Shown: piece after piece, positions 1-64,000 of the stretch
Layout: every line of letters starts with the position of its first letter
Position numbering within the stretch: the first letter of the stretch is position 1
Source: Allomuricauda sp. F6463D
GTDB lineage: Bacteria; Bacteroidota; Bacteroidia; Flavobacteriales; Flavobacteriaceae
Length of the DNA stretch: 64,000 bases
NCBI RefSeq assembly: GCF_023015965.1
Contig: NZ_JALKAN010000001.1
Coordinates: forward strand, 372,001-436,000
Direction: 5' to 3'
Made by a program: the position numbers and the translations under genes
Notes under the pieces: model-generated
Seen by the model: only the letters and a program-made list of their open reading frames with translations
The model's database searches: none
Told to the model about the DNA's origin: nothing

Positions 1-366
1 ATGTTTTAACACATGCTTCAAAAGAAAATAGGGTGCTTTTAGGTTTATATTGAATACATTGTCGAATTGTTCATCGGTGGTATCCAAAATAGTTGCAATG
101 GGGGATATCCCGGCGTATACTATAAGTGCATCAATTTTACCAAATCTTTTTATGGTTTCTTTATGGTAGCTCTCAAGTCCATTGATGTTGTTTAAATCTA
201 AAGTGTGGTAATATATGTTTTTACTTGTGTTTAATTCATCCACTATTTTTTTGCCATGCTCTTCACTTCGTCCACAAAATGCAACTTGGTATCCTTTTTT
301 ATGGCATGATTTTAAAATTTCCAGCCCGACCCCTTTGGCCCCACCAAGAATCATAACGGTGTACAT
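1..366 (-). CDS. SDR-family oxidoreductase, N-terminal part (3' end outside window)
   Basis: Reading the minus strand from the ATG at 364-366 gives an open frame of 122 codons that runs off the left edge. It opens MYTVMILGGAKGVGLEI, so the glycine-rich GxxxGxG nucleotide-binding motif of short-chain dehydrogenases lies within the first 16 residues. Further on, a YAGIS segment sits where the family's NAG motif is expected. The catalytic YxxxK would lie beyond the window edge. It probably reduces a sugar or small ketone with NAD(P)H, but the substrate cannot be read. It diverges from the CDP-sugar genes. Confidence 0.8.
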   Translation of the reverse strand, partial: MYTVMILGGAKGVGLEILKSCHKKGYQVAFCGRSEEHGKKIVDELNTSKNIYYHTLDLNNINGLESYHKETIKRFGKIDALIVYAGISPIATILDTTDEQFDNVFNINLKAPYFLLKHVLKH

Positions 367-1006
367 GGTAAATTACATTTTTTTTAGATTCGTATTTCAG
401 TTAATGCATTACGAATTTACAATTCTATACACTGTTAGTCGATACACAGGTCGAATAACAATAAATAGGTAACGCAATCCGGTTAACTTTATTTTTTCAA
501 CTTTTGCTAAAGTTATTGTATTTAAAAAGGCCAACTTACGGAGAAAAGTATTGGAATTATTAAAATTTAGTTCAAAGCTAAGTTTTTGGGATTAAGTGAA
601 AGTAATGATTGAAAACCCAATAAAAAGCAATTATCCCTTAAATCAGAGTTTATATTGATATGATAGTTTGTCACACAAAAGAAGGTAAGATATCTTCCAT
701 ACCATTTATATAGAAACAGGAAAACCACCATATGGCTTGCTTAGATTTAATTGTTAAGGTATTAATATTAACATTATCAAGTCTTTTCTTTTATGTAAAC
801 ATATCAATAAACTTTTACTTCCAAGCCTCTACTTTGTTCTTTTAGTTAGGTAACGAAAAATGACTTGGATCATTAAATATCAGTCTTTTATCCAATATGT
901 GATTGATATTTTTTTGAATTAAGAACAACATTTCAAAAATTTTCAATTCTTGATTCGCATATTTTTTCAATTAATGCGTTTATCTTTGGTACAAACTCGA
1001 TACATT
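367..1006. other. Intergenic region between divergent SDR and rfbF
   Basis: No convincing gene is seen in these 640 bases. The stretch is very AT-rich and must hold the divergent promoters. A -7-like box TATCTTTG lies at 981-988, with no good TTG at the expected distance upstream. The octamer TAGGTAAC occurs at 466-473 and 847-854, and again at 5437-5444 before another locus gene. Confidence 0.6.
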
Positions 1007-1783
1007 ATGAAAGTTGTTTTATTGGCAGGAGGTTTTGGCACAAGACTTAGCGAAGAAACCCAAAATATACCTAAACCGATGGTGCCCATAGGAAATAAGC
1101 CAATTCTATGGCATATTATGAAGATTTATTCTACCTATGGATATAATGATTTCATTATATTATTAGGGTACAAAGGATATGTAATTAAAGAATATTTTTC
1201 AAATTATTTCTTACATCAATGTGATGTGAAGATAGATATTCAAAACAATAGCACAGAGATAATCAATAATGAAGCGGAACCATGGAAAGTTACCCTTGTG
1301 GATACGGGATTGCATACTATGACGGGAGGTAGACTAAAAAGGATAGAACATCTTATTGGAGACGAAAGGTTTATGCTAACCTATGGTGATGGTGTTGGCA
1401 ATGTAGATATAGATCAATTGGTTCATAGCCATAAGCAACATGGAAAAGCAATTACCATGACTGCGGTACAACCTGAAGGTAGGTTTGGATCTTTAAAATT
1501 TATCGGAGATGAGCAGATTGCTTCCTTCCAAGAAAAACCAAAAGGAGATGGGTCGTGGATCAACGGAGGTTTTTTTGTCTGTGAGCCTAAAGTTTTTGAA
1601 TATTTAAATGATGGTGATTCAACCATATTTGAAAGAGATCCACTAGAAAATATGGCCAAAGATGGCGAATTGTTTTCTTACAAGCATTATGGATTCTGGA
1701 AACCAATGGACACCCTTAGGGACAATAAAGTACTTAATGAAATGTGGGAGGACGGAAAAGCTGATTGGAAAATATGGAAATAA
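1007..1783 (+). CDS. rfbF: Glucose-1-phosphate cytidylyltransferase
   Basis: Forms CDP-glucose from CTP and glucose-1-phosphate, the first step of CDP-deoxyhexose synthesis in the cytoplasm. The protein begins MKVVLLAGGFGTRLSEET, the nucleotidyltransferase signature, followed by the family's IPKPMVPIGNKPILWHIM segment and a YGDGVGNVD metal-binding stretch near residue 130. At 258 residues it matches the family length. The frame is open upstream to 950, but the ATG at 1007 puts the LAGG motif at the usual distance from the N-terminus. The 3' end overlaps rfbG, so the two are translationally coupled. Confidence 0.93.
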   Translation: MKVVLLAGGFGTRLSEETQNIPKPMVPIGNKPILWHIMKIYSTYGYNDFIILLGYKGYVIKEYFSNYFLHQCDVKIDIQNNSTEIINNEAEPWKVTLVDTGLHTMTGGRLKRIEHLIGDERFMLTYGDGVGNVDIDQLVHSHKQHGKAITMTAVQPEGRFGSLKFIGDEQIASFQEKPKGDGSWINGGFFVCEPKVFEYLNDGDSTIFERDPLENMAKDGELFSYKHYGFWKPMDTLRDNKVLNEMWEDGKADWKIWK

Positions 1784-2865
1784 ATAAATTGTTTGGTGGA
1801 GCATATAACGGAAGAAGGTGTTTGGTAACCGGAGATAGCGGTTTTAAAGGATCCTGGTTGGTTGCCTGGCTTACTCAAATGGGAGCAGAAGTGAAAGGAT
1901 ATGCCTTAGCTCCATACACTCCAACAAACCATAAAACACTTTTGAAAACCAAATACAAATCGATAGAGGGTAATATTTTAGATTTGGACACACTGAAATC
2001 GGTCTTTGAGGAATTCCAACCTGAGATTGTTTTCCATCTGGCGGCCCAGTCTCTTGTCAAATATTCCTATGCTAACCCAATTGAAACGTATCAGACCAAT
2101 GTAATTGGTACATTGAATGTGTTTGAGATGTCTAGACAAACAGAATCGGTAAAAGCCATTGTCAACGTAACCAGCGACAAGTGCTATGAAAATAAGGAAT
2201 GGATATGGGGATACAGAGAAAACGACCCCATGGGCGGACATGATCCATACAGTTCCTCCAAAGGATGTGCAGAATTGTTGACGCAGTCTTATCGGAAATC
2301 TTTTTTTAATGGAACTACTTGCCAAACTTTATTGGCAAGTGGTAGAGCAGGTAATGTTATTGGGGGGGGGGATTGGTCTCAAGACAGGTTGATACCCGAT
2401 CTTATTAAAGCGGCGGCAATAGAAGGAGAAACGGAAATACGAAATCCTTTGGCGACAAGACCATGGCAACATGTATTAGACCCTCTTTCGGGTTATCTCA
2501 TGTTAGGATGGAAGTTGCTCAGAGGAGAGAAAGAATTTGCCGATGGTTGGAATTTTGGCCCCAATCTTTCGAGTAATCTGTCGGTCCAAGAGATTACAGA
2601 TGAAGCCAAGTCGTTTTGGTCAAAAATTAAATATGTAGTCAGTACCAATAAAGAAAATCATCACGAAGCAAACCTCTTGATGTTGGATTGTTCCAAATCC
2701 AATAAGCTTTTAAAGTGGACGCCGGTATGGGATAGGTCCGAAACAATTCGTAAAACCATTGTGTGGTATAAAGATTTTTATGAAAAAGGAGCGGTAAATA
2801 CCGAAGAAGATATTGCCAAGTATGTTCAAGATGCAATAAATAAAAAGAAGGCGTGGACCCTTTGA
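1774..2865 (+). CDS. rfbG: CDP-glucose 4,6-dehydratase
   Basis: Converts CDP-glucose to CDP-4-keto-6-deoxyglucose with bound NAD. An extended SDR Rossmann motif (VTGDSGFKGSW) lies near the N-terminus, followed by HLAAQ and the catalytic Tyr and Lys in YSSSKGCAE. The AGNVIGGGDWS segment is typical of the family. An in-frame ATG at 1765 adds three residues; 1774 gives the usual MEINKLF beginning. It overlaps rfbF by ten bases and the next gene by thirteen. The GGGD codons form an uninterrupted run of ten G at 2362-2371, odd in such AT-rich DNA and a candidate slippage site. Confidence 0.93.
   Translation: MEINKLFGGAYNGRRCLVTGDSGFKGSWLVAWLTQMGAEVKGYALAPYTPTNHKTLLKTKYKSIEGNILDLDTLKSVFEEFQPEIVFHLAAQSLVKYSYANPIETYQTNVIGTLNVFEMSRQTESVKAIVNVTSDKCYENKEWIWGYRENDPMGGHDPYSSSKGCAELLTQSYRKSFFNGTTCQTLLASGRAGNVIGGGDWSQDRLIPDLIKAAAIEGETEIRNPLATRPWQHVLDPLSGYLMLGWKLLRGEKEFADGWNFGPNLSSNLSVQEITDEAKSFWSKIKYVVSTNKENHHEANLLMLDCSKSNKLLKWTPVWDRSETIRKTIVWYKDFYEKGAVNTEEDIAKYVQDAINKKKAWTL
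2362..2371 (+). repeat. G10 homopolymer inside rfbG
   Basis: Ten consecutive G residues encode the three glycines and the first base of the aspartate codon of the GGGDW motif. All three glycine codons are GGG although synonymous codons are available. Gain or loss of one base would shift the rfbG frame and remove the C-terminal half of the enzyme. Confidence 0.9.
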
Positions 2866-3767
2866 AAAACTTTAAAGGAGATAGGATACTAGTAACCGGT
2901 GGAGTTGGATATTTGGGAAGCAATTTGATATCCCAATTAATCAAATATGGCTGTGATGAGATACATTCTATTGACTTGGAACGTACTGAGCAAGAAAATC
3001 CAAATATTACCTTTCATCAAGTAAATCTCTTGGACTCATCTTCTCTTTCTGATAAAGTCAAAGAAATCAAACCGACATTGGTGTACCATCTGGCCGCGAA
3101 TTTGAACCGATCTAGAGATTTTTCCATTGTTCAACAGTTAATGGACGTAAATTTTACGGGGACTACTAATCTATTGAACGCCTTATCAGATATGTCTTAT
3201 AAAAATTTTATATATACCAGTACTAGTGAAGTTTATGGGGGTAAATCCGTAAAACCTCCATTTAAGGAAACTGATGATTTTGTTCCGGCATCACCCTACT
3301 CATTGTCTAAATACTGTGGAGAAATGGCTTTAAAAACCTTTTCAGAAATAAAGGGAAAAAAGTATACGATACTCCGCATGTTCAACTTTTTGGGATTGAA
3401 TATGCCACCTAACTTTTTTCCATCCCAGTTAAAGGAAAAATTAAGCCGCAATGAAGATTTTTCCATGACTTTGGGTGAGCAAGTTCGAGATTATCTTTAT
3501 TTGAGCGATATTATTGAGGCTTTATTGTTGGCAGGGCTTACTACAAGTACCAATCAAGTTTATAATGTTTGTTCAGGAGAGGGTATTTCCATTCGAGAAT
3601 TGGCCGAAAAGGCCAAAACAAAGATGAAAAGCTCATCCAATATACAATTTGGAGCCTTGCCCTATCGTAACAACGAAGTTTGGAATATGGTAGGCGATAA
3701 TTCTAAAATCCAAAAATATTTAGGGTGGCGTCGAAAAACCTCAATTTGGAAGTATTTTGAGGAATAA
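2853..3767 (+). CDS. NAD-dependent epimerase/dehydratase, probably acting on a CDP-sugar
   Basis: Extended SDR of 304 residues with VTGGVGYLGSNL at the N-terminus, HLAAN near residue 75, a TSEVYG segment and the catalytic pair in SPYSLSKYCGE. Its position directly after rfbF-rfbG, overlapping rfbG by 13 bases, implies that it epimerises or reduces the CDP-4-keto-6-deoxyglucose made by RfbG. The exact product is not readable. The start appears to be GTG at 2853; a TTG at 2862 overlapping the rfbG stop is an alternative. No RfbH-type 3-dehydratase is present nearby, so a 3,6-dideoxy product is not supported by this window. Confidence 0.85.
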   Translation: MDPLKNFKGDRILVTGGVGYLGSNLISQLIKYGCDEIHSIDLERTEQENPNITFHQVNLLDSSSLSDKVKEIKPTLVYHLAANLNRSRDFSIVQQLMDVNFTGTTNLLNALSDMSYKNFIYTSTSEVYGGKSVKPPFKETDDFVPASPYSLSKYCGEMALKTFSEIKGKKYTILRMFNFLGLNMPPNFFPSQLKEKLSRNEDFSMTLGEQVRDYLYLSDIIEALLLAGLTTSTNQVYNVCSGEGISIRELAEKAKTKMKSSSNIQFGALPYRNNEVWNMVGDNSKIQKYLGWRRKTSIWKYFEE

Positions 3768-3779
3768 AAAATAATCTAA

Positions 3780-4403
3780 TTATTCATTATTACCCTCCCA
3801 AAGCGCAAACGAAGCCTGTTCTATTGAGGACATGGCTTCTGGATTAAATATTTTTTGAATGGTTTTCAGAAGGATTATAACGTCGGTTTTAAAGCTTAAA
3901 TGATCTACATACCAAACATCATGGGCGAATCTTTCTTTCCATGATAGGGCAGTGCGACCATTCACCTGCGCCCATCCCGTGATACCTGGCTTCACCAAAT
4001 GTCTTCTTGCTTGTTCTTTATTGTACAAAGGAAGATATTCTATCAATAAGGGCCTAGGGCCAATCAGAGACATATCCCCTTTTAGTACATTGATCAATTG
4101 CAATAGTTCATCTAAAGAAGTTTTTCTAATGATTGCACCAACTTTGGTAATACGCTGCTCTTGATTTATTAATTCACTTTCATTGTTTTTCGGGTCTTTC
4201 ATTGTCTTGAATTTGATGATAGTGAATATTTTTGAATTCTTTCCAGGCCTTTTTTGAAAGTAGAAGGGTTTTCCTTTGTTCGCAAACAACAAAAGAATGA
4301 TCAAAATAATAATTAGTGGAGAAAATAAAATCAGCGACACAAGCGATATTGAAAAGTCCAAAATTCTTTTTAAAAACTTTTTGTACATGGAGGAATTAAT
4401 CAT
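3780..4403 (-). CDS. Initiating sugar transferase (bacterial sugar transferase family)
   Basis: Membrane enzyme that would move a sugar-1-phosphate from a nucleotide sugar to undecaprenyl phosphate, the first step of repeat-unit assembly. It has one long N-terminal hydrophobic segment (about residues 17-43), then the family blocks KRPGKNSKIF, IIKFKTM, TSLDELLQLINVLKGDMSLIGPRP and PGITGWAQVNGR. The length is about 207 residues, the short single-helix PglC-like form. The start is uncertain: the frame opens at 4424, and 4388 gives MYKKFLKRILDF. I prefer 4403, which is preceded by TAAA. It is convergent with the CDP-sugar genes and paralogous to the gene at 5529. Confidence 0.9.
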   Translation of the reverse strand: MINSSMYKKFLKRILDFSISLVSLILFSPLIIILIILLLFANKGKPFYFQKRPGKNSKIFTIIKFKTMKDPKNNESELINQEQRITKVGAIIRKTSLDELLQLINVLKGDMSLIGPRPLLIEYLPLYNKEQARRHLVKPGITGWAQVNGRTALSWKERFAHDVWYVDHLSFKTDVIILLKTIQKIFNPEAMSSIEQASFALWEGNNE

Positions 4404-4679
4404 TTTAGTAACATCTCGCCTCATTAAGCATTCAAGATTTTGGTTTTTAAAGTCTTAAAATGTAATTTTAAAAGCCTCTACAAAAATGTATAGATATATA
4501 TCCAAGAGGTTAGATAACTAACAATAAAAATTTCTGTTCGTCTTAAGTACGTTGTTTTGTGTTTCTTCTTTGATGACCATATGCTTGTCAAAGTATATCA
4601 AATCAATCATTAGGCCTAATTTTATTTATGTATGTACGGAAAAGAAAAAATGACCAAGATTTGAGATGCTATATCGATA

Positions 4680-5162
4680 TTATTGATATCTCAAATATCT
4701 CTCTGGAAGTGGATATTCAGGTGAAATACCATGCCACATCATATTAATGATCCACCATCTATCCTTGTAATAAGCCAATTGGATACTTTTTACATCTTGC
4801 TTATAAGGCTTATTGTCAGCCATATCTTTCTTACTGTGAAAAGCCTCGCAAGTACTTAAAACGTGGGAAATATTTCCATAGGTTTCTTCAATCCTACCTA
4901 TTTCTCTTTCATAGAATGCTGTTTTGCGCGTTGTTTGCAACCAATGCCCCGTTCTCTCAACATATTCATTAGGAGATATAAATTGAGGTCTTAAACTGCC
5001 GTTTATATCTTTTTCATAACCGATTTTATTGGCTTGGGGATGAAATAGAAACCTAAAGAAATCCCAATCTCTTGGTTCACCGGGTTCACCACCTAAACAG
5101 GCATAAAACGACTTGATTAAATCATCCACAGATTGTACATGTTTCAAATACTCTTCTTTCAT
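4680..5162 (-). CDS. NTF2/SnoaL-like protein of unknown function
   Basis: A 160-residue soluble protein without signal peptide. The N-terminal helix (VDDLIKSFYACLGG), the aromatic-rich middle and the C-terminal strand pattern ending IQLAYYKDRWWIINMMWHG resemble the cone-shaped NTF2/SnoaL-like fold. That fold includes small isomerases, hydrolases and binding proteins. No catalytic residue can be assigned and no link to the polysaccharide genes is evident beyond location. It stands alone between two initiating transferases with large gaps on both sides. Confidence 0.6.
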   Translation of the reverse strand: MKEEYLKHVQSVDDLIKSFYACLGGEPGEPRDWDFFRFLFHPQANKIGYEKDINGSLRPQFISPNEYVERTGHWLQTTRKTAFYEREIGRIEETYGNISHVLSTCEAFHSKKDMADNKPYKQDVKSIQLAYYKDRWWIINMMWHGISPEYPLPERYLRYQ

Positions 5163-5528
5163 TTTAAATTGATATTTCGGTTAATGTTTTATATAAATGC
5201 GTTATAGATTCTATGTGACATGAAGAAACTAAAGAACTTAAAATTAGAGATATTATTTTAAAATCTTCAGTGCCATAATTCCATATTCGATGTACAGCTC
5301 CTTTATCGGATGCACGACAATTTCCTCTTTTTTTTCACAAAATCACGTGTTTTCTAAACCAGAAACGATTCATGGGGGGCCAGATTATTTGAAAAAGTAG
5401 GTGTTTGCCTAATCAGATGTTGTATATCTTATAAATTAGGTAACTTGTCGTGTAAACTGGCAGCGGCCAAATTATTTGCATTTTTTTGATTGTTGAACAT
5501 AGCAATTTATTGATAAATTTATTACCTC
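5163..5528. other. Intergenic region upstream of second sugar transferase
   Basis: No gene is seen. The stretch separates divergent genes and should hold both promoters. It contains the third copy of TAGGTAAC (5437-5444), in a context (ATAAATTAGGTAAC) nearly identical to that at 461-473. It also holds an eight-base T run near 5331. Confidence 0.5.
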
Positions 5529-6179
5529 ATGCCCAAAAATCTATACAAAAATTATTTAAAACGCTTCCTCGATTTTACAGCTTCAGTGATTGGTTTTTTG
5601 TTATTGTCACCCATTTTCATTTTAGTGACCATAATTCTTTGGATTGATTTTAAGGGCACTCCTTTTTTCTTTCAAGAACGTCCGGGAAAGGATGAAAAAA
5701 TATTTAAGATTATTAAGTTCAAGTCCATGAACAATAAAAAGGATGCCGACGGTAATTTGCTGTCCAATCGGGAGCGCATCACAAAACTTGGTATGTTCGT
5801 ACGACGATACTCCTTGGATGAGATTCCACAATTGCTCAATGTCATTAAGGGGGATATGAGCTTGATCGGTCCTAGGCCACTTGTTGTTCTATATCTTCCA
5901 TATTATAATGAAACGGAACGAAAAAGGCATAGTGTCAGACCTGGGATAACGGGGTTGGCACAAGTTAAAGGACGTAATAATTTAGTTTGGGAAGACCGTT
6001 TTGCTTTGGACGTTGAGTATGTTGAAAACTTGAGTTTTACATTCGATGTTAAAATCCTCTATTGGACCATAAAGAAAATATTTTCAAAATCAGAAGTTGC
6101 GGTGGATCAGGACGAATTTTTGGATTGGTTCAATATTTACCGACAAAAACAATGGGAGGCTGAAAAAGCTACTTCATAG
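5529..6179 (+). CDS. Second initiating sugar transferase (bacterial sugar transferase family)
   Basis: Same family and architecture as the gene at 3780-4403: an N-terminal transmembrane helix around residues 18-40, then QERPGKDEKIFKIIKFKSM, YSLDEIPQLLNVIKGDMSLIGPRP and PGITGLAQVKGR. At 216 residues it is a PglC-like phosphoglycosyl transferase that should load the first sugar phosphate onto undecaprenyl phosphate at the inner membrane. The EIPQL variant of the core motif is more usual than the ELLQL of its paralogue. It is transcribed alone on the plus strand and followed by a likely terminator overlapping the stop of the convergent glycosyltransferase. Confidence 0.92.
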   Translation: MPKNLYKNYLKRFLDFTASVIGFLLLSPIFILVTIILWIDFKGTPFFFQERPGKDEKIFKIIKFKSMNNKKDADGNLLSNRERITKLGMFVRRYSLDEIPQLLNVIKGDMSLIGPRPLVVLYLPYYNETERKRHSVRPGITGLAQVKGRNNLVWEDRFALDVEYVENLSFTFDVKILYWTIKKIFSKSEVAVDQDEFLDWFNIYRQKQWEAEKATS

Positions 6180-6214
6180 CAAGACTTTTTACTGATTATG
6201 GTCAAATTTTGTAG

Positions 6215-6235
6215 GAGGGAGGGCCCCTCTTTTTT
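6215..6235 (+). terminator. Probable rho-independent terminator of the sugar transferase gene
   Basis: GAGGG at 6215-6219 can pair with CCCTC at 6225-6229, followed by six T (6230-6235), about 36 bases after the stop at 6179. The T run reaches the stop codon of the convergent glycosyltransferase at 6234. Confidence 0.55.
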
Positions 6236-7370
6236 AATTGTACAAGACTGTTTTTATATCATTCACCAAATGCTTGTTGATTATATTTACATCAAATTTT
6301 TCCTCAGCGAATTGTCTACTTCTTTTGCCCATTTGATTTATTTTACTTGGGTTTTCAATAAAAAACTTACATGCTTCTATGAGGGGGTCCAAACTATTTG
6401 GAGGAATTAAAAAACCGTTTTCATTCTCAACAACTGTTTCTTTACAGCCAGGAGTGTTTGTTGTAATGATAGGCATTCCTATCGAAAGAGCTTCTAAAAT
6501 AGACCTAGGGATTCCTTCTCTGTAAAAAGTGGGCAATACAAAGACATGCATATCTTTTAAAAATTTGGGAACATTGTCCTTAAGTCCATGAAAAACAATA
6601 ATTCCAGACTCATCTAAGGAGTTTAAGGCTTCAATTTTAATTCCTGAAGGAGAATCGGCCACTCCACCAATAATATGAAATTCCGATAGCGGAAATTGCT
6701 TTTTAAGTGTTTTGGCAGTATCCATGAACAATTGAATGCCCTTTTCCTTGATCAATCTTGAAACTATTACAAATTTTACTTTTTGAGTGTTCACATTGAT
6801 TTCACGGAATGGATATCGATTTAAATTTACTCCTGAACCGTTTACAATGTCTGTTTTTTGTTTCTTTGAAATAATACGCTTTTCTAAAAACAGCTGTTTG
6901 TCATCCTCATTTTGGAAAATGACCAGCTTGTTTTTTCTTAGTGCGTATCGATATAATCTTTTGGTAATTTGTTGGAGTATATTCGCCTTTGTTGATGCTC
7001 CGCTAAAGGTGAACCCTAATCCCGTAATCAATGAAATTGTCGGCCTGTTGCACATATTGGCTGCAATGGAACCATATACAACTGGTTTAATGGTATAGGG
7101 AAAAACCAAATCAATTTGATTTTTTCTAATAAGATTTTTTATTTGTAGAATCGATTTAAAATCCTTTACTGGATTAAGTCCTGTTCTGTCCAAATCAATA
7201 GTAATCGGTGTAGCACCCAATTGAGTTAATTCATCAATATTTTTTGCGGTCATTTCAGGGGCCGCGGTAAATACGGTATATCCGTGCTTAACAAGTTCAA
7301 CTATAAAATCACCTCTAAAATGAGGCAATGAATTTGCCAAGGACGCAATGATCAATATGTTTTTGTTCAT
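6234..7370 (-). CDS. Glycosyltransferase family 4
   Basis: A 378-residue GT-B enzyme. The N-terminal half has FPYTIKPVVYGSIAA and LITGLGFTF segments, like PglA-type transferases that act second on lipid-linked repeat units. The C-terminal donor-binding half has VSRLIKEKGIQLFMDTA and a FVLPTFYREGIPRSILEAL block, in which Glu residues of the EX7E motif are visible. It probably adds a HexNAc or hexose to the undecaprenyl-linked first sugar on the cytoplasmic face. It is the last gene of the long minus-strand run and lies six bases after asnB. Confidence 0.9.
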   Translation of the reverse strand: MNKNILIIASLANSLPHFRGDFIVELVKHGYTVFTAAPEMTAKNIDELTQLGATPITIDLDRTGLNPVKDFKSILQIKNLIRKNQIDLVFPYTIKPVVYGSIAANMCNRPTISLITGLGFTFSGASTKANILQQITKRLYRYALRKNKLVIFQNEDDKQLFLEKRIISKKQKTDIVNGSGVNLNRYPFREINVNTQKVKFVIVSRLIKEKGIQLFMDTAKTLKKQFPLSEFHIIGGVADSPSGIKIEALNSLDESGIIVFHGLKDNVPKFLKDMHVFVLPTFYREGIPRSILEALSIGMPIITTNTPGCKETVVENENGFLIPPNSLDPLIEACKFFIENPSKINQMGKRSRQFAEEKFDVNIINKHLVNDIKTVLYN

Positions 7371-7376
7371 TTGTTT

Positions 7377-9278
7377 CTATAGTTTTAGATAGTTGTGCGT
7401 GTACCATTTTTGAAAACAAAAAAACGCCCAAACCCTAAACGTATTATCTTGTTTATTTAGCAAGTGGTTTGTTACAAGGGGAACTATAGCTTCAATATTG
7501 AATATATTTTGAGTTTTCAAAAACGTAACATCAATATAAGATTCCAGTTCCTTGCGTAAACCAGACCTTAGCCAATCCCCAACAGGCGAGCCAAATCCAC
7601 TTTTGCTCTTTTCTAAAAATCGGTCGGGAAACTGGTCCTTAAAAGCCTCTTTAAGTATATATTTTTTATTCCATCCCTTCATTAGGAAATCTTCGGGAAG
7701 GGTATTGGCAAACTCCCAAAGTTCCCTATTCAGAAAAGGAGCACGGCATTCCAGTGAGTTGAGCATACTGGTTCTATCTACCTTTGGCAACATTCCTCCT
7801 TCTAGGCTGACTATTTTGTCGATCAGCCTAAAATCTGTAAGATTAGTAGCCTTGTCAATATCGAGTTTTTGCTTGTATTCTAGGAAGAGGTCATTGTCCA
7901 TAACTTCGGGAAGAAATATTTCCGAAAGTAGTTTCTTGGTATTGGCAAGTGAAATAATATCCCAATAGAATTGTCCTTCATAATCGATACTGTTCAATAG
8001 TTTTCTTATTTGGAACCGTCTGCCCCTTCGGTCATTTTTAGTAGTAAGTAAAGAATTAGCCATTTTTCGTACCGGTTCATGAATAAACTTAGGTACCATT
8101 TTAGTGTACTGGCTATTCATTTTACCAATATAGTATTTGTTGTAGCCACCAAAAACTTCATCCCCACCATCTCCGGTTAGGGCCACTGTTACAAATTGCC
8201 TAGTTTTTTTAGAGACAAGATACGTAGGGAGAGAAGCGGTATCTGAAAAAGGTTCGTCAAAATTCATAAGAATCTCATGAATATTGTCTTTGAGGTCATC
8301 TTCCTCAATGATAAATTCATGGTGATTGCTGTTGATGAGTTTGGCCACTAGTTGGGATTTATCAGTCTCATCAAAACTTGCTTTTTTGAAACCAATCGAG
8401 AATGTATCAATTTTTTTTCCTGTTGCTTGAGATAAGCATAATGATACAATGGAAGAATCTACTCCACCCGATAGAAAGGTACCTAGGGGAACATCGGAAA
8501 CAGAACGGCTCTCCACACTATCATATACCATTTGTTTTACCTTCGTTTTTGCATCATCAAAGGAAATGTCTTGTGGTGCGGGTTTTGGCTCCAAATTAAT
8601 TTGTTCAATAGTGTAGGTGTGGTTGTTTAGGTCATAATCCATATAATGATTTGCTTCCAATTTATGGATGCCTTCATATATGGTATATGGTGCTGGAATA
8701 TAAGTGAGCCTAAAAAAAAGGTTCAGTCCTTTTTTGGATATCTGAGGTTTAAAGTTCAATTGGTTTACAATCGATTTCAATTCAGAAGCCCAAACAAATT
8801 TATCATCTATTTTGCTGTAATACAGGGGTTTTTCACCAAAATAGTCCCTGGCTATGATTAATTTGTTGATTCTTTTGTCATAGATACTGAAAGCAAACAT
8901 CCCATCTAGCTTCTTGAAAGCTTCAACACCTTCCAGTTCATATAATTTTAGAATAACCTCGGTGTCACTTGTAGTTTTGAAACCTATATCCTTGTTCTCG
9001 AGGTCCGCCTTTAATTCACGATAATTATAAATCTCGCCATTAAAGACAATGACAATTTGTTTATCGTCAGAAAATATAGGCTGTTTTCCAGAGGTAAGAT
9101 CTATAATAGAAAGTCGCCTCATGGCCATCCCCAATGAGAATGATGTATTTTCTTCAGTAAAGAAACCATCTTCATCCGGCCCCCTGTGAACAATAAGTTT
9201 GTTCATTTTGGTAAGGATGGTATCGATATCACTTTTAGAAACGGTTGATTGGGTAATAATTCCGTTGATTCCGCACAT
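7377..9278 (-). CDS. asnB: Asparagine synthase-type glutamine-hydrolysing amidotransferase
   Basis: A 633-residue protein with both domains of the AsnB family. Cys2 of MCGINGI is the glutaminase nucleophile and the synthetase domain carries the PP-loop LSGGVDSSIV (about residue 268). In polysaccharide loci such enzymes often amidate the carboxyl group of a sugar acid instead of making free asparagine. Its setting among glycosyltransferases and ATP-grasp ligases, with UDP-glucuronate genes further along, favours that role; this is inference. Gaps of six and nine bases to its neighbours indicate a single operon. Confidence 0.9.
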   Translation of the reverse strand: MCGINGIITQSTVSKSDIDTILTKMNKLIVHRGPDEDGFFTEENTSFSLGMAMRRLSIIDLTSGKQPIFSDDKQIVIVFNGEIYNYRELKADLENKDIGFKTTSDTEVILKLYELEGVEAFKKLDGMFAFSIYDKRINKLIIARDYFGEKPLYYSKIDDKFVWASELKSIVNQLNFKPQISKKGLNLFFRLTYIPAPYTIYEGIHKLEANHYMDYDLNNHTYTIEQINLEPKPAPQDISFDDAKTKVKQMVYDSVESRSVSDVPLGTFLSGGVDSSIVSLCLSQATGKKIDTFSIGFKKASFDETDKSQLVAKLINSNHHEFIIEEDDLKDNIHEILMNFDEPFSDTASLPTYLVSKKTRQFVTVALTGDGGDEVFGGYNKYYIGKMNSQYTKMVPKFIHEPVRKMANSLLTTKNDRRGRRFQIRKLLNSIDYEGQFYWDIISLANTKKLLSEIFLPEVMDNDLFLEYKQKLDIDKATNLTDFRLIDKIVSLEGGMLPKVDRTSMLNSLECRAPFLNRELWEFANTLPEDFLMKGWNKKYILKEAFKDQFPDRFLEKSKSGFGSPVGDWLRSGLRKELESYIDVTFLKTQNIFNIEAIVPLVTNHLLNKQDNTFRVWAFFCFQKWYTHNYLKL

Positions 9279-9287
9279 AGGATTGGG

Positions 9288-10433
9288 TTAGTTGGTTATA
9301 AACGCATTGAATTTGGAATAAATGCTTTTAAGTTTGTATTCTTTTGCTCTTTCAATGCTCAATTTGCTGTATTGTTCCATTACCGATGGGTTACACTTAA
9401 AATGGTCGATAGCCTTGGTCAACCCCATCATATCATTATTATTGACCAAAATCCCATATTTACCCTTAAAAAAACCACCATTGGGAATTTCCGCATATTC
9501 ATTGTCGTTTAGTAGCTCCAAAGGCCCAGAAAGACAATTGGTGGATATACTAGGTAGTCCCGAAGCCATTGCTTCCAACAGTGCATTGGGAAAACCTTCA
9601 GTATTCGAAGAAAGGACAAAACAATCGCTTTTTGCTAAATAATCGTTCACATTTTTTACTTTTCCGTTCAAGTGAACCCTGTGTCCCATTTTTTTTTCTT
9701 TGGCCAGTTGTTCCAGTTTCTGCATATAATGTCCTTGACCCAATATGGTTAGTTTCGAATCATCCTTTAAGTTGAACAATGATTCAATGATCATGGATTG
9801 GTTTTTTCGGGCATTTAGACTTCCAACATTTATAATTTGAAGGGAGTCTTTTCGATTTCTGTATTTTAAAGAATCTACTTGGTTTTTAGGTAGTTCAATG
9901 GGATTGTAAATAACTTCCATCGGAATCTTTATGTTGAAATTATCTTCAAGATCACGGTTAATGTACACCGAATTGGAAAACAACTTGTAACATCTGTTGT
10001 ACAACAATGGATAAAATATTTTAGAAATATAAAGAGAAAGCTTGCTTGTTGTGTTGTCCGAAGGAAACCCTCTTTCACTCACAAACATTTTGATCTTCGG
10101 ATTTAAAATTGCTGCGATTCCATTTATAAGATTTGGGAATGCCAAAAACGAAACTGCATAATTTATTTTCTCTTTTTTAAGATGTCGATTGTATTTGAAT
10201 AAAAAAGATATGGAATGGAAAAACTTAATGTAGAAAGGCTGATCAGGTTCCTTTTGGTTAAATATAATAGTATTTACCTCTTTAGGGATATCGAAATGAA
10301 TTACATTATAAAAAAGGAATAGGGTCACATTATAATCATTGACCAATTCTTTTAATAATAGACTGATTACTTTTTCGGCACCTCCACTAGTAAGGCTTAT
10401 ATCAACTATACTTAAATTAGGTTTTGGTTTCAT
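9288..10433 (-). CDS. Glycosyltransferase family 4
   Basis: GT-B enzyme of 381 residues. The N-terminal TSGGAEKVISLLLKEL is the acceptor-side glycine loop common in this family. The C-terminal half shows NVGSLNARKNQSMIIES and SSNTEGFPNALLEAMASGLP, the donor-binding block with the EX7E glutamates. It would transfer a sugar from an NDP-sugar to the growing lipid-linked repeat unit. It lies nine bases upstream of asnB and reads like a paralogue of the genes at 12804 and 17328, which share the SGGAE opening. Sugar specificity cannot be inferred. Confidence 0.92.
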   Translation of the reverse strand: MKPKPNLSIVDISLTSGGAEKVISLLLKELVNDYNVTLFLFYNVIHFDIPKEVNTIIFNQKEPDQPFYIKFFHSISFLFKYNRHLKKEKINYAVSFLAFPNLINGIAAILNPKIKMFVSERGFPSDNTTSKLSLYISKIFYPLLYNRCYKLFSNSVYINRDLEDNFNIKIPMEVIYNPIELPKNQVDSLKYRNRKDSLQIINVGSLNARKNQSMIIESLFNLKDDSKLTILGQGHYMQKLEQLAKEKKMGHRVHLNGKVKNVNDYLAKSDCFVLSSNTEGFPNALLEAMASGLPSISTNCLSGPLELLNDNEYAEIPNGGFFKGKYGILVNNNDMMGLTKAIDHFKCNPSVMEQYSKLSIERAKEYKLKSIYSKFNAFITN

Positions 10434-10589
10434 GGATTTAGGTTTCTTGTTCCATATTTTATTGGTTGGTAACTATTAGTTTCGATTAGGATTTATATAG
10501 TAAAATAATTTTATCTATTGTTTGGGTTAATTGGAAGTTTTATTTTATTATTAGATTTAATAACTCAAATTAAGAGTAATAAAGTGGGA

Positions 10590-11750
10590 TTATTTTCCAA
10601 ATTTGATATAACTATCCAAAGAAGAATACTTTTTGGAAATTTCTAAAACTTCATCGGTGAACTCTCCAAATAAAGGTCCATTAATTGTTTGATGGAATTG
10701 AATTCCTTGGCCAATCGCATTGAATTCTATTATCTTGATGTTTGAATCGCAATCAATCCCTACATCCCAAGAAACTAAGCGAAAATGCGGTAAGTTTAAA
10801 TGTTGATTTTGTATGGTTGTTAATATTTTATTGAAAAAAGGAACTTGAAACCCTTCTATACGCGTTCCATTGTCTGTTGTTTCATACGAATGTGCATTTT
10901 TATCATATGCAAACTTTTTAAGTTTACCCTCACTATCTATACCTGCTAAAATCCCATTAGAGGTTTGATTATCAGTGAACTGACCCATTCTTCCAATTCG
11001 AATCACTGATGATAAAGGAACGACCTGCCGATTACTTCTCAAATATGAAATTACCCTGATAGTGTTCAAAGATGAGGGGTTCAACGTAGATATTAAGGTG
11101 TTTTGGGCAATAATTTCTTGAACAATAAAATCTGAGTCATACTCATGAAATAGTTTTGCCAACGATTCATTTTTGTTTTCAATTTTATCTAATTCAACCT
11201 TATTTACATCTCTTCCCCCATAAGTTCCGATTGAAGGTTTAATCACAAACTCTTTAAATTTACAAGAATGTGCAATAGCTTCTTCAAGGGTTGTTAGTTG
11301 GTTGTTTATATAAAAGAAACCATTAATGTTCTTTACAATGGTGTTGGGCAATAGTGAGGGAAATAAAAACTTGTCAAGTAAATTTTTATCCTCTAATGCC
11401 GGAAACATAATGGATTGATTTAATGCTGGCTCAATCTCGTTGTAAAATAAATTTTCAGGGATAAACTTAGTAATGGTTGTTGTGTCAAGGTTGTTGTGAA
11501 AACTGCTATAGTACCTATGCCAATTGGTGTTTATGTTTTTAAAACCATATTTAGATAACTTGTTTTTTATTGCAATTTTAGTTTTTGGTGAAAGCGGTGT
11601 GGTTTTATGGGTGTTGAGTAGATTATTCACCTCTTTATTCTTAAAACTTGTTTCCCTATAACTTTTGACAAAAGTTATGAATTTGTAAAATATTCTCTTG
11701 AAGATCATTTTGCTAATACTCTTTAAATAGGTTGAATTCGGAATAGGCAT
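10590..11750 (-). CDS. Sugar-transfer associated ATP-grasp protein
   Basis: A 386-residue soluble protein resembling the sugar-transfer associated ATP-grasp family. FVIKPSIGTYGGRDV (about residues 190-205) supplies the ATP-binding lysine and glycine loop. The LNTIRVISYLR segment and the late VSWDVGIDCD and IIEFNAIG blocks carry acidic residues of the metal site. ATP-grasp enzymes join a carboxylate to an amine or thiol through an acyl phosphate. In a polysaccharide locus the likely job is attaching an amino acid or other group to a sugar. It lies 156 bases from the preceding glycosyltransferase and 45 bases from a TupA-like paralogue. Confidence 0.82.
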   Translation of the reverse strand: MPIPNSTYLKSISKMIFKRIFYKFITFVKSYRETSFKNKEVNNLLNTHKTTPLSPKTKIAIKNKLSKYGFKNINTNWHRYYSSFHNNLDTTTITKFIPENLFYNEIEPALNQSIMFPALEDKNLLDKFLFPSLLPNTIVKNINGFFYINNQLTTLEEAIAHSCKFKEFVIKPSIGTYGGRDVNKVELDKIENKNESLAKLFHEYDSDFIVQEIIAQNTLISTLNPSSLNTIRVISYLRSNRQVVPLSSVIRIGRMGQFTDNQTSNGILAGIDSEGKLKKFAYDKNAHSYETTDNGTRIEGFQVPFFNKILTTIQNQHLNLPHFRLVSWDVGIDCDSNIKIIEFNAIGQGIQFHQTINGPLFGEFTDEVLEISKKYSSLDSYIKFGK

Positions 11751-11795
11751 AGATGTTTTTTAAAGCCATGACCTGTATTATCAATGCACAAAGCT

Positions 11796-12755
11796 CTAAG
11801 GCTTTTTATTTGATGGTTTATTTAAAATAAGCTTTTCTCCTAATTTTAAATCCCATTCTTTAGGTTCTATTGGTCTATTTCCTCCATCATGATGGAAAGT
11901 CAATTCTCCAAAATATAAAATACTATCAACATCATACCAATCAACTCGAACGTAAGAAAATGGCTCTGCCAATATTTGTGAAAGTTTTATCATCTTATCT
12001 AACGTAACTGGTTTCTCAACGTCTGATTGGCTTGGATCTGTTTTTTTTCCATCCCCCTTTACTGAAGACCATTTAAAGGGTTCTCTTTTCCAATTTGTGT
12101 CATACCAGTTTCTGGAGTGATTTTCGGATTCTCGATCCATGTCCACTTGTATGGTTACTACCTTTCCGTTAAAACAATGTAATTTATAATCAAAAGGTAT
12201 CTTACCTGCATTGTTCTGTAATAACTTTTCTACTACTATTCTAGGCTCAATGTTCTTATATTGCCATTCTCGAGTACGGTAATAGTAATTTTCACGCAAC
12301 AATTTTCTCATATGAAACTGAACCTTCCACCAATCAACTTCTTTTTTTTCTTTAACAATAATACCTCCTGAGCTATTATGATTTGTTTTTATGATAAAGG
12401 GATAATTGGGTAGGTTTTCCGGTATTAATTCTCTAGGATTTTTAGTTTCATAACATAGGGGTACTAAGTACTGACCTCCAATTTTTTCCCTTATATAATC
12501 ACGTACTTTAAATTTATCTGAGCAAATGGTTTGTAGCGATGTTCTATCATGAAGTTTTAACCAGTTAATTTTTTCATTTAAGGTTTTGGGATTTTTTAAA
12601 TTCAAAGAATAGCCCATATGTCGCTTGAAATTGAATTTCACGAAAGTCTTGTCAGGAACAATCCTAAGAATTATTTCATAAGTAACATAAAATGGATAGA
12701 TCAAATAATAACCCAATATCGTATCATGATAAATATTTTTGATAAATTGTTTCAT
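11796..12755 (-). CDS. TupA-like ATP-grasp protein, copy 1
   Basis: A 319-residue protein of the TupA-like ATP-grasp family, often mislabelled glycosyltransferase. Hallmarks are LNEKINWLKLHDR, CSDKFKVRDYI, the nucleotide-binding FIIKTNHNSSGGIIVK and the C-terminal YVRVDWYDVDSILYFGELTFHHDGG with metal-binding Asp and Glu. In Bacillus, TupA is tied to teichuronopeptide synthesis, so a role in adding an amino acid or peptide to a uronic-acid polymer is a fair inference. It pairs with a close paralogue at 13868, with a glycosyltransferase between the two. Confidence 0.88.
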   Translation of the reverse strand: MKQFIKNIYHDTILGYYLIYPFYVTYEIILRIVPDKTFVKFNFKRHMGYSLNLKNPKTLNEKINWLKLHDRTSLQTICSDKFKVRDYIREKIGGQYLVPLCYETKNPRELIPENLPNYPFIIKTNHNSSGGIIVKEKKEVDWWKVQFHMRKLLRENYYYRTREWQYKNIEPRIVVEKLLQNNAGKIPFDYKLHCFNGKVVTIQVDMDRESENHSRNWYDTNWKREPFKWSSVKGDGKKTDPSQSDVEKPVTLDKMIKLSQILAEPFSYVRVDWYDVDSILYFGELTFHHDGGNRPIEPKEWDLKLGEKLILNKPSNKKP

Positions 12756-12803
12756 TGTTGTTTATTAGAAGTTACTACCTGCATAAGTTAATCCTGAATT
12801 CCA

Positions 12804-13871
12804 TTATAAATTGGACATTAATTTCTCCCACTTTGCACCAACGTTTTTCAAATGGAACTTGTCCAAGGATTTAACAGCATTGTCCATCATGGACCTTCTT
12901 TGTTGATCATTCCTTATAAATTCTTCTAACCTCTGAATCATTTCTTCCTTGTCTTGATTGGTTACAAGAAATCCATTTTTACGATCATTGATAATCTCGG
13001 ATGGACCGGAGATACAGTCAAATGCAATACATGCCATACCCTGGGACATAGCTTCTATTAAGACCATGGGCAAACCTTCATAGCGTGAGGTAAGAATGTA
13101 TATTTCCGATTCTGCCATTATTTCCTGTACGTCGTTGCGAAACCCGGAAAACTCAACTTTATCATCTAAACCTAATTTTTGGCTCTTATCTAAGAGATAC
13201 TTAAGCCCCATATCCCCACCACCAACAATTTGGAGCTTCCAATCGGGATTTGTTTTAAAGACCTCATGCACGATGTCCAACAAATTATCAAATCCTTTGT
13301 GGACATACCTGTCTAAATTCCCGACTGCAAGAATCTTTTTTTTCCTTATTTTTTGATTCCTATCTGCGAGTGTAAAGGAGCAGGGGTTTTCCATGACGAT
13401 GGCATTTTTATTTATCTTCTTAAAGAAAGAAAGATCATATTCTGTTAGAACTGTTAACGCATCAGGTAATCTGTAAAGCACATGCCATAAGAACCATTTT
13501 GATATTGTTGAGGGCTGGTACGTATGGTTGAAATGCTCGGAAACGATTGATTTTATGCCATAAATTTTAGAGGGTATAATGGTCGCATAGCCCACCGAGC
13601 CGATGTGAGTACTTACAAAATCAGGCCGATTCTCTTTTCTCGAATAGAATTTCATCAAAGAAAAAAAACCTCGAAAAGTAGCATAATTTATTATGGATTT
13701 TTTATGAAAACGTAACCGTTGTATTTTTGGATGGTATTCATATGCGTCTTCACCATAAAATGTTATTATACGTACCTTATGATTGTTTTCGGCAAAGTAT
13801 TTTGCCAATAGAGATACAACTCTCTCGGCACCTCCACCATTCATCGATCCAATTACAAAATCAATTTTCAT
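12804..13871 (-). CDS. Glycosyltransferase family 4
   Basis: A 355-residue GT-B protein opening MKIDFVIGSMNGGGAERVVSLLAKY. The glycine-rich GGGAER loop and the C-terminal LTSRYEGLPMVLIEAMSQGMA block with EX7E glutamates identify family GT4. The ISGPSEI segment near the end resembles galactosyl- and glucosyl-transferring relatives, but the donor is not certain. Its start codon overlaps the stop of the upstream TupA-like gene by four bases (ATGA), so the two are translationally coupled. This suggests that ligase and transferase act on the same sugar. Confidence 0.92.
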   Translation of the reverse strand: MKIDFVIGSMNGGGAERVVSLLAKYFAENNHKVRIITFYGEDAYEYHPKIQRLRFHKKSIINYATFRGFFSLMKFYSRKENRPDFVSTHIGSVGYATIIPSKIYGIKSIVSEHFNHTYQPSTISKWFLWHVLYRLPDALTVLTEYDLSFFKKINKNAIVMENPCSFTLADRNQKIRKKKILAVGNLDRYVHKGFDNLLDIVHEVFKTNPDWKLQIVGGGDMGLKYLLDKSQKLGLDDKVEFSGFRNDVQEIMAESEIYILTSRYEGLPMVLIEAMSQGMACIAFDCISGPSEIINDRKNGFLVTNQDKEEMIQRLEEFIRNDQQRRSMMDNAVKSLDKFHLKNVGAKWEKLMSNL

Positions 13872-14803
13872 AGCAATTTTTGGTTTAAAACTAGTTTTTT
13901 ACCTAAGTTGTAATCCCATTCTTTTGGGATGATTTTTTCAAATCCTCCACCATGATAAAAGGTTAGTTCTCCGAAGTAAATTTTGTCGTTACATATATAA
14001 AAATCGACACGAACATAGTTGAAATTAGATGCAAGATTCTCTGCCAACTTCAACATGAGCTTTAATTTTTTAGGTTTTTCAATTGGTCTTCCAGTATCCC
14101 AAAGAATTTTTCCCTTTTCCCAAACGCTCCATGTAAATGGAGCTAAGTCCCAGTTTGGAAGGTATAAGTTTCTCTTGTGATTGGTAAACCTATCAATATC
14201 AACTTGAATTACCTCTGGTTTTCCATCAAAACAATGCACTTTGTAATCAAAAGGTAACTCCCCTGCATCCCCGACTAATAGTTGTTCAACTATTAGTCTT
14301 TTTTCAATATGCTTGTATTGCCATTCTTTGGACCTGTAGTAATAATTTTGGCGTAGTTTTTTTTTAAAGTGTTTCCTAATTTCTTCCCAATCCGCATTAT
14401 TCTTGTCTTTTACAATGATTCCGCCAGAACTATCGTGATTGGTTTTAATTATTACAGGAATATTGGGAAAGTTCTTCGGCTTTAAGTCGGTGATATTTTT
14501 TGAATCAAAGACCAACGGGACAAGGTATTCCTTTCCAATTTTATCCTCAACATAAGCCCTTACTTTAAATTTATCCGAACATAATGTACGTTGAGGATCT
14601 TTTTCATTCAATTTGAGCCATTGTATTTTCTCATTCAAGGATTTTGGATCTCCTAAATTTAATGCAACACCAAAAGTCCTTTTATATTGTCGTTTTACAT
14701 GAATTGTTTTTGGAACAAGCCTTGTATCCACCCATGAATAAATGGATATAATTAATTGTCCTAATAAAGTATGGTGAATTATTTTTTTTTTGAAATTATT
14801 CAT
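13868..14803 (-). CDS. TupA-like ATP-grasp protein, copy 2
   Basis: A 311-residue paralogue of the gene at 11796-12755 with the same block order: LNEKIQWLKLNEKD, CSDKFKVRAYVEDKI, VIIKTNHDSSGGIIVK, PFDYKVHCFDGKPEVIQVDIDR and FNYVRVDFYICNDKIYFGELTFYHGGG. The catalytic ATP-grasp features look intact. Codons 5-8 read AAA AAA AAA ATA, giving an A10 tract at 14782-14791 very close to the start, which could slip. It is translationally coupled to the next glycosyltransferase. Proposed role: ATP-dependent attachment of an amino acid to a sugar carboxylate. Confidence 0.88.
   Translation of the reverse strand: MNNFKKKIIHHTLLGQLIISIYSWVDTRLVPKTIHVKRQYKRTFGVALNLGDPKSLNEKIQWLKLNEKDPQRTLCSDKFKVRAYVEDKIGKEYLVPLVFDSKNITDLKPKNFPNIPVIIKTNHDSSGGIIVKDKNNADWEEIRKHFKKKLRQNYYYRSKEWQYKHIEKRLIVEQLLVGDAGELPFDYKVHCFDGKPEVIQVDIDRFTNHKRNLYLPNWDLAPFTWSVWEKGKILWDTGRPIEKPKKLKLMLKLAENLASNFNYVRVDFYICNDKIYFGELTFYHGGGFEKIIPKEWDYNLGKKLVLNQKLL
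14782..14791 (-). repeat. A10 homopolymer (T10 on plus) near the start of the TupA-like gene
   Basis: Ten A on the coding strand span Lys5-Lys7 and the first base of Ile8. Slippage by one base here would truncate the ligase after only a few residues. A10 is less unusual in AT-rich DNA than the G10 tract in rfbG. Confidence 0.8.
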
Positions 14804-14849
14804 AGTTGAAAGTATAGCAGTACTATAAGTTATTCTATAACTAGAGTTT

Positions 14850-15974
14850 TTATAATTTAGTATTGGAAAGCATTTTTAATTTGAGAGATTCAAAAACAAA
14901 CATGGACAGCAAAACCATATAGAAATTTTGAAAATAGGTATGCCCTGTCATCATATAAATAACAAGTATTAGCGTAATATTAAACAAGTAAGGCGTGTCC
15001 TTGAACACACCCCAACTTTTGAGGAGCAACTTTGAATATATAAAAATGAACAAAAGGAAAGGGATAATTCCCGCTTCCCCAAGTATCATTAAGTAAGTAT
15101 TATGAACTCCAGGAAGATTATTAGTTTTTCTTTGAAACATCGTAAATCCATGTCCAAACAATGGTTTATCAAAAATCATATTATAGTACTTAGCCCAAGT
15201 ATCTTGCCTACTATCTTCTTGAAGGGCCTTGATATTCCTGCTATTCCCACCATCTACAATACTCTGGATTGCTGAAAAGCGTTCTTTGCTAAGTGTAAGC
15301 TCCTCTGCAAAAGAAAACAATAATGCAAACGCAAAAACACCAATTATGGGAACTAGAATGTTCTTTTTATTCCTTATAATTGAAAATATAGTTATGATCG
15401 TCCAAATAACTATAAATGTTCTTGAGAAAGTGATAATACCGGCAAATGTAAATAGCAACTGTCCGATAAGGCGCATTTGTTTATTGCTGATGCTGTAAGA
15501 AATCCCATAACCTAACACACAGATAGCTCCTGCCGCATTTGCGTTTAAATAGAAACCTGCAGCTCTACCCATAACCAAAGAAGCTTCCGGATAAAAAAAA
15601 GCGTTAACAATTATGCTTAAACTCCCAAGAGCGAGAATTGTATAAATTTCCTTAAAGTTGGTTCTTCTTGCCAAAATTGTACCACAAGACACTACTATCA
15701 TAAATCGTAAAAACTCCTTTAAAAAGTAATTATCCACATCTATGATGTCATAGTTAAACGAACTAAAAGTATAAAATAGAAGACCAATTAAAATAAATGG
15801 ATTTGAAATGCCTTCACGTCGATTATCCAATATATAATACCCAATTAATAGGGCGGAAGTAAGGTAGCTAGAGAGGGACCCAAGTGATGGACTGAAATAG
15901 TAGAGCAGATAGGCCGGAATATTCCAAAGTACCAAAATAAGAATGAAAACACGTATGATTTGGATAATAAACAT
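14850..15974 (-). CDS. O-antigen ligase/polymerase family membrane protein (Wzy-like)
   Basis: A 374-residue polytopic protein with roughly ten hydrophobic segments. It has a large extracytoplasmic loop that includes SRQDTWAKYYNMIFDKPLFG, and an HNTYLMILGEAGIIPFLLF stretch. That layout (GHGF then HNT then LGEAG) is typical of the O-antigen ligase/polymerase domain. In a locus with a flippase and initiating transferases it most likely polymerises repeat units in the periplasm. It lies 46 bases after the TupA-like gene and five bases from the flippase gene. Confidence 0.88.
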   Translation of the reverse strand: MFIIQIIRVFILILVLWNIPAYLLYYFSPSLGSLSSYLTSALLIGYYILDNRREGISNPFILIGLLFYTFSSFNYDIIDVDNYFLKEFLRFMIVVSCGTILARRTNFKEIYTILALGSLSIIVNAFFYPEASLVMGRAAGFYLNANAAGAICVLGYGISYSISNKQMRLIGQLLFTFAGIITFSRTFIVIWTIITIFSIIRNKKNILVPIIGVFAFALLFSFAEELTLSKERFSAIQSIVDGGNSRNIKALQEDSRQDTWAKYYNMIFDKPLFGHGFTMFQRKTNNLPGVHNTYLMILGEAGIIPFLLFIFIYSKLLLKSWGVFKDTPYLFNITLILVIYMMTGHTYFQNFYMVLLSMFVFESLKLKMLSNTKL

Positions 15975-15979
15975 GGCTA

Positions 15980-17323
15980 TTATATCGTTAAATCAGCTTT
16001 GTTCTTCTGAATTTTTGTAAAATAAAAAAGGATAATATTACGTAATATGACCACAATGGTAGTTGCCATAGCAATTCCAAAAATACCAAATTGTTTTACA
16101 AATATGGTGTTCAATATTATGTTTAGTATGATACTAATAAATGAAACAATAGCCATATAGGAATTTTTATTGATGCTAGTTAAAAAATTAACCAATAACA
16201 TCCCGGTAATCTTAAAAGGGATATAAATTAATATTATCTTTTGTAATTGAGCGACCAAAGCTGAGTCTTCCGATGTGAATTCATTTCGTTCAAAAAACAA
16301 AGAGACAAAGAAATCCGAGGTGACAATTCCCGCAATGGCAATCACCGAACTCCCTAAGAATACGAATTTCAACATATAAAACAATTGTTTGAAAGCTCTT
16401 TTTTTGTCTTCCAATACGGATTTCGAAAAATACGGCAATAAGACCTTGTTTATTGCAATCACTATGATGCCGATGGCAAAAGCCGGTATTTTCAATGCGT
16501 AGTTAAGAGCAGCAATCGAACCAATTGCCAATTGCGCAGCAAAAAATTGATCCACGACACCATGTAAACCAGCAAAAGCACTTGACGTTATTTTTGCAGG
16601 AATCTGCTTGAACATGACACTTGCATTTTCACTTTTAAAATCAGGTCGGGATAATTTTATAAACCCTTTTCTCAAACAAAGGATAAGCAAATAACAAAAT
16701 TCAAATATAGAACCTATTAAAGTGCTTATGGCCAACAGCATGTCCCCTAAATAATCACTGAAGAAAAGTATAGATATAATAATAGCCAGTGCAACAAATA
16801 CTCCGCTGAAAGAAGAGTATGTATACTCATCGTTTATATTTAAAAGTGAATTTAAAATCGATGATAAACTCCAAAAATAGATACAGGGAAGAACAATGTA
16901 GAATTGTTTTTTCACTAAGTTATAGAAAAACGCTTCCTTACCTGGAAAAAAAGACTCGACATAAAAATCCGTGCCCAAAACAGCTATCAAAGCGAATAAA
17001 GTAGCGGCCGAGATGGAAGTAATAAAACCTAGCGATTGAAATGACCCTATGTTGTTTTTAACCGCTTTTGTCTCTGAAATGTAATTGGGTATAAAAACAG
17101 TATTAAACGATTCCAAAAATACATTTTGAATAAAACCAGGTATTAGAAAGGCTATAAAAAATGTGTCTAGAATTAATGATAAACCAAAATTTGAAGCAAC
17201 CAGAGTTTCTTTATAAAATCCCAGCCCCTTAATCAATAAGGTAATTACGGTTACTATTAATATATTACCAACAATCTTATTCTTTGTCAGCTCACGAAGT
17301 CTGTTCAATATCGAAGTATACAC
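15980..17323 (-). CDS. MurJ/Wzx-type lipid-linked oligosaccharide flippase
   Basis: A 447-residue polytopic membrane protein with at least twelve hydrophobic helices. The N-terminal KGLGFYKETLVASNFGLSLI and DTFFIAFLIPGFIQNVF segments follow the MurJ/MVF pattern, including the charged residues of helix 1. Being embedded in a polysaccharide operon, it probably flips undecaprenyl-linked repeat units across the inner membrane and not lipid II, although the sequence alone does not separate these functions. It is spaced by five bases on either side and is shorter than most MurJ proteins, lacking the last two helices. Confidence 0.87.
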   Translation of the reverse strand: MYTSILNRLRELTKNKIVGNILIVTVITLLIKGLGFYKETLVASNFGLSLILDTFFIAFLIPGFIQNVFLESFNTVFIPNYISETKAVKNNIGSFQSLGFITSISAATLFALIAVLGTDFYVESFFPGKEAFFYNLVKKQFYIVLPCIYFWSLSSILNSLLNINDEYTYSSFSGVFVALAIIISILFFSDYLGDMLLAISTLIGSIFEFCYLLILCLRKGFIKLSRPDFKSENASVMFKQIPAKITSSAFAGLHGVVDQFFAAQLAIGSIAALNYALKIPAFAIGIIVIAINKVLLPYFSKSVLEDKKRAFKQLFYMLKFVFLGSSVIAIAGIVTSDFFVSLFFERNEFTSEDSALVAQLQKIILIYIPFKITGMLLVNFLTSINKNSYMAIVSFISIILNIILNTIFVKQFGIFGIAMATTIVVILRNIILFYFTKIQKNKADLTI

Positions 17324-17327
17324 TAAT

Positions 17328-18437
17328 TTATGTATTGTTTAAACATTGGTCTATATGAAACGACCATTTGTTTGAAATATTAGATGCATCAAATTCAGAT
17401 ACCGTACTTTGGGCATTTTTTCCAAATGAAATCCGCAAATCCTTATCCGACATTAAAATGTTCAGTTTTTCCGTAAGAGCATTTGTGTCATTAACATTTA
17501 TCAAAAACCCATTTTTACCATTATTTATTAAATCTGATGGGCCGGTTGGACAGTCTGTTGAAACACATGCCAATCCAAAATGCATTGCTTCAATCAATGC
17601 ATTTGGAGATCCTTCAAAAAGTGAGCTGAATGCAAAAATTTTTGACTTTTGATAAACTTTCTGAATGTCCTTTACCTTTCCCAGTAGAAAAACTTTTTTT
17701 TTCAGTTTTAAATTTTCAATAAGTACTTCCAATTTCTTTTGTTCAACTCCTGCTCCGACAATATAAAGCTTCCAGTTCAAATTTTCTGAATTGGCGAATG
17801 CTTTGATTAGTATATGTTGTGCTTTTTGGGGATTAAGCCTACCAACATTTAAAATAATATTCTCTTTTGAGACACTGCATTCTTCATAACTTGGAGAGAT
17901 GATAAAATCTGATGAAATAGGATTTGGTATTATAGCGACTTTATTTTTATCAACTTTTTTTTCATAAAAGTTTTTAATATCCTCAGTTTGAACCACAATT
18001 AATTTAGCCAATGGGAACAACAGGTTTCTTAGTGTTCTCCACATTTTGGGTAAATAGTCTTTTTCAGGATTGTTCCTTTCGCTTACTATTACTGGTATGT
18101 TTAATAATTTTCCAGCAATAATAGTAAGTACATTGGCAGAGGTTATAAAACTTATCAATAAATCAATTTCATTTAGCGCAGCTATTTTTTTAATTTTTTT
18201 GATCAGTTTGTAATTATTCTTAATCGCATTTATTGTACTAACACTACTGTTTTTTTTATCAATACAATAGCATATTTTGACATCACTATGAATTTTGTAA
18301 AAAGGTGTGGTTTTAATCAAGCATATAATGTGAACGGAGTAGAACTCTACTAAAGTATTGCACAAGGTTGACACTACTCTTTCGGCACCACCCGAGCCTA
18401 AGGTGGGTATAACAAAAGCGATTTTGGGTTTATTCAT
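17328..18437 (-). CDS. Glycosyltransferase family 4
   Basis: A 369-residue GT-B enzyme, first gene of the long minus-strand run that ends at 6234. It opens KIAFVIPTLGSGGAERVVSTL and has a donor-binding half with NVGRLNPQKAQHILIKAF and FSSLFEGSPNALIEAMHFGLA, containing the EX7E motif. The TGPSDLINNGKNGFLI block links it to the paralogue at 12804. It would extend the lipid-linked repeat unit on the cytoplasmic side. The operon promoter should lie in the 380-base gap upstream of its start at 18437. Confidence 0.92.
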   Translation of the reverse strand: MNKPKIAFVIPTLGSGGAERVVSTLCNTLVEFYSVHIICLIKTTPFYKIHSDVKICYCIDKKNSSVSTINAIKNNYKLIKKIKKIAALNEIDLLISFITSANVLTIIAGKLLNIPVIVSERNNPEKDYLPKMWRTLRNLLFPLAKLIVVQTEDIKNFYEKKVDKNKVAIIPNPISSDFIISPSYEECSVSKENIILNVGRLNPQKAQHILIKAFANSENLNWKLYIVGAGVEQKKLEVLIENLKLKKKVFLLGKVKDIQKVYQKSKIFAFSSLFEGSPNALIEAMHFGLACVSTDCPTGPSDLINNGKNGFLINVNDTNALTEKLNILMSDKDLRISFGKNAQSTVSEFDASNISNKWSFHIDQCLNNT

Positions 18438-18816
18438 TTATTGGATATACTATTTTCACTCTGCAATATGGCTTAAATACCATTGGTGTTCAAAAATTTC
18501 ATATGAACGGTTTAAATTATCGATATACTATCCGTAGAAGTTATGTGAGACATTAATTTTATGTATTGGGCTAAATGAGTAGAATTTATTTAACCAACCT
18601 CCTTTAACCTTCTTTTCTCAAATTTTACTTGAAATCTAATGTTTGACTCTTTACAATAAGTTAATAAATCCTTATTGCACAAACTTACTTGTTAAAACTG
18701 ATTTTTCTGTTCACAGGAAAAATGTGTTTAAGGCAATATAAAATAAGTGATGTTTTTCGGCAACCGGCAACCTATTACCATTATTCCTTAACTTTTTCTA
18801 AAAAATGCTGGATATT
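18438..18816. other. Intergenic region upstream of the glycosyltransferase run
   Basis: No gene is seen. The stretch is AT-rich and separates the secreted lyase gene from the downstream minus-strand operon. It contains a short GGTTGCCGGTTGCCG tandem on the minus strand near 18765-18780. The promoter of the 12-kb glycosyltransferase operon is expected here but I cannot place it reliably. Confidence 0.5.
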
Positions 18817-20583
18817 TTAATTTGTATCTTTAGCCATATAATGAAGAAACTCCTCAAGGTTAGTATACCCATCTCCATCATGATCGCCATTATGGTCTAA
18901 AGAACCTATTGTACCATTAATATTCCATTCCCAACTATCTTCAATACCATCATTGTCCGTATCTGTGTAAGGAGTACTGTTTGATAAGAATGGTAAACCT
19001 GTGGTGTCAGTTTCGTTGTATACAAATCCGCCAGAATTTCCATTTTTAAAGTCTTCAATCATATTTTGATCTAAACTATCGACCCCACTAAGTCCAGATC
19101 TTGCTCCTACATTGTACAAGACAATGTTTTCTACATCTGAAGAAGGTAATACTTTATAGCTATTATTTAAAATCTTCGAATTCGAAATGTAACCATTAAA
19201 CCTATTATGAACCGTTGCGGCATTTCCATTCCAAACATTGTCATCATGGTATAATAGTGTACCTGATGGATCTGTAATACCATTAGGAGGGCAATTAGAT
19301 GACGAACAATTCTCCATTCTAATAGTTTCTAAATATTGAGTTCGATGACCATCATAAAACAAATTTCCAGCGATATCCATTTGGTTTCCTCCAGCGACTC
19401 CTCTTACAGCTGTGGAATAACCATAAACAATATTGTTTAACATTTCAAATGATACGTTGGGCGCTGTGGTACATTCAATACTACGTTCCGGAGTATTGGC
19501 GAAATAATTTTGAATAACCGAAACATTATTGATGTTCTGACCCCAAAGAATCATATTATAACCTTTGAAGCCTTCACTGATGATAGAATTCTGAACAGTT
19601 ACATTCTTTACCGAAACATTTCCGCTTTTTCCTGTTTCGATGGCGAAGTTTTCATCTTGCCCCCAGCTTATTGAACAATGGTCTATTATATAGTTTTCCC
19701 AAGAGCCATAGTTTGATTGGCTTTGAATTCTAAAGGTATCATTATCGTCAGCAAGCCTATCACCTCCTCTAAATCTAATGTGACGGATAATGTAATTTTC
19801 ACCCATAAGATAAAAACCTGCGCCATGAAGAGCAATACCATCACCGGGAGCTGTTTCTCCTGCTATTGTAATATTACTTGAATAAACATATATATTACTG
19901 TTCAATTCTATCGTGCCACCTACCCTAAAAATAATGGTTCTATTTCCTGATGACAACCCTTTTCTTAGGCTACCCACACCACTATCATTCAAGTTTGTCA
20001 CGAAATAAACAGAGCCTCCACGTCCACCAGTTGTATACTTTCCGCCACCTTCTGCAGAGGGAAATGCTTTTAATTCTCCTATATCCTTGACCGAATCAGT
20101 ATCAGAGTATTGGGTGTTCACAACAACGGTCGCCACTTTCTCTTCTGTTTGTCCATTACCGGTGATTTTAACCGTATAGGTAAACGTATCTGTAACAACT
20201 TCTCCACTAGCCTTATTTTCATCTAAGATGGGAGTGTAGGAGAGCACATTGTTTTCATTAATTGTAAGTTCGCCATTTTGTGGTGCAGTGGTCTGTATAA
20301 TATCAACTACTACGTTCTCGGGAATATTGTCGTTCTTTAATACTTCCAGAAGGAAGGCTGTATTTACGGCATTCATGGTATACTCATCATCTACAAGTTG
20401 AAATCCAGTAGAGTTTACTTCGGTTTCTTCATTAATGATCTGTTCTTCAACAGCTTCTGCAAATAAATCACTGTCCTTGCTACATGAAAGGACTAGAATT
20501 AAATATAACAATAACATAACAAGCTTATGTAGAATGGTTGTGTGAGGCGCCATTAAACAAGAAGTAAAGGGGTTAATACTCAT
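18817..20583 (-). CDS. Secreted lipoprotein with Ig-like domain and PL1-type pectate-lyase-like beta-helix
   Basis: A lipoprotein signal ends in the lipobox VLSC, so it is exported and lipid-anchored. Next comes an Ig-like module with the VLKNDNIPENV pattern, then a right-handed beta-helix beginning AFPSAEGGGKYTTGGRGG and VYFVTNLNDSGVGSLRKGL, the opening of the polysaccharide lyase family 1 group in Bacteroidota. The IIRHIRFRGGD and IIDHCSISWGQDENF blocks carry the expected acidic calcium ligands. The C-terminus has two DTDNDGIEDSWE-like calcium loops. The start is uncertain (20658, 20583 or 20553). It probably cleaves a uronic-acid polymer; beside UDP-uronate genes it may trim the locus's own product. 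Confidence 0.85.
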   Translation of the reverse strand: MSINPFTSCLMAPHTTILHKLVMLLLYLILVLSCSKDSDLFAEAVEEQIINEETEVNSTGFQLVDDEYTMNAVNTAFLLEVLKNDNIPENVVVDIIQTTAPQNGELTINENNVLSYTPILDENKASGEVVTDTFTYTVKITGNGQTEEKVATVVVNTQYSDTDSVKDIGELKAFPSAEGGGKYTTGGRGGSVYFVTNLNDSGVGSLRKGLSSGNRTIIFRVGGTIELNSNIYVYSSNITIAGETAPGDGIALHGAGFYLMGENYIIRHIRFRGGDRLADDNDTFRIQSQSNYGSWENYIIDHCSISWGQDENFAIETGKSGNVSVKNVTVQNSIISEGFKGYNMILWGQNINNVSVIQNYFANTPERSIECTTAPNVSFEMLNNIVYGYSTAVRGVAGGNQMDIAGNLFYDGHRTQYLETIRMENCSSSNCPPNGITDPSGTLLYHDDNVWNGNAATVHNRFNGYISNSKILNNSYKVLPSSDVENIVLYNVGARSGLSGVDSLDQNMIEDFKNGNSGGFVYNETDTTGLPFLSNSTPYTDTDNDGIEDSWEWNINGTIGSLDHNGDHDGDGYTNLEEFLHYMAKDTN

Positions 20584-20658
20584 TTCGATTTGGGAAACTA
20601 AAATACTACTCTTCTTCATAAAATCGGTAAAACACTGTTTTTTTTCGATGAAATACAT

Positions 20659-21062
20659 GTAATTGATAGATTTACATACGCCTAAGGTTAATTTTTGGAT
20701 GTCAATCGATTTTTTAATCGATGAACTACACTGATTTTTAACATTCTAAGAAGGTGCATAAATGATTTTTATGCAATTCATAGGAAGACGGATTTTATTA
20801 AGACTATGAAGTCTGATACAATATTGAATTTTTGATAACAGATATCGATTATCGAAAGAATTTTAAGAATACGAAATTCAATATGTGTCCTCAAAGAAAA
20901 ATCTTGCCAATAATTGGGAGTATTTCAGCAAAACCTAGGGTAGTATATATTCAGGAAATCCAGTACTATGCCATAATCAGAATTCATTTAAAAACGTGAA
21001 AGTTAAAAACGACTCAGGTTTGGCGGATTTAGGATTGGCACCTTTAATAAAATATTGGTTGT
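20659..21062. other. Intergenic region between lyase gene and ugd operon terminator
   Basis: No gene is supported. An inverted repeat ATCGATT-TTTT-AATCGAT lies at 20705-20722, about 120 bases upstream of the preferred lyase start and about 50 upstream of the longest frame. It could be an operator or small hairpin. The rest is AT-rich without recognisable features up to the terminator at 21063-21094. Confidence 0.45.
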
Positions 21063-21094
21063 AAAAAAAATGGGCCAAGATTAATCTTGGCCCA
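21063..21094 (-). terminator. Rho-independent terminator of the ugd operon
   Basis: A perfect 24-base palindrome at 21071-21094 (TGGGCCAAGATT and its inverse) is followed on the minus strand by eight T (21070-21063). It sits 28 bases after the ugd stop codon at 21122. Confidence 0.9.
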
Positions 21095-21121
21095 AACTGA
21101 AATTATATTGTATGAATAGAA

Positions 21122-22453
21122 CTACGTTCTTTTTCCAATCTGAAAGTATTCGATTCCCATGGAACCTAACTTTTCATTATCATACTGGTTTCTTCCATCA
21201 AAAATTACTGGGGACTTCAACAATTTTTTTAATTCGTCAAAATCGGGAGCCCTAAACTCTTTCCATTCCGTGAGCAAAATCATGGTGTCTGCGCCTTCAA
21301 GTGCCGAGTATTTTGAGGTGAAATAGGTGATATTTGGTACATCCTTAAGGTAAAAATGTTGTGCTTCGTCCATGGCTTTTGGATCATAGGCATTTATTTT
21401 CGCACCTCTTTTTGTTAATTCCTTAATAATATAGATTGCCGGGGCTTCTCGCATATCATCTGTTCCAGGTTTAAATGAAAGACCCCACACGGCAAACGTC
21501 ATACCTTTGAGGTCTTCTCCATATCTATCGGTAACCTTTTTTGCAATGACGAACTTTTGACGGTCATTTACATCCTCTACGGCCTTGATAAGCTCGGGTG
21601 TATATCCGTGTTCCTCGGCAGTTCTTTTAAGTGCTTTCACGTCTTTTGGAAAGCAAGACCCTCCATAACCGCTACCGGGATATATAAAGCTATAGCCTAT
21701 TCGACTATCTGAACCGATTCCGATTCTTACCTTGTTTACATCGGCGTCCACAAGTTCACAGATATTGGCTATTTCGTTCATAAAGGAAATCTTTGTTGCC
21801 AACATGGCATTGGCCACATATTTGGTCATCTCAGCAGACCTTACATCCATAGTGATCAATCTATCCATACTGCTCCTAAAAAAGGGAGAGTACAGGGAAC
21901 GCATTATTTTGGTGGCATGTTCATCATCGGAACCGACAACAACTCTGTCGGGTTTCAAAAAATCGTTTATAGCATCACCTTCCTTCAAAAACTCTGGATT
22001 CGAAACCACATGGAATTCTATGTCAGCATTTCTTTTCTTGAGTTCATTTTTGATGGTTTCCCGAACCTTGTCCGCCGTTCCAACGGGCACTGTGGATTTA
22101 TCCACGACAATAAGAGGAGTGGTCATATGCTCACCAATCTCTTTGGCAACTTGTAAAACATATTTAAGGTCTGCGGATCCGTCTTCGCCCATTGGGGTGC
22201 CCACTGCTATAAAGGCAACATCGCACTGGTTCAAATTGTCCTTAAGACTTGTGCTGAAAAGAAGGGTGCTGTTATCAATATTTCTTTTGATCATTGGTTC
22301 CAAACCAGGCTCATAAATGGGAATGACACCCTTTTTTAGTCCCTTTATCTTATTTTCATCAACATCAATGCACGTGACGGTATTACCCATTTCGGCAAAA
22401 CAGGTACCACTCACAAGGCCTACATATCCGGTTCCGATTACTGTTAAATTCAT
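21122..22453 (-). CDS. ugd: UDP-glucose 6-dehydrogenase
   Basis: Oxidises UDP-glucose to UDP-glucuronate with two NAD. The N-terminal MNLTVIGTGYVGLVSGTCFAE is the Rossmann motif, and YPGSGYGGSCFPKDVKAL (about residue 256) holds the catalytic cysteine. The C-terminal domain has AVWGLSFKPGTDDMREAP. At 443 residues it has the normal length. It lies 87 bases after the UDP-glucuronate epimerase gene on the same strand, with a strong terminator after it. It supplies the uronic acid that the neighbouring epimerase, ligases and lyase suggest is part of the polymer. Confidence 0.95.
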   Translation of the reverse strand: MNLTVIGTGYVGLVSGTCFAEMGNTVTCIDVDENKIKGLKKGVIPIYEPGLEPMIKRNIDNSTLLFSTSLKDNLNQCDVAFIAVGTPMGEDGSADLKYVLQVAKEIGEHMTTPLIVVDKSTVPVGTADKVRETIKNELKKRNADIEFHVVSNPEFLKEGDAINDFLKPDRVVVGSDDEHATKIMRSLYSPFFRSSMDRLITMDVRSAEMTKYVANAMLATKISFMNEIANICELVDADVNKVRIGIGSDSRIGYSFIYPGSGYGGSCFPKDVKALKRTAEEHGYTPELIKAVEDVNDRQKFVIAKKVTDRYGEDLKGMTFAVWGLSFKPGTDDMREAPAIYIIKELTKRGAKINAYDPKAMDEAQHFYLKDVPNITYFTSKYSALEGADTMILLTEWKEFRAPDFDELKKLLKSPVIFDGRNQYDNEKLGSMGIEYFQIGKRT

Positions 22454-22540
22454 GCTTAAATTTAGTTTAAAAAGTGTTTTTAAAGGTTTTGTATGAACGC
22501 GTGATATAAGTTTTCATATCATAGGTTTATGATAATATCC

Positions 22541-23566
22541 TTATACGTTGTAAAATTCTTTGTACCACGTCACAAATTTATCGATTCCTTCATCTATAGG
22601 AGTATTTGGCCTATAATCGTAATCTTTGATCAACTCATCTACGTTGGCCCAAGTTCTTTCTACATCACCTGGTTGCATAGGTAGGTTGTTCCTAATTGCT
22701 TTAAGGTCAAGGCTACTTTCTATTTGTTGAATAAAATCCAAAAGCTTAACTGATTTATTGTTCCCAATATTGTACAGTTTATAAAGTTCTTTGTTTTTTT
22801 TGCGTTCTGAGCTATCTTTTTCAATTATTCTTACAATACCTTCGGTAATATCGTCAATATATGTGAAATCCCTTTCCAGTGCTCCATGATTGAACACCTT
22901 GATTGGTTCGCCGTTCAAAATTGCTTTTGTAAATAGGAACAGTGCCATGTCTGGTCTTCCCCATGGTCCATACACGGTGAAAAAACGGAGCCCAGTGGTG
23001 CTAAATCCATAAAGATGGCTATATGTGTGCGCCATTAACTCGTTGCTCTTCTTGGAAGCAGCATACAGGCTTACCGGGTGGTCCACGGAATCTGTGGTCT
23101 CAAATGGTATTTTTTTGTTTAGACCGTAAACACTAGAACTACTGGCATATACCAAGTGTTTTACATTATTGTGTCGGCATCCTTCCAATATATTTAAAAA
23201 ACCTACAATATTACTGTCCACATAAGCTTCTGGGTTTTCAAGACTATATCTTACACCCGCTTGTGCTGCAAGATTACAAACAATATCAAATCTTTCCCGT
23301 TTAAACAATTCAGATAAATTGTCCCGATCAGTAAGGTCCATACGGACAAAATGAAATTTAGGATTCTTGCTACTTTGGGTCAGTAATCTGTCTTTTGAGG
23401 CATCTTCTTTATCAATGCCAAGGACATCCAATCTAGCATACTTGAGATTTGTGTCGTAATAATCATTTATATTATCTAAACCTATTACATTGTGCCCTAG
23501 GTCGATTAACTTTTTTGATACGTGGAATCCAATAAAACCAGCGGCGCCAGTGACCAGAATTTTCAT
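22541..23566 (-). CDS. UDP-glucuronate 4-epimerase-like NAD-dependent epimerase
   Basis: An extended SDR of 341 residues. VTGAAGFIGFHVSKKL is the NAD-binding motif, HLAAQ-like NLAAQAGVRYS follows, and the catalytic Tyr and Lys lie in SLYAASKKSNELMAHTY. LDNINDYYDTNLKYARL and GRPDMALFLFTKAI are typical of UDP-glucuronate 4-epimerases (GlaI/CapI type), which make UDP-galacturonate. Placement directly before ugd on the same strand supports this function. A perfect 13-base inverted repeat lies 46 bases upstream of the start. Confidence 0.9.
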   Translation of the reverse strand: MKILVTGAAGFIGFHVSKKLIDLGHNVIGLDNINDYYDTNLKYARLDVLGIDKEDASKDRLLTQSSKNPKFHFVRMDLTDRDNLSELFKRERFDIVCNLAAQAGVRYSLENPEAYVDSNIVGFLNILEGCRHNNVKHLVYASSSSVYGLNKKIPFETTDSVDHPVSLYAASKKSNELMAHTYSHLYGFSTTGLRFFTVYGPWGRPDMALFLFTKAILNGEPIKVFNHGALERDFTYIDDITEGIVRIIEKDSSERKKNKELYKLYNIGNNKSVKLLDFIQQIESSLDLKAIRNNLPMQPGDVERTWANVDELIKDYDYRPNTPIDEGIDKFVTWYKEFYNV

Positions 23567-23967
23567 TTTAATGTGTATAGTTAGTGTTTGTCTTTGATTG
23601 GCAAAAAAGAATAATAAGAAAAAATTTAAACTTTTTTCTTATTATAAATTTCGTATAATTATTTCAACAAAGATGGTAAAAAGGAAGGTGGGGCACAAGA
23701 AGACAAGTTTATTTGCTAAAAACTTCGATTAAGGTCAAAAGTGTTTGTATAATAAGAAGTTTAAATGGGTTAGCTTAGAAAACCTACTTTATCAGATAAA
23801 CATTTATATAGATTCGCATGAAATTGATATAATATTAATTTTATGATTAATCAACTATCACATAAATTTCCATTGTGAACCGTGTATTTCTTGTTGTATT
23901 GTAAATATTGATAGAAGAAATGCGAATTTTATTCTAACATGTATCTTTCAGGCCAAATTCACCAACT
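23567..23967. other. Intergenic region between divergent epimerase and acyltransferase remnant
   Basis: No gene is seen. It contains the inverted repeat at 23612-23644 and is otherwise very AT-rich. Divergent promoters are expected here. Confidence 0.5.
23612..23644. repeat. Perfect 13-base inverted repeat upstream of the epimerase gene
   Basis: TAATAAGAAAAAA at 23612-23624 pairs with TTTTTTCTTATTA at 23632-23644 across a seven-base loop. It could be a hairpin in the epimerase leader, a bidirectional AT-rich terminator or an operator. Confidence 0.7.
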
Positions 23968-24905
23968 ATGAAAGAAAGAATAGGGTATTATGACACTTTT
24001 AGGGGAGTGGCTATTACTGCTGTAGTTGCGATTCACTCAGATTTTATTGGATATACATTTGATGATAAAAGTTTATTTTTCAACATTACCTTAATATGGA
24101 GGCAAATGATGAATTTTGCAGTTCCTATGTTTATTGCCATTTCTGGATTCTTTTTAGTGAACAAAAAACGGATACCTTGAATGAATACTTCTTTTTTATT
24201 AAAAAACAAATTCCTAGGGTTTAATACCTTATTTAATATGGAGCATTTTATATCTTGGTATAATGTATAGTAATGGAGCTTCTATCATGGAGTTAGTCAA
24301 AAGGTTATTCATCTTTAGACCAACTACTCCATTTTACTTCATTTTACTAATTATGGAATTCTATATATTGTTGCCGTATATTCAGAAACTGGCAAATAAA
24401 AAAAGATTGATCTTATCAGGTATTATTAGTTTGTGGGTTGTTTGGGTGTTTTTTGTTTTAGGAATGTATATTAGGAACCATAAAGTTAGGATTAGTAATG
24501 CTAAATTAGTGACTTTTACATTTTTAGGTCTTTTTCTTTCTGTTGCGGAAACATACTTTTTTATTTTGGAATTATGGTAATGTGACGGATAATGTAAAGG
24601 CACTAAAGTTGAGCTCTTTTATCTATTCAATATTTTTGATAATAACATTATTTAATAATAAAAAGGAAGCTATTCCAAAATTTTTGGCTTTTGTAGGTCA
24701 AATATCTTTCGGAATATTTTTGTCACATATGTTATTTATCGGTCTTATTCGGGATTTCATTACGAATTATGTTAGTTTTTTGGAGCAGAATGCTATTATG
24801 TATCAATTTACACTGATTTTAAGCACATTGATTCTGAGTACATTGTTTGCAATATTTGTTAGAAATTTGCATAAACAAACTGCTTTAAAATATTTAGGTC
24901 AGTAA
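23968..24905 (+). pseudogene. Acyltransferase 3 family membrane protein, broken by three frameshifts
   Basis: Three consecutive frames encode one OafA/WecH-like acyltransferase. It opens MKERIGYYDTFRGVAITAVVAI with the R-G motif of the family, followed by many hydrophobic helices. Shifts fall in homopolymers: A6 at 24163-24168 (one A short), T3 at 24220-24222 (one T short) and T6 at 24557-24562 (one T extra). Correcting them gives 939 bases, exactly 313 codons, near full family length, and restores blocks such as IPRVLIPYLIWS and WNYGNVTDNVKAL. The intact protein would O-acylate a sugar of the polymer. A cluster of sequencing errors is the alternative explanation. Confidence 0.85.
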
Positions 24906-25285
24906 TTCTTTAATTTTAAAAATACTTACTTCGGTTTGTAGGATAGTGAGGGCAATCTTTGTCACCTTGTCAGGATAGCTTCATAAAAAGCTACCGTTTT
25001 AGAATGATACTTATTCGCTAGCATAACTCTATGTTTGAACTGTCTGTTTTAACGGGAAGAAATTGGGTGAGATTCTTACATTGTAAAAGTATTGATATTT
25101 TGCGTTGTAAATGGGTTAATGTACATACCCTTTCCTTCAACTTTTGTTTAAATCAAACACTTAATCGATTATTTTTTGTCTTCGGCGAATAGTCGAATGA
25201 ATTGACTCAACAGCTGAATTTTCCTATTACTTTTACTGTTGAGAAATAAAATTCTCACCCTACTTATATCAACCCAAAACTGATA
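24906..25285. other. Intergenic region upstream of the aminotransferase-export operon
   Basis: No gene is seen. It should contain the promoter for the long plus-strand operon starting at 25286. An 8-base inverted repeat flanks 22 bases at 25206-25243, just before the first gene. No convincing -33/-7 pair was found. Confidence 0.5.
25206..25243. repeat. Inverted repeat CTCAACAG...CTGTTGAG before the aminotransferase gene
   Basis: CTCAACAG (25206-25213) and CTGTTGAG (25236-25243) are perfect inverted copies separated by 22 bases, ending 42 bases before the ATG. It could be a leader hairpin or a dimeric operator. Confidence 0.5.
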
Positions 25286-26419
25286 ATGAAAACTACCGTA
25301 TTAAAAAAAATTTGGTTGTCACCACCACATATGGGAGGAAACGAGGAAGCCTACGTCAAGGAAGCCTTTGATACCAACTGGATAGCCCCCTTGGGCCCCA
25401 ATGTCCAACAATTCGAACACGCTATAGAAGATTTTATTGGCAGCGATATACATGCGGCTTGTTTAAGTTCAGGAACAGGTGCCATACATTTGGGTCTTCA
25501 GATTCTGGGAGTTGGTCATGGTGACGAGGTAATTTGCCAAAGTTTCACTTTTGCAGCATCAGCAAATCCAATTACTTACTTGGGAGCATCACCCATATTT
25601 GTTGATAGCGAGGAAGAAACTTGGAATATTTCACCGGTACTTTTGGAAGAAGCCATAAAGGACAGAATGGCCCAAGGAAAGAAGCCAAAGGCCATTGTTG
25701 CCGTACATTTATATGGCATGCCATATAAGGTGGACGAAGTAAATGCAATTGCAAGTAGATATGAAATTCCGGTTATAGAGGATAGTGCAGAGGCTTTAGG
25801 TAGCTCCTATCGTGGATTTAATTGTGGAAGTCTTGGTGACTTGGGGATTTTATCATTTAATGGAAATAAAATTATAACCACCTCTGGTGGAGGAGCTTTG
25901 CTTTGTAAAGATAAAAGCACCAAAGAAAAAGCGATTTTTTTGGCCACTCAGGCAAGAGATAATGCACCGCACTACCAACATTCTAGTATTGGTTATAATT
26001 ATAGGATGAGTAATGTATTGGCGGGAATTGGCCGTGGACAAATGGAAGTCCTAAACGATCGTGTGGAAGCAAGAAGACGTAATTTCGAATTTTACAAGGA
26101 ACATTTATCAAATATATCCGAAATATCCTTCGTTACTGAACCTGAAGGAAGTTATTCCAACAGATGGCTAACTTGCGTATTGACACCTTCTTTTGAATTG
26201 CGAGAAAAAATTAGAATGGCTCTTGATAACGAAAACATAGAATCAAGACCGTTATGGAAGCCTATGCACTTACAACCAGTGTTTAAAAACAATCTTTCTT
26301 TTGTGAACGGGGTAAGTGAAGATTTGTTTGAACGAGGGCTGTGCTTGCCTAGCGGATCTAGTTTGGCAATTGAGGATTTGGAGAGAATTTGTGAAACCAT
26401 TAAAAACTTGTTCATATGA
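25286..26419 (+). CDS. DegT/DnrJ/EryC1/StrS family aminotransferase (PglE-like)
   Basis: A 377-residue PLP enzyme that transfers an amino group, usually from glutamate, to a keto-sugar nucleotide. Family marks are IWLSPPHMGGNEEAYVKEAFD, SSGTGAIHLGL for phosphate binding, EDSAEALGS and the PLP lysine in SFNGNKIITTSGGG. The start resembles PglE/LegC-type enzymes that aminate UDP-4-keto-6-deoxy-GlcNAc. The next gene, overlapping by four bases, encodes the matching 4,6-dehydratase, so together they should make UDP-4-amino-4,6-dideoxy-GlcNAc. A PglD-type acetyltransferase is not seen in the window. Confidence 0.92.
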   Translation: MKTTVLKKIWLSPPHMGGNEEAYVKEAFDTNWIAPLGPNVQQFEHAIEDFIGSDIHAACLSSGTGAIHLGLQILGVGHGDEVICQSFTFAASANPITYLGASPIFVDSEEETWNISPVLLEEAIKDRMAQGKKPKAIVAVHLYGMPYKVDEVNAIASRYEIPVIEDSAEALGSSYRGFNCGSLGDLGILSFNGNKIITTSGGGALLCKDKSTKEKAIFLATQARDNAPHYQHSSIGYNYRMSNVLAGIGRGQMEVLNDRVEARRRNFEFYKEHLSNISEISFVTEPEGSYSNRWLTCVLTPSFELREKIRMALDNENIESRPLWKPMHLQPVFKNNLSFVNGVSEDLFERGLCLPSGSSLAIEDLERICETIKNLFI

Positions 26420-28362
26420 TCAAAGAATTCTTTTTTAGAACAGGTAAACGCTATGCTTCAAAATGGACGGTACTTTTTATCGATCTCTGTATAGTTTCGC
26501 TTTCATTCATTTTAGCTTATTTTATTAGGTTTAACTTAAGCTTTAATTTCGATGTACAACGCTTATGGACGCAGCTTCCAATAGTTGTTTTATTGTTTTT
26601 AGTGGCATTTTTAATCTCAGGAAGTTATAAAGGTGTGGTTAGGCACACAGGTATTAAAGATGTTTATGCCATTTTTAATGCTGTATGTTTAGCTAGTATT
26701 GGTGCTATAGCAGTTGTTTTGGTTAATAGGTACATGGACATCGTAGAAGGGTTTACAATTCCATTGTCCATTATCATTATTAATAGTTTATTGACCTTCA
26801 TTATACTTGCTGTTTCTAGATATGTGTTTAAAATAGCCTTTGAAAGTTTGATGAAAAGTGGTCAGGCTCCCTCAAAAAACTTAATTATCTATGGTGCAGG
26901 TGAATCCGGTATTATTACATACAATACCTTGACGAACCATTCCAAAATGGGAGCAAAAGTTGTTGGCTTTGTGGATAATAACCTGCAAAAGGTAGGTAAG
27001 CAGATAAATGGGGTCAAAGTATATGATAAATCCATATTGACAGAGGAGTTCGTTAAATTCCATAATATATCAGAGGTTATTTTTTCCATTCAGACAATTA
27101 CTCCAACACAGTTGAGGACATTGGTGAATGAGATTGTAGCACTCCCGGTAAAAGTTAAAATTGTTCCTCCTGTGGAAGATTGGATCAATGGGGAACTTAA
27201 AGTATCTCAGATTAAACGAGTACAGATTGAAGATTTATTGGATAGACCGCCCATTGAGATTAAGAACAGCAAAGTGATGAAGGACTTTGAGGACAAGGTA
27301 ATAATGGTTACCGGTGGTGCAGGGTCCATTGGTAGTGAATTGGTAAGACAAATTTGCAAATACAATTATCGGTCTTTAATTGTTATAGATCAAGCAGAGT
27401 CTGCTCTGTATGATTTGCAGCAAGAGCTAAAACAGGCTGGTTTTTTCAATTTTGTTCCTATTGTCAGTGATATCAGGGACAAGAATAAAATGCGTATCTT
27501 GTTCGAGCAGTACCAACCTAATAGGATATTTCATGCAGCTGCTTACAAGCACGTTCCATTAATGGAACAAAATCCATATGAAGCTGTGAAAATTAACGTA
27601 GCAGGCACCAAAACTATTGTAGATTTAGCTTGCGAATATGAAGTGGAGAAGTTTGTTTTTGTATCTACCGACAAGGCGGTCAACCCAACCAACATTATGG
27701 GGGCTACCAAGCGGATTGCCGAAATGTACATAAGCTGTAGACAGCAGGATCGGAAAACAAAATTTATGACCACTCGATTCGGAAACGTACTTGGATCTAA
27801 TGGGTCAGTGATACCATTGTTCAGAAAACAAATAGAAAAAGGAGGTCCGCTCACGGTTACCCATAAGGACATCACGCGATATTTTATGACCATTCCCGAA
27901 GCATCCCAATTAGTATTGGAAGCCGGGGCCATGGGGAAAGGAGGCGAAATCTTTATATTCGATATGGGAGAATCCGTTAAGATCATGGATTTGGCCAAGA
28001 ATATGATCAGGCTTTCAGGACTTCATTACCCAGACGATATTGACATCAAGATCACAGGTCTTCGGCCCGGGGAAAAGTTATATGAAGAACTTTTAGCAAA
28101 TGGCGAGAACACACTTCCTACCTATCATGATAAGATAATGATTAGCAAGATTCGTGAAATCGAGTATAATAAAATTCGGACCATGATCGATGAGCTTTGT
28201 ATCTCGAACCTTTTCTTTAAAGGAAATGTGGTGCAGCTTATGAAAAGTATTGTTCCAGAATACATTTCCAACAATTCTGATTTTTGTAAATTGGACAAAA
28301 AAATGCCAACGAAGGACGTTAAAAAAACATCTGAAATTGGATATACGCAACTCAACAACTAA
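26416..28362 (+). CDS. Membrane-bound nucleotide-sugar 4,6-dehydratase (PglF/WbpM/CapD type)
   Basis: A 648-residue two-part protein. Four N-terminal transmembrane helices (about residues 15-135) are followed by a first Rossmann fold (IYGAGESGIITYNTL) and a second NAD-binding domain (VTGGAGSIGSELVRQI, near residue 295). The active-site segment VSTDKAVNPTNIMGATKRIAE has methionine in place of the usual tyrosine, as in FlaA1/PglF/WbpM dehydratases. It would form UDP-4-keto-6-deoxy-GlcNAc for the upstream aminotransferase. It is translationally coupled on its 5' side and sits one base from the wza-like gene. Confidence 0.93.
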   Translation: MIKEFFFRTGKRYASKWTVLFIDLCIVSLSFILAYFIRFNLSFNFDVQRLWTQLPIVVLLFLVAFLISGSYKGVVRHTGIKDVYAIFNAVCLASIGAIAVVLVNRYMDIVEGFTIPLSIIIINSLLTFIILAVSRYVFKIAFESLMKSGQAPSKNLIIYGAGESGIITYNTLTNHSKMGAKVVGFVDNNLQKVGKQINGVKVYDKSILTEEFVKFHNISEVIFSIQTITPTQLRTLVNEIVALPVKVKIVPPVEDWINGELKVSQIKRVQIEDLLDRPPIEIKNSKVMKDFEDKVIMVTGGAGSIGSELVRQICKYNYRSLIVIDQAESALYDLQQELKQAGFFNFVPIVSDIRDKNKMRILFEQYQPNRIFHAAAYKHVPLMEQNPYEAVKINVAGTKTIVDLACEYEVEKFVFVSTDKAVNPTNIMGATKRIAEMYISCRQQDRKTKFMTTRFGNVLGSNGSVIPLFRKQIEKGGPLTVTHKDITRYFMTIPEASQLVLEAGAMGKGGEIFIFDMGESVKIMDLAKNMIRLSGLHYPDDIDIKITGLRPGEKLYEELLANGENTLPTYHDKIMISKIREIEYNKIRTMIDELCISNLFFKGNVVQLMKSIVPEYISNNSDFCKLDKKMPTKDVKKTSEIGYTQLNN

Positions 28363-28363
28363 A

Positions 28364-29146
28364 ATGAACATTTTCATGCACCCAAAAATTAAATTGGCAT
28401 TTATTATTGCCTTACCGTTATTAATTTTCTCTTGTATACCATCTAAAGATGTTGTTTATTTTCAAGATGCGAGTCAGTTTGAAACATTGGTGGATGACAA
28501 CACCTTCACATCAAAATTTAAGGTAGATGACTTGGTCAGTATTCATATATCTACCTTAGATCCGGAAGCCAGTGCACCTTTTAATCTTATAAGGGGGGCA
28601 GAAGAAGGTGGTTTGTCAATGCGTCCGGAACAAGTTAACTATTTGGTGGATGAAAATGGTGAAATTGACTTTCCTGTAATCGGAAAAATAAAGATTGAAG
28701 GTCTTTCCCCAAGTGAAACAAAGGCATTATTGAGGGGAAAATTGTCAGATTATTTGAAAGATCCCATTATAAATGTTAGAATACGGAATTTTACGGTTAC
28801 AATTTTGGGAGCCGTTAATCGTCCAGGAACCTTTCCAATCAATGGCGAGCAAATCACTATTTTAGAAGCATTGGGTTATGCAGGGGATATTAATATTAAA
28901 GGTAGACGAGACAATGTAATGGTCATCAGGGATTTTGATGGTACGAAAGTGTATAATCGAATTAATCTCAATAGTAAGGACGCTCTTCGATCACCAGTAT
29001 ACTATTTAACGCAAAACGACGTTGTTTATGTAGAGCCCAACAAATCAGGAAAAGCTGAATCTACTTTAGATCAGAGGAGTAACTTAGCCTTTTCCATAGC
29101 TTCATTGTTGATTACTTCTACCATTATCTTGTTAACTAGAAATTAA
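28364..29146 (+). CDS. Polysaccharide export outer-membrane lipoprotein (Wza-like)
   Basis: A 260-residue lipoprotein with signal peptide ending in LIFSC, so the mature protein is lipidated at Cys. It has the poly-export domain with DLVSIHISTLDPEASAPFNL, FPVIGKIKIEGLSPSETKALL and DPIINVRI, followed by an SLBB segment TILGAVNRPGTFPINGEQITILEALGYAG. A C-terminal hydrophobic segment may be the membrane-crossing helix. The frame is open from 28250, but the ATG at 28364, one base after the preceding stop, gives a proper signal peptide. It should form the outer-membrane channel working with the kinase downstream. Confidence 0.93.
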   Translation: MNIFMHPKIKLAFIIALPLLIFSCIPSKDVVYFQDASQFETLVDDNTFTSKFKVDDLVSIHISTLDPEASAPFNLIRGAEEGGLSMRPEQVNYLVDENGEIDFPVIGKIKIEGLSPSETKALLRGKLSDYLKDPIINVRIRNFTVTILGAVNRPGTFPINGEQITILEALGYAGDINIKGRRDNVMVIRDFDGTKVYNRINLNSKDALRSPVYYLTQNDVVYVEPNKSGKAESTLDQRSNLAFSIASLLITSTIILLTRN

Positions 29147-29196
29147 TATTTCAAATACCTTATTTCAACAGGTTAAATTAACACGCTCCAATTTGT

Positions 29197-31560
29197 ATGA
29201 ACAATTCTGAATTTGATTTTAAAGCCCTTTTAAATAACTATTTGAGAAAATGGCATTGGTTTGCAATCACAGCTATAATTGCATTGACTCTTGCTTTTTT
29301 TAAATTAAGATATTCGACGCCAAAGTATCAGATAAACTCTAAAATTCAAGTGATTGAAGAAAGTAATTCGGTTTCAGAGCTCAGTGTTTTACAAGATTTG
29401 AATGTTTTTGGTGAGGGAAGTACCGAAATGACGGATGAAATAGAACTACTAAAATCTCGCGATAATTTTATTAAGGTCATTCAGAAATTAAAATTAAACA
29501 TCTCTTACCAAGTATTGGGTAACGTACGAAATACAGAAATTTATCCAAATTACCCAGTAGCTATTAATTTTTTGGCAGTAGATTCCGTTCAAAACAAAAG
29601 TGAATTTTCATTTTTCATTAAAATATTGAATGAAAATGAGTTTACATATGCAGTTGAAGAAGATACCGCCGAGAAAAAGATACCTTTTGGATCAAAAATA
29701 AAAACAAATGTTATAGGAGATATAATACTTACACCTAATATTGATTATTTAAACGGTTTTTTAAACAAGAATATTCAGGTAACCATCAGACCTGTTCCTT
29801 TTGTTGCCCAAATATACAGAACCAATGTAGAGGTGTCTACTGTAGACGAATTTTCTAGAATATTAAATATTTCTTTACAAGATGCCATTCCTCAACGCGG
29901 GATTGACGTCCTTAACTCCTTGATACGGCAAAATAATGAGAACGAGGTTCAAGATAAAAAAACTATTGCAGATAGAACCAGTCAATTCATAAATGATCGA
30001 ATTGCAGATATTTATTCTGATCTTTCCTCTGTTGAGGAAACGGCTGAAACCTTTAAAGAAAGTAGAGGAATAGCTGATTTGGCATCGCAATCTAGTGTAA
30101 ACTTTCAACAAAGTGCGGCTAGTCAATCTGAATTACAAAGTGCAAATATTCAGCTGGATATTGCTTCTTCGATGCAAAATATGTTGAGTGAACAGGACAA
30201 TTATGAGATTATTCCAAATGCCGGGCTTACGGATGCCAGTATAGACAATATTGCTACACGTTATAATGAATTGGTCGCAAGAAGAAATCGTTTGTTGGAA
30301 AGTTCCAATGAAAGAAACCCGGTGATAGTGGAACTAGACCAGCAGTTGGAAAGTTTAAAACGAGGAATGCAGTCAAGCTTAAACAATGTTACCAACAACT
30401 TGAATCTGCGGGTCAATAGTTTGAGCAAGCAATTATCTCAGATTAACTCTAGAATTTATGCAACCCCAGGTGCTGAAAGGGCATTGAGGAATATTTCCAG
30501 AGAACAGCAAACTACAGAGGCATTATATGTTTATCTGTTGCAAAAACGTGAAGAGGCACAAATTGCTTTTGCCTCTGCTTCACCAAAAGCAAAAATTGTT
30601 GACAATGCTTATTTGGCAAATCCATTTCCTGTGGAACCCAAACCGACGATAACCTATCTAGTGGCGCTGATCCTTGGATTAATGATTCCATTTTCAGTAA
30701 TTTATGCTCAAGACCTGTTGGACAACAAAGTCCATAACAAATTGGATTTGGAGCATATTGTCGGAGACATCCCTGTAATTGTGGAGATTCCCAAATTGGG
30801 AAAAAAGGATACAAAGTTGGTCAAAAAAGAAGACAGGTCTGTTTTAGCCGAATCCTTAAGGATTTTACGGACCAATCTGAACTACATACAGAAGTCTCAT
30901 AAATCCACCTTCAATAATATTATATTCATTACATCCAGTGTGCCGGGAGAAGGTAAAACCTTGCTTTCTTCAAACCTAGCTGCCATTTATGCCAATACTG
31001 GCAAAAAAGTCTTGCTTATCGGTGCAGATATCAGAAACCCTAAGTTATATGACTTCTTTACTACTGATGACATGGTTAAGACTGATAAAACGAAACCAAG
31101 AAGAAGCACAAAGGATGGATTGACCGAATATCTAGTAAGTTCCAACTTGAAAATTCAAGATATAACGATTCCAGCCAAGGTAAATGAAAATTCGATTGAT
31201 ATTATCTTTTCAGGGAAAATACCACCCAACCCATCAGAGTTATTAATGAAGGATAGAATGGGCGACCTATTTGAAAGAGCATCCGAACTATATGATTATG
31301 TAATCGTGGATACAGCACCATTAATGGTTGTGACCGACACACTATTGATTAGTGAGTATGCCAGTCAAATTCTTTATGTGGTAAAGGCAAATAGTACAGA
31401 GAAGAAGGTAATTGACTTCCCCGTTAAACTTAAAGCCGAAGGAAAACTTAAAGGTTTGTCTTTCGTTGTAAACAACGTAAAGCAAAACAATTTGGGTTAT
31501 GGTGGAAAATATGGCTATGGATATGGAAAGTCCACGAAAAAATGGTGGAGCTTTTCTTAA
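29197..31560 (+). CDS. Exopolysaccharide co-polymerase/tyrosine autokinase (Wzc-like)
   Basis: A 787-residue inner-membrane protein. It has an N-terminal Wzz domain with a helix at about residues 20-40, a long periplasmic coiled-coil region (about 250-430), a second helix near 485-505 and a cytoplasmic BY-kinase domain. Visible kinase motifs are Walker A SSVPGEGKTLLSSNLA, Walker A' LLIGADIRNP and Walker B YDYVIVDTAPL. The tail GYGGKYGYGYG is the tyrosine cluster for autophosphorylation. It controls chain length and export with the Wza-like lipoprotein. The phosphatase gene is convergent, with no gap. Confidence 0.95.
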   Translation: MNNSEFDFKALLNNYLRKWHWFAITAIIALTLAFFKLRYSTPKYQINSKIQVIEESNSVSELSVLQDLNVFGEGSTEMTDEIELLKSRDNFIKVIQKLKLNISYQVLGNVRNTEIYPNYPVAINFLAVDSVQNKSEFSFFIKILNENEFTYAVEEDTAEKKIPFGSKIKTNVIGDIILTPNIDYLNGFLNKNIQVTIRPVPFVAQIYRTNVEVSTVDEFSRILNISLQDAIPQRGIDVLNSLIRQNNENEVQDKKTIADRTSQFINDRIADIYSDLSSVEETAETFKESRGIADLASQSSVNFQQSAASQSELQSANIQLDIASSMQNMLSEQDNYEIIPNAGLTDASIDNIATRYNELVARRNRLLESSNERNPVIVELDQQLESLKRGMQSSLNNVTNNLNLRVNSLSKQLSQINSRIYATPGAERALRNISREQQTTEALYVYLLQKREEAQIAFASASPKAKIVDNAYLANPFPVEPKPTITYLVALILGLMIPFSVIYAQDLLDNKVHNKLDLEHIVGDIPVIVEIPKLGKKDTKLVKKEDRSVLAESLRILRTNLNYIQKSHKSTFNNIIFITSSVPGEGKTLLSSNLAAIYANTGKKVLLIGADIRNPKLYDFFTTDDMVKTDKTKPRRSTKDGLTEYLVSSNLKIQDITIPAKVNENSIDIIFSGKIPPNPSELLMKDRMGDLFERASELYDYVIVDTAPLMVVTDTLLISEYASQILYVVKANSTEKKVIDFPVKLKAEGKLKGLSFVVNNVKQNNLGYGGKYGYGYGKSTKKWWSFS

Positions 31561-32304
31561 TTAATAAAAGGTTTGAATCGTGTTTTCAATTACCGGAAGC
31601 AAGTTGTTCAGGACTTTTTTGGAAAGTTTAATTTCTTTCAATAAGCCAAGCTGCCTACTATTATGTACATCCGAACCCACAAAATCGACCAACCCATCTT
31701 TCAATAATTTTTCGGCAATCTTCTGCACCCCGGCACCATAAGATTCTGAACTAAGGGAAAGTAAATTAAGCTGGAATGAGATGCCGTTGGATTTCATAGA
31801 GGGGTATTTGCCATATTTACCATGAAAATACATATACCGCTCTGGGTGGGCCAATATTGGAAAATATTTGTGCTTTGCAATTTTATCGATGGCTACATCA
31901 AAATTAAAGGATGGTTGCAGGTACGACATTTCTATCAGCAAATATTCTTTGTTTAGGGGCATTACCTCCTTTTTTTCCAAAATATGCTCAAAATTATCAT
32001 CGATCATATGCTCTGCGGCACAATTTACTTTAACATCAGATATACCTTTTCGTTCTAATTCCTGTAAAAGCAGTTCATGTGCTTTATTTATTGTTTTGGG
32101 AGTGTTGTCGTAATGGTTGTGCATAATGTGGGGAGTACATCTAAAATTGGTAACACCCAATTCTACAAAACCATTGATCAAACCCATGGATTCATCTACG
32201 GTTTTTGCGCCGTCATCAATACCTGGAATAATATGGTTGTGAATATCAGTAAGGCCATGTAAATAATCGGCCAAATAAATTTTCTTCTGAAAAAAACTTA
32301 TCAT
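31561..32304 (-). CDS. PHP-type protein-tyrosine phosphatase (CpsB/CapC/YwqE-like)
   Basis: A 247-residue metal-dependent phosphatase of the PHP superfamily. The metal-binding DIHNHIIPGIDDGAKTVDES lies near residue 20, and CTPHIMHN, HPERY and a late GSDVHN follow. It removes phosphate from the tyrosine tail of the neighbouring Wzc-like kinase, which must cycle for polymer export. It is encoded convergently; its stop codon abuts that of the kinase. Upstream of its start on the same strand lie a hairpin and an intrinsic-terminator-like structure (32375-32416). Confidence 0.92.
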   Translation of the reverse strand: MISFFQKKIYLADYLHGLTDIHNHIIPGIDDGAKTVDESMGLINGFVELGVTNFRCTPHIMHNHYDNTPKTINKAHELLLQELERKGISDVKVNCAAEHMIDDNFEHILEKKEVMPLNKEYLLIEMSYLQPSFNFDVAIDKIAKHKYFPILAHPERYMYFHGKYGKYPSMKSNGISFQLNLLSLSSESYGAGVQKIAEKLLKDGLVDFVGSDVHNSRQLGLLKEIKLSKKVLNNLLPVIENTIQTFY

Positions 32305-32390
32305 GTATAAAATTTGGACTACAAAGATAATGGATGTATCGTCAACTTATATGATTGTGTAAAAATAACGCTATGTTGGCTTCACCCAAC

Positions 32391-32416
32391 AAAAACCGGC
32401 CCAATAATAGGCCGGT
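32391..32416 (-). terminator. Terminator-like hairpin upstream of the phosphatase gene
   Basis: On the minus strand ACCGGCC (32416-32410) and GGCCGGT (32401-32395) form a 7-bp GC-rich stem with an 8-base loop and a TTTTT tail (32395-32391). A second small hairpin, GTTGG/CCAAC, follows at 32390-32375. No minus-strand gene precedes it, so it could be an attenuator in the phosphatase leader or a block on antisense transcription. Confidence 0.65.
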
Positions 32417-32575
32417 ATGATAGATTTACTACTAATGTTCTTTCAACTAAACTTGGGGCCAAGATAGTACTTTATGAAGCCTATATAGATTAACAAAAGA
32501 TCAAAAAGGTTAATGAAATCCTAATAGGGTTAACTCATAGGTAAATAGCTAATGATTTTTTGTTTATTTAGCAGT

Positions 32576-33850
32576 ATGCTGACCAAGAGAAACCTGTACG
32601 TTTTTATTTTTGTGATTGCCGTGATTGGTCTTTTAGTAGTGCAATACCAATATTTGCGTGTAGGCCTTGGGCTTGCAAGAGCTCAGTTTTCAGATAAAAT
32701 AGATACGGCTAGAGAGAATATAAACAGTGAATTATCTGATGTGAATTCATTGACGTATACCCTGGGAAATGCCATAAGAAAGGATACCGCCGAAGTAAAT
32801 ATAAGCTTGGATAGTTTGGAGAAAGCATCCCAATATTATCTAAACGATTATATTTCGTATCAATTGAACGTTTCGGGGATAGACGCTCCTTTTTCATATA
32901 CCCTGTACTCCCGGGATTCCATAACCTATTTGAGCTCTGAGAGACAGCAGCTCGAAACAAAAGAAGATTTGACTTACCCTATCCAAATTGAAGGATATCT
33001 GCCCGATTTGCTTCAAAAAGAAATTATCTTGGAAATTGGTTTTGAAGACTTGAACAAATATTTTTTGGGGCAATTAAGAGGACTGATAATACCTGGCTTA
33101 CTTTTTTTGATGATGATTATTTTTGTGGTTGTATGGGTGTTGCGTTCGTTTTACTTACAAAGAAGTATAAATACAACAACCAATGATTTTATCAATAATC
33201 TAACCCACGAACTTAAAACGCCCGTGTTTTCCATTGGATTGGCCAGTAAAATTTTGAGGGAGGATGTACCAGAGGATAAAAAACCGGTAGTTGAACTAAT
33301 CCGTACAGAGTCGGATAGACTTAAGAAGCATATTGATAAAGTATTGGAATTGGCAGGTATGGAATCGGGAAAAAAACTGATGCAGTTCCAAGAAATTGAT
33401 TTTCGACCCGAGCTACTTCGAATTTGTCAAGGTTTTTCATTATTAGCAGAACATGAGGCTATTGAATTTGATTACGATTTGGAGGAGAAACCATATTACA
33501 TTATGGCCGAAAAGTTTCATTTGGAAAATGTAATTGGTAACCTGTTGGAGAATGCAAGGAAATACTCGAACCACCCTAAAGTTAAATTAAATGCCCATAT
33601 CCAAAAAGGAAGGCTGTTCATTAGTATTACTGATAACGGACAAGGCATTGCTAAAGAAGAAGCAAAAAAAATATTCAGTAAATATTATAGGGTCAAGAAC
33701 GGGGATGTACATAAAGTAAAGGGATATGGACTGGGCTTGTATTATGTTCAGAAAATCATTAAAATGCACCGGGGACAAATTTCGGTTGAAAGTGAACTGG
33801 GAACTGGAACCACGTTTATTCTATCTCTTAAATTGACCAAACATGGATAA
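32576..33850 (+). CDS. Two-component sensor histidine kinase
   Basis: An inner-membrane sensor of 424 residues from the ATG at 32576. The first helix is at about residues 5-25, a periplasmic sensor region of some 150 residues follows, then a second helix (LIIPGLLFLMMIIFVVVWVL). The cytoplasmic part has the H-box FINNLTHELKTPVF, the N-box NVIGNLLENARKYS and G-boxes ITDNGQGIA and GYGLGLYYV. The ligand is unknown. The gene overlaps the response regulator by eight bases. The frame is also open from 32552, but 32576 gives a cleaner membrane N-terminus. Confidence 0.93.
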   Translation: MLTKRNLYVFIFVIAVIGLLVVQYQYLRVGLGLARAQFSDKIDTARENINSELSDVNSLTYTLGNAIRKDTAEVNISLDSLEKASQYYLNDYISYQLNVSGIDAPFSYTLYSRDSITYLSSERQQLETKEDLTYPIQIEGYLPDLLQKEIILEIGFEDLNKYFLGQLRGLIIPGLLFLMMIIFVVVWVLRSFYLQRSINTTTNDFINNLTHELKTPVFSIGLASKILREDVPEDKKPVVELIRTESDRLKKHIDKVLELAGMESGKKLMQFQEIDFRPELLRICQGFSLLAEHEAIEFDYDLEEKPYYIMAEKFHLENVIGNLLENARKYSNHPKVKLNAHIQKGRLFISITDNGQGIAKEEAKKIFSKYYRVKNGDVHKVKGYGLGLYYVQKIIKMHRGQISVESELGTGTTFILSLKLTKHG

Positions 33851-34544
33851 ATTATATAAACTACTTTTAGTAGAGGATGATAATGCTTTAGGGTATTTAC
33901 TGTCGGAATATTTAGGGATGAAAGATTTTGCCGTTACTTGGGCAAAGGATGCCGCGGAGGCAATGCAAAAAACAAAAACCAGCGTGTTCGACCTTGCCAT
34001 ATTGGATGTGATGCTCCCAGATATGGACGGATTTGAATTATCCAAGAAAATAAAAAGTATAAATCCAGAGCTACCCTTTATTTTTCTTACAGCCCGCTCA
34101 TTAAAAATAGATGTACTCAAAGGGTTTTCCTTGGGAGCAGTAGACTATCTAAAAAAACCTATTGATGAGGAGGAACTGGTGGTGCGCATCAATGCATTAT
34201 TGTCCAGGTTGGTTGTTGATGAAGCACAAGAACCTCAAGTTTCCAAATATGAAATTGGGGACTATCTTCTCAATATGGATAATTTTGAACTAAGTTTTAA
34301 GGGGCAGCCAATTAAACTTACAGGTAAAGAGTTTGATCTTTTAGCCATGTTGGCCAAAAACAAAAACCAACTGTGCACCCACAAGGAAATATTGACCACC
34401 ATCTGGGATAAAAACGATTATTTTAATAAAAAAAGCCTCAATGTTTTTATCTCACATTTGCGTAAACACTTATCACAAGACCCCAAGCTCAGTATCGTTA
34501 ACGTGAGTCGTCGTGGATTTGTGCTTCGGGTAGAAGAAGAATAG
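33843..34544 (+). CDS. OmpR/PhoB-family response regulator
   Basis: A 233-residue DNA-binding regulator. The receiver domain has the acidic pair EDD near residue 12, the phosphoacceptor Asp in LAILDVMLPDMDGFEL, Thr in FLTARS and Lys in YLKKPID. The C-terminal winged helix shows LTGKEFDLLAMLAKNKNQLCTHKEIL and VFISHLRKHLSQDPKLSI. It is the partner of the kinase immediately upstream, with overlapping frames. Its targets are unknown; the nearest candidates are the divergent phosphatase gene and the export operon. Confidence 0.95.
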   Translation: MDKLYKLLLVEDDNALGYLLSEYLGMKDFAVTWAKDAAEAMQKTKTSVFDLAILDVMLPDMDGFELSKKIKSINPELPFIFLTARSLKIDVLKGFSLGAVDYLKKPIDEEELVVRINALLSRLVVDEAQEPQVSKYEIGDYLLNMDNFELSFKGQPIKLTGKEFDLLAMLAKNKNQLCTHKEILTTIWDKNDYFNKKSLNVFISHLRKHLSQDPKLSIVNVSRRGFVLRVEEE

Positions 34545-34604
34545 AACAAATGTTCTGGCTTGGTTTTTGATGCACATACAGAAATCCGGTTACCCAATAT
34601 TTGT

Positions 34605-34847
34605 ATGTTTAAGTTTCTAAAATATAGATCGCAAAAACCCTCGTTGCATCAGTTGGACCATCTTTATGGGAAAACTATATGCAATTGCCCTTTGCAAGAA
34701 CAAATTAACTATTGTCAAAGACTCATCGAACGATCTAAATATCAGTTGGAGCAATCGTGCCCCAACAAAGATTCCAATCATTTTAAGAGCCTTATTGAAG
34801 CAGCGGATAAAGAGATTCAGAGATTGAACGCGATGAGGCAGTCATAA
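34605..34847 (+). CDS. Small conserved-looking hypothetical protein
   Basis: An 80-residue soluble protein starting MFKFLKYRSQKPSLHQLDHLYG. It contains three cysteines (CNC and a later CP) and charged helices suited to a coiled coil (LIERSKYQLEQ, LIEAADKEIQRLNAM). The function is unknown. It follows the response regulator by 60 bases on the same strand, so it may be cotranscribed. The frame is open from a TTG at 34560, but the ATG at 34605 is more credible. Confidence 0.5.
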   Translation: MFKFLKYRSQKPSLHQLDHLYGKTICNCPLQEQINYCQRLIERSKYQLEQSCPNKDSNHFKSLIEAADKEIQRLNAMRQS

Positions 34848-34933
34848 TAAAATATTGGGAAGTGCTAAAAACCTTCACTTTGACCATAAAACGTTTTAAA
34901 AAGCAGTAATTTTAAGACTCAAAAATCTCTAGA

Positions 34934-35695
34934 ATGAAAAAATCAATACTTATCCTAGCACTGTTTTCAATTTGTATTAATGCTTTTGCCACAGAAACTA
35001 AACTAATGGTCAGAGCAAAAGCCAAGGACGCCAAGTATGTAGGAAGTTCAATTGGAGGTGCTCATGTAATAGTTACGAATACTTTGAACGGAGAAATTCT
35101 TGCTGAAGGTAATACAGTGGGAAGCACGGGCAATACAGACCTCATTATGAAAAGCCCGCATGAACGTTATACCCAACTTGCTGATGCAAAAACGGCTGGG
35201 TTTTTAGCGGTTGTGGATATCGACGAACCCACTTTTGTACGAATAGAAGTAATATCCCCAATCAACAAAAAGAATGCACAGGTACATGCAACAACCGAAT
35301 TGTGGCTTATACCTGGAAAGGATATATTGGGGGATGGAATAGTGATAGAAATACCAGGATTTGTAATCGATATCCTTAAACCCAATACCCATCAATATAT
35401 TCCTTTGGAATCTGTTGCAAAAGGATTACATATTGAGGCCAATATTGTAATGATGTGCGGTTGCCCAATACAAAAGGACGGAATTTGGGATTCCAACCTC
35501 ATGGAAGTAAAGGCCATGGTACAAAAGGATGGAGAGCCTTTCGCAGATATAACCTTGAGCAATCCGGCCCAGAACACATTCGAAGGCAGATTGGAAATAA
35601 CAGAACCCGGCTACTATCAAATTATCGTGTACGCTTATAATTCAAAAACAGGAAACACAGGCGTTGAGAAAATCAATTATGTAGTTACTGAATAG
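34934..35695 (+). CDS. Secreted protein of unknown function with a CGC motif
   Basis: A 253-residue protein with a Sec signal peptide (cleavage likely after INAFA). The mature part looks all-beta, with repeated hydrophobic-polar alternation and two Ig-like halves: one around HVIVTNTLNGEILAEG, one around AMVQKDGEPFADITLSNP. A conserved-looking VMMCGCPI segment at about residue 175 could bind a metal or form a disulfide. The C-terminal YYQIIVYAYNSKTGNTGV is typical of periplasmic beta-sandwich domains. I do not recognise the family. It stands 86 bases after the small protein gene. Confidence 0.7.
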   Translation: MKKSILILALFSICINAFATETKLMVRAKAKDAKYVGSSIGGAHVIVTNTLNGEILAEGNTVGSTGNTDLIMKSPHERYTQLADAKTAGFLAVVDIDEPTFVRIEVISPINKKNAQVHATTELWLIPGKDILGDGIVIEIPGFVIDILKPNTHQYIPLESVAKGLHIEANIVMMCGCPIQKDGIWDSNLMEVKAMVQKDGEPFADITLSNPAQNTFEGRLEITEPGYYQIIVYAYNSKTGNTGVEKINYVVTE

Positions 35696-35784
35696 TGTTT
35701 TGGTACACATAGCGTTTTAGACGGTTTTCATAGATTTGATTGAGGAAAATTGGTATCTTTTGTGCGCTATCCAATTCCTTAGTT

Positions 35785-38343
35785 ATGAAAAAACACCTAT
35801 TGCTTTCCTTGTTCCTATTGTTAATGGGAGCAGCTTGTGATTCAACCCCTAAAACTAATCTATTAGCTGAAGGAATTCCCTTGAACATGGCGGAATACCG
35901 GAAAGAGCAGGTATCCAATGTAGTTTATACCTTATCTTTTGATATTCCCTCGGAAAAACAAGAACCGATACCTTCCAGATTACAATTGAATTTGGAAATT
36001 AATGACCTTTCACAACCGCTCTATCTTGATTTTAATGCAGATGCTTCCTTGCTGAAAAATATTAAAGTAAATGGGGAAGAGCAGGTAATCACCCATCAAA
36101 AAGAACACATTATTGTTTCGGAAAATCTTAAAATAGGCCCCAATAGTGTTGAAATAATTTTTGATGCCGGCGAATTGTCCTTAAATAGAAACGAAGATTA
36201 TTTATACACTCTTTTGGTGCCAGATAGGGCAAGCACATTGTTCCCATGTTTTGACCAGCCTAACATTAAAGCTCGTTATAAATTGGATGTTATCGCCCCA
36301 AAAGATTGGAAGGTTTTATGTGGTGCACCTTTAGAAACCACAGCTGAAATAGGGAATAAGACGCATTACATTTTTGGTGAGAGCGACCTAATGAGTACAT
36401 ATCTGTTCTCAATGGTAGCAGGAAAGTTTGAGTCTTATATGGAGGACCCGGGAGCGTTTGATATGACCTTGCTATACCGAGAAACTGATGCTACTAAAAT
36501 AGCTTATAGTCTGCCCAAAATATTTGACCTTCACCAACGCTCTATTGATTTCTTAACAGATTACACCCAATATGAGTTTCCTTTTCAAAAGATGGACTTC
36601 GCGGCCATTCCCGGTTTTCAATATGGTGGAATGGAGCATGTGGGAGCCATCCAGTATAGGCAATCTTCAATTTTTTTGGATGAAAGTGCCACAGAACGCC
36701 GTCAGATGGGAAGTGCAAAACTTATTGCCCATGAAACCTCCCATATGTGGTTTGGTGACTTGGTCACCATGGATTGGTTCAACGACGTTTGGATGAAGGA
36801 GGTGTTTGCCAATTTTATGGCCGATAAAATCATTAATCCATCTTTCCCAGAAATCAATCATAGGTTACAATTTATGGTTTCGCATTATAATGGAGCTTAC
36901 GGAGAGGATAGGACCCTAGGCACCAATCCAATTCGGCAAGAATTGGATAATCTAAAGAATGCCGGTAGTTTGTACGGAGGTATTATTTATAACAAAGCTC
37001 CCATAATGATGCGTCAGTTGGAGGCGACCATAGGGGAGGAGCTCTTTCGTGATGGTATTCGGGAATATATATCCTCCCATGCGTACGGTAATGCAACTTG
37101 GAATGATTTAATCAATATTTTAGATGAAAGAACTCCGCAAAACCTTAAAGAATGGAGCGAAATCTGGGTAAATCAGTCGGGTAGGCCTATTTTAAGTGAG
37201 CAAATCGATTATAAAGAAGGAAAAATCGCAAGCTTTACCATTTTCCAAAAGGCCGAAGATGGTAGTGATAAAATATGGCCTCAATCTTTTGAGGTTACTT
37301 TGGTGTATCCAGATAGTACCCGAACAATTCCGGTAACCATTTCCGAAAGCAGCATAGTAGTGGATTTGGCTTTAGGATTGCCCAAACCTGAAGCCATTAT
37401 TTACAATTCAAATGCCTTTGGTTACGGAGTATTTCCAATGAAACCAACAGATTTGAACATAATTCCAACAGTACAGGAGGAAGTGGCACGTGGTTATGCC
37501 TATCTCAATACGTATGAGAATACTTTGACAGGAAATATTGCACCCCTTAAAGCCTTTGAACTCTACATGAAAGGTGTTGTCGATGAAAAGAATGAATTGG
37601 TTCATGGGATGATATGTGGACAGGCAAGTAGTATATTTTGGAGTTTTTTGGGTGAAGAACAACGATTGGAAAAGCAGATATTGGTAGAGGATTTGCTTTG
37701 GAAAGAAATGCTTAATGACACCTATGAACCCAATATCAAAAAAAATATATTTGGACTTTGGAAAGGATTGGCCTATTCCGAAAAAGCTAGGAAAAACTTA
37801 TATCGGATATGGAGCAAGAATATCCAAATCCCAGATCTAAAATTGAATCAGGATGACTATACCGATATGGCTATGTCCTTGGCTCTTTATGGCCACGATC
37901 AAACTGATGCGATTTTGGCGCAGGCCAAAGCACAGCTGAAAAACCCAGATAAGATCCAGCGTTTCGAGTTTTTGTTGCCATCGCTATCCTCGGATGTGTC
38001 GGTCAGGGATACTTATTTTAAATCGTTTGAAGAAGCAAAGAATCGAGAAAAAGAAGCATGGGTACTAACAGCCTGTGGTTATTTGCACCACCCGCTTCGG
38101 CAAAAAACAGCAATCAAACAGGTGCCCTTGGCGTTGAACCTACTCGAAGAAATACAAAAAACCGGAGACATTTTCTTTCCAAAAAGATGGCTTTCCGCCA
38201 CGGTGGGCCAGTATCAATCACAGGAAGCATTGGTACAAGTTGAAAATTACCTAAAGGAACATCCAACCATTAATGCTTCCCTAAAGGGAAAACTACTCCA
38301 AGCAGCGGACAATTTATATCGTTTTAATGCTATGCAGGAGTAA
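35785..38343 (+). CDS. M1-family lipoprotein aminopeptidase
   Basis: An 852-residue zinc aminopeptidase with signal peptide and lipobox (GAAC), so it is anchored outside the cytoplasm. An N-terminal beta-saddle domain precedes the catalytic domain with FQYGGMEHVGAIQYR and the zinc site HETSHMWFGD followed by KEVFANFMAD, which supplies the third ligand Glu. The substrate-amine motif, usually GxMEN, is GGMEH here. It trims N-terminal residues from peptides for nutrition. The ATG at 35785 is the start; in-frame TTG at 35740 would spoil the signal peptide. The gene is monocistronic. Confidence 0.93.
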   Translation: MKKHLLLSLFLLLMGAACDSTPKTNLLAEGIPLNMAEYRKEQVSNVVYTLSFDIPSEKQEPIPSRLQLNLEINDLSQPLYLDFNADASLLKNIKVNGEEQVITHQKEHIIVSENLKIGPNSVEIIFDAGELSLNRNEDYLYTLLVPDRASTLFPCFDQPNIKARYKLDVIAPKDWKVLCGAPLETTAEIGNKTHYIFGESDLMSTYLFSMVAGKFESYMEDPGAFDMTLLYRETDATKIAYSLPKIFDLHQRSIDFLTDYTQYEFPFQKMDFAAIPGFQYGGMEHVGAIQYRQSSIFLDESATERRQMGSAKLIAHETSHMWFGDLVTMDWFNDVWMKEVFANFMADKIINPSFPEINHRLQFMVSHYNGAYGEDRTLGTNPIRQELDNLKNAGSLYGGIIYNKAPIMMRQLEATIGEELFRDGIREYISSHAYGNATWNDLINILDERTPQNLKEWSEIWVNQSGRPILSEQIDYKEGKIASFTIFQKAEDGSDKIWPQSFEVTLVYPDSTRTIPVTISESSIVVDLALGLPKPEAIIYNSNAFGYGVFPMKPTDLNIIPTVQEEVARGYAYLNTYENTLTGNIAPLKAFELYMKGVVDEKNELVHGMICGQASSIFWSFLGEEQRLEKQILVEDLLWKEMLNDTYEPNIKKNIFGLWKGLAYSEKARKNLYRIWSKNIQIPDLKLNQDDYTDMAMSLALYGHDQTDAILAQAKAQLKNPDKIQRFEFLLPSLSSDVSVRDTYFKSFEEAKNREKEAWVLTACGYLHHPLRQKTAIKQVPLALNLLEEIQKTGDIFFPKRWLSATVGQYQSQEALVQVENYLKEHPTINASLKGKLLQAADNLYRFNAMQE

Positions 38344-38357
38344 AAAGTAACTGGAGG

Positions 38358-39065
38358 TTATTTTTTGGGCAAATACAGGATAAAGGTCTTATTCTTTGTG
38401 TTTATCTTATTCAAGTGGCCCATAAAGGATTTGTCCTTCATTAAAAAATGTACGTGTACAAACCCATCTGTAGGGGTGAAAATTCCTTGGTGATGTTGTG
38501 AATAAAATCCAATGAATTCCCCCTTGACATTTTCAAAAGAGAACTTTTGGGATGTTACGCCATCTCGGTATCCTTCAATTTCTGGAATTCGAGGGGTTAC
38601 AATGTGTGCCGTTAGCGTATCAAATTCACCTTCTATTTTAAATGCAAAGGGTTCATTTAGGTCGTAATCATTTGCTTGGGCAATGGAGGCCACTTTTTTC
38701 TGAATGTCCAGAACACTGTTGAAATCTCCTTGAATTTCAAAGCGGTTCCATTTCCTGACATTGGAGTACACAAAGAATGGGGAACGGATGTCCCAGTCCT
38801 TTCCAACCTCATATTTTCCTTTGGTAAAGGCAGTGGCAAAATAGGGTTTGCCATCCACAACGGTAATTTCTCCTTTCATTTTATCATAGGGTCCCATGCC
38901 ATATAAATGGTTTTTTGGGGCAATGGTGTCCAACCAAATGTTCAAATCATACGTAGTCCCCATATCTTTCATGGCACCAGAAACATTTAGGTAGGGCATT
39001 TGTGCTTTTACAGAAAAGGAAAGCGAAATAATGGAGATAAATAGATAAATTTTTTTAAAGTTCAT
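38358..39065 (-). CDS. Exported acetolactate decarboxylase family protein
   Basis: A 235-residue protein with a signal peptide cleaved after VKAQ or nearby. The mature region follows alpha-acetolactate decarboxylase: YDKMKGEITVVDGKPYFA early and GEFIGFYSQHHQGIFTP late, then HVHFLMKDKSFMGH, which gives the HxHx10H zinc ligands of the family. The known enzyme converts acetolactate to acetoin. No acetolactate synthase lies nearby, and export to the periplasm is unusual for a fermentation step, so the substrate may differ. It is convergent with the aminopeptidase and 12 bases after the permease gene. Confidence 0.82.
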   Translation of the reverse strand: MNFKKIYLFISIISLSFSVKAQMPYLNVSGAMKDMGTTYDLNIWLDTIAPKNHLYGMGPYDKMKGEITVVDGKPYFATAFTKGKYEVGKDWDIRSPFFVYSNVRKWNRFEIQGDFNSVLDIQKKVASIAQANDYDLNEPFAFKIEGEFDTLTAHIVTPRIPEIEGYRDGVTSQKFSFENVKGEFIGFYSQHHQGIFTPTDGFVHVHFLMKDKSFMGHLNKINTKNKTFILYLPKK

Positions 39066-39077
39066 TGTATAAATGGA

Positions 39078-40064
39078 TTATAAAATTATGTTGAACAAAT
39101 AACCTGAAACAATAATACAGAGGGTCACTACTCCAAAAAATATTCCGATCAATTTAAGGGTCATTACCTTTTTAAGTAACATAGCCTCTGGTAGGGATAG
39201 ACCCACCACTCCCATCATAAAAGCAATTGCAGTTCCCAATGGAATTCCCTTTGCTACCAAAACTTGAACAATAGGTAATATTCCGGAAGCATTGGAATAC
39301 ATGGGAACGGCAAAAATAGTGGCAAGCGGCACTGCAAATAAATTGTCCTTCGCCATATAGGTTTCAAAAAATCCTTCTGGAATATAGCCGTGCATTAGCC
39401 CTCCGATGGCTATCCCAATAATCACATAGGGCAGGACACCCTTTAAAATTTTAAGAGCTTCGTGCCAAATTATGGGCAACCGTTCTCTAAAAGTTTGTTT
39501 TTCGTCTTCAAACCTCTTTTGGTCTCTCTGGGCGTTCGAAAGTACTTCCCTTACCCAAGGTGTAAGGTGTTTTTCCAACTTTAACTTTTGGAGTATCAGA
39601 CCTGCTATTGTTCCCAAAACCACTCCACTAACTGCATAAATAATAGTGGTTTTTATACCAAATAGACCTATGAACAAGCCTATTGCAATCTCATTCACAA
39701 GTGGTGAAGTCACCAAAAACGCAAAAGTTACCCCTAAGGGAATGCCTCCTCTTACAAATCCTATGAAAAGAGGCACGGAGGAACAGGAACAAAACGGGGT
39801 GACTACTCCAAAAAGGCTGGCCATTAAATATTCGGCCCCATAGAGTTTATTTCTGGAAAGGTAATTTTTTACACGGTCTATGGGAAAGTAACTGTTGATT
39901 ATGCCCATTAAGAACACCACTGTAAAGAGCAGTATCAATATTTTGATACTGTCATAAACAAAAAACTCTAAGGCTTTGGCCAAATGTTCTTGGGGATGCA
40001 TCCCAATAACATCATACACCAACCATTGGGCCATGTGTTCCAACCAATCAAACACTAGGTTCAA
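39078..40064 (-). CDS. Permease of the DUF318/ArsP-like family
   Basis: A 328-residue polytopic membrane protein with about eight to ten helices. The family motif TPFCSCSSVPLFIGFVRGGIP near residue 92 holds the cysteines that define these permeases. A second half repeats the pattern (VPMYSNASGILPIVQVLVAKGIP) without cysteines. Members export organoarsenicals or unidentified thiol-linked substrates. The gene overlaps the OsmC gene by 17 bases and belongs to an operon with OsmC and a small thioredoxin, suggesting export or repair linked to thiol stress. Confidence 0.9.
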   Translation of the reverse strand: MNLVFDWLEHMAQWLVYDVIGMHPQEHLAKALEFFVYDSIKILILLFTVVFLMGIINSYFPIDRVKNYLSRNKLYGAEYLMASLFGVVTPFCSCSSVPLFIGFVRGGIPLGVTFAFLVTSPLVNEIAIGLFIGLFGIKTTIIYAVSGVVLGTIAGLILQKLKLEKHLTPWVREVLSNAQRDQKRFEDEKQTFRERLPIIWHEALKILKGVLPYVIIGIAIGGLMHGYIPEGFFETYMAKDNLFAVPLATIFAVPMYSNASGILPIVQVLVAKGIPLGTAIAFMMGVVGLSLPEAMLLKKVMTLKLIGIFFGVVTLCIIVSGYLFNIIL

Positions 40065-40455
40065 CTTTTATGGTTCCGGATATGGTACACACTTGTTTTA
40101 TGGTATTATAGATGGTCCCGAATTTTTCCAAATTTTTTTGTAAAAGTTTCGTGTTTAGGTTCTGATCCTGACTGTAAATGGTCAATTCGTAAAAAATATC
40201 GTCCATTCTTGGTGGTTCATCGAGTCTTTGGGCGTTGATGACAATATTTGCTTTTAAGTAATCAAATTTTAAAAGTCTAGAAAAGCGTTCTACATTTTTT
40301 AGAATACAAGAAGCCAAAGACCCTAGGAATATTTCTGCAGGATTCACCATACTATCTTCGGTACTAGATGTGGTGCCAAACTCAAAAACGGAGTTTTTAA
40401 CAGTTATTGAGCCGCTATCGTCCGCTACGGATGTTGCTTTTATGTGGTAACTCAT
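40048..40455 (-). CDS. OsmC-family protein
   Basis: A 135-residue protein from the ATG at 40455, beginning MSYHIKATSV. The AEIFLGSLASCILKNVERFSRLLKF helix holds the catalytic-type cysteine of the OsmC/Ohr fold; the second cysteine is in KQVCTISGTIKV near the C-terminus. These are thiol peroxidases acting on organic hydroperoxides. The frame opens at 40482, but that would overlap the thioredoxin gene, while 40455 leaves an 11-base gap. It is followed by an overlapping permease gene in the same operon. Confidence 0.9.
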   Translation of the reverse strand: MSYHIKATSVADDSGSITVKNSVFEFGTTSSTEDSMVNPAEIFLGSLASCILKNVERFSRLLKFDYLKANIVINAQRLDEPPRMDDIFYELTIYSQDQNLNTKLLQKNLEKFGTIYNTIKQVCTISGTIKVEPSV

Positions 40456-40466
40456 ACTTGGTCTAT

Positions 40467-40706
40467 TTATTTTTGAAGCCAACTTATAATTTCGGTTATA
40501 GAGGGTACTCTTCCTTTGGAGACCACATTGCCATCAATTACCAAGGCTGGGGTCAACATTACATCGAATTTCATGATTTCCGCTATATCCTCCACTTTAT
40601 CTATGGAGGCATCAATCTGATGTTGATTTACAGCTTCTTTTACAACATTGGTCAGGTTTTGACATTTGGGACAACCTGTACCCAGAATTTGAATGGAATG
40701 TTTCAT
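40467..40706 (-). CDS. Small thioredoxin-fold redox protein
   Basis: A 79-residue thioredoxin-like protein with CPKC active site at residues 12-15 and the cis-proline segment MLTPALVIDG. It corresponds to the redox-active disulfide protein 2 family, often found beside DUF318 permeases and sometimes called permease-associated thioredoxin. It is the first gene of the thioredoxin-OsmC-permease operon and probably passes electrons or substrate to the other two. A CRP/FNR-type palindrome lies about 135 bases upstream of the start. Confidence 0.92.
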   Translation of the reverse strand: MKHSIQILGTGCPKCQNLTNVVKEAVNQHQIDASIDKVEDIAEIMKFDVMLTPALVIDGNVVSKGRVPSITEIISWLQK

Positions 40707-40810
40707 CTTATGATAATATTGGTAGAAAATTATTGTTTGAAATTTGTTTGTTCACCAATTTTCTTGATGTGATATTTAATACGCTGAACCACCTCTTGTA
40801 TCCTTTATCG

Positions 40811-40818
40811 CAAATTTA
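40811..40818 (-). promoter_or_regulatory. Putative -7 element of the thioredoxin-OsmC-permease operon
   Basis: The minus strand reads TAAATTTG, matching the Bacteroidota -7 consensus TAnnTTTG, with a TTG 16 bases further upstream (40837-40835). The predicted start site near 40805 leaves a leader of about 100 bases. Confidence 0.5.
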
Positions 40819-40839
40819 CGATGAACAATAAACACAAAA

Positions 40840-40855
40840 TGTGACATAAGTCACA
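40840..40855. promoter_or_regulatory. Perfect CRP/FNR-type palindrome TGTGA-N6-TCACA
   Basis: TGTGACATAAGTCACA has both half sites intact with the standard six-base spacer. Its centre is about 42 bases upstream of the start site predicted from the -7 element at 40811-40818, the position used by class II CRP/FNR activators. It precedes the thioredoxin-OsmC-permease operon. Confidence 0.65.
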
Positions 40856-40938
40856 AATCACAAATTTTTGATGCTAATTAGAAAAATAGGATTACAATGA
40901 TAATGGAGGGGGTAAGGCTATTTAAATTGATATGAGAA

Positions 40939-41805
40939 TCATTTTAAATATTCTTTTAAACAGTCTACTTTAGATGATTTCCTTAATCGAGCCAAGGCTT
41001 TTATTTTTATTTGTCTAACTCGTTCAGTCGTTAGACCAAGATTTTGGGCTATTTGTTCCAATTCAATCCTGTCGTTAGCGCCAATTCCAAAATACATTTT
41101 AATGATAGAGACTTCACGATTGGACAGTATTTTCAAAACATTGTCAATTTCAAATTTTAACGACCCTTTGATTAAGTTATCTTCTGGAGAATTGGAACTT
41201 TCTGAACGAATAAGGTCGTGCAGGTTGAACCCATCATCATCATTCTTTAAAGCTTCATCCATTGAAATGGGCCACGAAGAATGTTTTAAGCAAAGTTGAA
41301 TTTCCGGTAGTGTAGAATCTATTAATTCAGATATTTCTTCTGCGGTAGGTGGCCTTTGGTTAATTTGCTCGAAATGTGTAGAGGCGCGGTTAATTTTATT
41401 TATGACATTTATTTTGTTCAAAGGCAATCTTACCATTCTTGATTTTTCGGAAAGTGCCTGTATAATTCCTTGTCGTATCCACCATACCGCATAGGAAATA
41501 AACTTGAAGCCCCGCGTTTCATCAAATTTTTTCGCAGCTTTTACCAAACCAAGATTACCTTCATTAATTAGGTCATGCAGATTTAGTCCCCGTGATTGGT
41601 ATTGCTTGGCAACTGATACTACAAATCGTAGATTGGATCTGATCAGTTTTTCCAATGCGAAAACATCCCCATTTCTTATTCGTATGGCCAATTCAACCTC
41701 TTCTTCTTCCGTAATCATTGGAATACGGGCTATATCACTAAAATAAAGAGTAAGAGACGGAGTGTCCCTTTTTGTTATCTGTTTGGATATAGATAGCGGT
41801 CTCAT
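40939..41805 (-). CDS. Divergent RpoD-like sigma-70 factor
   Basis: A 288-residue sigma factor with regions 1.2 to 4 and no region 1.1, the size of the flavobacterial housekeeping factor. Region 2 shows NLRFVVSVAKQYQSRGLNLHDLINEGNLG and GFKFISYAVWWIRQGIIQAL; region 4.2 has LGLTTERVRQIKIKALARL. Compared with the RpoD sequence I know from this group, many positions differ (for example IARIPMITEEEEVELA and the region 3 to 4 linker), so it is probably a second, group-2-like factor. It is the last gene of an operon with an NYN protein and a bS21 paralogue, 16 bases after the former. Confidence 0.85.
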   Translation of the reverse strand: MRPLSISKQITKRDTPSLTLYFSDIARIPMITEEEEVELAIRIRNGDVFALEKLIRSNLRFVVSVAKQYQSRGLNLHDLINEGNLGLVKAAKKFDETRGFKFISYAVWWIRQGIIQALSEKSRMVRLPLNKINVINKINRASTHFEQINQRPPTAEEISELIDSTLPEIQLCLKHSSWPISMDEALKNDDDGFNLHDLIRSESSNSPEDNLIKGSLKFEIDNVLKILSNREVSIIKMYFGIGANDRIELEQIAQNLGLTTERVRQIKIKALARLRKSSKVDCLKEYLK

Positions 41806-41821
41806 AGCTCTTACTTTTATA

Positions 41822-42556
41822 TTACGTTTTTGTTCTCACATAAATGAGGTTACCGTTTCCTTTTGGATTTTTTCTGGAACCTATTTCAATTTGATTCAAA
41901 GATTTGACCAAAGGTGTCAACTTTCTGAATCCATAATTTCTCGCATCAAAATTTGGCTGTTTTTTTTGGAGCAATGTGCCTACCTCTCCTAAAAACGCCC
42001 AACCTTCTTCATCTTCAACATCGGTAATGGTACTAAGAATAAGGTCGATTACTTTTGGTGTAATTTTATCAATTTTGCCCTTATCGTTCTTTTGTGGTGT
42101 GTTTGGCTCCCCTATATTCGATTTTTGTAGTATTTCCAGATAAATAAATTTATCACAAGAGACAATAAAAGGATCGGGAGTCTTTCTTTCACCAATGCCA
42201 AAAACCGTCATCCCGGCCTCTCTTAATCGTATGGCCAATCGAGTAAAATCACTATCACTGGACACCAAAGAAAAACCATTGACCTTTCCCGAATAAAGAA
42301 TGTCCATGGCATCTATGATCATAGCACTGTCAGTAGCATTTTTACCGGTCGTATATCCATACTGCTGAACGGGTGTAATAGCATTTTTAAGAAGGACATC
42401 TTTCCATTTCCCCAAATTGGGTTTCGTCCAATCTCCGTAGATTCTTTTAATACTCGGGTTCCCGTACTTTGCAATCTCCTCCAGCATTTCCTTGACATAT
42501 TTTGAGGGGATATTGTCGCCATCTATTAATACGGCGATATTTAAATCCTTGTCCAT
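41822..42556 (-). CDS. NYN-domain putative RNase with C-terminal LOTUS/OST-HTH domain
   Basis: A 244-residue protein. Residues 5-140 are an NYN (PIN-like) nuclease domain of the LabA/DUF88 type, with acidic active-site residues in LIDGDN (D12, D14), NATDSAMIIDAMD (D76, D82) and SSDSDF (D101, D103). Residues 165-243 resemble an OST-HTH/LOTUS domain (EGWAFLGEVGTLLQKKQPNF), a fold that binds RNA. It probably cleaves or binds RNA. It begins four bases after the bS21 paralogue and ends 16 before the sigma factor, occupying the position of dnaG in the classical rpsU-dnaG-rpoD operon. Confidence 0.88.
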   Translation of the reverse strand: MDKDLNIAVLIDGDNIPSKYVKEMLEEIAKYGNPSIKRIYGDWTKPNLGKWKDVLLKNAITPVQQYGYTTGKNATDSAMIIDAMDILYSGKVNGFSLVSSDSDFTRLAIRLREAGMTVFGIGERKTPDPFIVSCDKFIYLEILQKSNIGEPNTPQKNDKGKIDKITPKVIDLILSTITDVEDEEGWAFLGEVGTLLQKKQPNFDARNYGFRKLTPLVKSLNQIEIGSRKNPKGNGNLIYVRTKT

Positions 42557-42560
42557 AAAA

Positions 42561-42755
42561 TTATTCTTCGTTCCTCTTCATGTACTCATTTTTATAGACG
42601 GCCTTTGCCAGAAGTTCTCTTCTTTCCTTGGATTTTTTAGTAAATTCTTGGTTGTCCCTAATATTTTTCAGTTGCTTGGTGTTTCGAACCTTATTTCTAT
42701 ATCTTTTCAAAGCTCTTTCTATGTTCTCACCTGGAACCAATTTAATTTTAAGCAT
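42561..42755 (-). CDS. rpsU: Ribosomal protein bS21, probably a divergent paralogue
   Basis: A 64-residue basic protein, MLKIKLVPGENIERALKRYRNK at the start, which is the bS21 signature (GENIERALKRYKRK in typical members). The C-terminal half (KKSKERRELLAKAVYKNEYMKRNEE) departs from the FTKPSVxRR pattern I expect for the main flavobacterial bS21, so I read it as a second copy. In Bacteroidota bS21 helps sequester the anti-Shine-Dalgarno end of 16S rRNA. No purine-rich Shine-Dalgarno sequence precedes this start. It is first in the operon with the NYN and sigma genes. Confidence 0.85.
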   Translation of the reverse strand: MLKIKLVPGENIERALKRYRNKVRNTKQLKNIRDNQEFTKKSKERRELLAKAVYKNEYMKRNEE

Positions 42756-43111
42756 ATCTAATGTTTATTGAATTATTATGAATATGGCCATAGAACAATG
42801 CTGTTTTTAGCATGATCCGAAGTATCCAAGAAATATGTAGATTTCTTGACCAGTAGAATTTTTAGACTTTGTCCTCGCCGGCCTTTTATGAGGGTATTGA
42901 TACAAGCAAAAAATAGTAAGAAACAGCTCTGGCTATTTGGAAATGAGTAGTGGAGAGCTATCTTTTTATTTAAGGATTGGAGCAATCGTTGTCCTTAATA
43001 CATCATGGATTGTAAAGGAAAGGATTTAAATTGAGAGTACCCCTGTTTATTTTATTTATTTAACAAAGAGCTAAGATGGTTTTTCCAATCATTAATAATT
43101 TAATGATGCGA
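42756..43111. other. Leader/promoter region of the bS21-NYN-sigma operon
   Basis: These 356 bases between mnmE and the bS21 paralogue hold no convincing gene. On the transcribed side lie small hairpins: ATGCT/AGCAT at 42798-42813 and a perfect 8-bp stem, CAAGAAAT/ATTTCTTG, at 42827-42848. They could form a structured leader. Another inverted repeat (ATCATTAA/TTAATGAT) lies near 43090-43110 just after mnmE. Confidence 0.45.
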
Positions 43112-44482
43112 TTATTTCCCGATACAGAAATTAGAAAAAATATTCCCTAATAGATCATCGGTGGTCACACTCCCAGTAATTTCTCCCAGATGATAGAGTG
43201 CCTGTCGGATATCTATGGCCATAAGGTCACTGGAAAGTTCCATATCCAACCCTTCTTTTACCTTTTGTATTTCTTCCAGAGCTTTTAGCAAAGCATCATA
43301 ATGCCTGCTATTGGTGATGATGGTGGTATCACCACTCAACGCTCCGGAATCCACTAATGATAAAAGTTTGCTCTCCAATTCGGAAATGCCAGTTTTGTAT
43401 TTTGCTGATAATAACAGCACGTTGGGGATTTCTTCTTTGACTTTATTTATTTGCTTCTCGTTCAGAAGGTCCATTTTATTGCAGATGGGCAGCAATTGCT
43501 TGTTGGGATATCGATTTTGGATTTGTTCCAATTCCGCCTTATCAAAATCCAAACCATCAAAAAGGTAAATGATTAGCCGTGCCTTTTCAATTTTATCAAA
43601 TGTCCGTTCAATACCAATTTTTTCAACTACATCTTCCGTTTCACGTATTCCAGCGGTATCTATGAACCTGAAATTTATACCTTTTAAACTAATATGATCT
43701 TCAACCGTGTCTCGTGTGGTTCCTGCAATTTCACTTACAATGGCACGTTCCTCATTGAGCAAGACATTTAATAATGTGGATTTTCCAACATTGGGTTGCC
43801 CCACTATGGCCACCGGGATTCCATTTTTAATCACATTGCCCAATGCAAAAGAATCAATCAACTTTTTAAGCACTTCGCTAATTCTGGTAAGCAGTTCGTT
43901 GAACTGGGTCCTATCTGCAAATTCTACATCTTCTTGTGAAAAATCGAGTTCCAGTTCAATAAGCGAAGCAAAATTCAAGAGTTCTTGTCGTAGTTCTTGA
44001 ATTTCGTTGCTGAATCCCCCTCTCATTTGTTGCATGGCAATATCATGGGCCGCTTCGCTATCACTTGCAATAAGGTCGGCAACAGCTTCTGCCTGACTGA
44101 GATCCATTTTACCATTTAAAAATGCCCTGAGTGTAAATTCTCCTGCGGATGCTGCACGACAGCCATTCCTAAGTAACAGTTGAATGATCTGCTGTTGGAT
44201 AAAGGGTGAGCCATGACACGAAATTTCAATAACGTTTTCACCGGTGTAGGAATGTGGTCCTTTAAAAATGGAAACCAAGGCTTCATCCAAAATCTTATCA
44301 CCATCTACAATATTGCCCAAATGAATGGTGTGGCTTTTCTGTTGTTGCAGTTTTTTTCCTTTAATGGATTTAAAAAGTGTATCCACCAAGGTAATGGCGT
44401 CTGGGCCCGAAACTCGGATGACTGCTATGGCTCCTGTTCCCGAAGGTGTTGCTAGGGCTACAATGTTATCTGTGTACGACAT
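43112..44482 (-). CDS. mnmE: tRNA uridine-5-carboxymethylaminomethyl modification GTPase MnmE
   Basis: A 456-residue protein with the N-terminal tetrahydrofolate-binding domain (DNIVALATPSGTGAIAVIRVSG), helical domain and an inserted G domain: GQPNVGKSTLLN (G1), TTRDT (G2), DTAG (G3) and NKMD (G4). The C-terminal FCIGK carries the catalytic cysteine. With MnmG it modifies U34 of certain tRNAs. The frame is open to 44518, but the ATG at 44482 (MSYTDNIV) gives the normal N-terminus. It is transcribed on its own, upstream of the bS21 operon on the same strand. Confidence 0.95.
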   Translation of the reverse strand: MSYTDNIVALATPSGTGAIAVIRVSGPDAITLVDTLFKSIKGKKLQQQKSHTIHLGNIVDGDKILDEALVSIFKGPHSYTGENVIEISCHGSPFIQQQIIQLLLRNGCRAASAGEFTLRAFLNGKMDLSQAEAVADLIASDSEAAHDIAMQQMRGGFSNEIQELRQELLNFASLIELELDFSQEDVEFADRTQFNELLTRISEVLKKLIDSFALGNVIKNGIPVAIVGQPNVGKSTLLNVLLNEERAIVSEIAGTTRDTVEDHISLKGINFRFIDTAGIRETEDVVEKIGIERTFDKIEKARLIIYLFDGLDFDKAELEQIQNRYPNKQLLPICNKMDLLNEKQINKVKEEIPNVLLLSAKYKTGISELESKLLSLVDSGALSGDTTIITNSRHYDALLKALEEIQKVKEGLDMELSSDLMAIDIRQALYHLGEITGSVTTDDLLGNIFSNFCIGK

Positions 44483-44568
44483 GGGGCAAAAGTACAAATT
44501 AGCTGGTGGTTGTAACATTTTTAATGTTTTGTATACTGATATATTGAATCATCAAAATCAATCAAAAA

Positions 44569-44928
44569 ATGGAAATATTACATCAAAACGCAGTAAAAAC
44601 GGACAATACGTTGTTGGCCGTGACTCATCTTACACAACTTATATCGTATGCCACGGGCTTTGGAAGCCTAATTGTTCCCTTGGTTCTATGGTTATCAACC
44701 AGAAACCGAGTAGAAGGGATGGACGAGCATGGGAAAGCCATAATCAACCTCCAATTGAGTTTAATACTATATATAATTATTAGTATTCCGGCCATTTTGT
44801 TATTAGGCTTGGGGTTATTGGGATTATTGGGTGTTGCAATTCTTGGTTTTATTTTACCAATTGTGAATGCGGTGAAGGCATCTAACGGTGAATCGCCATC
44901 CTATTTTATGACGATTAAGTTTTTATAA
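44569..44928 (+). CDS. DUF4870 membrane protein
   Basis: A 119-residue membrane protein with three to four hydrophobic segments. The pattern DNTLLAVTHLTQLISYATGFGSLIVPLVLWL followed by a charged DEHGKAIINLQLS stretch is that of DUF4870, a small Tic20-like family of unknown function. It is divergent from mnmE and convergent with dnaN, with a strong bidirectional terminator directly after its stop. No functional partner is evident. Confidence 0.88.
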   Translation: MEILHQNAVKTDNTLLAVTHLTQLISYATGFGSLIVPLVLWLSTRNRVEGMDEHGKAIINLQLSLILYIIISIPAILLLGLGLLGLLGVAILGFILPIVNAVKASNGESPSYFMTIKFL

Positions 44929-44931
44929 ATA

Positions 44932-44961
44932 AAAAAGCTGGAACAATTGCTCCAGCTTTTT
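44932..44961. terminator. Bidirectional rho-independent terminator between DUF4870 gene and dnaN
   Basis: AAAAAGCTGGA (44932-44942) and TCCAGCTTTTT (44951-44961) form an 11-bp perfect stem with an 8-base loop. The A and T ends supply a U tract in both directions, serving the plus-strand gene ending at 44928 and dnaN ending at 44984. Confidence 0.92.
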
Positions 44962-44983
44962 CAATTATGGTTGGGTAGTTAAT

Positions 44984-46102
44984 TTAACTATTTAACATTA
45001 CTGGCATCACCAACATGGTAACATGTTCACCTTCGTCCAAGCCATCAATTGGGGTAAGGATACCTGCTCTGTTTGGTAAGCTCATTTCCAAGGAAACTTC
45101 GTCCGAGGACAAATTGTTCAGCATTTCCAGTAAAAACCGGGAGTTGAAACCAATTTGCATATCGTCACCTTGATAAGAACATGATAGTCGTTCTTCTGCT
45201 TTGTTGCTATAATCCACATCTTCTGCAGATATATTGAGTTCGGCACCTGCAATCTTAAGACGGATTTGATGTGTGGTCTTATTGGAGAAAATAGAAACTC
45301 TTCTAACCGAACTTTGAAATTGATTTCTCGCAATTGTCAACTTGTTCGGGTTTTCTTTTGGAATCACTGCTTCATAATTCGGATATTTCCCATCAATCAA
45401 CCTACATACCAACTCCGTATTGTCAAAATAGAATTTGGCATTGCTTTCGTTGTATTCAATGGTAACCTCTGATTCTGAACCTGCTAAAATTCCCTTCAAC
45501 AAGGTCAATGGTTTTTTGGGCATTATGAATTCTGCTACTTCCGAAGCTGTAACATCATGTCTTTGATATTTAACCAATTTATGAGCATCTGTGGCCACGA
45601 AAATCAAATTTTCTGGCGAAAATTGGAAAAACACGCCGCTCATTACCGGGCGAAGGTCATCGTTACCTGCGGCAAAAATAGTTTTGTTGATGGCCGTTGC
45701 CAAAATATCACCCAATAGGGTAGTGGAACTCGGATTGGAAACTTCCACTACTTTTGGAAACTCTGCACCATCGGCATATGCCAATGCATATTTACCATGG
45801 TTGGAACTGATTTCCACTGTATTGTTATCTTCAACAACAAAAGTTAATGGTTGTTCCGGGAAAGTCTTTAGGGTGTCCAACAACAAACGAGCAGGAACGG
45901 CTATGGTCCCCTCGGAATCAGAATCCACTTCCAAAACTGTACTCATTGTAGTCTCTAGGTCCGATGCGGAAACCGTTAACTTACTTTCCTTAAGGTCAAA
46001 CAAAAAATTATCTAAAATAGGCAAGGTGTTGCTATTGTTGATAACTCCTCCCAAAACCTGAAGTTGTTTCAATAGATATGTGCTGGATACGATAAATTTC
46101 AT
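44984..46102 (-). CDS. dnaN: DNA polymerase III beta subunit (sliding clamp)
   Basis: A 372-residue clamp protein with the three repeated clamp domains. It opens MKFIVSSTYLLKQLQVLGGVI and ends GEHVTMLVMPVMLN, in line with the VMPMRL-type C-terminus of the family. It encircles DNA and tethers the replicative polymerase. An extra in-frame ATG at 46105 is possible; 46102 gives the standard start. Upstream sequence holds a -7-like box at 46176-46183 and a leader hairpin at 46125-46159. Unlike in many bacteria it is not next to dnaA in this window. Confidence 0.96.
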   Translation of the reverse strand: MKFIVSSTYLLKQLQVLGGVINNSNTLPILDNFLFDLKESKLTVSASDLETTMSTVLEVDSDSEGTIAVPARLLLDTLKTFPEQPLTFVVEDNNTVEISSNHGKYALAYADGAEFPKVVEVSNPSSTTLLGDILATAINKTIFAAGNDDLRPVMSGVFFQFSPENLIFVATDAHKLVKYQRHDVTASEVAEFIMPKKPLTLLKGILAGSESEVTIEYNESNAKFYFDNTELVCRLIDGKYPNYEAVIPKENPNKLTIARNQFQSSVRRVSIFSNKTTHQIRLKIAGAELNISAEDVDYSNKAEERLSCSYQGDDMQIGFNSRFLLEMLNNLSSDEVSLEMSLPNRAGILTPIDGLDEGEHVTMLVMPVMLNS

Positions 46103-46124
46103 CAACGAAATACTTTAGTATTGT

Positions 46125-46159
46125 AGCCCTTTGGGCAATTTATCCCTGGTTAAAGGGCT
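46125..46159 (-). other. Hairpin in the dnaN leader
   Basis: AGCCCTTT (46125-46132) is the inverse of AAAGGGCT (46152-46159), an 8-bp stem with a 19-base loop, 23 bases upstream of the dnaN start. A smaller GCCC-TTT-GGGC hairpin competes with it at 46126-46136, so two folds are possible. Confidence 0.5.
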
Positions 46160-46175
46160 GTAAAATCAATAAAAA

Positions 46176-46183
46176 CAAATATA
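46176..46183 (-). promoter_or_regulatory. Putative -7 element for dnaN
   Basis: The minus strand reads TATATTTG, matching TAnnTTTG. The nearest TTTG upstream is 24 bases away (46210-46207), slightly longer than usual. The start site would be near 46170, upstream of the leader hairpin. Confidence 0.4.
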
Positions 46184-46222
46184 TCTCAAATGGATTAAGC
46201 AGAGAAACAAATTTATCAACAG

Positions 46223-47887
46223 TTAAGCGGAAAACTTGCGCCTCCTGTAGTAGCTAAAGAAGAGCCCGAACAACAATGTTAAAACTACTGGTAATCCAAT
46301 GTTTATAAGCTGCCACTTGGTTTTTTGCAACTCTATTTTTTTAACATCCAAAAGAGGAATCGAAACTTTCTTGTTCCGAATGTTAATAAGCCCGGTGTTA
46401 TCCAATAGGTAATTCGTACTGTTCACCAAGAATTCTTTGTTCCCATAGAAGCTATTGGTCCATTTGTCATATCCCAGTTCCAATGGTCTACCGTTTCGTA
46501 ATTGGTTTTTGATTATATCTCCATCCGAAATCACGATCATTTTATTTTCAGGGCCTTCTTCCATAGTATTTTTCAACTTTAATGGTTTTACCCTGTTCTT
46601 GTACATGGAGGTGAAATTACCTTCTATTAGGACCGCCAAAGGCTTGTTGCCATTATTGTAGGCTTCTCGATCTGGCTGTTGGTTGATCATATCCAGACTT
46701 ACAATCCTTGGTATTCCATCCATTTTAGATAGAGGGGAACTCTGCAATAAAATTGTTTTCTGGTAATCATTTTCCAAAACATCTATTGGGCTTGTAAACT
46801 GAAATCGAACTGCTTCAATATTGGTGTTGATAGGATGATTATTGTGTGAAAAAACCATTGGGTAATACAACCAAGGAAGCGGGTTGTACTGGGATTCATT
46901 TCCTTCGCCCGTAGCCAGAACTATTTGGGTAAAGTAAAGATCGTTCACCAAAACAGGATTAATTCTAACTCCATATTTAAAGAACAAATCCTTTAAATTA
47001 AGATCCTCTGGAATTGCAATGGCTTCTCCGCCACCCGCATAAATGCTATCCATTTCCATAACGACTTGATCCAGCATCCAAATGGACTTCCCGCCCTGGA
47101 CCATATATTGGTCCATTAGATATTTTTCTTGGTCGGTAAATGGCTGGGTAGGCTTTGCAACAATAGCCAGATCATACCCTTTTAGTTGATCCAATACCTT
47201 TTGTGGATTAGAGGTCACCGAGTCCAGGGTAATGGCACCAATGTTGTAATAATCGCGAATGGAGGTAAGGTAGTCAGCGATAAAAATATCATCTAGTTCA
47301 CCATTTCCTTTAATTACTGCTATGCTTTTTTTGTCTTCAATGCTCAATTTGGTAAAGGCATCGGCAAAGGCATATTCCAATTGCTGAACCGAATTGTTGA
47401 TGCGTTCTTCTGCGGTGGAACCCAATTTATTCTTTAGCAAAGGCACTTTTACAGTCTGGTTGTTATAATTGACCATTGCCCAAGGGAATACCAATTCGTT
47501 GGAAACTTTTCCATTTTCCTCAACGGTAACATTGGCGGGCTGCAACCCCAAACTCTGTAATTCGGCTACAGTCTGCTCTACAAGTTCCTCGTTTTCCAAT
47601 GGATTCACCAAATTATATTTGATGTTATTGTTTTTAGAACCAAAGGATTCCAATAATTGAATGGTTTCCGTTTTCAGTTTGGAGAATTCTGGAGGAATGT
47701 TCCCATCCAACAAAACATCCACAATAACTGGTGTTTCAAATTTTTGGACCACCTCTATGGCAGGTTCGGAAAGGGTATATCGCTTATCTTCGGTTAAATC
47801 AAACCTGGCATATAAAAAACTGGCCAATACATTGATGACCACAATCACTAGAACTACTTTTAGTATTGATACAAAAAACTTTCCCAT
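46223..47887 (-). CDS. gldG: Gliding-motility-associated ABC transporter substrate-binding protein GldG
   Basis: A 554-residue protein with an N-terminal membrane helix (about 8-27), a large extracytoplasmic domain of the GldG/ABC-type uncharacterised transport family (YTLSEPAIEVVQKFETPVIVDVLLDGNIP) and a C-terminal helix (LINIGLPVVLTLLFGLFFSY). Together with GldF and the ATPase GldA, encoded elsewhere, it forms an ABC transporter required for gliding in Flavobacterium johnsoniae. Its ATG overlaps the gldF stop by one base, so they are coupled. It is the last gene of the four-gene operon. Confidence 0.94.
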   Translation of the reverse strand: MGKFFVSILKVVLVIVVINVLASFLYARFDLTEDKRYTLSEPAIEVVQKFETPVIVDVLLDGNIPPEFSKLKTETIQLLESFGSKNNNIKYNLVNPLENEELVEQTVAELQSLGLQPANVTVEENGKVSNELVFPWAMVNYNNQTVKVPLLKNKLGSTAEERINNSVQQLEYAFADAFTKLSIEDKKSIAVIKGNGELDDIFIADYLTSIRDYYNIGAITLDSVTSNPQKVLDQLKGYDLAIVAKPTQPFTDQEKYLMDQYMVQGGKSIWMLDQVVMEMDSIYAGGGEAIAIPEDLNLKDLFFKYGVRINPVLVNDLYFTQIVLATGEGNESQYNPLPWLYYPMVFSHNNHPINTNIEAVRFQFTSPIDVLENDYQKTILLQSSPLSKMDGIPRIVSLDMINQQPDREAYNNGNKPLAVLIEGNFTSMYKNRVKPLKLKNTMEEGPENKMIVISDGDIIKNQLRNGRPLELGYDKWTNSFYGNKEFLVNSTNYLLDNTGLINIRNKKVSIPLLDVKKIELQKTKWQLINIGLPVVLTLLFGLFFSYYRRRKFSA

Positions 47888-48618
47888 TATTTTGGCAATT
47901 GTTTTAAACGTAGAAAGGTGATATATAAAAATAATAGGGTCAATGATATAAAGTAAACCAAATCTCGTGTATCTATTACCCCTCTTGCGATACTGTCAAA
48001 ATGTGACTTTGCACCTAAATCTTTCACCCATTGTTGTGTTTCCCCACTTGTAAACATGGAAGCGACGGCATCAAATCCATTAAAAATCAGAAAGCAGACC
48101 AAAATACCTACTAAAAAAGCTATGATTTGGTTATCTGATAGCGTAGAGGCAAATATTCCTATAGCTGTGTAACAAGCAATCAAAAACAAAAGCCCAAAGT
48201 AAGAGCCCAGAACCACTCCAAGATCAAAGTTGCCTTCTATTATTCCTAAACCAGATATGGCAAAAACATAGACTATGGTTGGGATAATGGCAATGACACA
48301 CAATAATAAAGCTCCCCAAAACTTACCTAGAACCAGTTTCCAAACAGAGATAGGTTTTATCAACAACAATTCTAAAGTACCCATTTTGCGTTCCTCCGAA
48401 AAACTTTTCATAGTGATGGCCGGTACCAAGAAAATAAAAATCCAAGGAGCCAATAAAAAGAAGTTGCTTAGATCGGCAAAGCCGTAATCAAAAATGTTGT
48501 ACTCGCCTTTGAACACCCACAAAAAAAGTCCATTGAGCAGTAAAAACGAGCCTACGATCAAATAGCCGATGGGCGATGTAAAAAAAGACCGTACCTCTCT
48601 CTTAAAAATTGCAAACAT
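47887..48618 (-). CDS. gldF: Gliding-motility-associated ABC transporter permease GldF
   Basis: A 243-residue permease with six hydrophobic helices. It opens MFAIFKREVRSFFTSPIGYLIVG and contains FLVPAITMKSFSEERKMGTLELLLIKPI, the ABC-2 permease coupling block. It partners with GldG immediately downstream, each joined by a one-base overlap (TAATG). No gldA ATPase gene is in this operon, as in F. johnsoniae, where gldA is separate. The upstream neighbour, an ABM-domain protein, also overlaps by one base. Confidence 0.95.
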   Translation of the reverse strand: MFAIFKREVRSFFTSPIGYLIVGSFLLLNGLFLWVFKGEYNIFDYGFADLSNFFLLAPWIFIFLVPAITMKSFSEERKMGTLELLLIKPISVWKLVLGKFWGALLLCVIAIIPTIVYVFAISGLGIIEGNFDLGVVLGSYFGLLFLIACYTAIGIFASTLSDNQIIAFLVGILVCFLIFNGFDAVASMFTSGETQQWVKDLGAKSHFDSIARGVIDTRDLVYFISLTLLFLYITFLRLKQLPK

Positions 48619-48920
48619 TAAGATGGGTTTGTTGATTGTAATTTGTTAACACTCCAAGCTTCTGGTTTATCGGAGAACAATTCTTTGGTATTGCTCCAAA
48701 CCTTTTTAAAGAAATCTGATTTTCTATAATTATCAAGATGTGTTTCCGTGTCCCAAAAACTATAGGTGAAAAATATGTTGGAATTATTAATGTCTTGATA
48801 CAATTCTACCATATTACATCCATCAAAAGCTAAGATATTATTTTTAGATCCTTCAAAGATTCGCTCAAAACTAGCAATATTTTCGGGTTTAAATGTCAGT
48901 TTTACGATGCGTATCAACAT
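48618..48920 (-). CDS. ABM-domain (antibiotic biosynthesis monooxygenase-like) protein
   Basis: A 100-residue protein of the dimeric alpha-beta barrel fold. MLIRIVKLTFKPENIASFERIF at the start and the FFTYSFWDTETHLDNYRKSDFF block match the ABM domain used by small monooxygenases and heme-degrading proteins. No catalytic residue can be named with confidence. The ATG immediately follows the stop of the SAM-dependent gene and its own stop overlaps gldF. Its link to gliding is unknown. Confidence 0.82.
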   Translation of the reverse strand: MLIRIVKLTFKPENIASFERIFEGSKNNILAFDGCNMVELYQDINNSNIFFTYSFWDTETHLDNYRKSDFFKKVWSNTKELFSDKPEAWSVNKLQSTNPS

Positions 48921-49751
48921 TTACAAGAAATTTATGGTTACAGTATCTCTATAATTCAATCCCAATAGGGAAGAAGCCCCACCTACAGAATTGAGGTCAC
49001 TTTTATATATGGCAAGCTCAATGTAGCCTGCAGAATTGAACAACGCCAAGGCATCACCGGGCCCTTTGCGCTGATTTCGCTCCAAATCATAATTAATGAT
49101 TCCGTTGTAGCTTTGATGTACCTGTCGAATTTTGGTAGTTCGAGCCATTATTTCAAACTTCCGTCCACTACGATAGGCTTCGAAAAGACTTTTTTGAATA
49201 TTGGTGACCACATTGCCGTAATTATCTATATAAATCACATTACCAGAAATGGTTTTGCCCTCGTTGGTGACTCTTGGTTCAAAATCACGTAATTCCTTTA
49301 ATTTTTCAAAGGGTTTGCCAATTACTTCCAATTTGCCGCCGCGAGCTATATGACAGGCTACTTGAACAAATATATTTAGAACGGGAAAGGAACCGGATTC
49401 GGAATTGGGTATACTGATTTCGACGACTTTTTCAGGTTTTATTTCAGACGTGATCAAGGAAATCACCCCACTGTTGGCACTCACAAAATAATGTCCGTCC
49501 ACTTGCACAACAATATGCTCATTTTCTGGAGATATGTCGGAGTCAACACCAACTAAATGAACCGTTCCTTTTGGAAAGGATTGGTAGGCATTTTTAAGGA
49601 TATATGCACATTCTTGGATATTGAAAGGACTTATGGCATGCGATATATCAACAATTGCATTATTGGGAAGATTACTCAGTATAGCACCTTTCACAGCACC
49701 CACAAAGTGATCTTTATATCCGAAATCTGTAGTTAAGGTTATAATCGCCAT
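48921..49751 (-). CDS. SAM hydroxide adenosyltransferase (DUF62 family)
   Basis: A 276-residue protein related to the fluorinase/duf62 enzymes, which split S-adenosylmethionine to adenosine and methionine with water. The N-terminal IITLTTDFGYKDHFVGAVKGAI is the family hallmark, with HLVGVDSDI and a C-terminal beta domain holding VIYIDNYGNVVTNI. The purpose of SAM hydrolysis is unclear. It starts the four-gene operon ending with gldG and diverges from phoH across about 50-120 bases. Confidence 0.92.
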   Translation of the reverse strand: MAIITLTTDFGYKDHFVGAVKGAILSNLPNNAIVDISHAISPFNIQECAYILKNAYQSFPKGTVHLVGVDSDISPENEHIVVQVDGHYFVSANSGVISLITSEIKPEKVVEISIPNSESGSFPVLNIFVQVACHIARGGKLEVIGKPFEKLKELRDFEPRVTNEGKTISGNVIYIDNYGNVVTNIQKSLFEAYRSGRKFEIMARTTKIRQVHQSYNGIINYDLERNQRKGPGDALALFNSAGYIELAIYKSDLNSVGGASSLLGLNYRDTVTINFL

Positions 49752-49871
49752 GCAATACTGTTGATATGTTTTTCCGTGTTCAAATTGATTTTTAATTAAG
49801 TTTGTGTGGTAAAATTAGGCAAAAAAGAAAGAATATTATTCTTCAGAAACAACTGTAACACCGTACTTTTT

Positions 49872-50819
49872 TTGAACGAACTTATAATTGAACTCACAGA
49901 AATCAGCCCTCAAGAATTTTTTGGGCAACAAAACGCCAACATTGAGCTACTGAAAAGATATTTTCCTAAACTCAAGATTGTAGCACGGGGCAACAAGATT
50001 AAGGCCTATGGCGATGAAGAACTTTTGGCAGAGTTCGATAAACGTTTTGATGAGCTCGTCAGTCAGTTTGCCAAATACAACAAACTGGATGAGAATATGA
50101 TAGAACGGGTGCTCACCAGTACCAGTAAGGAAGATTACATTTCTTCCTCGGGCAGTAATGATGTTCTGGTGCACGGAGTAAGCGGAAGGCTCATAAAAGC
50201 CCAGACGGTTAATCAGCGTCGTTTGGTGGATGCTTGCAAATCCAACGATATGGTTTTTGCCATTGGCCCTGCCGGAACGGGAAAAACATATACTGGAGTA
50301 GCTTTGGCCGTAAAAGCCTTGAAAGAAAAACAAGTTAGACGCATTATCTTAACACGTCCTGCGGTGGAGGCTGGGGAAAATCTTGGATTTCTTCCAGGTG
50401 ACCTTAAAGAAAAGTTAGACCCTTATATGCAACCACTTTATGATGCGCTAAGGGATATGATTCCTACTGAAAAGTTGGAGAAATATATAGAGGACGGTAC
50501 TATTCAGATTGCCCCAATGGCATTTATGCGTGGCCGTACATTGGACAATGCCTTTGTTATTTTAGATGAGGCACAGAATACCACTCATGCCCAAATGAAA
50601 ATGTTTTTGACGCGTATGGGGAAAAATGCCAAGTTTTTACTAACAGGTGATCCAGGCCAAATCGATTTGCCCAGAAGAGTGATTTCAGGTTTAAAGGAAG
50701 CATTGCTTATTTTGAAGGATGTGGATGGTATTAGCATGATCTATCTGGATGATAAGGATGTAATCCGACATAAATTGGTAAAAAAGGTGATCGATGCCTA
50801 TCAAAACATTGAACACTAA
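49872..50819 (+). CDS. PhoH-family ATPase
   Basis: A 315-residue PhoH protein with the ATP site [22 protein letters not shown] (Walker A) and [23 protein letters not shown] (Walker B). These proteins are thought to act in RNA metabolism under stress. No ATG is placed suitably; a TTG at 49872 yields the family's usual opening ([20 protein letters not shown]), while the frame runs further up to a GTG at 49806. It precedes purC by 25 bases, and the two likely share a transcript. Confidence 0.9.
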
Positions 50820-50844
50820 AATCAATGCTAAAATAATTATGGGA

Positions 50845-51798
50845 ATGAATACGCTCATGTCCACAGATTTTAATTTTAAAAACCAAAAATCTGTTTATAA
50901 AGGTAAAGTAAGGGAAGTTTATACCCTGGAGGATGATATTTTGATAATGGTGGCAACAGACCGTTTGTCCGCTTTTGATGTGGTAATGCCCAAAGGAATA
51001 CCCTATAAAGGCCAAATATTGAACCAAATCGCCACTAAAATGATGGAGGCGACAAAGGATATTGTACCCAATTGGTTAATGGCAACACCCGATCCCAATG
51101 TAGCGGTAGGCAAAGCCTGTGAACCCTTTAAGGTGGAAATGGTGATTAGGGGCTATATGTCCGGCCATGCAGCACGGGAGTACAAAGCAGACAAAAGAAT
51201 GCTCTGTGGGGTGCCGATGCCTGACGGGATGAAAGAGAACGATAAATTCCCCGAACCTATTATTACGCCGGCAACCAAAGCAGAGCAGGGTGATCATGAT
51301 GAGGATATTTCTAAAGAAGATATTTTAAGACGAGGTATTGTTTCCCAAGAAGATTACGAAGTACTGGAAAAATATACGCACGCACTTTTTAAAAGAGGAA
51401 CTGAAATTGCTGCCGAACGAGGTCTTATTCTGGTGGACACCAAATACGAATTTGGAAAAACTAAAGATGGGGAAATTGTATTAATCGATGAAATCCATAC
51501 CCCGGATTCTTCTCGATATTTTTATGCCGACGGATATGAAGAGCGCCAAGCCAAGGGTGAAGCACAAAAGCAGCTTTCAAAGGAATTTGTACGACAATGG
51601 TTGATTTCCAATGGATTTCAAGGATTGGAAGGTCAATATGAAGTTCCCGAAATGTCCGATGAATACATAGCATCCGTATCCACACGTTATATAGAGCTCT
51701 ATGAAAACATTACTGGCGAGAAATTTGTGAAAAGTGATATTTCAAATATTCAAGAGCGGATATTGACCAATGTAACGGCATATTTGGATAATAATTAA
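50845..51798 (+). CDS. purC: Phosphoribosylaminoimidazole-succinocarboxamide synthase
   Basis: A 317-residue SAICAR synthetase that joins CAIR and aspartate using ATP in purine synthesis. KGKVREVY near the start is the nucleotide-binding loop, and [21 protein letters not shown] with later [17 protein letters not shown] and [29 protein letters not shown] segments are diagnostic. The start is one of several close ATG codons (50839, 50845 or 50857). It follows phoH on the plus strand. No terminator is obvious after it. Confidence 0.95.
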
Positions 51799-52383
51799 TC
51801 AGAATAACTATTTTATCGCTGATATCTTAGTTCATAAAGATAAAGTAGATTAAGCTCGGAAAATAGATTCTGAATTATCTTGATTTCAAGTGAGAATTGA
51901 AAGCATCCGTAGCGTTTCCCGCTATGAGATTCAACGGTTTCTTGGTTTTTTAGACGTTGGACATGGATTGGACAAGAAGGTTCAGTTTATTGCGTCCTCA
52001 AAATTCTATGCACCGACCAACTCTTTTCCATTAAGCATTACAAACATTGTTGTGCTCAAATAAATCTTCAAAGTTGACATTGGATTTCAAAACATCACAA
52101 TGGGTGTTTTAGTAAGAAGCAATCACTATTGTAAATATTCAATTTATTTTAAATTGCTCTTTTCAAGGGAAATAGATGGTAATTACTGTCTGTGTATTAT
52201 TTCAAAATAACGATTATGGTTGTATCTTCAACCAATCCCTTCCCATCCGGTTTTATTGTATTAGGGACATCCAGGCGCCTGATTTCTTGCATTTCAGATT
52301 ATGCAAGTTGGCACCGTATCAATATACCAACACTAACATGGGAAAAAGAACGGATTATATGTAACTAAACAAACCAATAAATT
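51799..52383. other. Intergenic region between purC and the acetate module
   Basis: A 585-base stretch with no convincing gene. Short frames are present, but none has family features. A small TAGCG-TTTCC-CGCTA inverted repeat lies at 51911-51925. The promoter of the symporter-acs operon should lie in its right half, but no clear -33/-7 pair was seen. The sequence is not clearly a relic of any element I recognise. Confidence 0.5.
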
Positions 52384-52647
52384 ATGTCGGAAAAACAAAA
52401 AAAGGCTACGGCCTATTGGAAAGAGAACTTGAGGTACCTGGTCATACTATTAATTATATGGTTCGTGGTTTCCTACGGAGCTGGCATCCTTTTTAAAGAT
52501 GCTTTAAACACAATTCGATTGGGAGGTTTTAAACTGGGATTTTGGTTTGCGCAACAGGGATCTATCTATGTTTTTGTCATCCTCATTTTTGTATACGTGC
52601 ATCTAATGAACAAATTGGATAAAAAATACGGATACAACGAAGATTGA
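52384..52647 (+). CDS. DUF4212 small subunit of a sodium:solute symporter
   Basis: An 87-residue membrane protein with two hydrophobic helices (about 20-38 and 57-75). KKATAYWKENLRYLVILLIIWF and the central GFKLGFWFAQQGSIYVF block match the DUF4212 family, the accessory subunit found before SSS-family acetate symporters. It probably forms a complex with the large subunit encoded 22 bases downstream. It is the first gene of a three-gene acetate operon. Confidence 0.93.
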   Translation: MSEKQKKATAYWKENLRYLVILLIIWFVVSYGAGILFKDALNTIRLGGFKLGFWFAQQGSIYVFVILIFVYVHLMNKLDKKYGYNED

Positions 52648-52669
52648 TTAATCGACAAAAACAATAATT

Positions 52670-54385
52670 ATGAGTGATGCACAAATTTGGATTTATGTAT
52701 TGGTGGCACTATCGTTTGGTCTGTACATAGGAATTGCAATCTGGTCAAGAGCAGGTTCCACTAAAGAATTTTATGTAGCTGGAGGAGGTGTCTCCCCTTT
52801 GGCCAACGGAATGGCAACGGCAGCCGATTGGATGTCAGCAGCTTCCTTTATCTCAATGGCAGGAATAATTTCATTTGCTGGGTATGATGGTGCTGTGTAT
52901 TTAATGGGTTGGACAGGAGGCTATGTGCTTTTAGCATTGCTATTGGCACCTTACCTTAGAAAATTTGGAAAATTTACGGTTCCTGATTTTATAGGTGAAC
53001 GCTACTACTCAAAAACTGCTCGTGTGGTTGCGGTTATCTGTGCTTTGATTGTTTCCTTCACTTATGTAGCTGGACAAATGCGTGGTGTAGGAATTGTATT
53101 TTCCAGATACTTGGAAGTTGATATCAATACAGGTGTGGTAATTGGAATGGTGATCGTATTGTTCTATGCTGTGCTTGGCGGAATGAAGGGGATTACCTAT
53201 ACCCAAGTCGCACAATATTGTGTTCTAATATTTGCCTTTATGGTGCCAGCCATATTTATTTCCATCCAGATGACAGGAAACCCTGTACCGCAACTAGGGT
53301 TTGGTAGTACCTTATCGGATGGTTCAGGAGTTTATTTATTGGATAAACTTGACGGGCTTTCTACTGAACTTGGTTTTGTAGAATACACCGATGGCTCAAA
53401 AAGCACTATAGATGTATTTGCCATTACCCTAGCCTTAATGGTGGGTACGGCAGGTTTGCCCCATGTAATCGTTCGTTTTTTTACCGTAAAAAAGGTGCGT
53501 GATGCAAGAAAATCAGCGGGATTGGCATTATTGTTCATTGCCATTTTGTACACCACAGCACCTGCAGTGGCCGTGTTTGCAAGAACGAACTTGATAGAGA
53601 CCGTAAGCGGAAAAGAATATGATAACATGCCCGAATGGTTCAACCGGTGGGAAAAGACGGGATTGATTGCCCATGAGGACAAAAATGGAGATGGCAAAAT
53701 CCAATATGTGGCTTCACCCGAAATAAACGAATTGACTGTAGACAGGGACATCATGGTATTGGCAAATCCAGAAATTGCTGATCTCCCAGCGTGGGTAATC
53801 GGTCTGATTGCCGCTGGTGGTTTGGCCGCAGCCTTATCAACCGCAGCTGGATTGCTATTGGTTATATCGTCTTCCGTTTCGCATGACTTGATAAAAAACG
53901 TGCTGAAACCCGATCTTACCGAAAAAGAAGAACTTTGGGCAGCTAGACTCTCTGCTGCCGTTGCTGTAGTTATAGCAGGATATTTTGGAATCAATCCGCC
54001 TGGCTTTGTGGCAGCTGTGGTCGCATTGGCCTTTGGTCTTGCCGCGGCATCTTTCTTCCCTGCAATTATTTTAGGAATCTTTTATAAGAAGATGAATAGT
54101 AAAGGAGCTATATCGGGAATGATTGTCGGTCTTTGCTTAATGCTATTTTATATGTTGAAATTTAAATTTGGAATTTTTGATGGAGGAAAAGAAGCAGTTG
54201 CCGGGCTTCAGCAAAGTTGGTGGTTTGGCGTTTCGCCCGAAGGATTTGGATCTATCGCTATGATTGTCAACTTTATTGTAGCAATTGTGGTAAACTTCTT
54301 TACAGCTGAGCCTCCTGAAAATGTACAGGAAATTGTTGAGAACATTCGCGTTCCCAACCAAGCTGGCCAAGCAATTGAACATTAG
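52670..54385 (+). CDS. Sodium:solute symporter (acetate-type, SSS family)
   Basis: A 571-residue transporter with about thirteen helices. EFYVAGGGVSPLANGMATAADWMSAASF and a GLAAALSTAAGLLLVISSSVSHDL core are typical of the SSS/ActP-like subgroup paired with DUF4212. A loop around residues 335-350 has DKNGDGKIQ, an EF-hand-like calcium motif that I recall in this subfamily. It most likely imports acetate or a similar monocarboxylate with sodium. Next downstream is acs, so imported acetate would be activated at once. Confidence 0.92.
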   Translation: MSDAQIWIYVLVALSFGLYIGIAIWSRAGSTKEFYVAGGGVSPLANGMATAADWMSAASFISMAGIISFAGYDGAVYLMGWTGGYVLLALLLAPYLRKFGKFTVPDFIGERYYSKTARVVAVICALIVSFTYVAGQMRGVGIVFSRYLEVDINTGVVIGMVIVLFYAVLGGMKGITYTQVAQYCVLIFAFMVPAIFISIQMTGNPVPQLGFGSTLSDGSGVYLLDKLDGLSTELGFVEYTDGSKSTIDVFAITLALMVGTAGLPHVIVRFFTVKKVRDARKSAGLALLFIAILYTTAPAVAVFARTNLIETVSGKEYDNMPEWFNRWEKTGLIAHEDKNGDGKIQYVASPEINELTVDRDIMVLANPEIADLPAWVIGLIAAGGLAAALSTAAGLLLVISSSVSHDLIKNVLKPDLTEKEELWAARLSAAVAVVIAGYFGINPPGFVAAVVALAFGLAAASFFPAIILGIFYKKMNSKGAISGMIVGLCLMLFYMLKFKFGIFDGGKEAVAGLQQSWWFGVSPEGFGSIAMIVNFIVAIVVNFFTAEPPENVQEIVENIRVPNQAGQAIEH

Positions 54386-54445
54386 AATAACTGTCAGATT
54401 GCTCTCTTTTCCTTATTTTTAGGGCAGCTAAAATTGTTGTACATA

Positions 54446-56353
54446 ATGAGTAACTACCACATTAAACACTTGGAAGAATATTTTCAAGTGTACCGTAAAT
54501 CTGTGAGAAACCCAGAAGGGTTTTGGGAAGAAGTCGCAGAAGAACATTTTCATTGGCGTAAAAAATGGGATTCTGTTTTGGAATGGGATTTTTCCAAACC
54601 TGAAATTAGTTGGTTCAAAGGAGCTAAACTAAACATAACTGAAAATTGTATTGATCGTCACCTTGGAATTCGTGGAGATAAGACTGCTATTATTTTTGAG
54701 CCAAATGACCCGAATGAAGAGGCAGAGTACATTACATATAATCAACTACATGAACGTGTTTGCAAATATGCAAATGTCTTAAAGGACCATGGTGTTAAAA
54801 AAGGTGATAGGGTAGTTGTTTATTTACCAATGATTCCAGATTTGGCCATCGCACTTTTGGCCTGTGCCCGTATTGGAGCTATTCACTCTGTTGTGTTTGC
54901 TGGGTTTTCATCAACCGCCTTGGAAACAAGAATCAATGATTGCGGAGCTAAATTGGTACTCACATCCGACGGTTCTTTTAGAGGAACTAAAACAATAGAT
55001 CTAAAAGCTATAGTGGATGAAGCACTGGAAAGTTGCCCGGATGTGGAAACAGTCTTGGTAACAAAACGCACAGGTGGTAAGGTAACTATGAAAGAAGGTC
55101 GAGATAATTGGGTTCAGCCACTTTTAGACAAAGCTTATTTAGACTGTGTTCCCGAGATTATGGATGCCGAAGACCCTTTATTTATACTATATACGTCGGG
55201 CTCTACTGGTCTTCCAAAGGGTATGGTGCATACCACTGGAGGGTATATGGTTTACACAGCTTATACATTTAAAAACGTGTTTCAGTATCGTGAGGAAGAT
55301 GTTTATTGGTGTACAGCAGATATTGGATGGATCACGGGCCACTCCTATATAGTGTACGGACCGTTGGCAAATGGTGCCACTACGGTAATGTTCGAAGGAG
55401 TACCTTCCTATCCGGATTTTGGACGTTTTTGGGAAGTTGTGCAAAAGCACAAGGTTACCCAGTTTTATACAGCTCCAACGGCTATTAGAGCTTTGGCCAA
55501 GGAGAATTTGGATTTTGTAACAGAACATGACTTATCCAGCTTAAAAGTTTTGGGTACTGTGGGAGAACCCATTAATGAAGAAGCTTGGCACTGGTATAAT
55601 GATCATGTAGGTGAAAAAAAATGCCCTATTGTAGATACATGGTGGCAAACGGAAACAGGTGGAATCCTTATTTCTCCTATTCCATTTTCAACTCCGACCA
55701 AGCCCACTTACGCCACTTTGCCAATGCCCGGTGTCCAACCTGCACTTATGGACGAAAATGGAAAAGAAATCAAAGGCAACCAAGTGGATGGAAGATTGTG
55801 CATCAAGTTTCCATGGCCATCTATAGCTAGAACTATATGGGGAAATCATCAACGATATAAAGACACTTATTTTTCAGCATTTGAAGGAAAATATTTCACT
55901 GGAGATGGTGCGTTAAGGGATGAGGTAGGTTATTACCGTATTACAGGCAGGGTCGACGATGTAATAATTGTTTCTGGACATAATTTGGGAACTGCCCCTA
56001 TTGAGGATGCCATTAACGAGCATCAAGCAGTAGCGGAATCAGCAATTGTTGGATTCCCTCACGACATCAAGGGAAATGCGCTGTACGGTTATATCATTTT
56101 GAAGGAGACAGGGGAAGCGCGTAATCGGGATAACGTGAAAAAAGAGGTGAACCAATTGATCACTGATCATATTGGACCTATAGCTAAATTGGACAAGATT
56201 CAATTTGTGGAAGGATTGCCAAAAACACGAAGTGGTAAGATCATGCGGAGAATCCTTAGAAAAATTGCATCCAAGGATACCAGTAACCTTGGAGATACTT
56301 CAACGTTATTGAATCCTGAAATAGTGGAAGATATTATGAAGGAAAGCCTTTAA
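54446..56353 (+). CDS. acs: Acetyl-CoA synthetase
   Basis: A 635-residue AMP-forming ligase that makes acetyl-CoA from acetate, ATP and CoA. ILYTSGSTGLPKGMVHTTGG is the adenylate loop, with DTWWQTETGG for acetate binding and GRVDDVIIVSGHNLG for domain rotation. GLPKTRSGKIMRRILRKIA contains the C-terminal lysine that is acetylated for control in many bacteria. The ATG at 54446 (MSNYHIKH) is a better start than the upstream ATG at 54434. It is the last gene of the acetate operon and is followed by a terminator. Confidence 0.96.
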   Translation: MSNYHIKHLEEYFQVYRKSVRNPEGFWEEVAEEHFHWRKKWDSVLEWDFSKPEISWFKGAKLNITENCIDRHLGIRGDKTAIIFEPNDPNEEAEYITYNQLHERVCKYANVLKDHGVKKGDRVVVYLPMIPDLAIALLACARIGAIHSVVFAGFSSTALETRINDCGAKLVLTSDGSFRGTKTIDLKAIVDEALESCPDVETVLVTKRTGGKVTMKEGRDNWVQPLLDKAYLDCVPEIMDAEDPLFILYTSGSTGLPKGMVHTTGGYMVYTAYTFKNVFQYREEDVYWCTADIGWITGHSYIVYGPLANGATTVMFEGVPSYPDFGRFWEVVQKHKVTQFYTAPTAIRALAKENLDFVTEHDLSSLKVLGTVGEPINEEAWHWYNDHVGEKKCPIVDTWWQTETGGILISPIPFSTPTKPTYATLPMPGVQPALMDENGKEIKGNQVDGRLCIKFPWPSIARTIWGNHQRYKDTYFSAFEGKYFTGDGALRDEVGYYRITGRVDDVIIVSGHNLGTAPIEDAINEHQAVAESAIVGFPHDIKGNALYGYIILKETGEARNRDNVKKEVNQLITDHIGPIAKLDKIQFVEGLPKTRSGKIMRRILRKIASKDTSNLGDTSTLLNPEIVEDIMKESL

Positions 56354-56371
56354 AGGCTATGTATACCAAAT

Positions 56372-56410
56372 AAGGGCCTCTTTTACCTAAAGAGGTCCTT
56401 TAGTTTTTTT
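56372..56410 (+). terminator. Rho-independent terminator after acs, overlapping the exonuclease gene end
   Basis: AAGGGCCTCTTT (56372-56383) and AAAGAGGTCCTT (56389-56400) form a 12-bp stem with one G-T pair and a five-base loop, followed by TAG and seven T (56404-56410). The 3' arm and T run are also codons at the end of the convergent exonuclease gene. Confidence 0.85.
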
Positions 56411-57033
56411 GATTTTAGTTTTTCTACAATTCGTAAAAAAGCGATTGCCGTAATAAACGCATCACCTAGTGCTGTATGTCTATCCTTTCGGGATATACTG
56501 AATTTTTTGGCAAGATCGTCCAAAGTGTATCGCTCTTTGCGTTGTACCACTGTAGATTTTAACAATGTTTTACTGTAAAGCCGCTCGGTATCCAGAGTTT
56601 GATTTTTTAATTTTGGCAACCCATTTCTTTTTAAAGCTGCATTGATCATGTTTATATCGAACATAACATGATGACCTACCAAAACATGATTTTTTGCATA
56701 TTTCAAGAACGCTTTTAAAGCTTCAAGCTCTGAAACACGGGCCCGTTTACTTTTCCTTAAAATCCCATGGATTTCCGTACTTTCAGAATTATAGTGTTCC
56801 TGTGTTATATACACTTCAAAACTATCTTTTACCACAATAATATTATCCAATAGTTTAAGTGCTCCAATGCATAACATACGGTCTTTTATTAAACTAAAAC
56901 CTGTAGTTTCGGTATCTAAAACAACAAAGGTGGATTTGTGGATATCATCGGACAACTTTTCTTTGAAATGCGCTTCATAAGACCACCAAAAGTCTGGAAA
57001 TTCTTGTTGTCTTTTTTTTGAGAACGGCCACAT
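56383..57033 (-). CDS. DEDD-family 3'-5' exonuclease (DNA polymerase III epsilon-like)
   Basis: A 216-residue exonuclease. The catalytic acidic residues appear in VVLDTETTGFSL (ExoI), GHHVMFDINMIN (ExoII) and KDRHTALGDAFITA (ExoIII with the histidine of DEDDh enzymes). It would trim DNA or RNA 3' ends; family members encoded beside acetate modules have no settled role. Its ATG overlaps the stop of the upstream cNMP/CBS gene by one base, showing coupling. The last codons form part of the acs terminator. Confidence 0.92.
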   Translation of the reverse strand: MWPFSKKRQQEFPDFWWSYEAHFKEKLSDDIHKSTFVVLDTETTGFSLIKDRMLCIGALKLLDNIIVVKDSFEVYITQEHYNSESTEIHGILRKSKRARVSELEALKAFLKYAKNHVLVGHHVMFDINMINAALKRNGLPKLKNQTLDTERLYSKTLLKSTVVQRKERYTLDDLAKKFSISRKDRHTALGDAFITAIAFLRIVEKLKSKKLKDLFR

Positions 57034-58952
57034 CAGCGTATCAAATTTTTAACTTGAAACCGTATTTCAATCAAAGATTGGATTTCTTTTACCGTTTTAA
57101 AAGTTCTCTTCAGTTTGATTTTTTCTTCTTTGTTTAATTTGTCCAAAGCAATATACCTGCCCGAATCGTTGTGCAGTAGTCCTTGTCTTGTCCTAAATTT
57201 AAGAAGTGCTTTGCTCGCATAGGAACAAGCTAAATAAAGTTCTTTGTTGTTGGGTTCCAGTTCGGCTAGCTTTTCGTAACGTTCTGCGGTATTGTTTATG
57301 GATTTGATGGAGTGTGAGAGAATAAGCACCCGTGCCGCATCAATAATTGGCATAAGTGCACGTAATTTCAAATCAAAAAAATCTTTATGTTCGCCATCCT
57401 GTTCCACCAAAAAGTCTCGAAAAAAGCCTGATGGCGAAGGGTTTTTAAGAGCACCACTAGCTAAATGAACAAAGAATTGGGGGTAGTGGTTGGCATGGTC
57501 AAAAATGCTATGCGATAGTTCATCAGCAAGTGCTTTCTCTCCAAAAGTAACGTTGTAATCAAAAAATATGGAAGACAGGAGAATCTCTTCTGATCCTGGA
57601 TTGTGAATCCAATGAGCGGTAATTTCTTTCCATTCTTTTAAACTACGGCACCATGAACGGTTGGAAGCCATCATATCTGCTGGACAGTAATCGAACCCTA
57701 TGATGTTCAAACCTTTAGTAATAGATTCACCCAATTTTAAAAAGTGATTTCTTGTTTTCTCCAATTCTTCCTCAGGAACATCCTCAAAAATGATTGCGTT
57801 GTCTTGATCGGTATTCAATAATTGTTCCCCTCGTCCTTGACTGCCCATACTCAACCACGTAAATTTTACAGGAAGGTCTTCATCCATTTTTGATAATGCA
57901 ATTTCAATGACCTGTTTGCTTGAAGCATCATTCAATTCAGAGATTATTTTAGAAACCAGCCCTAGGGGTATGTTCTGATCTAAATAACCACGCAGTAAAT
58001 TCATGATGCCATGTCGAATGTTTCTTAGTCTTTTAAAATCCGTTGCTCTTTTAATGGCTCGTAAGAGTACGGCTGGGTTGTTTCCCACAGCCACCATAAT
58101 GTCATGTTTCGAGAGTATACCAACTGCAGGTGAATCAGTTGTTCCATCCTCCGTTAATACCAAGTGACTGATGTTGCTTTTCATCATCGCCATTTGGGAT
58201 TGTGCCAAGGTTAAATCCTTTGGATAAGTGATAATGGGTGTTGACATGGTTGTTTTGGCAGACGCAGTTATCGGAAACAACCCAGTGGCAATCTTTTTTC
58301 GAAGATCTTTATCTGTAATAATACCAACTGGTAAGTTGTTTTTCTCTACCAAAATAGAACTAACATTGTGCTTGGTCATTTTGTTGGCAATGGTCTTTAT
58401 CTTGGTGCCTTCATTACAGCTAATTAGATCGGTGGAATATTTAATCGGCTGAAGGTCTAAAATTTTATTGGTCGAAAATTGATCTTCTTCGTTATTAGTG
58501 CCATATAACTTTCCTCGGTGTTTAATGGAGTAGGGGTTGCCGGTGTTGGAAGCAAAGCTTTCTATTAGAAAATTTCCGATTCGTTTGTTTTCGAGTGCCA
58601 AAGGCTTAAAGTCTTTGATTGGAATGGCGTATAAAATGGTTTCTTCATATGCCTTGGCTTCCAATTTGTAGTTTTCGTGGGCTAACAAAGGTCTTAGTCC
58701 AAAAACATCCCCTTCGTCACAAATATCCAATATCTGGCTCGAACCCTCTTTGGATAATGCTATGGCACCCTTGTTGACCACGTAAAATTGTTCGTGTGGT
58801 TTTTCGTTTTCGCCAAAAACAATGGTGTTGGATTCCTTATGGATAATTACCACTTCAAGTGATAATTTTTCCAATTGTTTTGAGTCCATGGCATTAAAAG
58901 GCGGATAGTTCTTTAAGAAATCTGCTATGCGTTCGGAAATGGTGTTCTTCAT
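57033..58952 (-). CDS. cNMP-binding/CBS/DUF294 nucleotidyltransferase-like protein
   Basis: A 639-residue cytoplasmic protein in three parts: a cyclic-nucleotide-binding fold (about 1-135), a CBS pair (about 165-300) and a DUF294 putative nucleotidyltransferase domain with GSQGRGEQLLNTDQDNAIIF near residue 372 plus its C-terminal helical domain. The GS and DxD residues of the transferase fold are visible. It resembles GlnD-like regulators and may modify a partner in response to nucleotides. It is translationally coupled to the exonuclease gene, and such pairs commonly neighbour DUF4212/SSS/acs modules. Confidence 0.92.
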   Translation of the reverse strand: MKNTISERIADFLKNYPPFNAMDSKQLEKLSLEVVIIHKESNTIVFGENEKPHEQFYVVNKGAIALSKEGSSQILDICDEGDVFGLRPLLAHENYKLEAKAYEETILYAIPIKDFKPLALENKRIGNFLIESFASNTGNPYSIKHRGKLYGTNNEEDQFSTNKILDLQPIKYSTDLISCNEGTKIKTIANKMTKHNVSSILVEKNNLPVGIITDKDLRKKIATGLFPITASAKTTMSTPIITYPKDLTLAQSQMAMMKSNISHLVLTEDGTTDSPAVGILSKHDIMVAVGNNPAVLLRAIKRATDFKRLRNIRHGIMNLLRGYLDQNIPLGLVSKIISELNDASSKQVIEIALSKMDEDLPVKFTWLSMGSQGRGEQLLNTDQDNAIIFEDVPEEELEKTRNHFLKLGESITKGLNIIGFDYCPADMMASNRSWCRSLKEWKEITAHWIHNPGSEEILLSSIFFDYNVTFGEKALADELSHSIFDHANHYPQFFVHLASGALKNPSPSGFFRDFLVEQDGEHKDFFDLKLRALMPIIDAARVLILSHSIKSINNTAERYEKLAELEPNNKELYLACSYASKALLKFRTRQGLLHNDSGRYIALDKLNKEEKIKLKRTFKTVKEIQSLIEIRFQVKNLIR

Positions 58953-59056
58953 GGCAACCTAAATTTAAGAGTAAATTCCATGAATGCGTGACACAAAGCA
59001 AAAAAACAACATTTTTAAAAAGTCTACTATTTAACTGCAACAGTCATTAGTTCCGT

Positions 59057-59167
59057 TTACTTTCCATTACTTGCTTTATTATATGCGCGAATCATTAAGA
59101 TAGCCCATATGGCAACGAGTACGACGACTACAATGGAAAACCATAATACGATATCATTTCCCGTCAT
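59057..59167 (-). CDS. Very small single-helix membrane protein
   Basis: A 36-residue reading frame starting MTGNDIVLWFSIVVVV with one strongly hydrophobic helix (about residues 6-26) and a basic C-terminal tail. The start overlaps the end of the next small membrane-protein gene by 14 bases in a different frame, which suggests translational coupling. The function is unknown. It may be a small subunit or regulator of a membrane complex. Confidence 0.55.
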   Translation of the reverse strand: MTGNDIVLWFSIVVVVLVAIWAILMIRAYNKASNGK

Positions 59168-59342
59168 TGTCCACAAGCTTTAAGTAAATCATAAAACCTA
59201 AAAGGGTTGGTGCCCACAACCCTACAAAAAGGCCATGTTCCGGGTATCCACTAAGAAACAGATATTCTGCCACTATTATGATCAAGGCACATAAGATCAA
59301 CATGAATAGATTGGCGGTTCCTAACTTTTTAAAATAATTCAT
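59154..59342 (-). CDS. Small membrane protein with two helices
   Basis: A 62-residue protein with a short basic N-terminus, one hydrophobic helix at about 10-30 (LFMLILCALIIIVAEYLFL) and a second at about 37-54 (HGLFVGLWAPTLLGFMIYL). No family was recognised. It ends within the start of the 36-residue gene and lies about 200 bases upstream of the cNMP/CBS gene on the same strand, so they may share a transcript. The length and clean topology argue for a real gene. Confidence 0.65.
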   Translation of the reverse strand: MNYFKKLGTANLFMLILCALIIIVAEYLFLSGYPEHGLFVGLWAPTLLGFMIYLKLVDNDGK

Positions 59343-59729
59343 TCGCAGGTTGGTTAAAAACTTATAAGTTAGGAAAAAAACACCAAAAAAAACAAAAAGT
59401 ACTTAATTGAAAAACAGTTAAATAACTGTAGTTTTAGTATCAATTGCTGTACCACTCTATTAAAATTTATCCGTTTAAGGGCTGTACTTAATTCATAATA
59501 ATAAAATTATTTCTGTACGTTAAATGGAAGAACATATTTGTTTTTCAACTCCGTATTTTGTAGTTAAGCGGTTCTATTTGTTATCTCTTAAATGACCCTG
59601 CTCGAAGCACGTTCAGTACAGTGAGCTATCAATATCTACAAACTAGTATCCAAGCCATATATCTATAGCAAGTTCTTCTCTTCATGTTTTATATATAAAA
59701 CGAACCTAAATTAACTAGAATATAGTTGA
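59343..59729. other. Intergenic region
   Basis: No gene, strong hairpin or recognisable site was found in these 387 AT-rich bases. It should hold the promoter for the small membrane-protein genes. Confidence 0.5.
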
Positions 59730-60443
59730 CTATCTACGCACCCCATCACTACAAGGCAGTGCTACCATGGTTTTATTAATCTCAACAGCTTTGCCCATCA
59801 CCGTCACGGGGTGAAAATACTCTTTAAGTATATGTTGTGCCTCTTTTAAAAACCTTAAATATACATGCATTGGTTGATCAGAAATTTCATATGTAAAAAA
59901 AACTCGCGCAATTATAAAATCAATATCATTGTCAAAATCTTCTCTTTCATAAGACATTGGTATACCGTTAATATAGTTGGTTAGATGTGTTATATATACT
60001 AAGTTTTTTAAAATTATATCCTTGTCGTTTCCTGTGTAATTAAGAATATTCCATATTTCTTCAGTACAAAACATTATGCTGGTTGAGTTAAGTAGCATTA
60101 ACTCTTGCAATCCATAATAATCGTATTTTTTAAAACAATCACTTTCATTTTCAGTTTTCCGTTGTAACTCGTAAAAACTTGAAACGTACAATGCCATGGA
60201 CGCCCAACAGTTTTTTATTTGGCCAAATTCATCATCCATATCGGTTTGTTCCCGTAACTTATCTAAGTCTTCTGCCAAATCATCAAGAAACTCTTTTTCG
60301 GCATCATCTAAGTCATCTGAACCTTGACCCATAGCACCTCCAACTTCCTTTTTAACCTGATTAATAACAGCGTTGATGTCTTGCGCATACCCTTGCATGG
60401 ATATACATAATAAAAAAAGTAATGTGTAAAATAGTGTTTTCAT
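59730..60443 (-). CDS. Secreted hypothetical protein with acidic coiled region
   Basis: A 237-residue protein with a Sec signal peptide (cleavage likely after GYAQ). The mature N-terminus is very acidic (DDLDDAEKEFLDDLAEDLDKL) and predicted helical, followed by a mostly helical domain with cysteines (NCW, DCF, MFCTEE, LPCSDG) that could form disulfides. No family was recognised. It follows the other secreted gene by 11 bases, so the two are likely one operon with a shared function. Confidence 0.7.
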   Translation of the reverse strand: MKTLFYTLLFLLCISMQGYAQDINAVINQVKKEVGGAMGQGSDDLDDAEKEFLDDLAEDLDKLREQTDMDDEFGQIKNCWASMALYVSSFYELQRKTENESDCFKKYDYYGLQELMLLNSTSIMFCTEEIWNILNYTGNDKDIILKNLVYITHLTNYINGIPMSYEREDFDNDIDFIIARVFFTYEISDQPMHVYLRFLKEAQHILKEYFHPVTVMGKAVEINKTMVALPCSDGVRR

Positions 60444-60454
60444 CTGTCTGTGAT

Positions 60455-61402
60455 TTATAATGAACTGCCAAATTGTTTATAATTGGAGGGGGTTAGTGTC
60501 TTTTTTTGTTCTTGAATACTAAAACACCTTACATGGATTGGTTTTTCATCAGGATCATTAGATTGGAATGCCAGTTCCATAATCATATAGTTTTCACCTT
60601 TAAATAACGAGTTAGGTATGTAGGCGGTTTGTGAGAGACCTCCTTTGTATTGCACTGGCGCTCTCTCTGCTATATATACAACAACCACTCCCTCTGGAGT
60701 GGTGATTCTATAGCCCCTACATAAAAGATCTTTCATTTTTTTATAATCCAGTTTTTCTACGGTAACCCCATTGTTGCTATTGCTACCGGGAATACTATTT
60801 ATATTTTCGGTATGTAGTATATGATCTTTTGCAATGGGAAGCGCTGTTTTAATACTGTCCCCTACAAACAAAAAGGAAGCTTGTTTATTTGGGTCTGTAA
60901 GCTGCATATGATATACGTCATCATCATGTATTGACGTGCCAAAATAGGCGTTGTTGGGCTCATAATACATTACTTTTTGTATGTTACCTTTACCATTGTT
61001 TATGGTATATATAACCTTATACGAAAAAGTATAGGTACTAGATAGCGATGCCACGGTATCATCTCCTACGGTATTTGCAAAGGCTTCAGCGGCATCTACT
61101 TCTACTTCATCTTGTCCTAATTTTATAACAGGAAGACCGTCTTTTGTCACTTCTGTTGTGTTGTTGGTTTCTGAAGTTGTTGAACCCGATTCCCTGGTTT
61201 CTGTTGGAGGTTTTTTATCATTTTTTATAATACCATCTATTGTTTCATCGGTCCCTTTTGAAACTTCTTCGTCTGTCTTGTTTAAAATGGTCCTTTCAAT
61301 TGCATTTTCTGCCTTCTCTTTCAGTTTTTTAAAAAACTGTGCGTGACTGTTGAATGGAAGAATAAAGAAACTAAATAAGAGTGCTATTTGAAATTTGTTC
61401 AT
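60455..61402 (-). CDS. Secreted hypothetical protein with C-terminal beta-rich domain
   Basis: A 315-residue protein with signal peptide ending SHAQ. Just after it comes FFKKLKEKAENAIERTILNK, an amphipathic basic helix seen at this position in several Bacteroidota secreted proteins. A Ser/Thr/Glu-rich linker (about 60-100) leads to a beta-rich domain (YTFSYKVIYTINNGKGNIQKVMYY, YIAERAPVQYKGG), reminiscent of DUF4412-type periplasmic domains, though I am not certain. It is the first gene of a two-gene operon, with operator-like repeats about 60 bases upstream. Confidence 0.7.
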   Translation of the reverse strand: MNKFQIALLFSFFILPFNSHAQFFKKLKEKAENAIERTILNKTDEEVSKGTDETIDGIIKNDKKPPTETRESGSTTSETNNTTEVTKDGLPVIKLGQDEVEVDAAEAFANTVGDDTVASLSSTYTFSYKVIYTINNGKGNIQKVMYYEPNNAYFGTSIHDDDVYHMQLTDPNKQASFLFVGDSIKTALPIAKDHILHTENINSIPGSNSNNGVTVEKLDYKKMKDLLCRGYRITTPEGVVVVYIAERAPVQYKGGLSQTAYIPNSLFKGENYMIMELAFQSNDPDEKPIHVRCFSIQEQKKTLTPSNYKQFGSSL

Positions 61403-61460
61403 ACTGTTACTTGTTTAAATACGGGTAAGTTTTATTGGTTAAAAATACCATGCCTAAAAA

Positions 61461-61503
61461 ATATGTGGTATCACATATGTTTAATTAATTATCACATATG
61501 TTT
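61461..61503. promoter_or_regulatory. Operator-like array of TATCACATATGTTT repeats
   Basis: TATCACATATGTTT occurs at 61469-61482 and again at 61490-61503, a direct repeat with 21-base period (two helical turns). ATATGTG at 61461-61467 forms an inverted pair with the first CACATAT. The array lies 59-101 bases upstream of the secreted protein gene that starts at 61402, where a dimeric regulator could bind. Confidence 0.45.
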
Positions 61504-62054
61504 CAAAACAAATTAAAATAATTAATACAAAGGGTTTACCTTTTTGAGGCGGCATACCCAGTCTCACTTTAAAAAACGAATACATGCTTTTGCGATGCAT
61601 ACGGGGAATAGACTCCATCATTGCCAGTGGTATTTTGTGCAAGTTTGAAGACCTGATTAGCTTTAATAATAGCAAACCACTGGCCGGTAATGTAATTTGA
61701 CCGCCGAAATCTATCAAAAAGGGATGTTACACGACATACAGGTGTACGTATGCATTGCCGCCGATTGATAGAAGCTATTTTCTCTTGGCCTTCTGGTAGG
61801 TGATTAGGGTAGGTCTGGTAATCCAGACACATTATTGTAAGCATTAGGTAAAGAAAGTTTCAGGTATTATCATTGTCGACTTGCACAGTTTCTTTATAAA
61901 AACGGGATAATTGTGTCAGAATTGAACCTTTTGTAGATAAAGCATTTTGTTTGAATGTAACTGGCCAAGTTGAAGAACGCCTGCCTCCAATTCTGTTTAT
62001 GACCATCCTAGGTTTAATTTCTATGCTTCTGTATATGCCTGAAGAGATTGACAT
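61504..62054. other. Gene-poor region downstream of the tRNA
   Basis: Several short minus-strand frames exist here (for example 61860-62054), but none has a recognisable domain, consistent codon pattern or good start. It may be decayed coding DNA next to the tRNA gene. I see no integrase, direct repeat of the tRNA end or inverted repeats that would prove a mobile element. Confidence 0.45.
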
Positions 62055-62091
62055 AAAAAAAAGCCATTCAACCGTACAATAGTTAAATGAC
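62055..62091 (-). terminator. Rho-independent terminator of the tRNA gene
   Basis: On the minus strand GTCATTTAAC (62091-62082) pairs with GTTGAATGGC (62072-62063) over ten positions including G-T pairs, with a nine-base loop, then eight T (62062-62055). It begins 12 bases after the tRNA 3' end. Confidence 0.88.
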
Positions 62092-62102
62092 TTTGTTTTT
62101 AG

Positions 62103-62176
62103 TAGCGAGAGGGGGGCACGATCCCCCGACCTCCGGGTTATGAATCCGACGCTCTAACCAGCTGAGCTACCTCGCC
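62103..62176 (-). tRNA. tRNA with CAU anticodon, probably elongator tRNA-Met
   Basis: A 74-base cloverleaf on the minus strand: acceptor GGCGAGG paired with TCTCGCT (two G-U pairs), D stem GCTC/GAGC, anticodon loop TTCATAA giving CAU, and T stem GGGGG/CCCCC. CCA is not encoded. The anticodon stem lacks the three G-C pairs of initiator tRNA, so elongator Met is favoured; an Ile2 (lysidine) tRNA is an alternative. Two oddities: A31 faces C39, and the T loop reads ATCGTGC, so the usual T54-A58 pair is exchanged for A54-T58. Confidence 0.93.
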
Positions 62177-62314
62177 ATGATTTTGCTAAGCGGGTGCAAA
62201 TATATGTTTAAATTTTCGCTGAATCAAAATTCAGGATTAATTTATTATTTGACATTTATTTTTATATCTTCCCAAACTATACAAAAGTTGAAAAACGATT
62301 TAAAGAACACGACA

Positions 62315-62698
62315 ATGAGTGATAAGGTTAAATTTGAACTGGAATTTGTGATCCAGGCTTCACCTCAGTTACTTTACCAATATATTTCCACTCCTTCAGG
62401 ATTATCTGAATGGTATGCCGATAATGTTAATTCACGTGGGGAAATGTTCATATTTATTTGGGACGGTACAGAAGAGCGAGCTAAAATGCTCAAACGAAAA
62501 AGTGAAGAATTTGTAAAATTGGCATGGGAAGAAAATGAGGATGATTCATATTTTGAAATGCGAATTATTGTTGACGAGATCACAAAAGATGTATCCCTAT
62601 TTATAACAGATTTTGCTGAGGACGACGAGGTAGACGAAGCTAAAATGCTTTGGGAAAACCAGGTTTCGGATCTTAAACAGGTTCTTGGATCTACCTAG
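62315..62698 (+). CDS. START-like (SRPBCC-fold) domain protein
   Basis: A 127-residue soluble protein. KFELEFVIQASPQLLYQYISTP followed by GLSEWYADNV is the opening of the SRPBCC/START-like helix-grip fold found in Bacteroidota. The rest is acidic strands and a C-terminal helix (LWENQVSDLKQVL). It may bind a hydrophobic ligand; nothing more specific can be read. The ATG at 62315 is preferred over upstream in-frame starts because it begins right at the domain. It precedes the aminotransferase gene, separated by a terminator. Confidence 0.85.
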   Translation: MSDKVKFELEFVIQASPQLLYQYISTPSGLSEWYADNVNSRGEMFIFIWDGTEERAKMLKRKSEEFVKLAWEENEDDSYFEMRIIVDEITKDVSLFITDFAEDDEVDEAKMLWENQVSDLKQVLGST

Positions 62699-62718
62699 AC
62701 CTTTTCTCAACTAAACCG

Positions 62719-62726
62719 TATATTTG
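62719..62726 (+). promoter_or_regulatory. Putative -7 element directly before the terminator
   Basis: TATATTTG matches TAnnTTTG and ends where the terminator stem begins. A start site near 62731-62732 would produce a leader of about 21 bases for the aminotransferase gene. No good TTG is seen at the expected -33 position. Confidence 0.35.
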
Positions 62727-62752
62727 GTCCCGATAAAAATCGGGACTTTTTT
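62727..62752 (+). terminator. Rho-independent terminator abutting the aminotransferase start
   Basis: GTCCCGAT (62727-62734), AAAA loop, ATCGGGAC (62739-62746) and six T (62747-62752) form a strong intrinsic terminator after the START-like gene. The T run touches the ATG at 62753. Confidence 0.9.
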
Positions 62753-63601
62753 ATGGTCAATTATAACGGAGAATTTTTTGCGGACAATGTAGCTATTTTT
62801 GCCAATAACAATAGAGCCTTTAAGTATGGAGATGCACTTTTTGAATCGGTTCGCTATGTAAATGGAACGCTGTTTTTTTGGGAGGATCATTACTTCAGAT
62901 TGATGGCCTCCATGCGTATACTTAGAATGGAAATTCCAATGGAGTTCACCTTAGAATTTCTCGAGGAAAAAATCAAAAAAACCATCGAATCAAATGGACT
63001 TGTAAATGATGCAGTTCGTGTTCGATTAACAATTTTTAGAAACACCGGAGGTTTATACAGCCCAACTACAAACGATGTTTCCTATGTTGTTGAGACCAAT
63101 CCCATGGAATCACCCTTTTATATTATTCAAGATGATAGATATGAGGTGGAATTGTTCAAAGACTTTTATGTTAACAAGGATATGCTTTCCAATCTAAAGA
63201 CCACAAACAAAATATTGAATGTTGTGGCAGGAGTTTATGCCGAAGAAAACGGTTATTCCAATTGCCTATTGGTTAATACGGACAAAAAAGTTGTCGAGGC
63301 CATAAATGGCAACCTATTTTTAGTGAAAGAGAATAAAGTGAAAACGCCCCCGTTAAGTGATGGCTGCTTGGATGGAGTGATTAGGAAGAATCTCATGAAA
63401 ATTATAGCTGGTTCTGATGAGCTTGATCTGTTGGAAGAGTCCATTTCCCCGTTTGAGCTTCAAAAAGTGGATGAATTGTTCATTACCAATGCAATTAGTG
63501 GAATACAGCCTATAAGCAAGTATAGAAGAAAAGAATTTGATACCAAAGTAGCTAAAAGTCTGGTTGGCAAGTTAAACGCTCGGGCAAGGATAGGGAATTA
63601 A
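62753..63601 (+). CDS. Class IV PLP-dependent aminotransferase
   Basis: A 282-residue fold-type IV enzyme of the branched-chain aminotransferase/aminodeoxychorismate lyase group. FKYGDALFESVRYVNG at the N-terminus and KTTNKILNVVAGVYAEENGYSNCLLVN with the PLP-binding lysine in this region are typical, and ELFITNAISGIQPIS near the end binds the PLP phosphate. Whether it is a transaminase or a pabC-type lyase cannot be decided. The ATG follows the terminator T run without gap. The stop overlaps the convergent yqgE stop by four bases. Confidence 0.9.
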   Translation: MVNYNGEFFADNVAIFANNNRAFKYGDALFESVRYVNGTLFFWEDHYFRLMASMRILRMEIPMEFTLEFLEEKIKKTIESNGLVNDAVRVRLTIFRNTGGLYSPTTNDVSYVVETNPMESPFYIIQDDRYEVELFKDFYVNKDMLSNLKTTNKILNVVAGVYAEENGYSNCLLVNTDKKVVEAINGNLFLVKENKVKTPPLSDGCLDGVIRKNLMKIIAGSDELDLLEESISPFELQKVDELFITNAISGIQPISKYRRKEFDTKVAKSLVGKLNARARIGN

Positions 63602-64000
63602 TTCAACGATGGGTTTTCTGGAGCATTGGACCATAAAAGATAATCTCCACCCAGCTCAACCATTTTTTCTTTCCAAAAAGCATTGGCAGATTTTTCCAGA
63701 ATATTACTTTCATACTCATTTGGCAAAACCACCCACGATTTCGACGTAAGTTCTTGGTCCAGTTGATTGGCGCTCCACCCAGAATAACCTAAAAAGAACC
63801 GGATATCCTGCTGGTTAATTGTTCCGTTGTTGATAAGTACAATGACTCTGTCAAAATTGCCTCCCCAAAAAATACCATCCGAAATTTCAACACTGTTCTC
63901 AATGAGGTCGGGTACTTTATGGATAAAATATAGATTGTCTTGCTCCACCGGCCCTCCATTAAAAACTTGACAAGGAATTTCAATATCGGGAACAAGGTCG
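63598..64000 (-). CDS. yqgE: YqgE/AlgH family protein (5' end outside window)
   Basis: The minus-strand frame stays open to the right edge, giving 134 codons including the stop. VFNGGPVEQDNLYFIHKVPDL and EISDGIFWGGNFDRV are the family's central blocks, followed by RFFLGYSGWSANQLDQEL. Members are about 185 residues, so some fifty N-terminal residues are missing from the window. The function is unknown although the family is widely conserved. It is convergent with the aminotransferase gene and overlaps its stop by four bases. Confidence 0.92.
   Translation of the reverse strand, partial: DLVPDIEIPCQVFNGGPVEQDNLYFIHKVPDLIENSVEISDGIFWGGNFDRVIVLINNGTINQQDIRFFLGYSGWSANQLDQELTSKSWVVLPNEYESNILEKSANAFWKEKMVELGGDYLLWSNAPENPSLN

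Follow-up and report, generated by a model that had tools for sequence, protein, structure and literature searches.

Whether bacteria purposely build specialised ribosomes is an open question, for which ribosomal protein bS21, which helps to cover the anti-Shine-Dalgarno sequence in Bacteroidia, is a prime candidate. The locus described here unites a bS21 gene in one tight array with genes for a putative RNase and a sigma factor. It is located in the window, i.e. the entire analysed stretch of 64,000 nucleotides from Allomuricauda sp. F6463D. A preliminary description had likened the array to the macromolecular synthesis operon rpsU-dnaG-rpoD, in which bS21 comes first, primase second and sigma-70 last on one strand, and had proposed that it might form a switchable package acting jointly on translation, RNA decay and transcription. 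The locus, termed cassette in the following, comprises these features:

43012-43030, minus strand: conserved box TTTAAATCCTTTCCTTTAC directly upstream of the hairpin element, putative promoter recognised by the cassette sigma factor
42891-43002, minus strand: conserved element of about 110 nt with two hairpins, the second closing in a T-run (alignment and covariance model)
42561-42755, minus strand: bS21 paralogue of 64 aa with Tyr at position 54 and without Shine-Dalgarno (SD) sequence (ORF, Pfam and NCBIfam)
41822-42556, minus strand: protein of 244 aa with NYN (aa 6-141) and OST-HTH/LOTUS (aa 164-232) domains, predicted RNase (Pfam)
40939-41805, minus strand: RpoD-like alternative sigma factor of 288 aa with regions 1.2, 2, 3 and 4 (Pfam, NCBIfam and tree)

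The three genes and their counterparts in the genome

Open reading frames and Pfam domains agree with the three tightly packed genes of the preliminary description, which are separated by gaps of 4 bases (bS21/NYN-LOTUS) and 16 bases (NYN-LOTUS/sigma). The cassette is flanked by mnmE (43112-44518, name read from the translation) on one side and a thioredoxin-OsmC-permease group on the other; between positions 40550 and 43099, G+C amounts to 0.335-0.367 in the cassette blocks versus 0.379-0.405 in the surrounding ones. A perfect palindrome (TGTGACATAAGTCACA, 40840-40855), presumably of the Crp/Fnr-site kind, is located between the sigma and thioredoxin genes.

Divergence of bS21 and sigma from the main copies, as proposed earlier, was borne out for both proteins, and the search for a second rpsU and rpoD revealed three bS21 and three RpoD-like genes in the genome. 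The window bS21 reached 40.8 bits with Pfam Ribosomal_S21 (cut-off 27) and 24 bits with the NCBIfam S21p equivalog, i.e. less than the cut-off of 28.95, and is therefore a paralogue rather than the standard copy. It shares 41% identity with the main bS21, encoded by an rpsU followed by xerC- and hpf-like genes. The second other bS21 gene is located between an acetyltransferase-like gene and, past a short ORF, a proC-like gene. Pairing with the 16S tail, the sequence of which was taken from outside the assembly (a 16-mer of the 16S 3' end had 0 matches there), amounted to -17.5 kcal/mol for the extended SD of the main rpsU, to -3.0 kcal/mol for the SD-less second other gene and to -0.4 kcal/mol for the last 24 bases of the window bS21 leader. 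The claimed lack of an SD at this start thus holds, and the extended SD with strong anti-SD pairing, the hallmark of SD-autoregulated rpsU, is absent here.

According to excerpts of PMC9976891, Tyr54 of Flavobacterium johnsoniae bS21 stacks on A1534 and helps to redirect the 16S tail. Residue 54 is aromatic in all 25 distinct cassette bS21 proteins of the genus (17 Tyr, 8 His); among 82 bS21 proteins labelled sigma-linked or unlinked, it is Tyr in 76, His in 4 and Phe in 2, with the label "unlinked" being wrong for L168, L171, L172 and L174-L176 (the adjacency counts given below, 46 of 86, do not use this label). Since the aromatic residue is kept, the paralogue should still cover the anti-SD. 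It is a putative ribosomal constituent that may substitute for the main protein in the 30S subunit. As far as the excerpted text of PMC9976891 allows comparison, the window protein shares with the SD-autoregulated F. johnsoniae rpsU product its Bacteroidia origin, the aromatic residue 54 and the expected anti-SD coverage, whereas it differs by the lack of an SD and by the linkage to an RNase and a sigma factor. In the groups with several bS21 genes listed in these excerpts, Bacteroidota are not named. Several bS21 homologues per genome are likewise described, in the available part of PMC9578407, for Francisella and reported to make its ribosomes heterogeneous; a sigma-RNase cassette is not described there, the two systems being compared by description.

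The middle protein markedly exceeded the Pfam cut-offs for NYN (134.1 vs 24.2 bits) and OST-HTH (63 vs 23.8 bits). Seven aspartates, which we take to be the nuclease active site of the NYN family, are invariant among the aligned homologues (D12 and D14 in 167/167; D76, D82, D85, D101 and D103 in 168/168, duplicates from overlapping loci included), and the protein is predicted to be an RNase. It is the only OST-HTH protein of its genome. The two-domain architecture corresponds to that of bacterial NYN/DUF88 proteins with OST-HTH, for which the sections available of PMC2848206 predict RNase function and binding of dsRNA by the winged helix. These proteins, according to the same sections, lack conserved gene neighbourhoods with further known systems of RNA processing, whereas the window NYN-LOTUS gene is fixed in a bS21-sigma cassette. 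A survey of 296 genomes of the order detected NYN-LOTUS in 54. Among 80 named NYN loci, 8 harbour the complete cassette (under the labels Allomuricauda, [Muricauda] or Muricauda, Flagellimonas, Croceivirga). In one further locus (Winogradskyella tangerina), bS21-NYN is accompanied by a sigma gene located 2 kb away on the opposite strand. At the remaining 71, the stretch examined contains no bS21 and no sigma gene, so that NYN-LOTUS usually occurs without these partners.

The third protein belongs to the sigma-70 family, with regions 1.2, 2, 3 and 4 all above the Pfam cut-off; in the listed 25 of 53 NCBIfam families, it reached none of the equivalog cut-offs for RpoD or RpoS. It is 55% identical to each of the other two RpoD-like proteins, one encoded in a pnp-rpoD-rpe locus (names read from translations), the other without evident partner. 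It is not the housekeeping RpoD, as the listed cut-offs were not reached and the pnp-rpoD-rpe locus is occupied by another gene. Identity of the cassette sigmas to RpoD is highest in regions 2.3-2.4 (84%) and 2.1-2.2 (75%), followed by 1.2 (55%), 4.2 (54%), 4.1 (43%) and 3 (38%), sub-region limits being set by the authors; the recognition helix reads LTTERVRQ in cassette sigmas and LTRERVRQ in RpoD. The cassette sigma may therefore have kept the -7-reading part of RpoD while its reading of the -33 region is probably altered. An RpoD homologue beside the housekeeping one also occurs in Dokdonia; in the excerpts of PMC3587595 its promoter sequence is reported as unknown and, in distinction to the window gene, linkage to bS21 is not mentioned.

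Distribution, address and rate of change

A window-type sigma (match at 62% identity or more) was found in 29 of 60 sampled genomes of the genus (Flagellimonas/[Muricauda]-like; 28 of 59 without the own genome), two of which (G523 and G509) have two such matches each. The linkage anticipated in relatives is present, with 26 of the 29 genomes, own included, displaying the order bS21-NYN-sigma. The 28 other loci examined in the genus comprise 25 with full order (in one, L339, the sigma match is split over two frames), one without NYN (L313), one with sigma alone (L334) and one with an NYN fragment (L336). Beyond the genus, the same order is found in L144, L145 and L147, bS21-sigma in L143, NYN followed by bS21-sigma in L010, and NYN, sigma, bS21 in L054 and L057. 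The NYN gene is dispensable, since it is absent from L313, L143 and L334 and fragmentary in L336, L345 and L346.

The position of the cassette was compared between 18 genomes of the genus and the window (171 pairs), with rpoD of these 18 genomes (153 pairs) as control. The upstream neighbour gene is common to 12 of 171 cassette pairs versus 153 of 153 rpoD pairs, and the downstream neighbour to 11 of 171 versus 41 of 153, the last value showing that the downstream side of rpoD varies, too. Sorting the 19 cassettes by neighbour gives 11 groups upstream and 13 downstream. The same cassette hence occupies unrelated addresses in related genomes, as expected of a mobile or transferred cassette; none of its three genes encodes an integrase or transposase, and it does not qualify as an autonomous mobile element. 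The adjoining thioredoxin-OsmC-permease group (39078-40706) is itself patchy in the genus: permease matches occur in 22 of 60 genomes, 8 of the 24 matches having only 44-46% identity, and most of the permease loci fetched show no OsmC match beside the permease. A comparison with empty sites via the downstream permease gave no result, because the group is missing or located elsewhere in many genomes of the genus.

Among the 18 genomes with both genes (153 pairs), RpoD identity ranges from 98.6 to 100% (median 99.3), that of the cassette sigma from 56.9 to 98.6% (median 69.8) and that of the cassette bS21 from 48.4 to 100% (median 73.4); sigma is less conserved than RpoD in every one of the 153 pairs. 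For sigma, dN/dS lies at 0.02-0.11 and for bS21 at 0-0.14 (12 pairs each; dS is saturated, above 1, in several, and one bS21 pair is identical). The cassette proteins evolve fast but constrained. Recurrent gene order and low dN/dS confirm that the three-gene arrangement is more than chance. Adaptive arms-race evolution of the cassette was also considered and is ruled out by the low dN/dS, even though the proteins diverge fast.

Relatives of the window bS21 were found on 55 viral contigs (L178-L232; best segment 42-67% identical), with no sigma or NYN match in the stretches fetched. A special link between cassette and phage bS21 was rejected, as 9 of 10 viral proteins included in the tree (from the 55 loci) form a separate clade and no sigma or NYN match turned up at the 55 loci. 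A defence or conflict module, in which sigma, RNase and the spare bS21 would shield gene expression from phages or other elements, would agree with the patchy presence (29/60), the moving addresses, the RNase-like protein and the existence of phages with bS21, also the subject of a published study. Purifying selection with no fast adaptive change and the 55 viral loci without a sigma or NYN match argue against such a function, which we regard as quite improbable.

The upstream box and hairpin element

The hairpin element ends 135 nt before the bS21 start. The box (TTTAAATCC-TTTCCTTTAC, with variants) and the following element of about 110 nt ending in a T-run are common to 29 aligned sequences, including L143 and L010 from other genera. 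The box also precedes the element in L334, L336, L345, L346 and L337; a pattern search overlooked it at five loci, for which the alignment contains it in the locus itself or in an identical twin. The genome contains a single exact match, and allowing up to 3 mismatches in the 19-base box yielded 8 matches versus 4 for the reversed control; the box therefore has no clear regulon.

A covariance model built from 14 of the aligned sequences gave E values below 0.001 for 38 of 81 sources, one of them the window itself. The remaining 43, among them all sigma-before-bS21 loci tested (see below), yielded no match. Applied with stricter filters to 149 genomes of the family, it recovered the own genome and two others (L345 and L346), in which sigma, box and element are kept and bS21 and most of NYN are gone. 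The same three parts are kept in L336, with an NYN fragment, and in L334, with no NYN. Box, element and sigma thus remain together after loss of bS21 and of the whole or most of NYN.

Across an alignment of 35 element matches, pairing is seen in 91.9% of cells and change on both sides in 13 of 26 pairs, values reached by 0 of 500 shuffles and opposed to 41-55% and 3-6 pairs for slides; the alignment was fitted to the model structure, the 14 training sequences are among, or nearly the same as, the 35, and the 35 were chosen for an earlier match or for carrying a window-type sigma. Folding of single sequences (five elements) was no better than that of shuffles, and RNAalifold on an unfitted MAFFT alignment of the element found no pairs, which we ascribe to misaligned stems. 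Rfam returned no family at the element and, in the rest of 40400-43400, a single match at chance level (E 0.48); the left arm of the element has one exact copy in the genome. Scans for sigma-70 promoters and terminators remained at chance level. Excerpts of PMC3587595 give TTGNTANNTTTG as the flavobacterial promoter consensus; TAnnTTTG is absent from the 400 bases before the window bS21.

The element could alternatively represent a DNA-level recombination (hairpin) site of a moving cassette rather than an RNA leader, the genes being largely passengers or redundant paralogues. Imperfect inverted repeats with variable loop, one per cassette, and the changing addresses would suit such a site, as would the tRNA genes that precede bS21 by 0.4-1.1 kb in 4 of 19 loci (farther off and on the other side in a fifth) and recombinase-like genes near L235/L426, L336 and L346. 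However, the element occurs at a single end, is separated from the first gene by a similar distance and comes with a conserved unpaired box, it stays before sigma after loss of the genes between, and those few loci are the only ones with a recombinase-like gene nearby (three query proteins). Low dN/dS speaks against passenger genes, and we consider this explanation distinctly unlikely.

Box, hairpin element, bS21, NYN-LOTUS and RpoD-like sigma are kept together under purifying selection while the address changes. The best explanation, put forward tentatively and with somewhat less than even confidence, is a horizontally moving expression-switch cassette, in which an alternative sigma factor would drive its own unit, with SD-independent bS21 and RNase as probable effectors. 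On the most economical view, the core consists of box, element and sigma, the effectors bS21 and RNase being detachable. Kept -7 and altered -33 reading would let the sigma factor serve promoters of its own, the first target being the box before its own cassette, resulting in positive autoregulation. The element, if transcribed, would form a structured leader setting read-through or message stability. Lacking the extended SD of the main rpsU, the bS21 paralogue could be made outside the circuit of bS21-depleted ribosomes, and its changed N-terminal strand and C-terminal helix might confer another mRNA preference on the 30S platform. Switching on the cassette would then jointly change which promoters are used, how RNA decays and how ribosomes are composed. 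From the sequences we infer autoregulation, transcription of the element, a target of the RNase and ribosome exchange; the coupled package proposed in the preliminary description fits the anatomy of the cassette.

Pairing of bS21 and sigma genes across the family

A bS21 match was detected in 191 of 199 genomes of the family, all from different genera, and two or three in 74 (own genome included). At 86 paralogous bS21 loci (own genome excluded), selected as the best matches of the window bS21 rather than at random, a sigma-70 gene adjoins in 46: upstream on the same strand in 39 (gaps 12-237) and downstream in 7, one at 1385 bases. The other 40 show no sigma in the flank examined, with some flanks ending at contig edges. 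Likewise, no sigma match was found at five main xerC-linked bS21 copies. With three sigma genes spread over 3.7 Mb, a rough estimate puts the chance of finding one this close to a given gene at less than 1%. The sigma-before-bS21 arrangement is found repeatedly in a single neighbourhood; in the tree, the majority of its sigmas group separately from RpoD, with modest support (0.77). The pairing is not obligatory, since among 20 chosen genomes three (G061, G034 and G021) have a bS21 paralogue and one sigma match, and four (G032, G100, G118 and G190) two sigmas and one bS21 match.

With respect to the rpsU-dnaG-rpoD operon, the proposed likeness stands for bS21 first, sigma-70 last and the common strand. 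It fails in other respects: primase is missing, the genes at either end are paralogues, NYN can be dispensed with and most linked loci have the opposite order. Homology is ruled out by the missing primase, the paralogous ends and the sigma-before-bS21 order at 39 of 46 linked loci; the likeness is superficial, because the sigma gene is not the pnp-linked rpoD, the commoner order is reversed and NYN can be lost.

A cold- or stress-response module, supplying bS21 and sigma under conditions where the SD-dependent rpsU circuit works poorly, was weighed as a further explanation. It draws on a cold-shock-type small gene directly before the bS21 paralogue in six loci of related type from other genera (L128, L130, L132, L137, L145 and L147), on OST-HTH fused to cold-shock folds, on record in the sections available of PMC2848206, and on the effect of F. 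johnsoniae bS21 on rpsU initiation, stronger at low temperature according to excerpts of PMC9976891. The window cassette, however, lacks a cold-shock gene at that place, and we consider this role unlikely.

Returning to the expression switch, the bS21-sigma adjacency at 46 of the 86 paralogue loci examined across the family suggests a general device. It is conceivable, though less than probable, that one transfer of a mobile sigma with its own box, leader RNA, bS21 and RNase would install a coupled transcription-translation-decay switch and that such bS21-sigma coupling is widespread in Flavobacteriaceae. An SD-free bS21 paralogue tied to an alternative sigma, joined in the window type by an RNase and a conserved putative leader, makes the question of specialised ribosomes testable. 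A literature search covering few subscription papers or preprints, partly as excerpts, yielded no description recognisable as bS21-sigma linkage.

SD pairing energies of the 86 paralogues have a median of -0.9 kcal/mol, versus -17.5 to -22.7 kcal/mol for five main copies. Moderate pairing was observed in L121 (-12.0 kcal/mol), L124 (-10.2 kcal/mol) and L146 (-9.8 kcal/mol), unlike the other 83 paralogues. The commoner locus (L023-L146) is situated between a large gene of membrane-associated type and convergent genes, with a clpX-like gene further on; at this same place, sigma appears to be present or missing in different genera.
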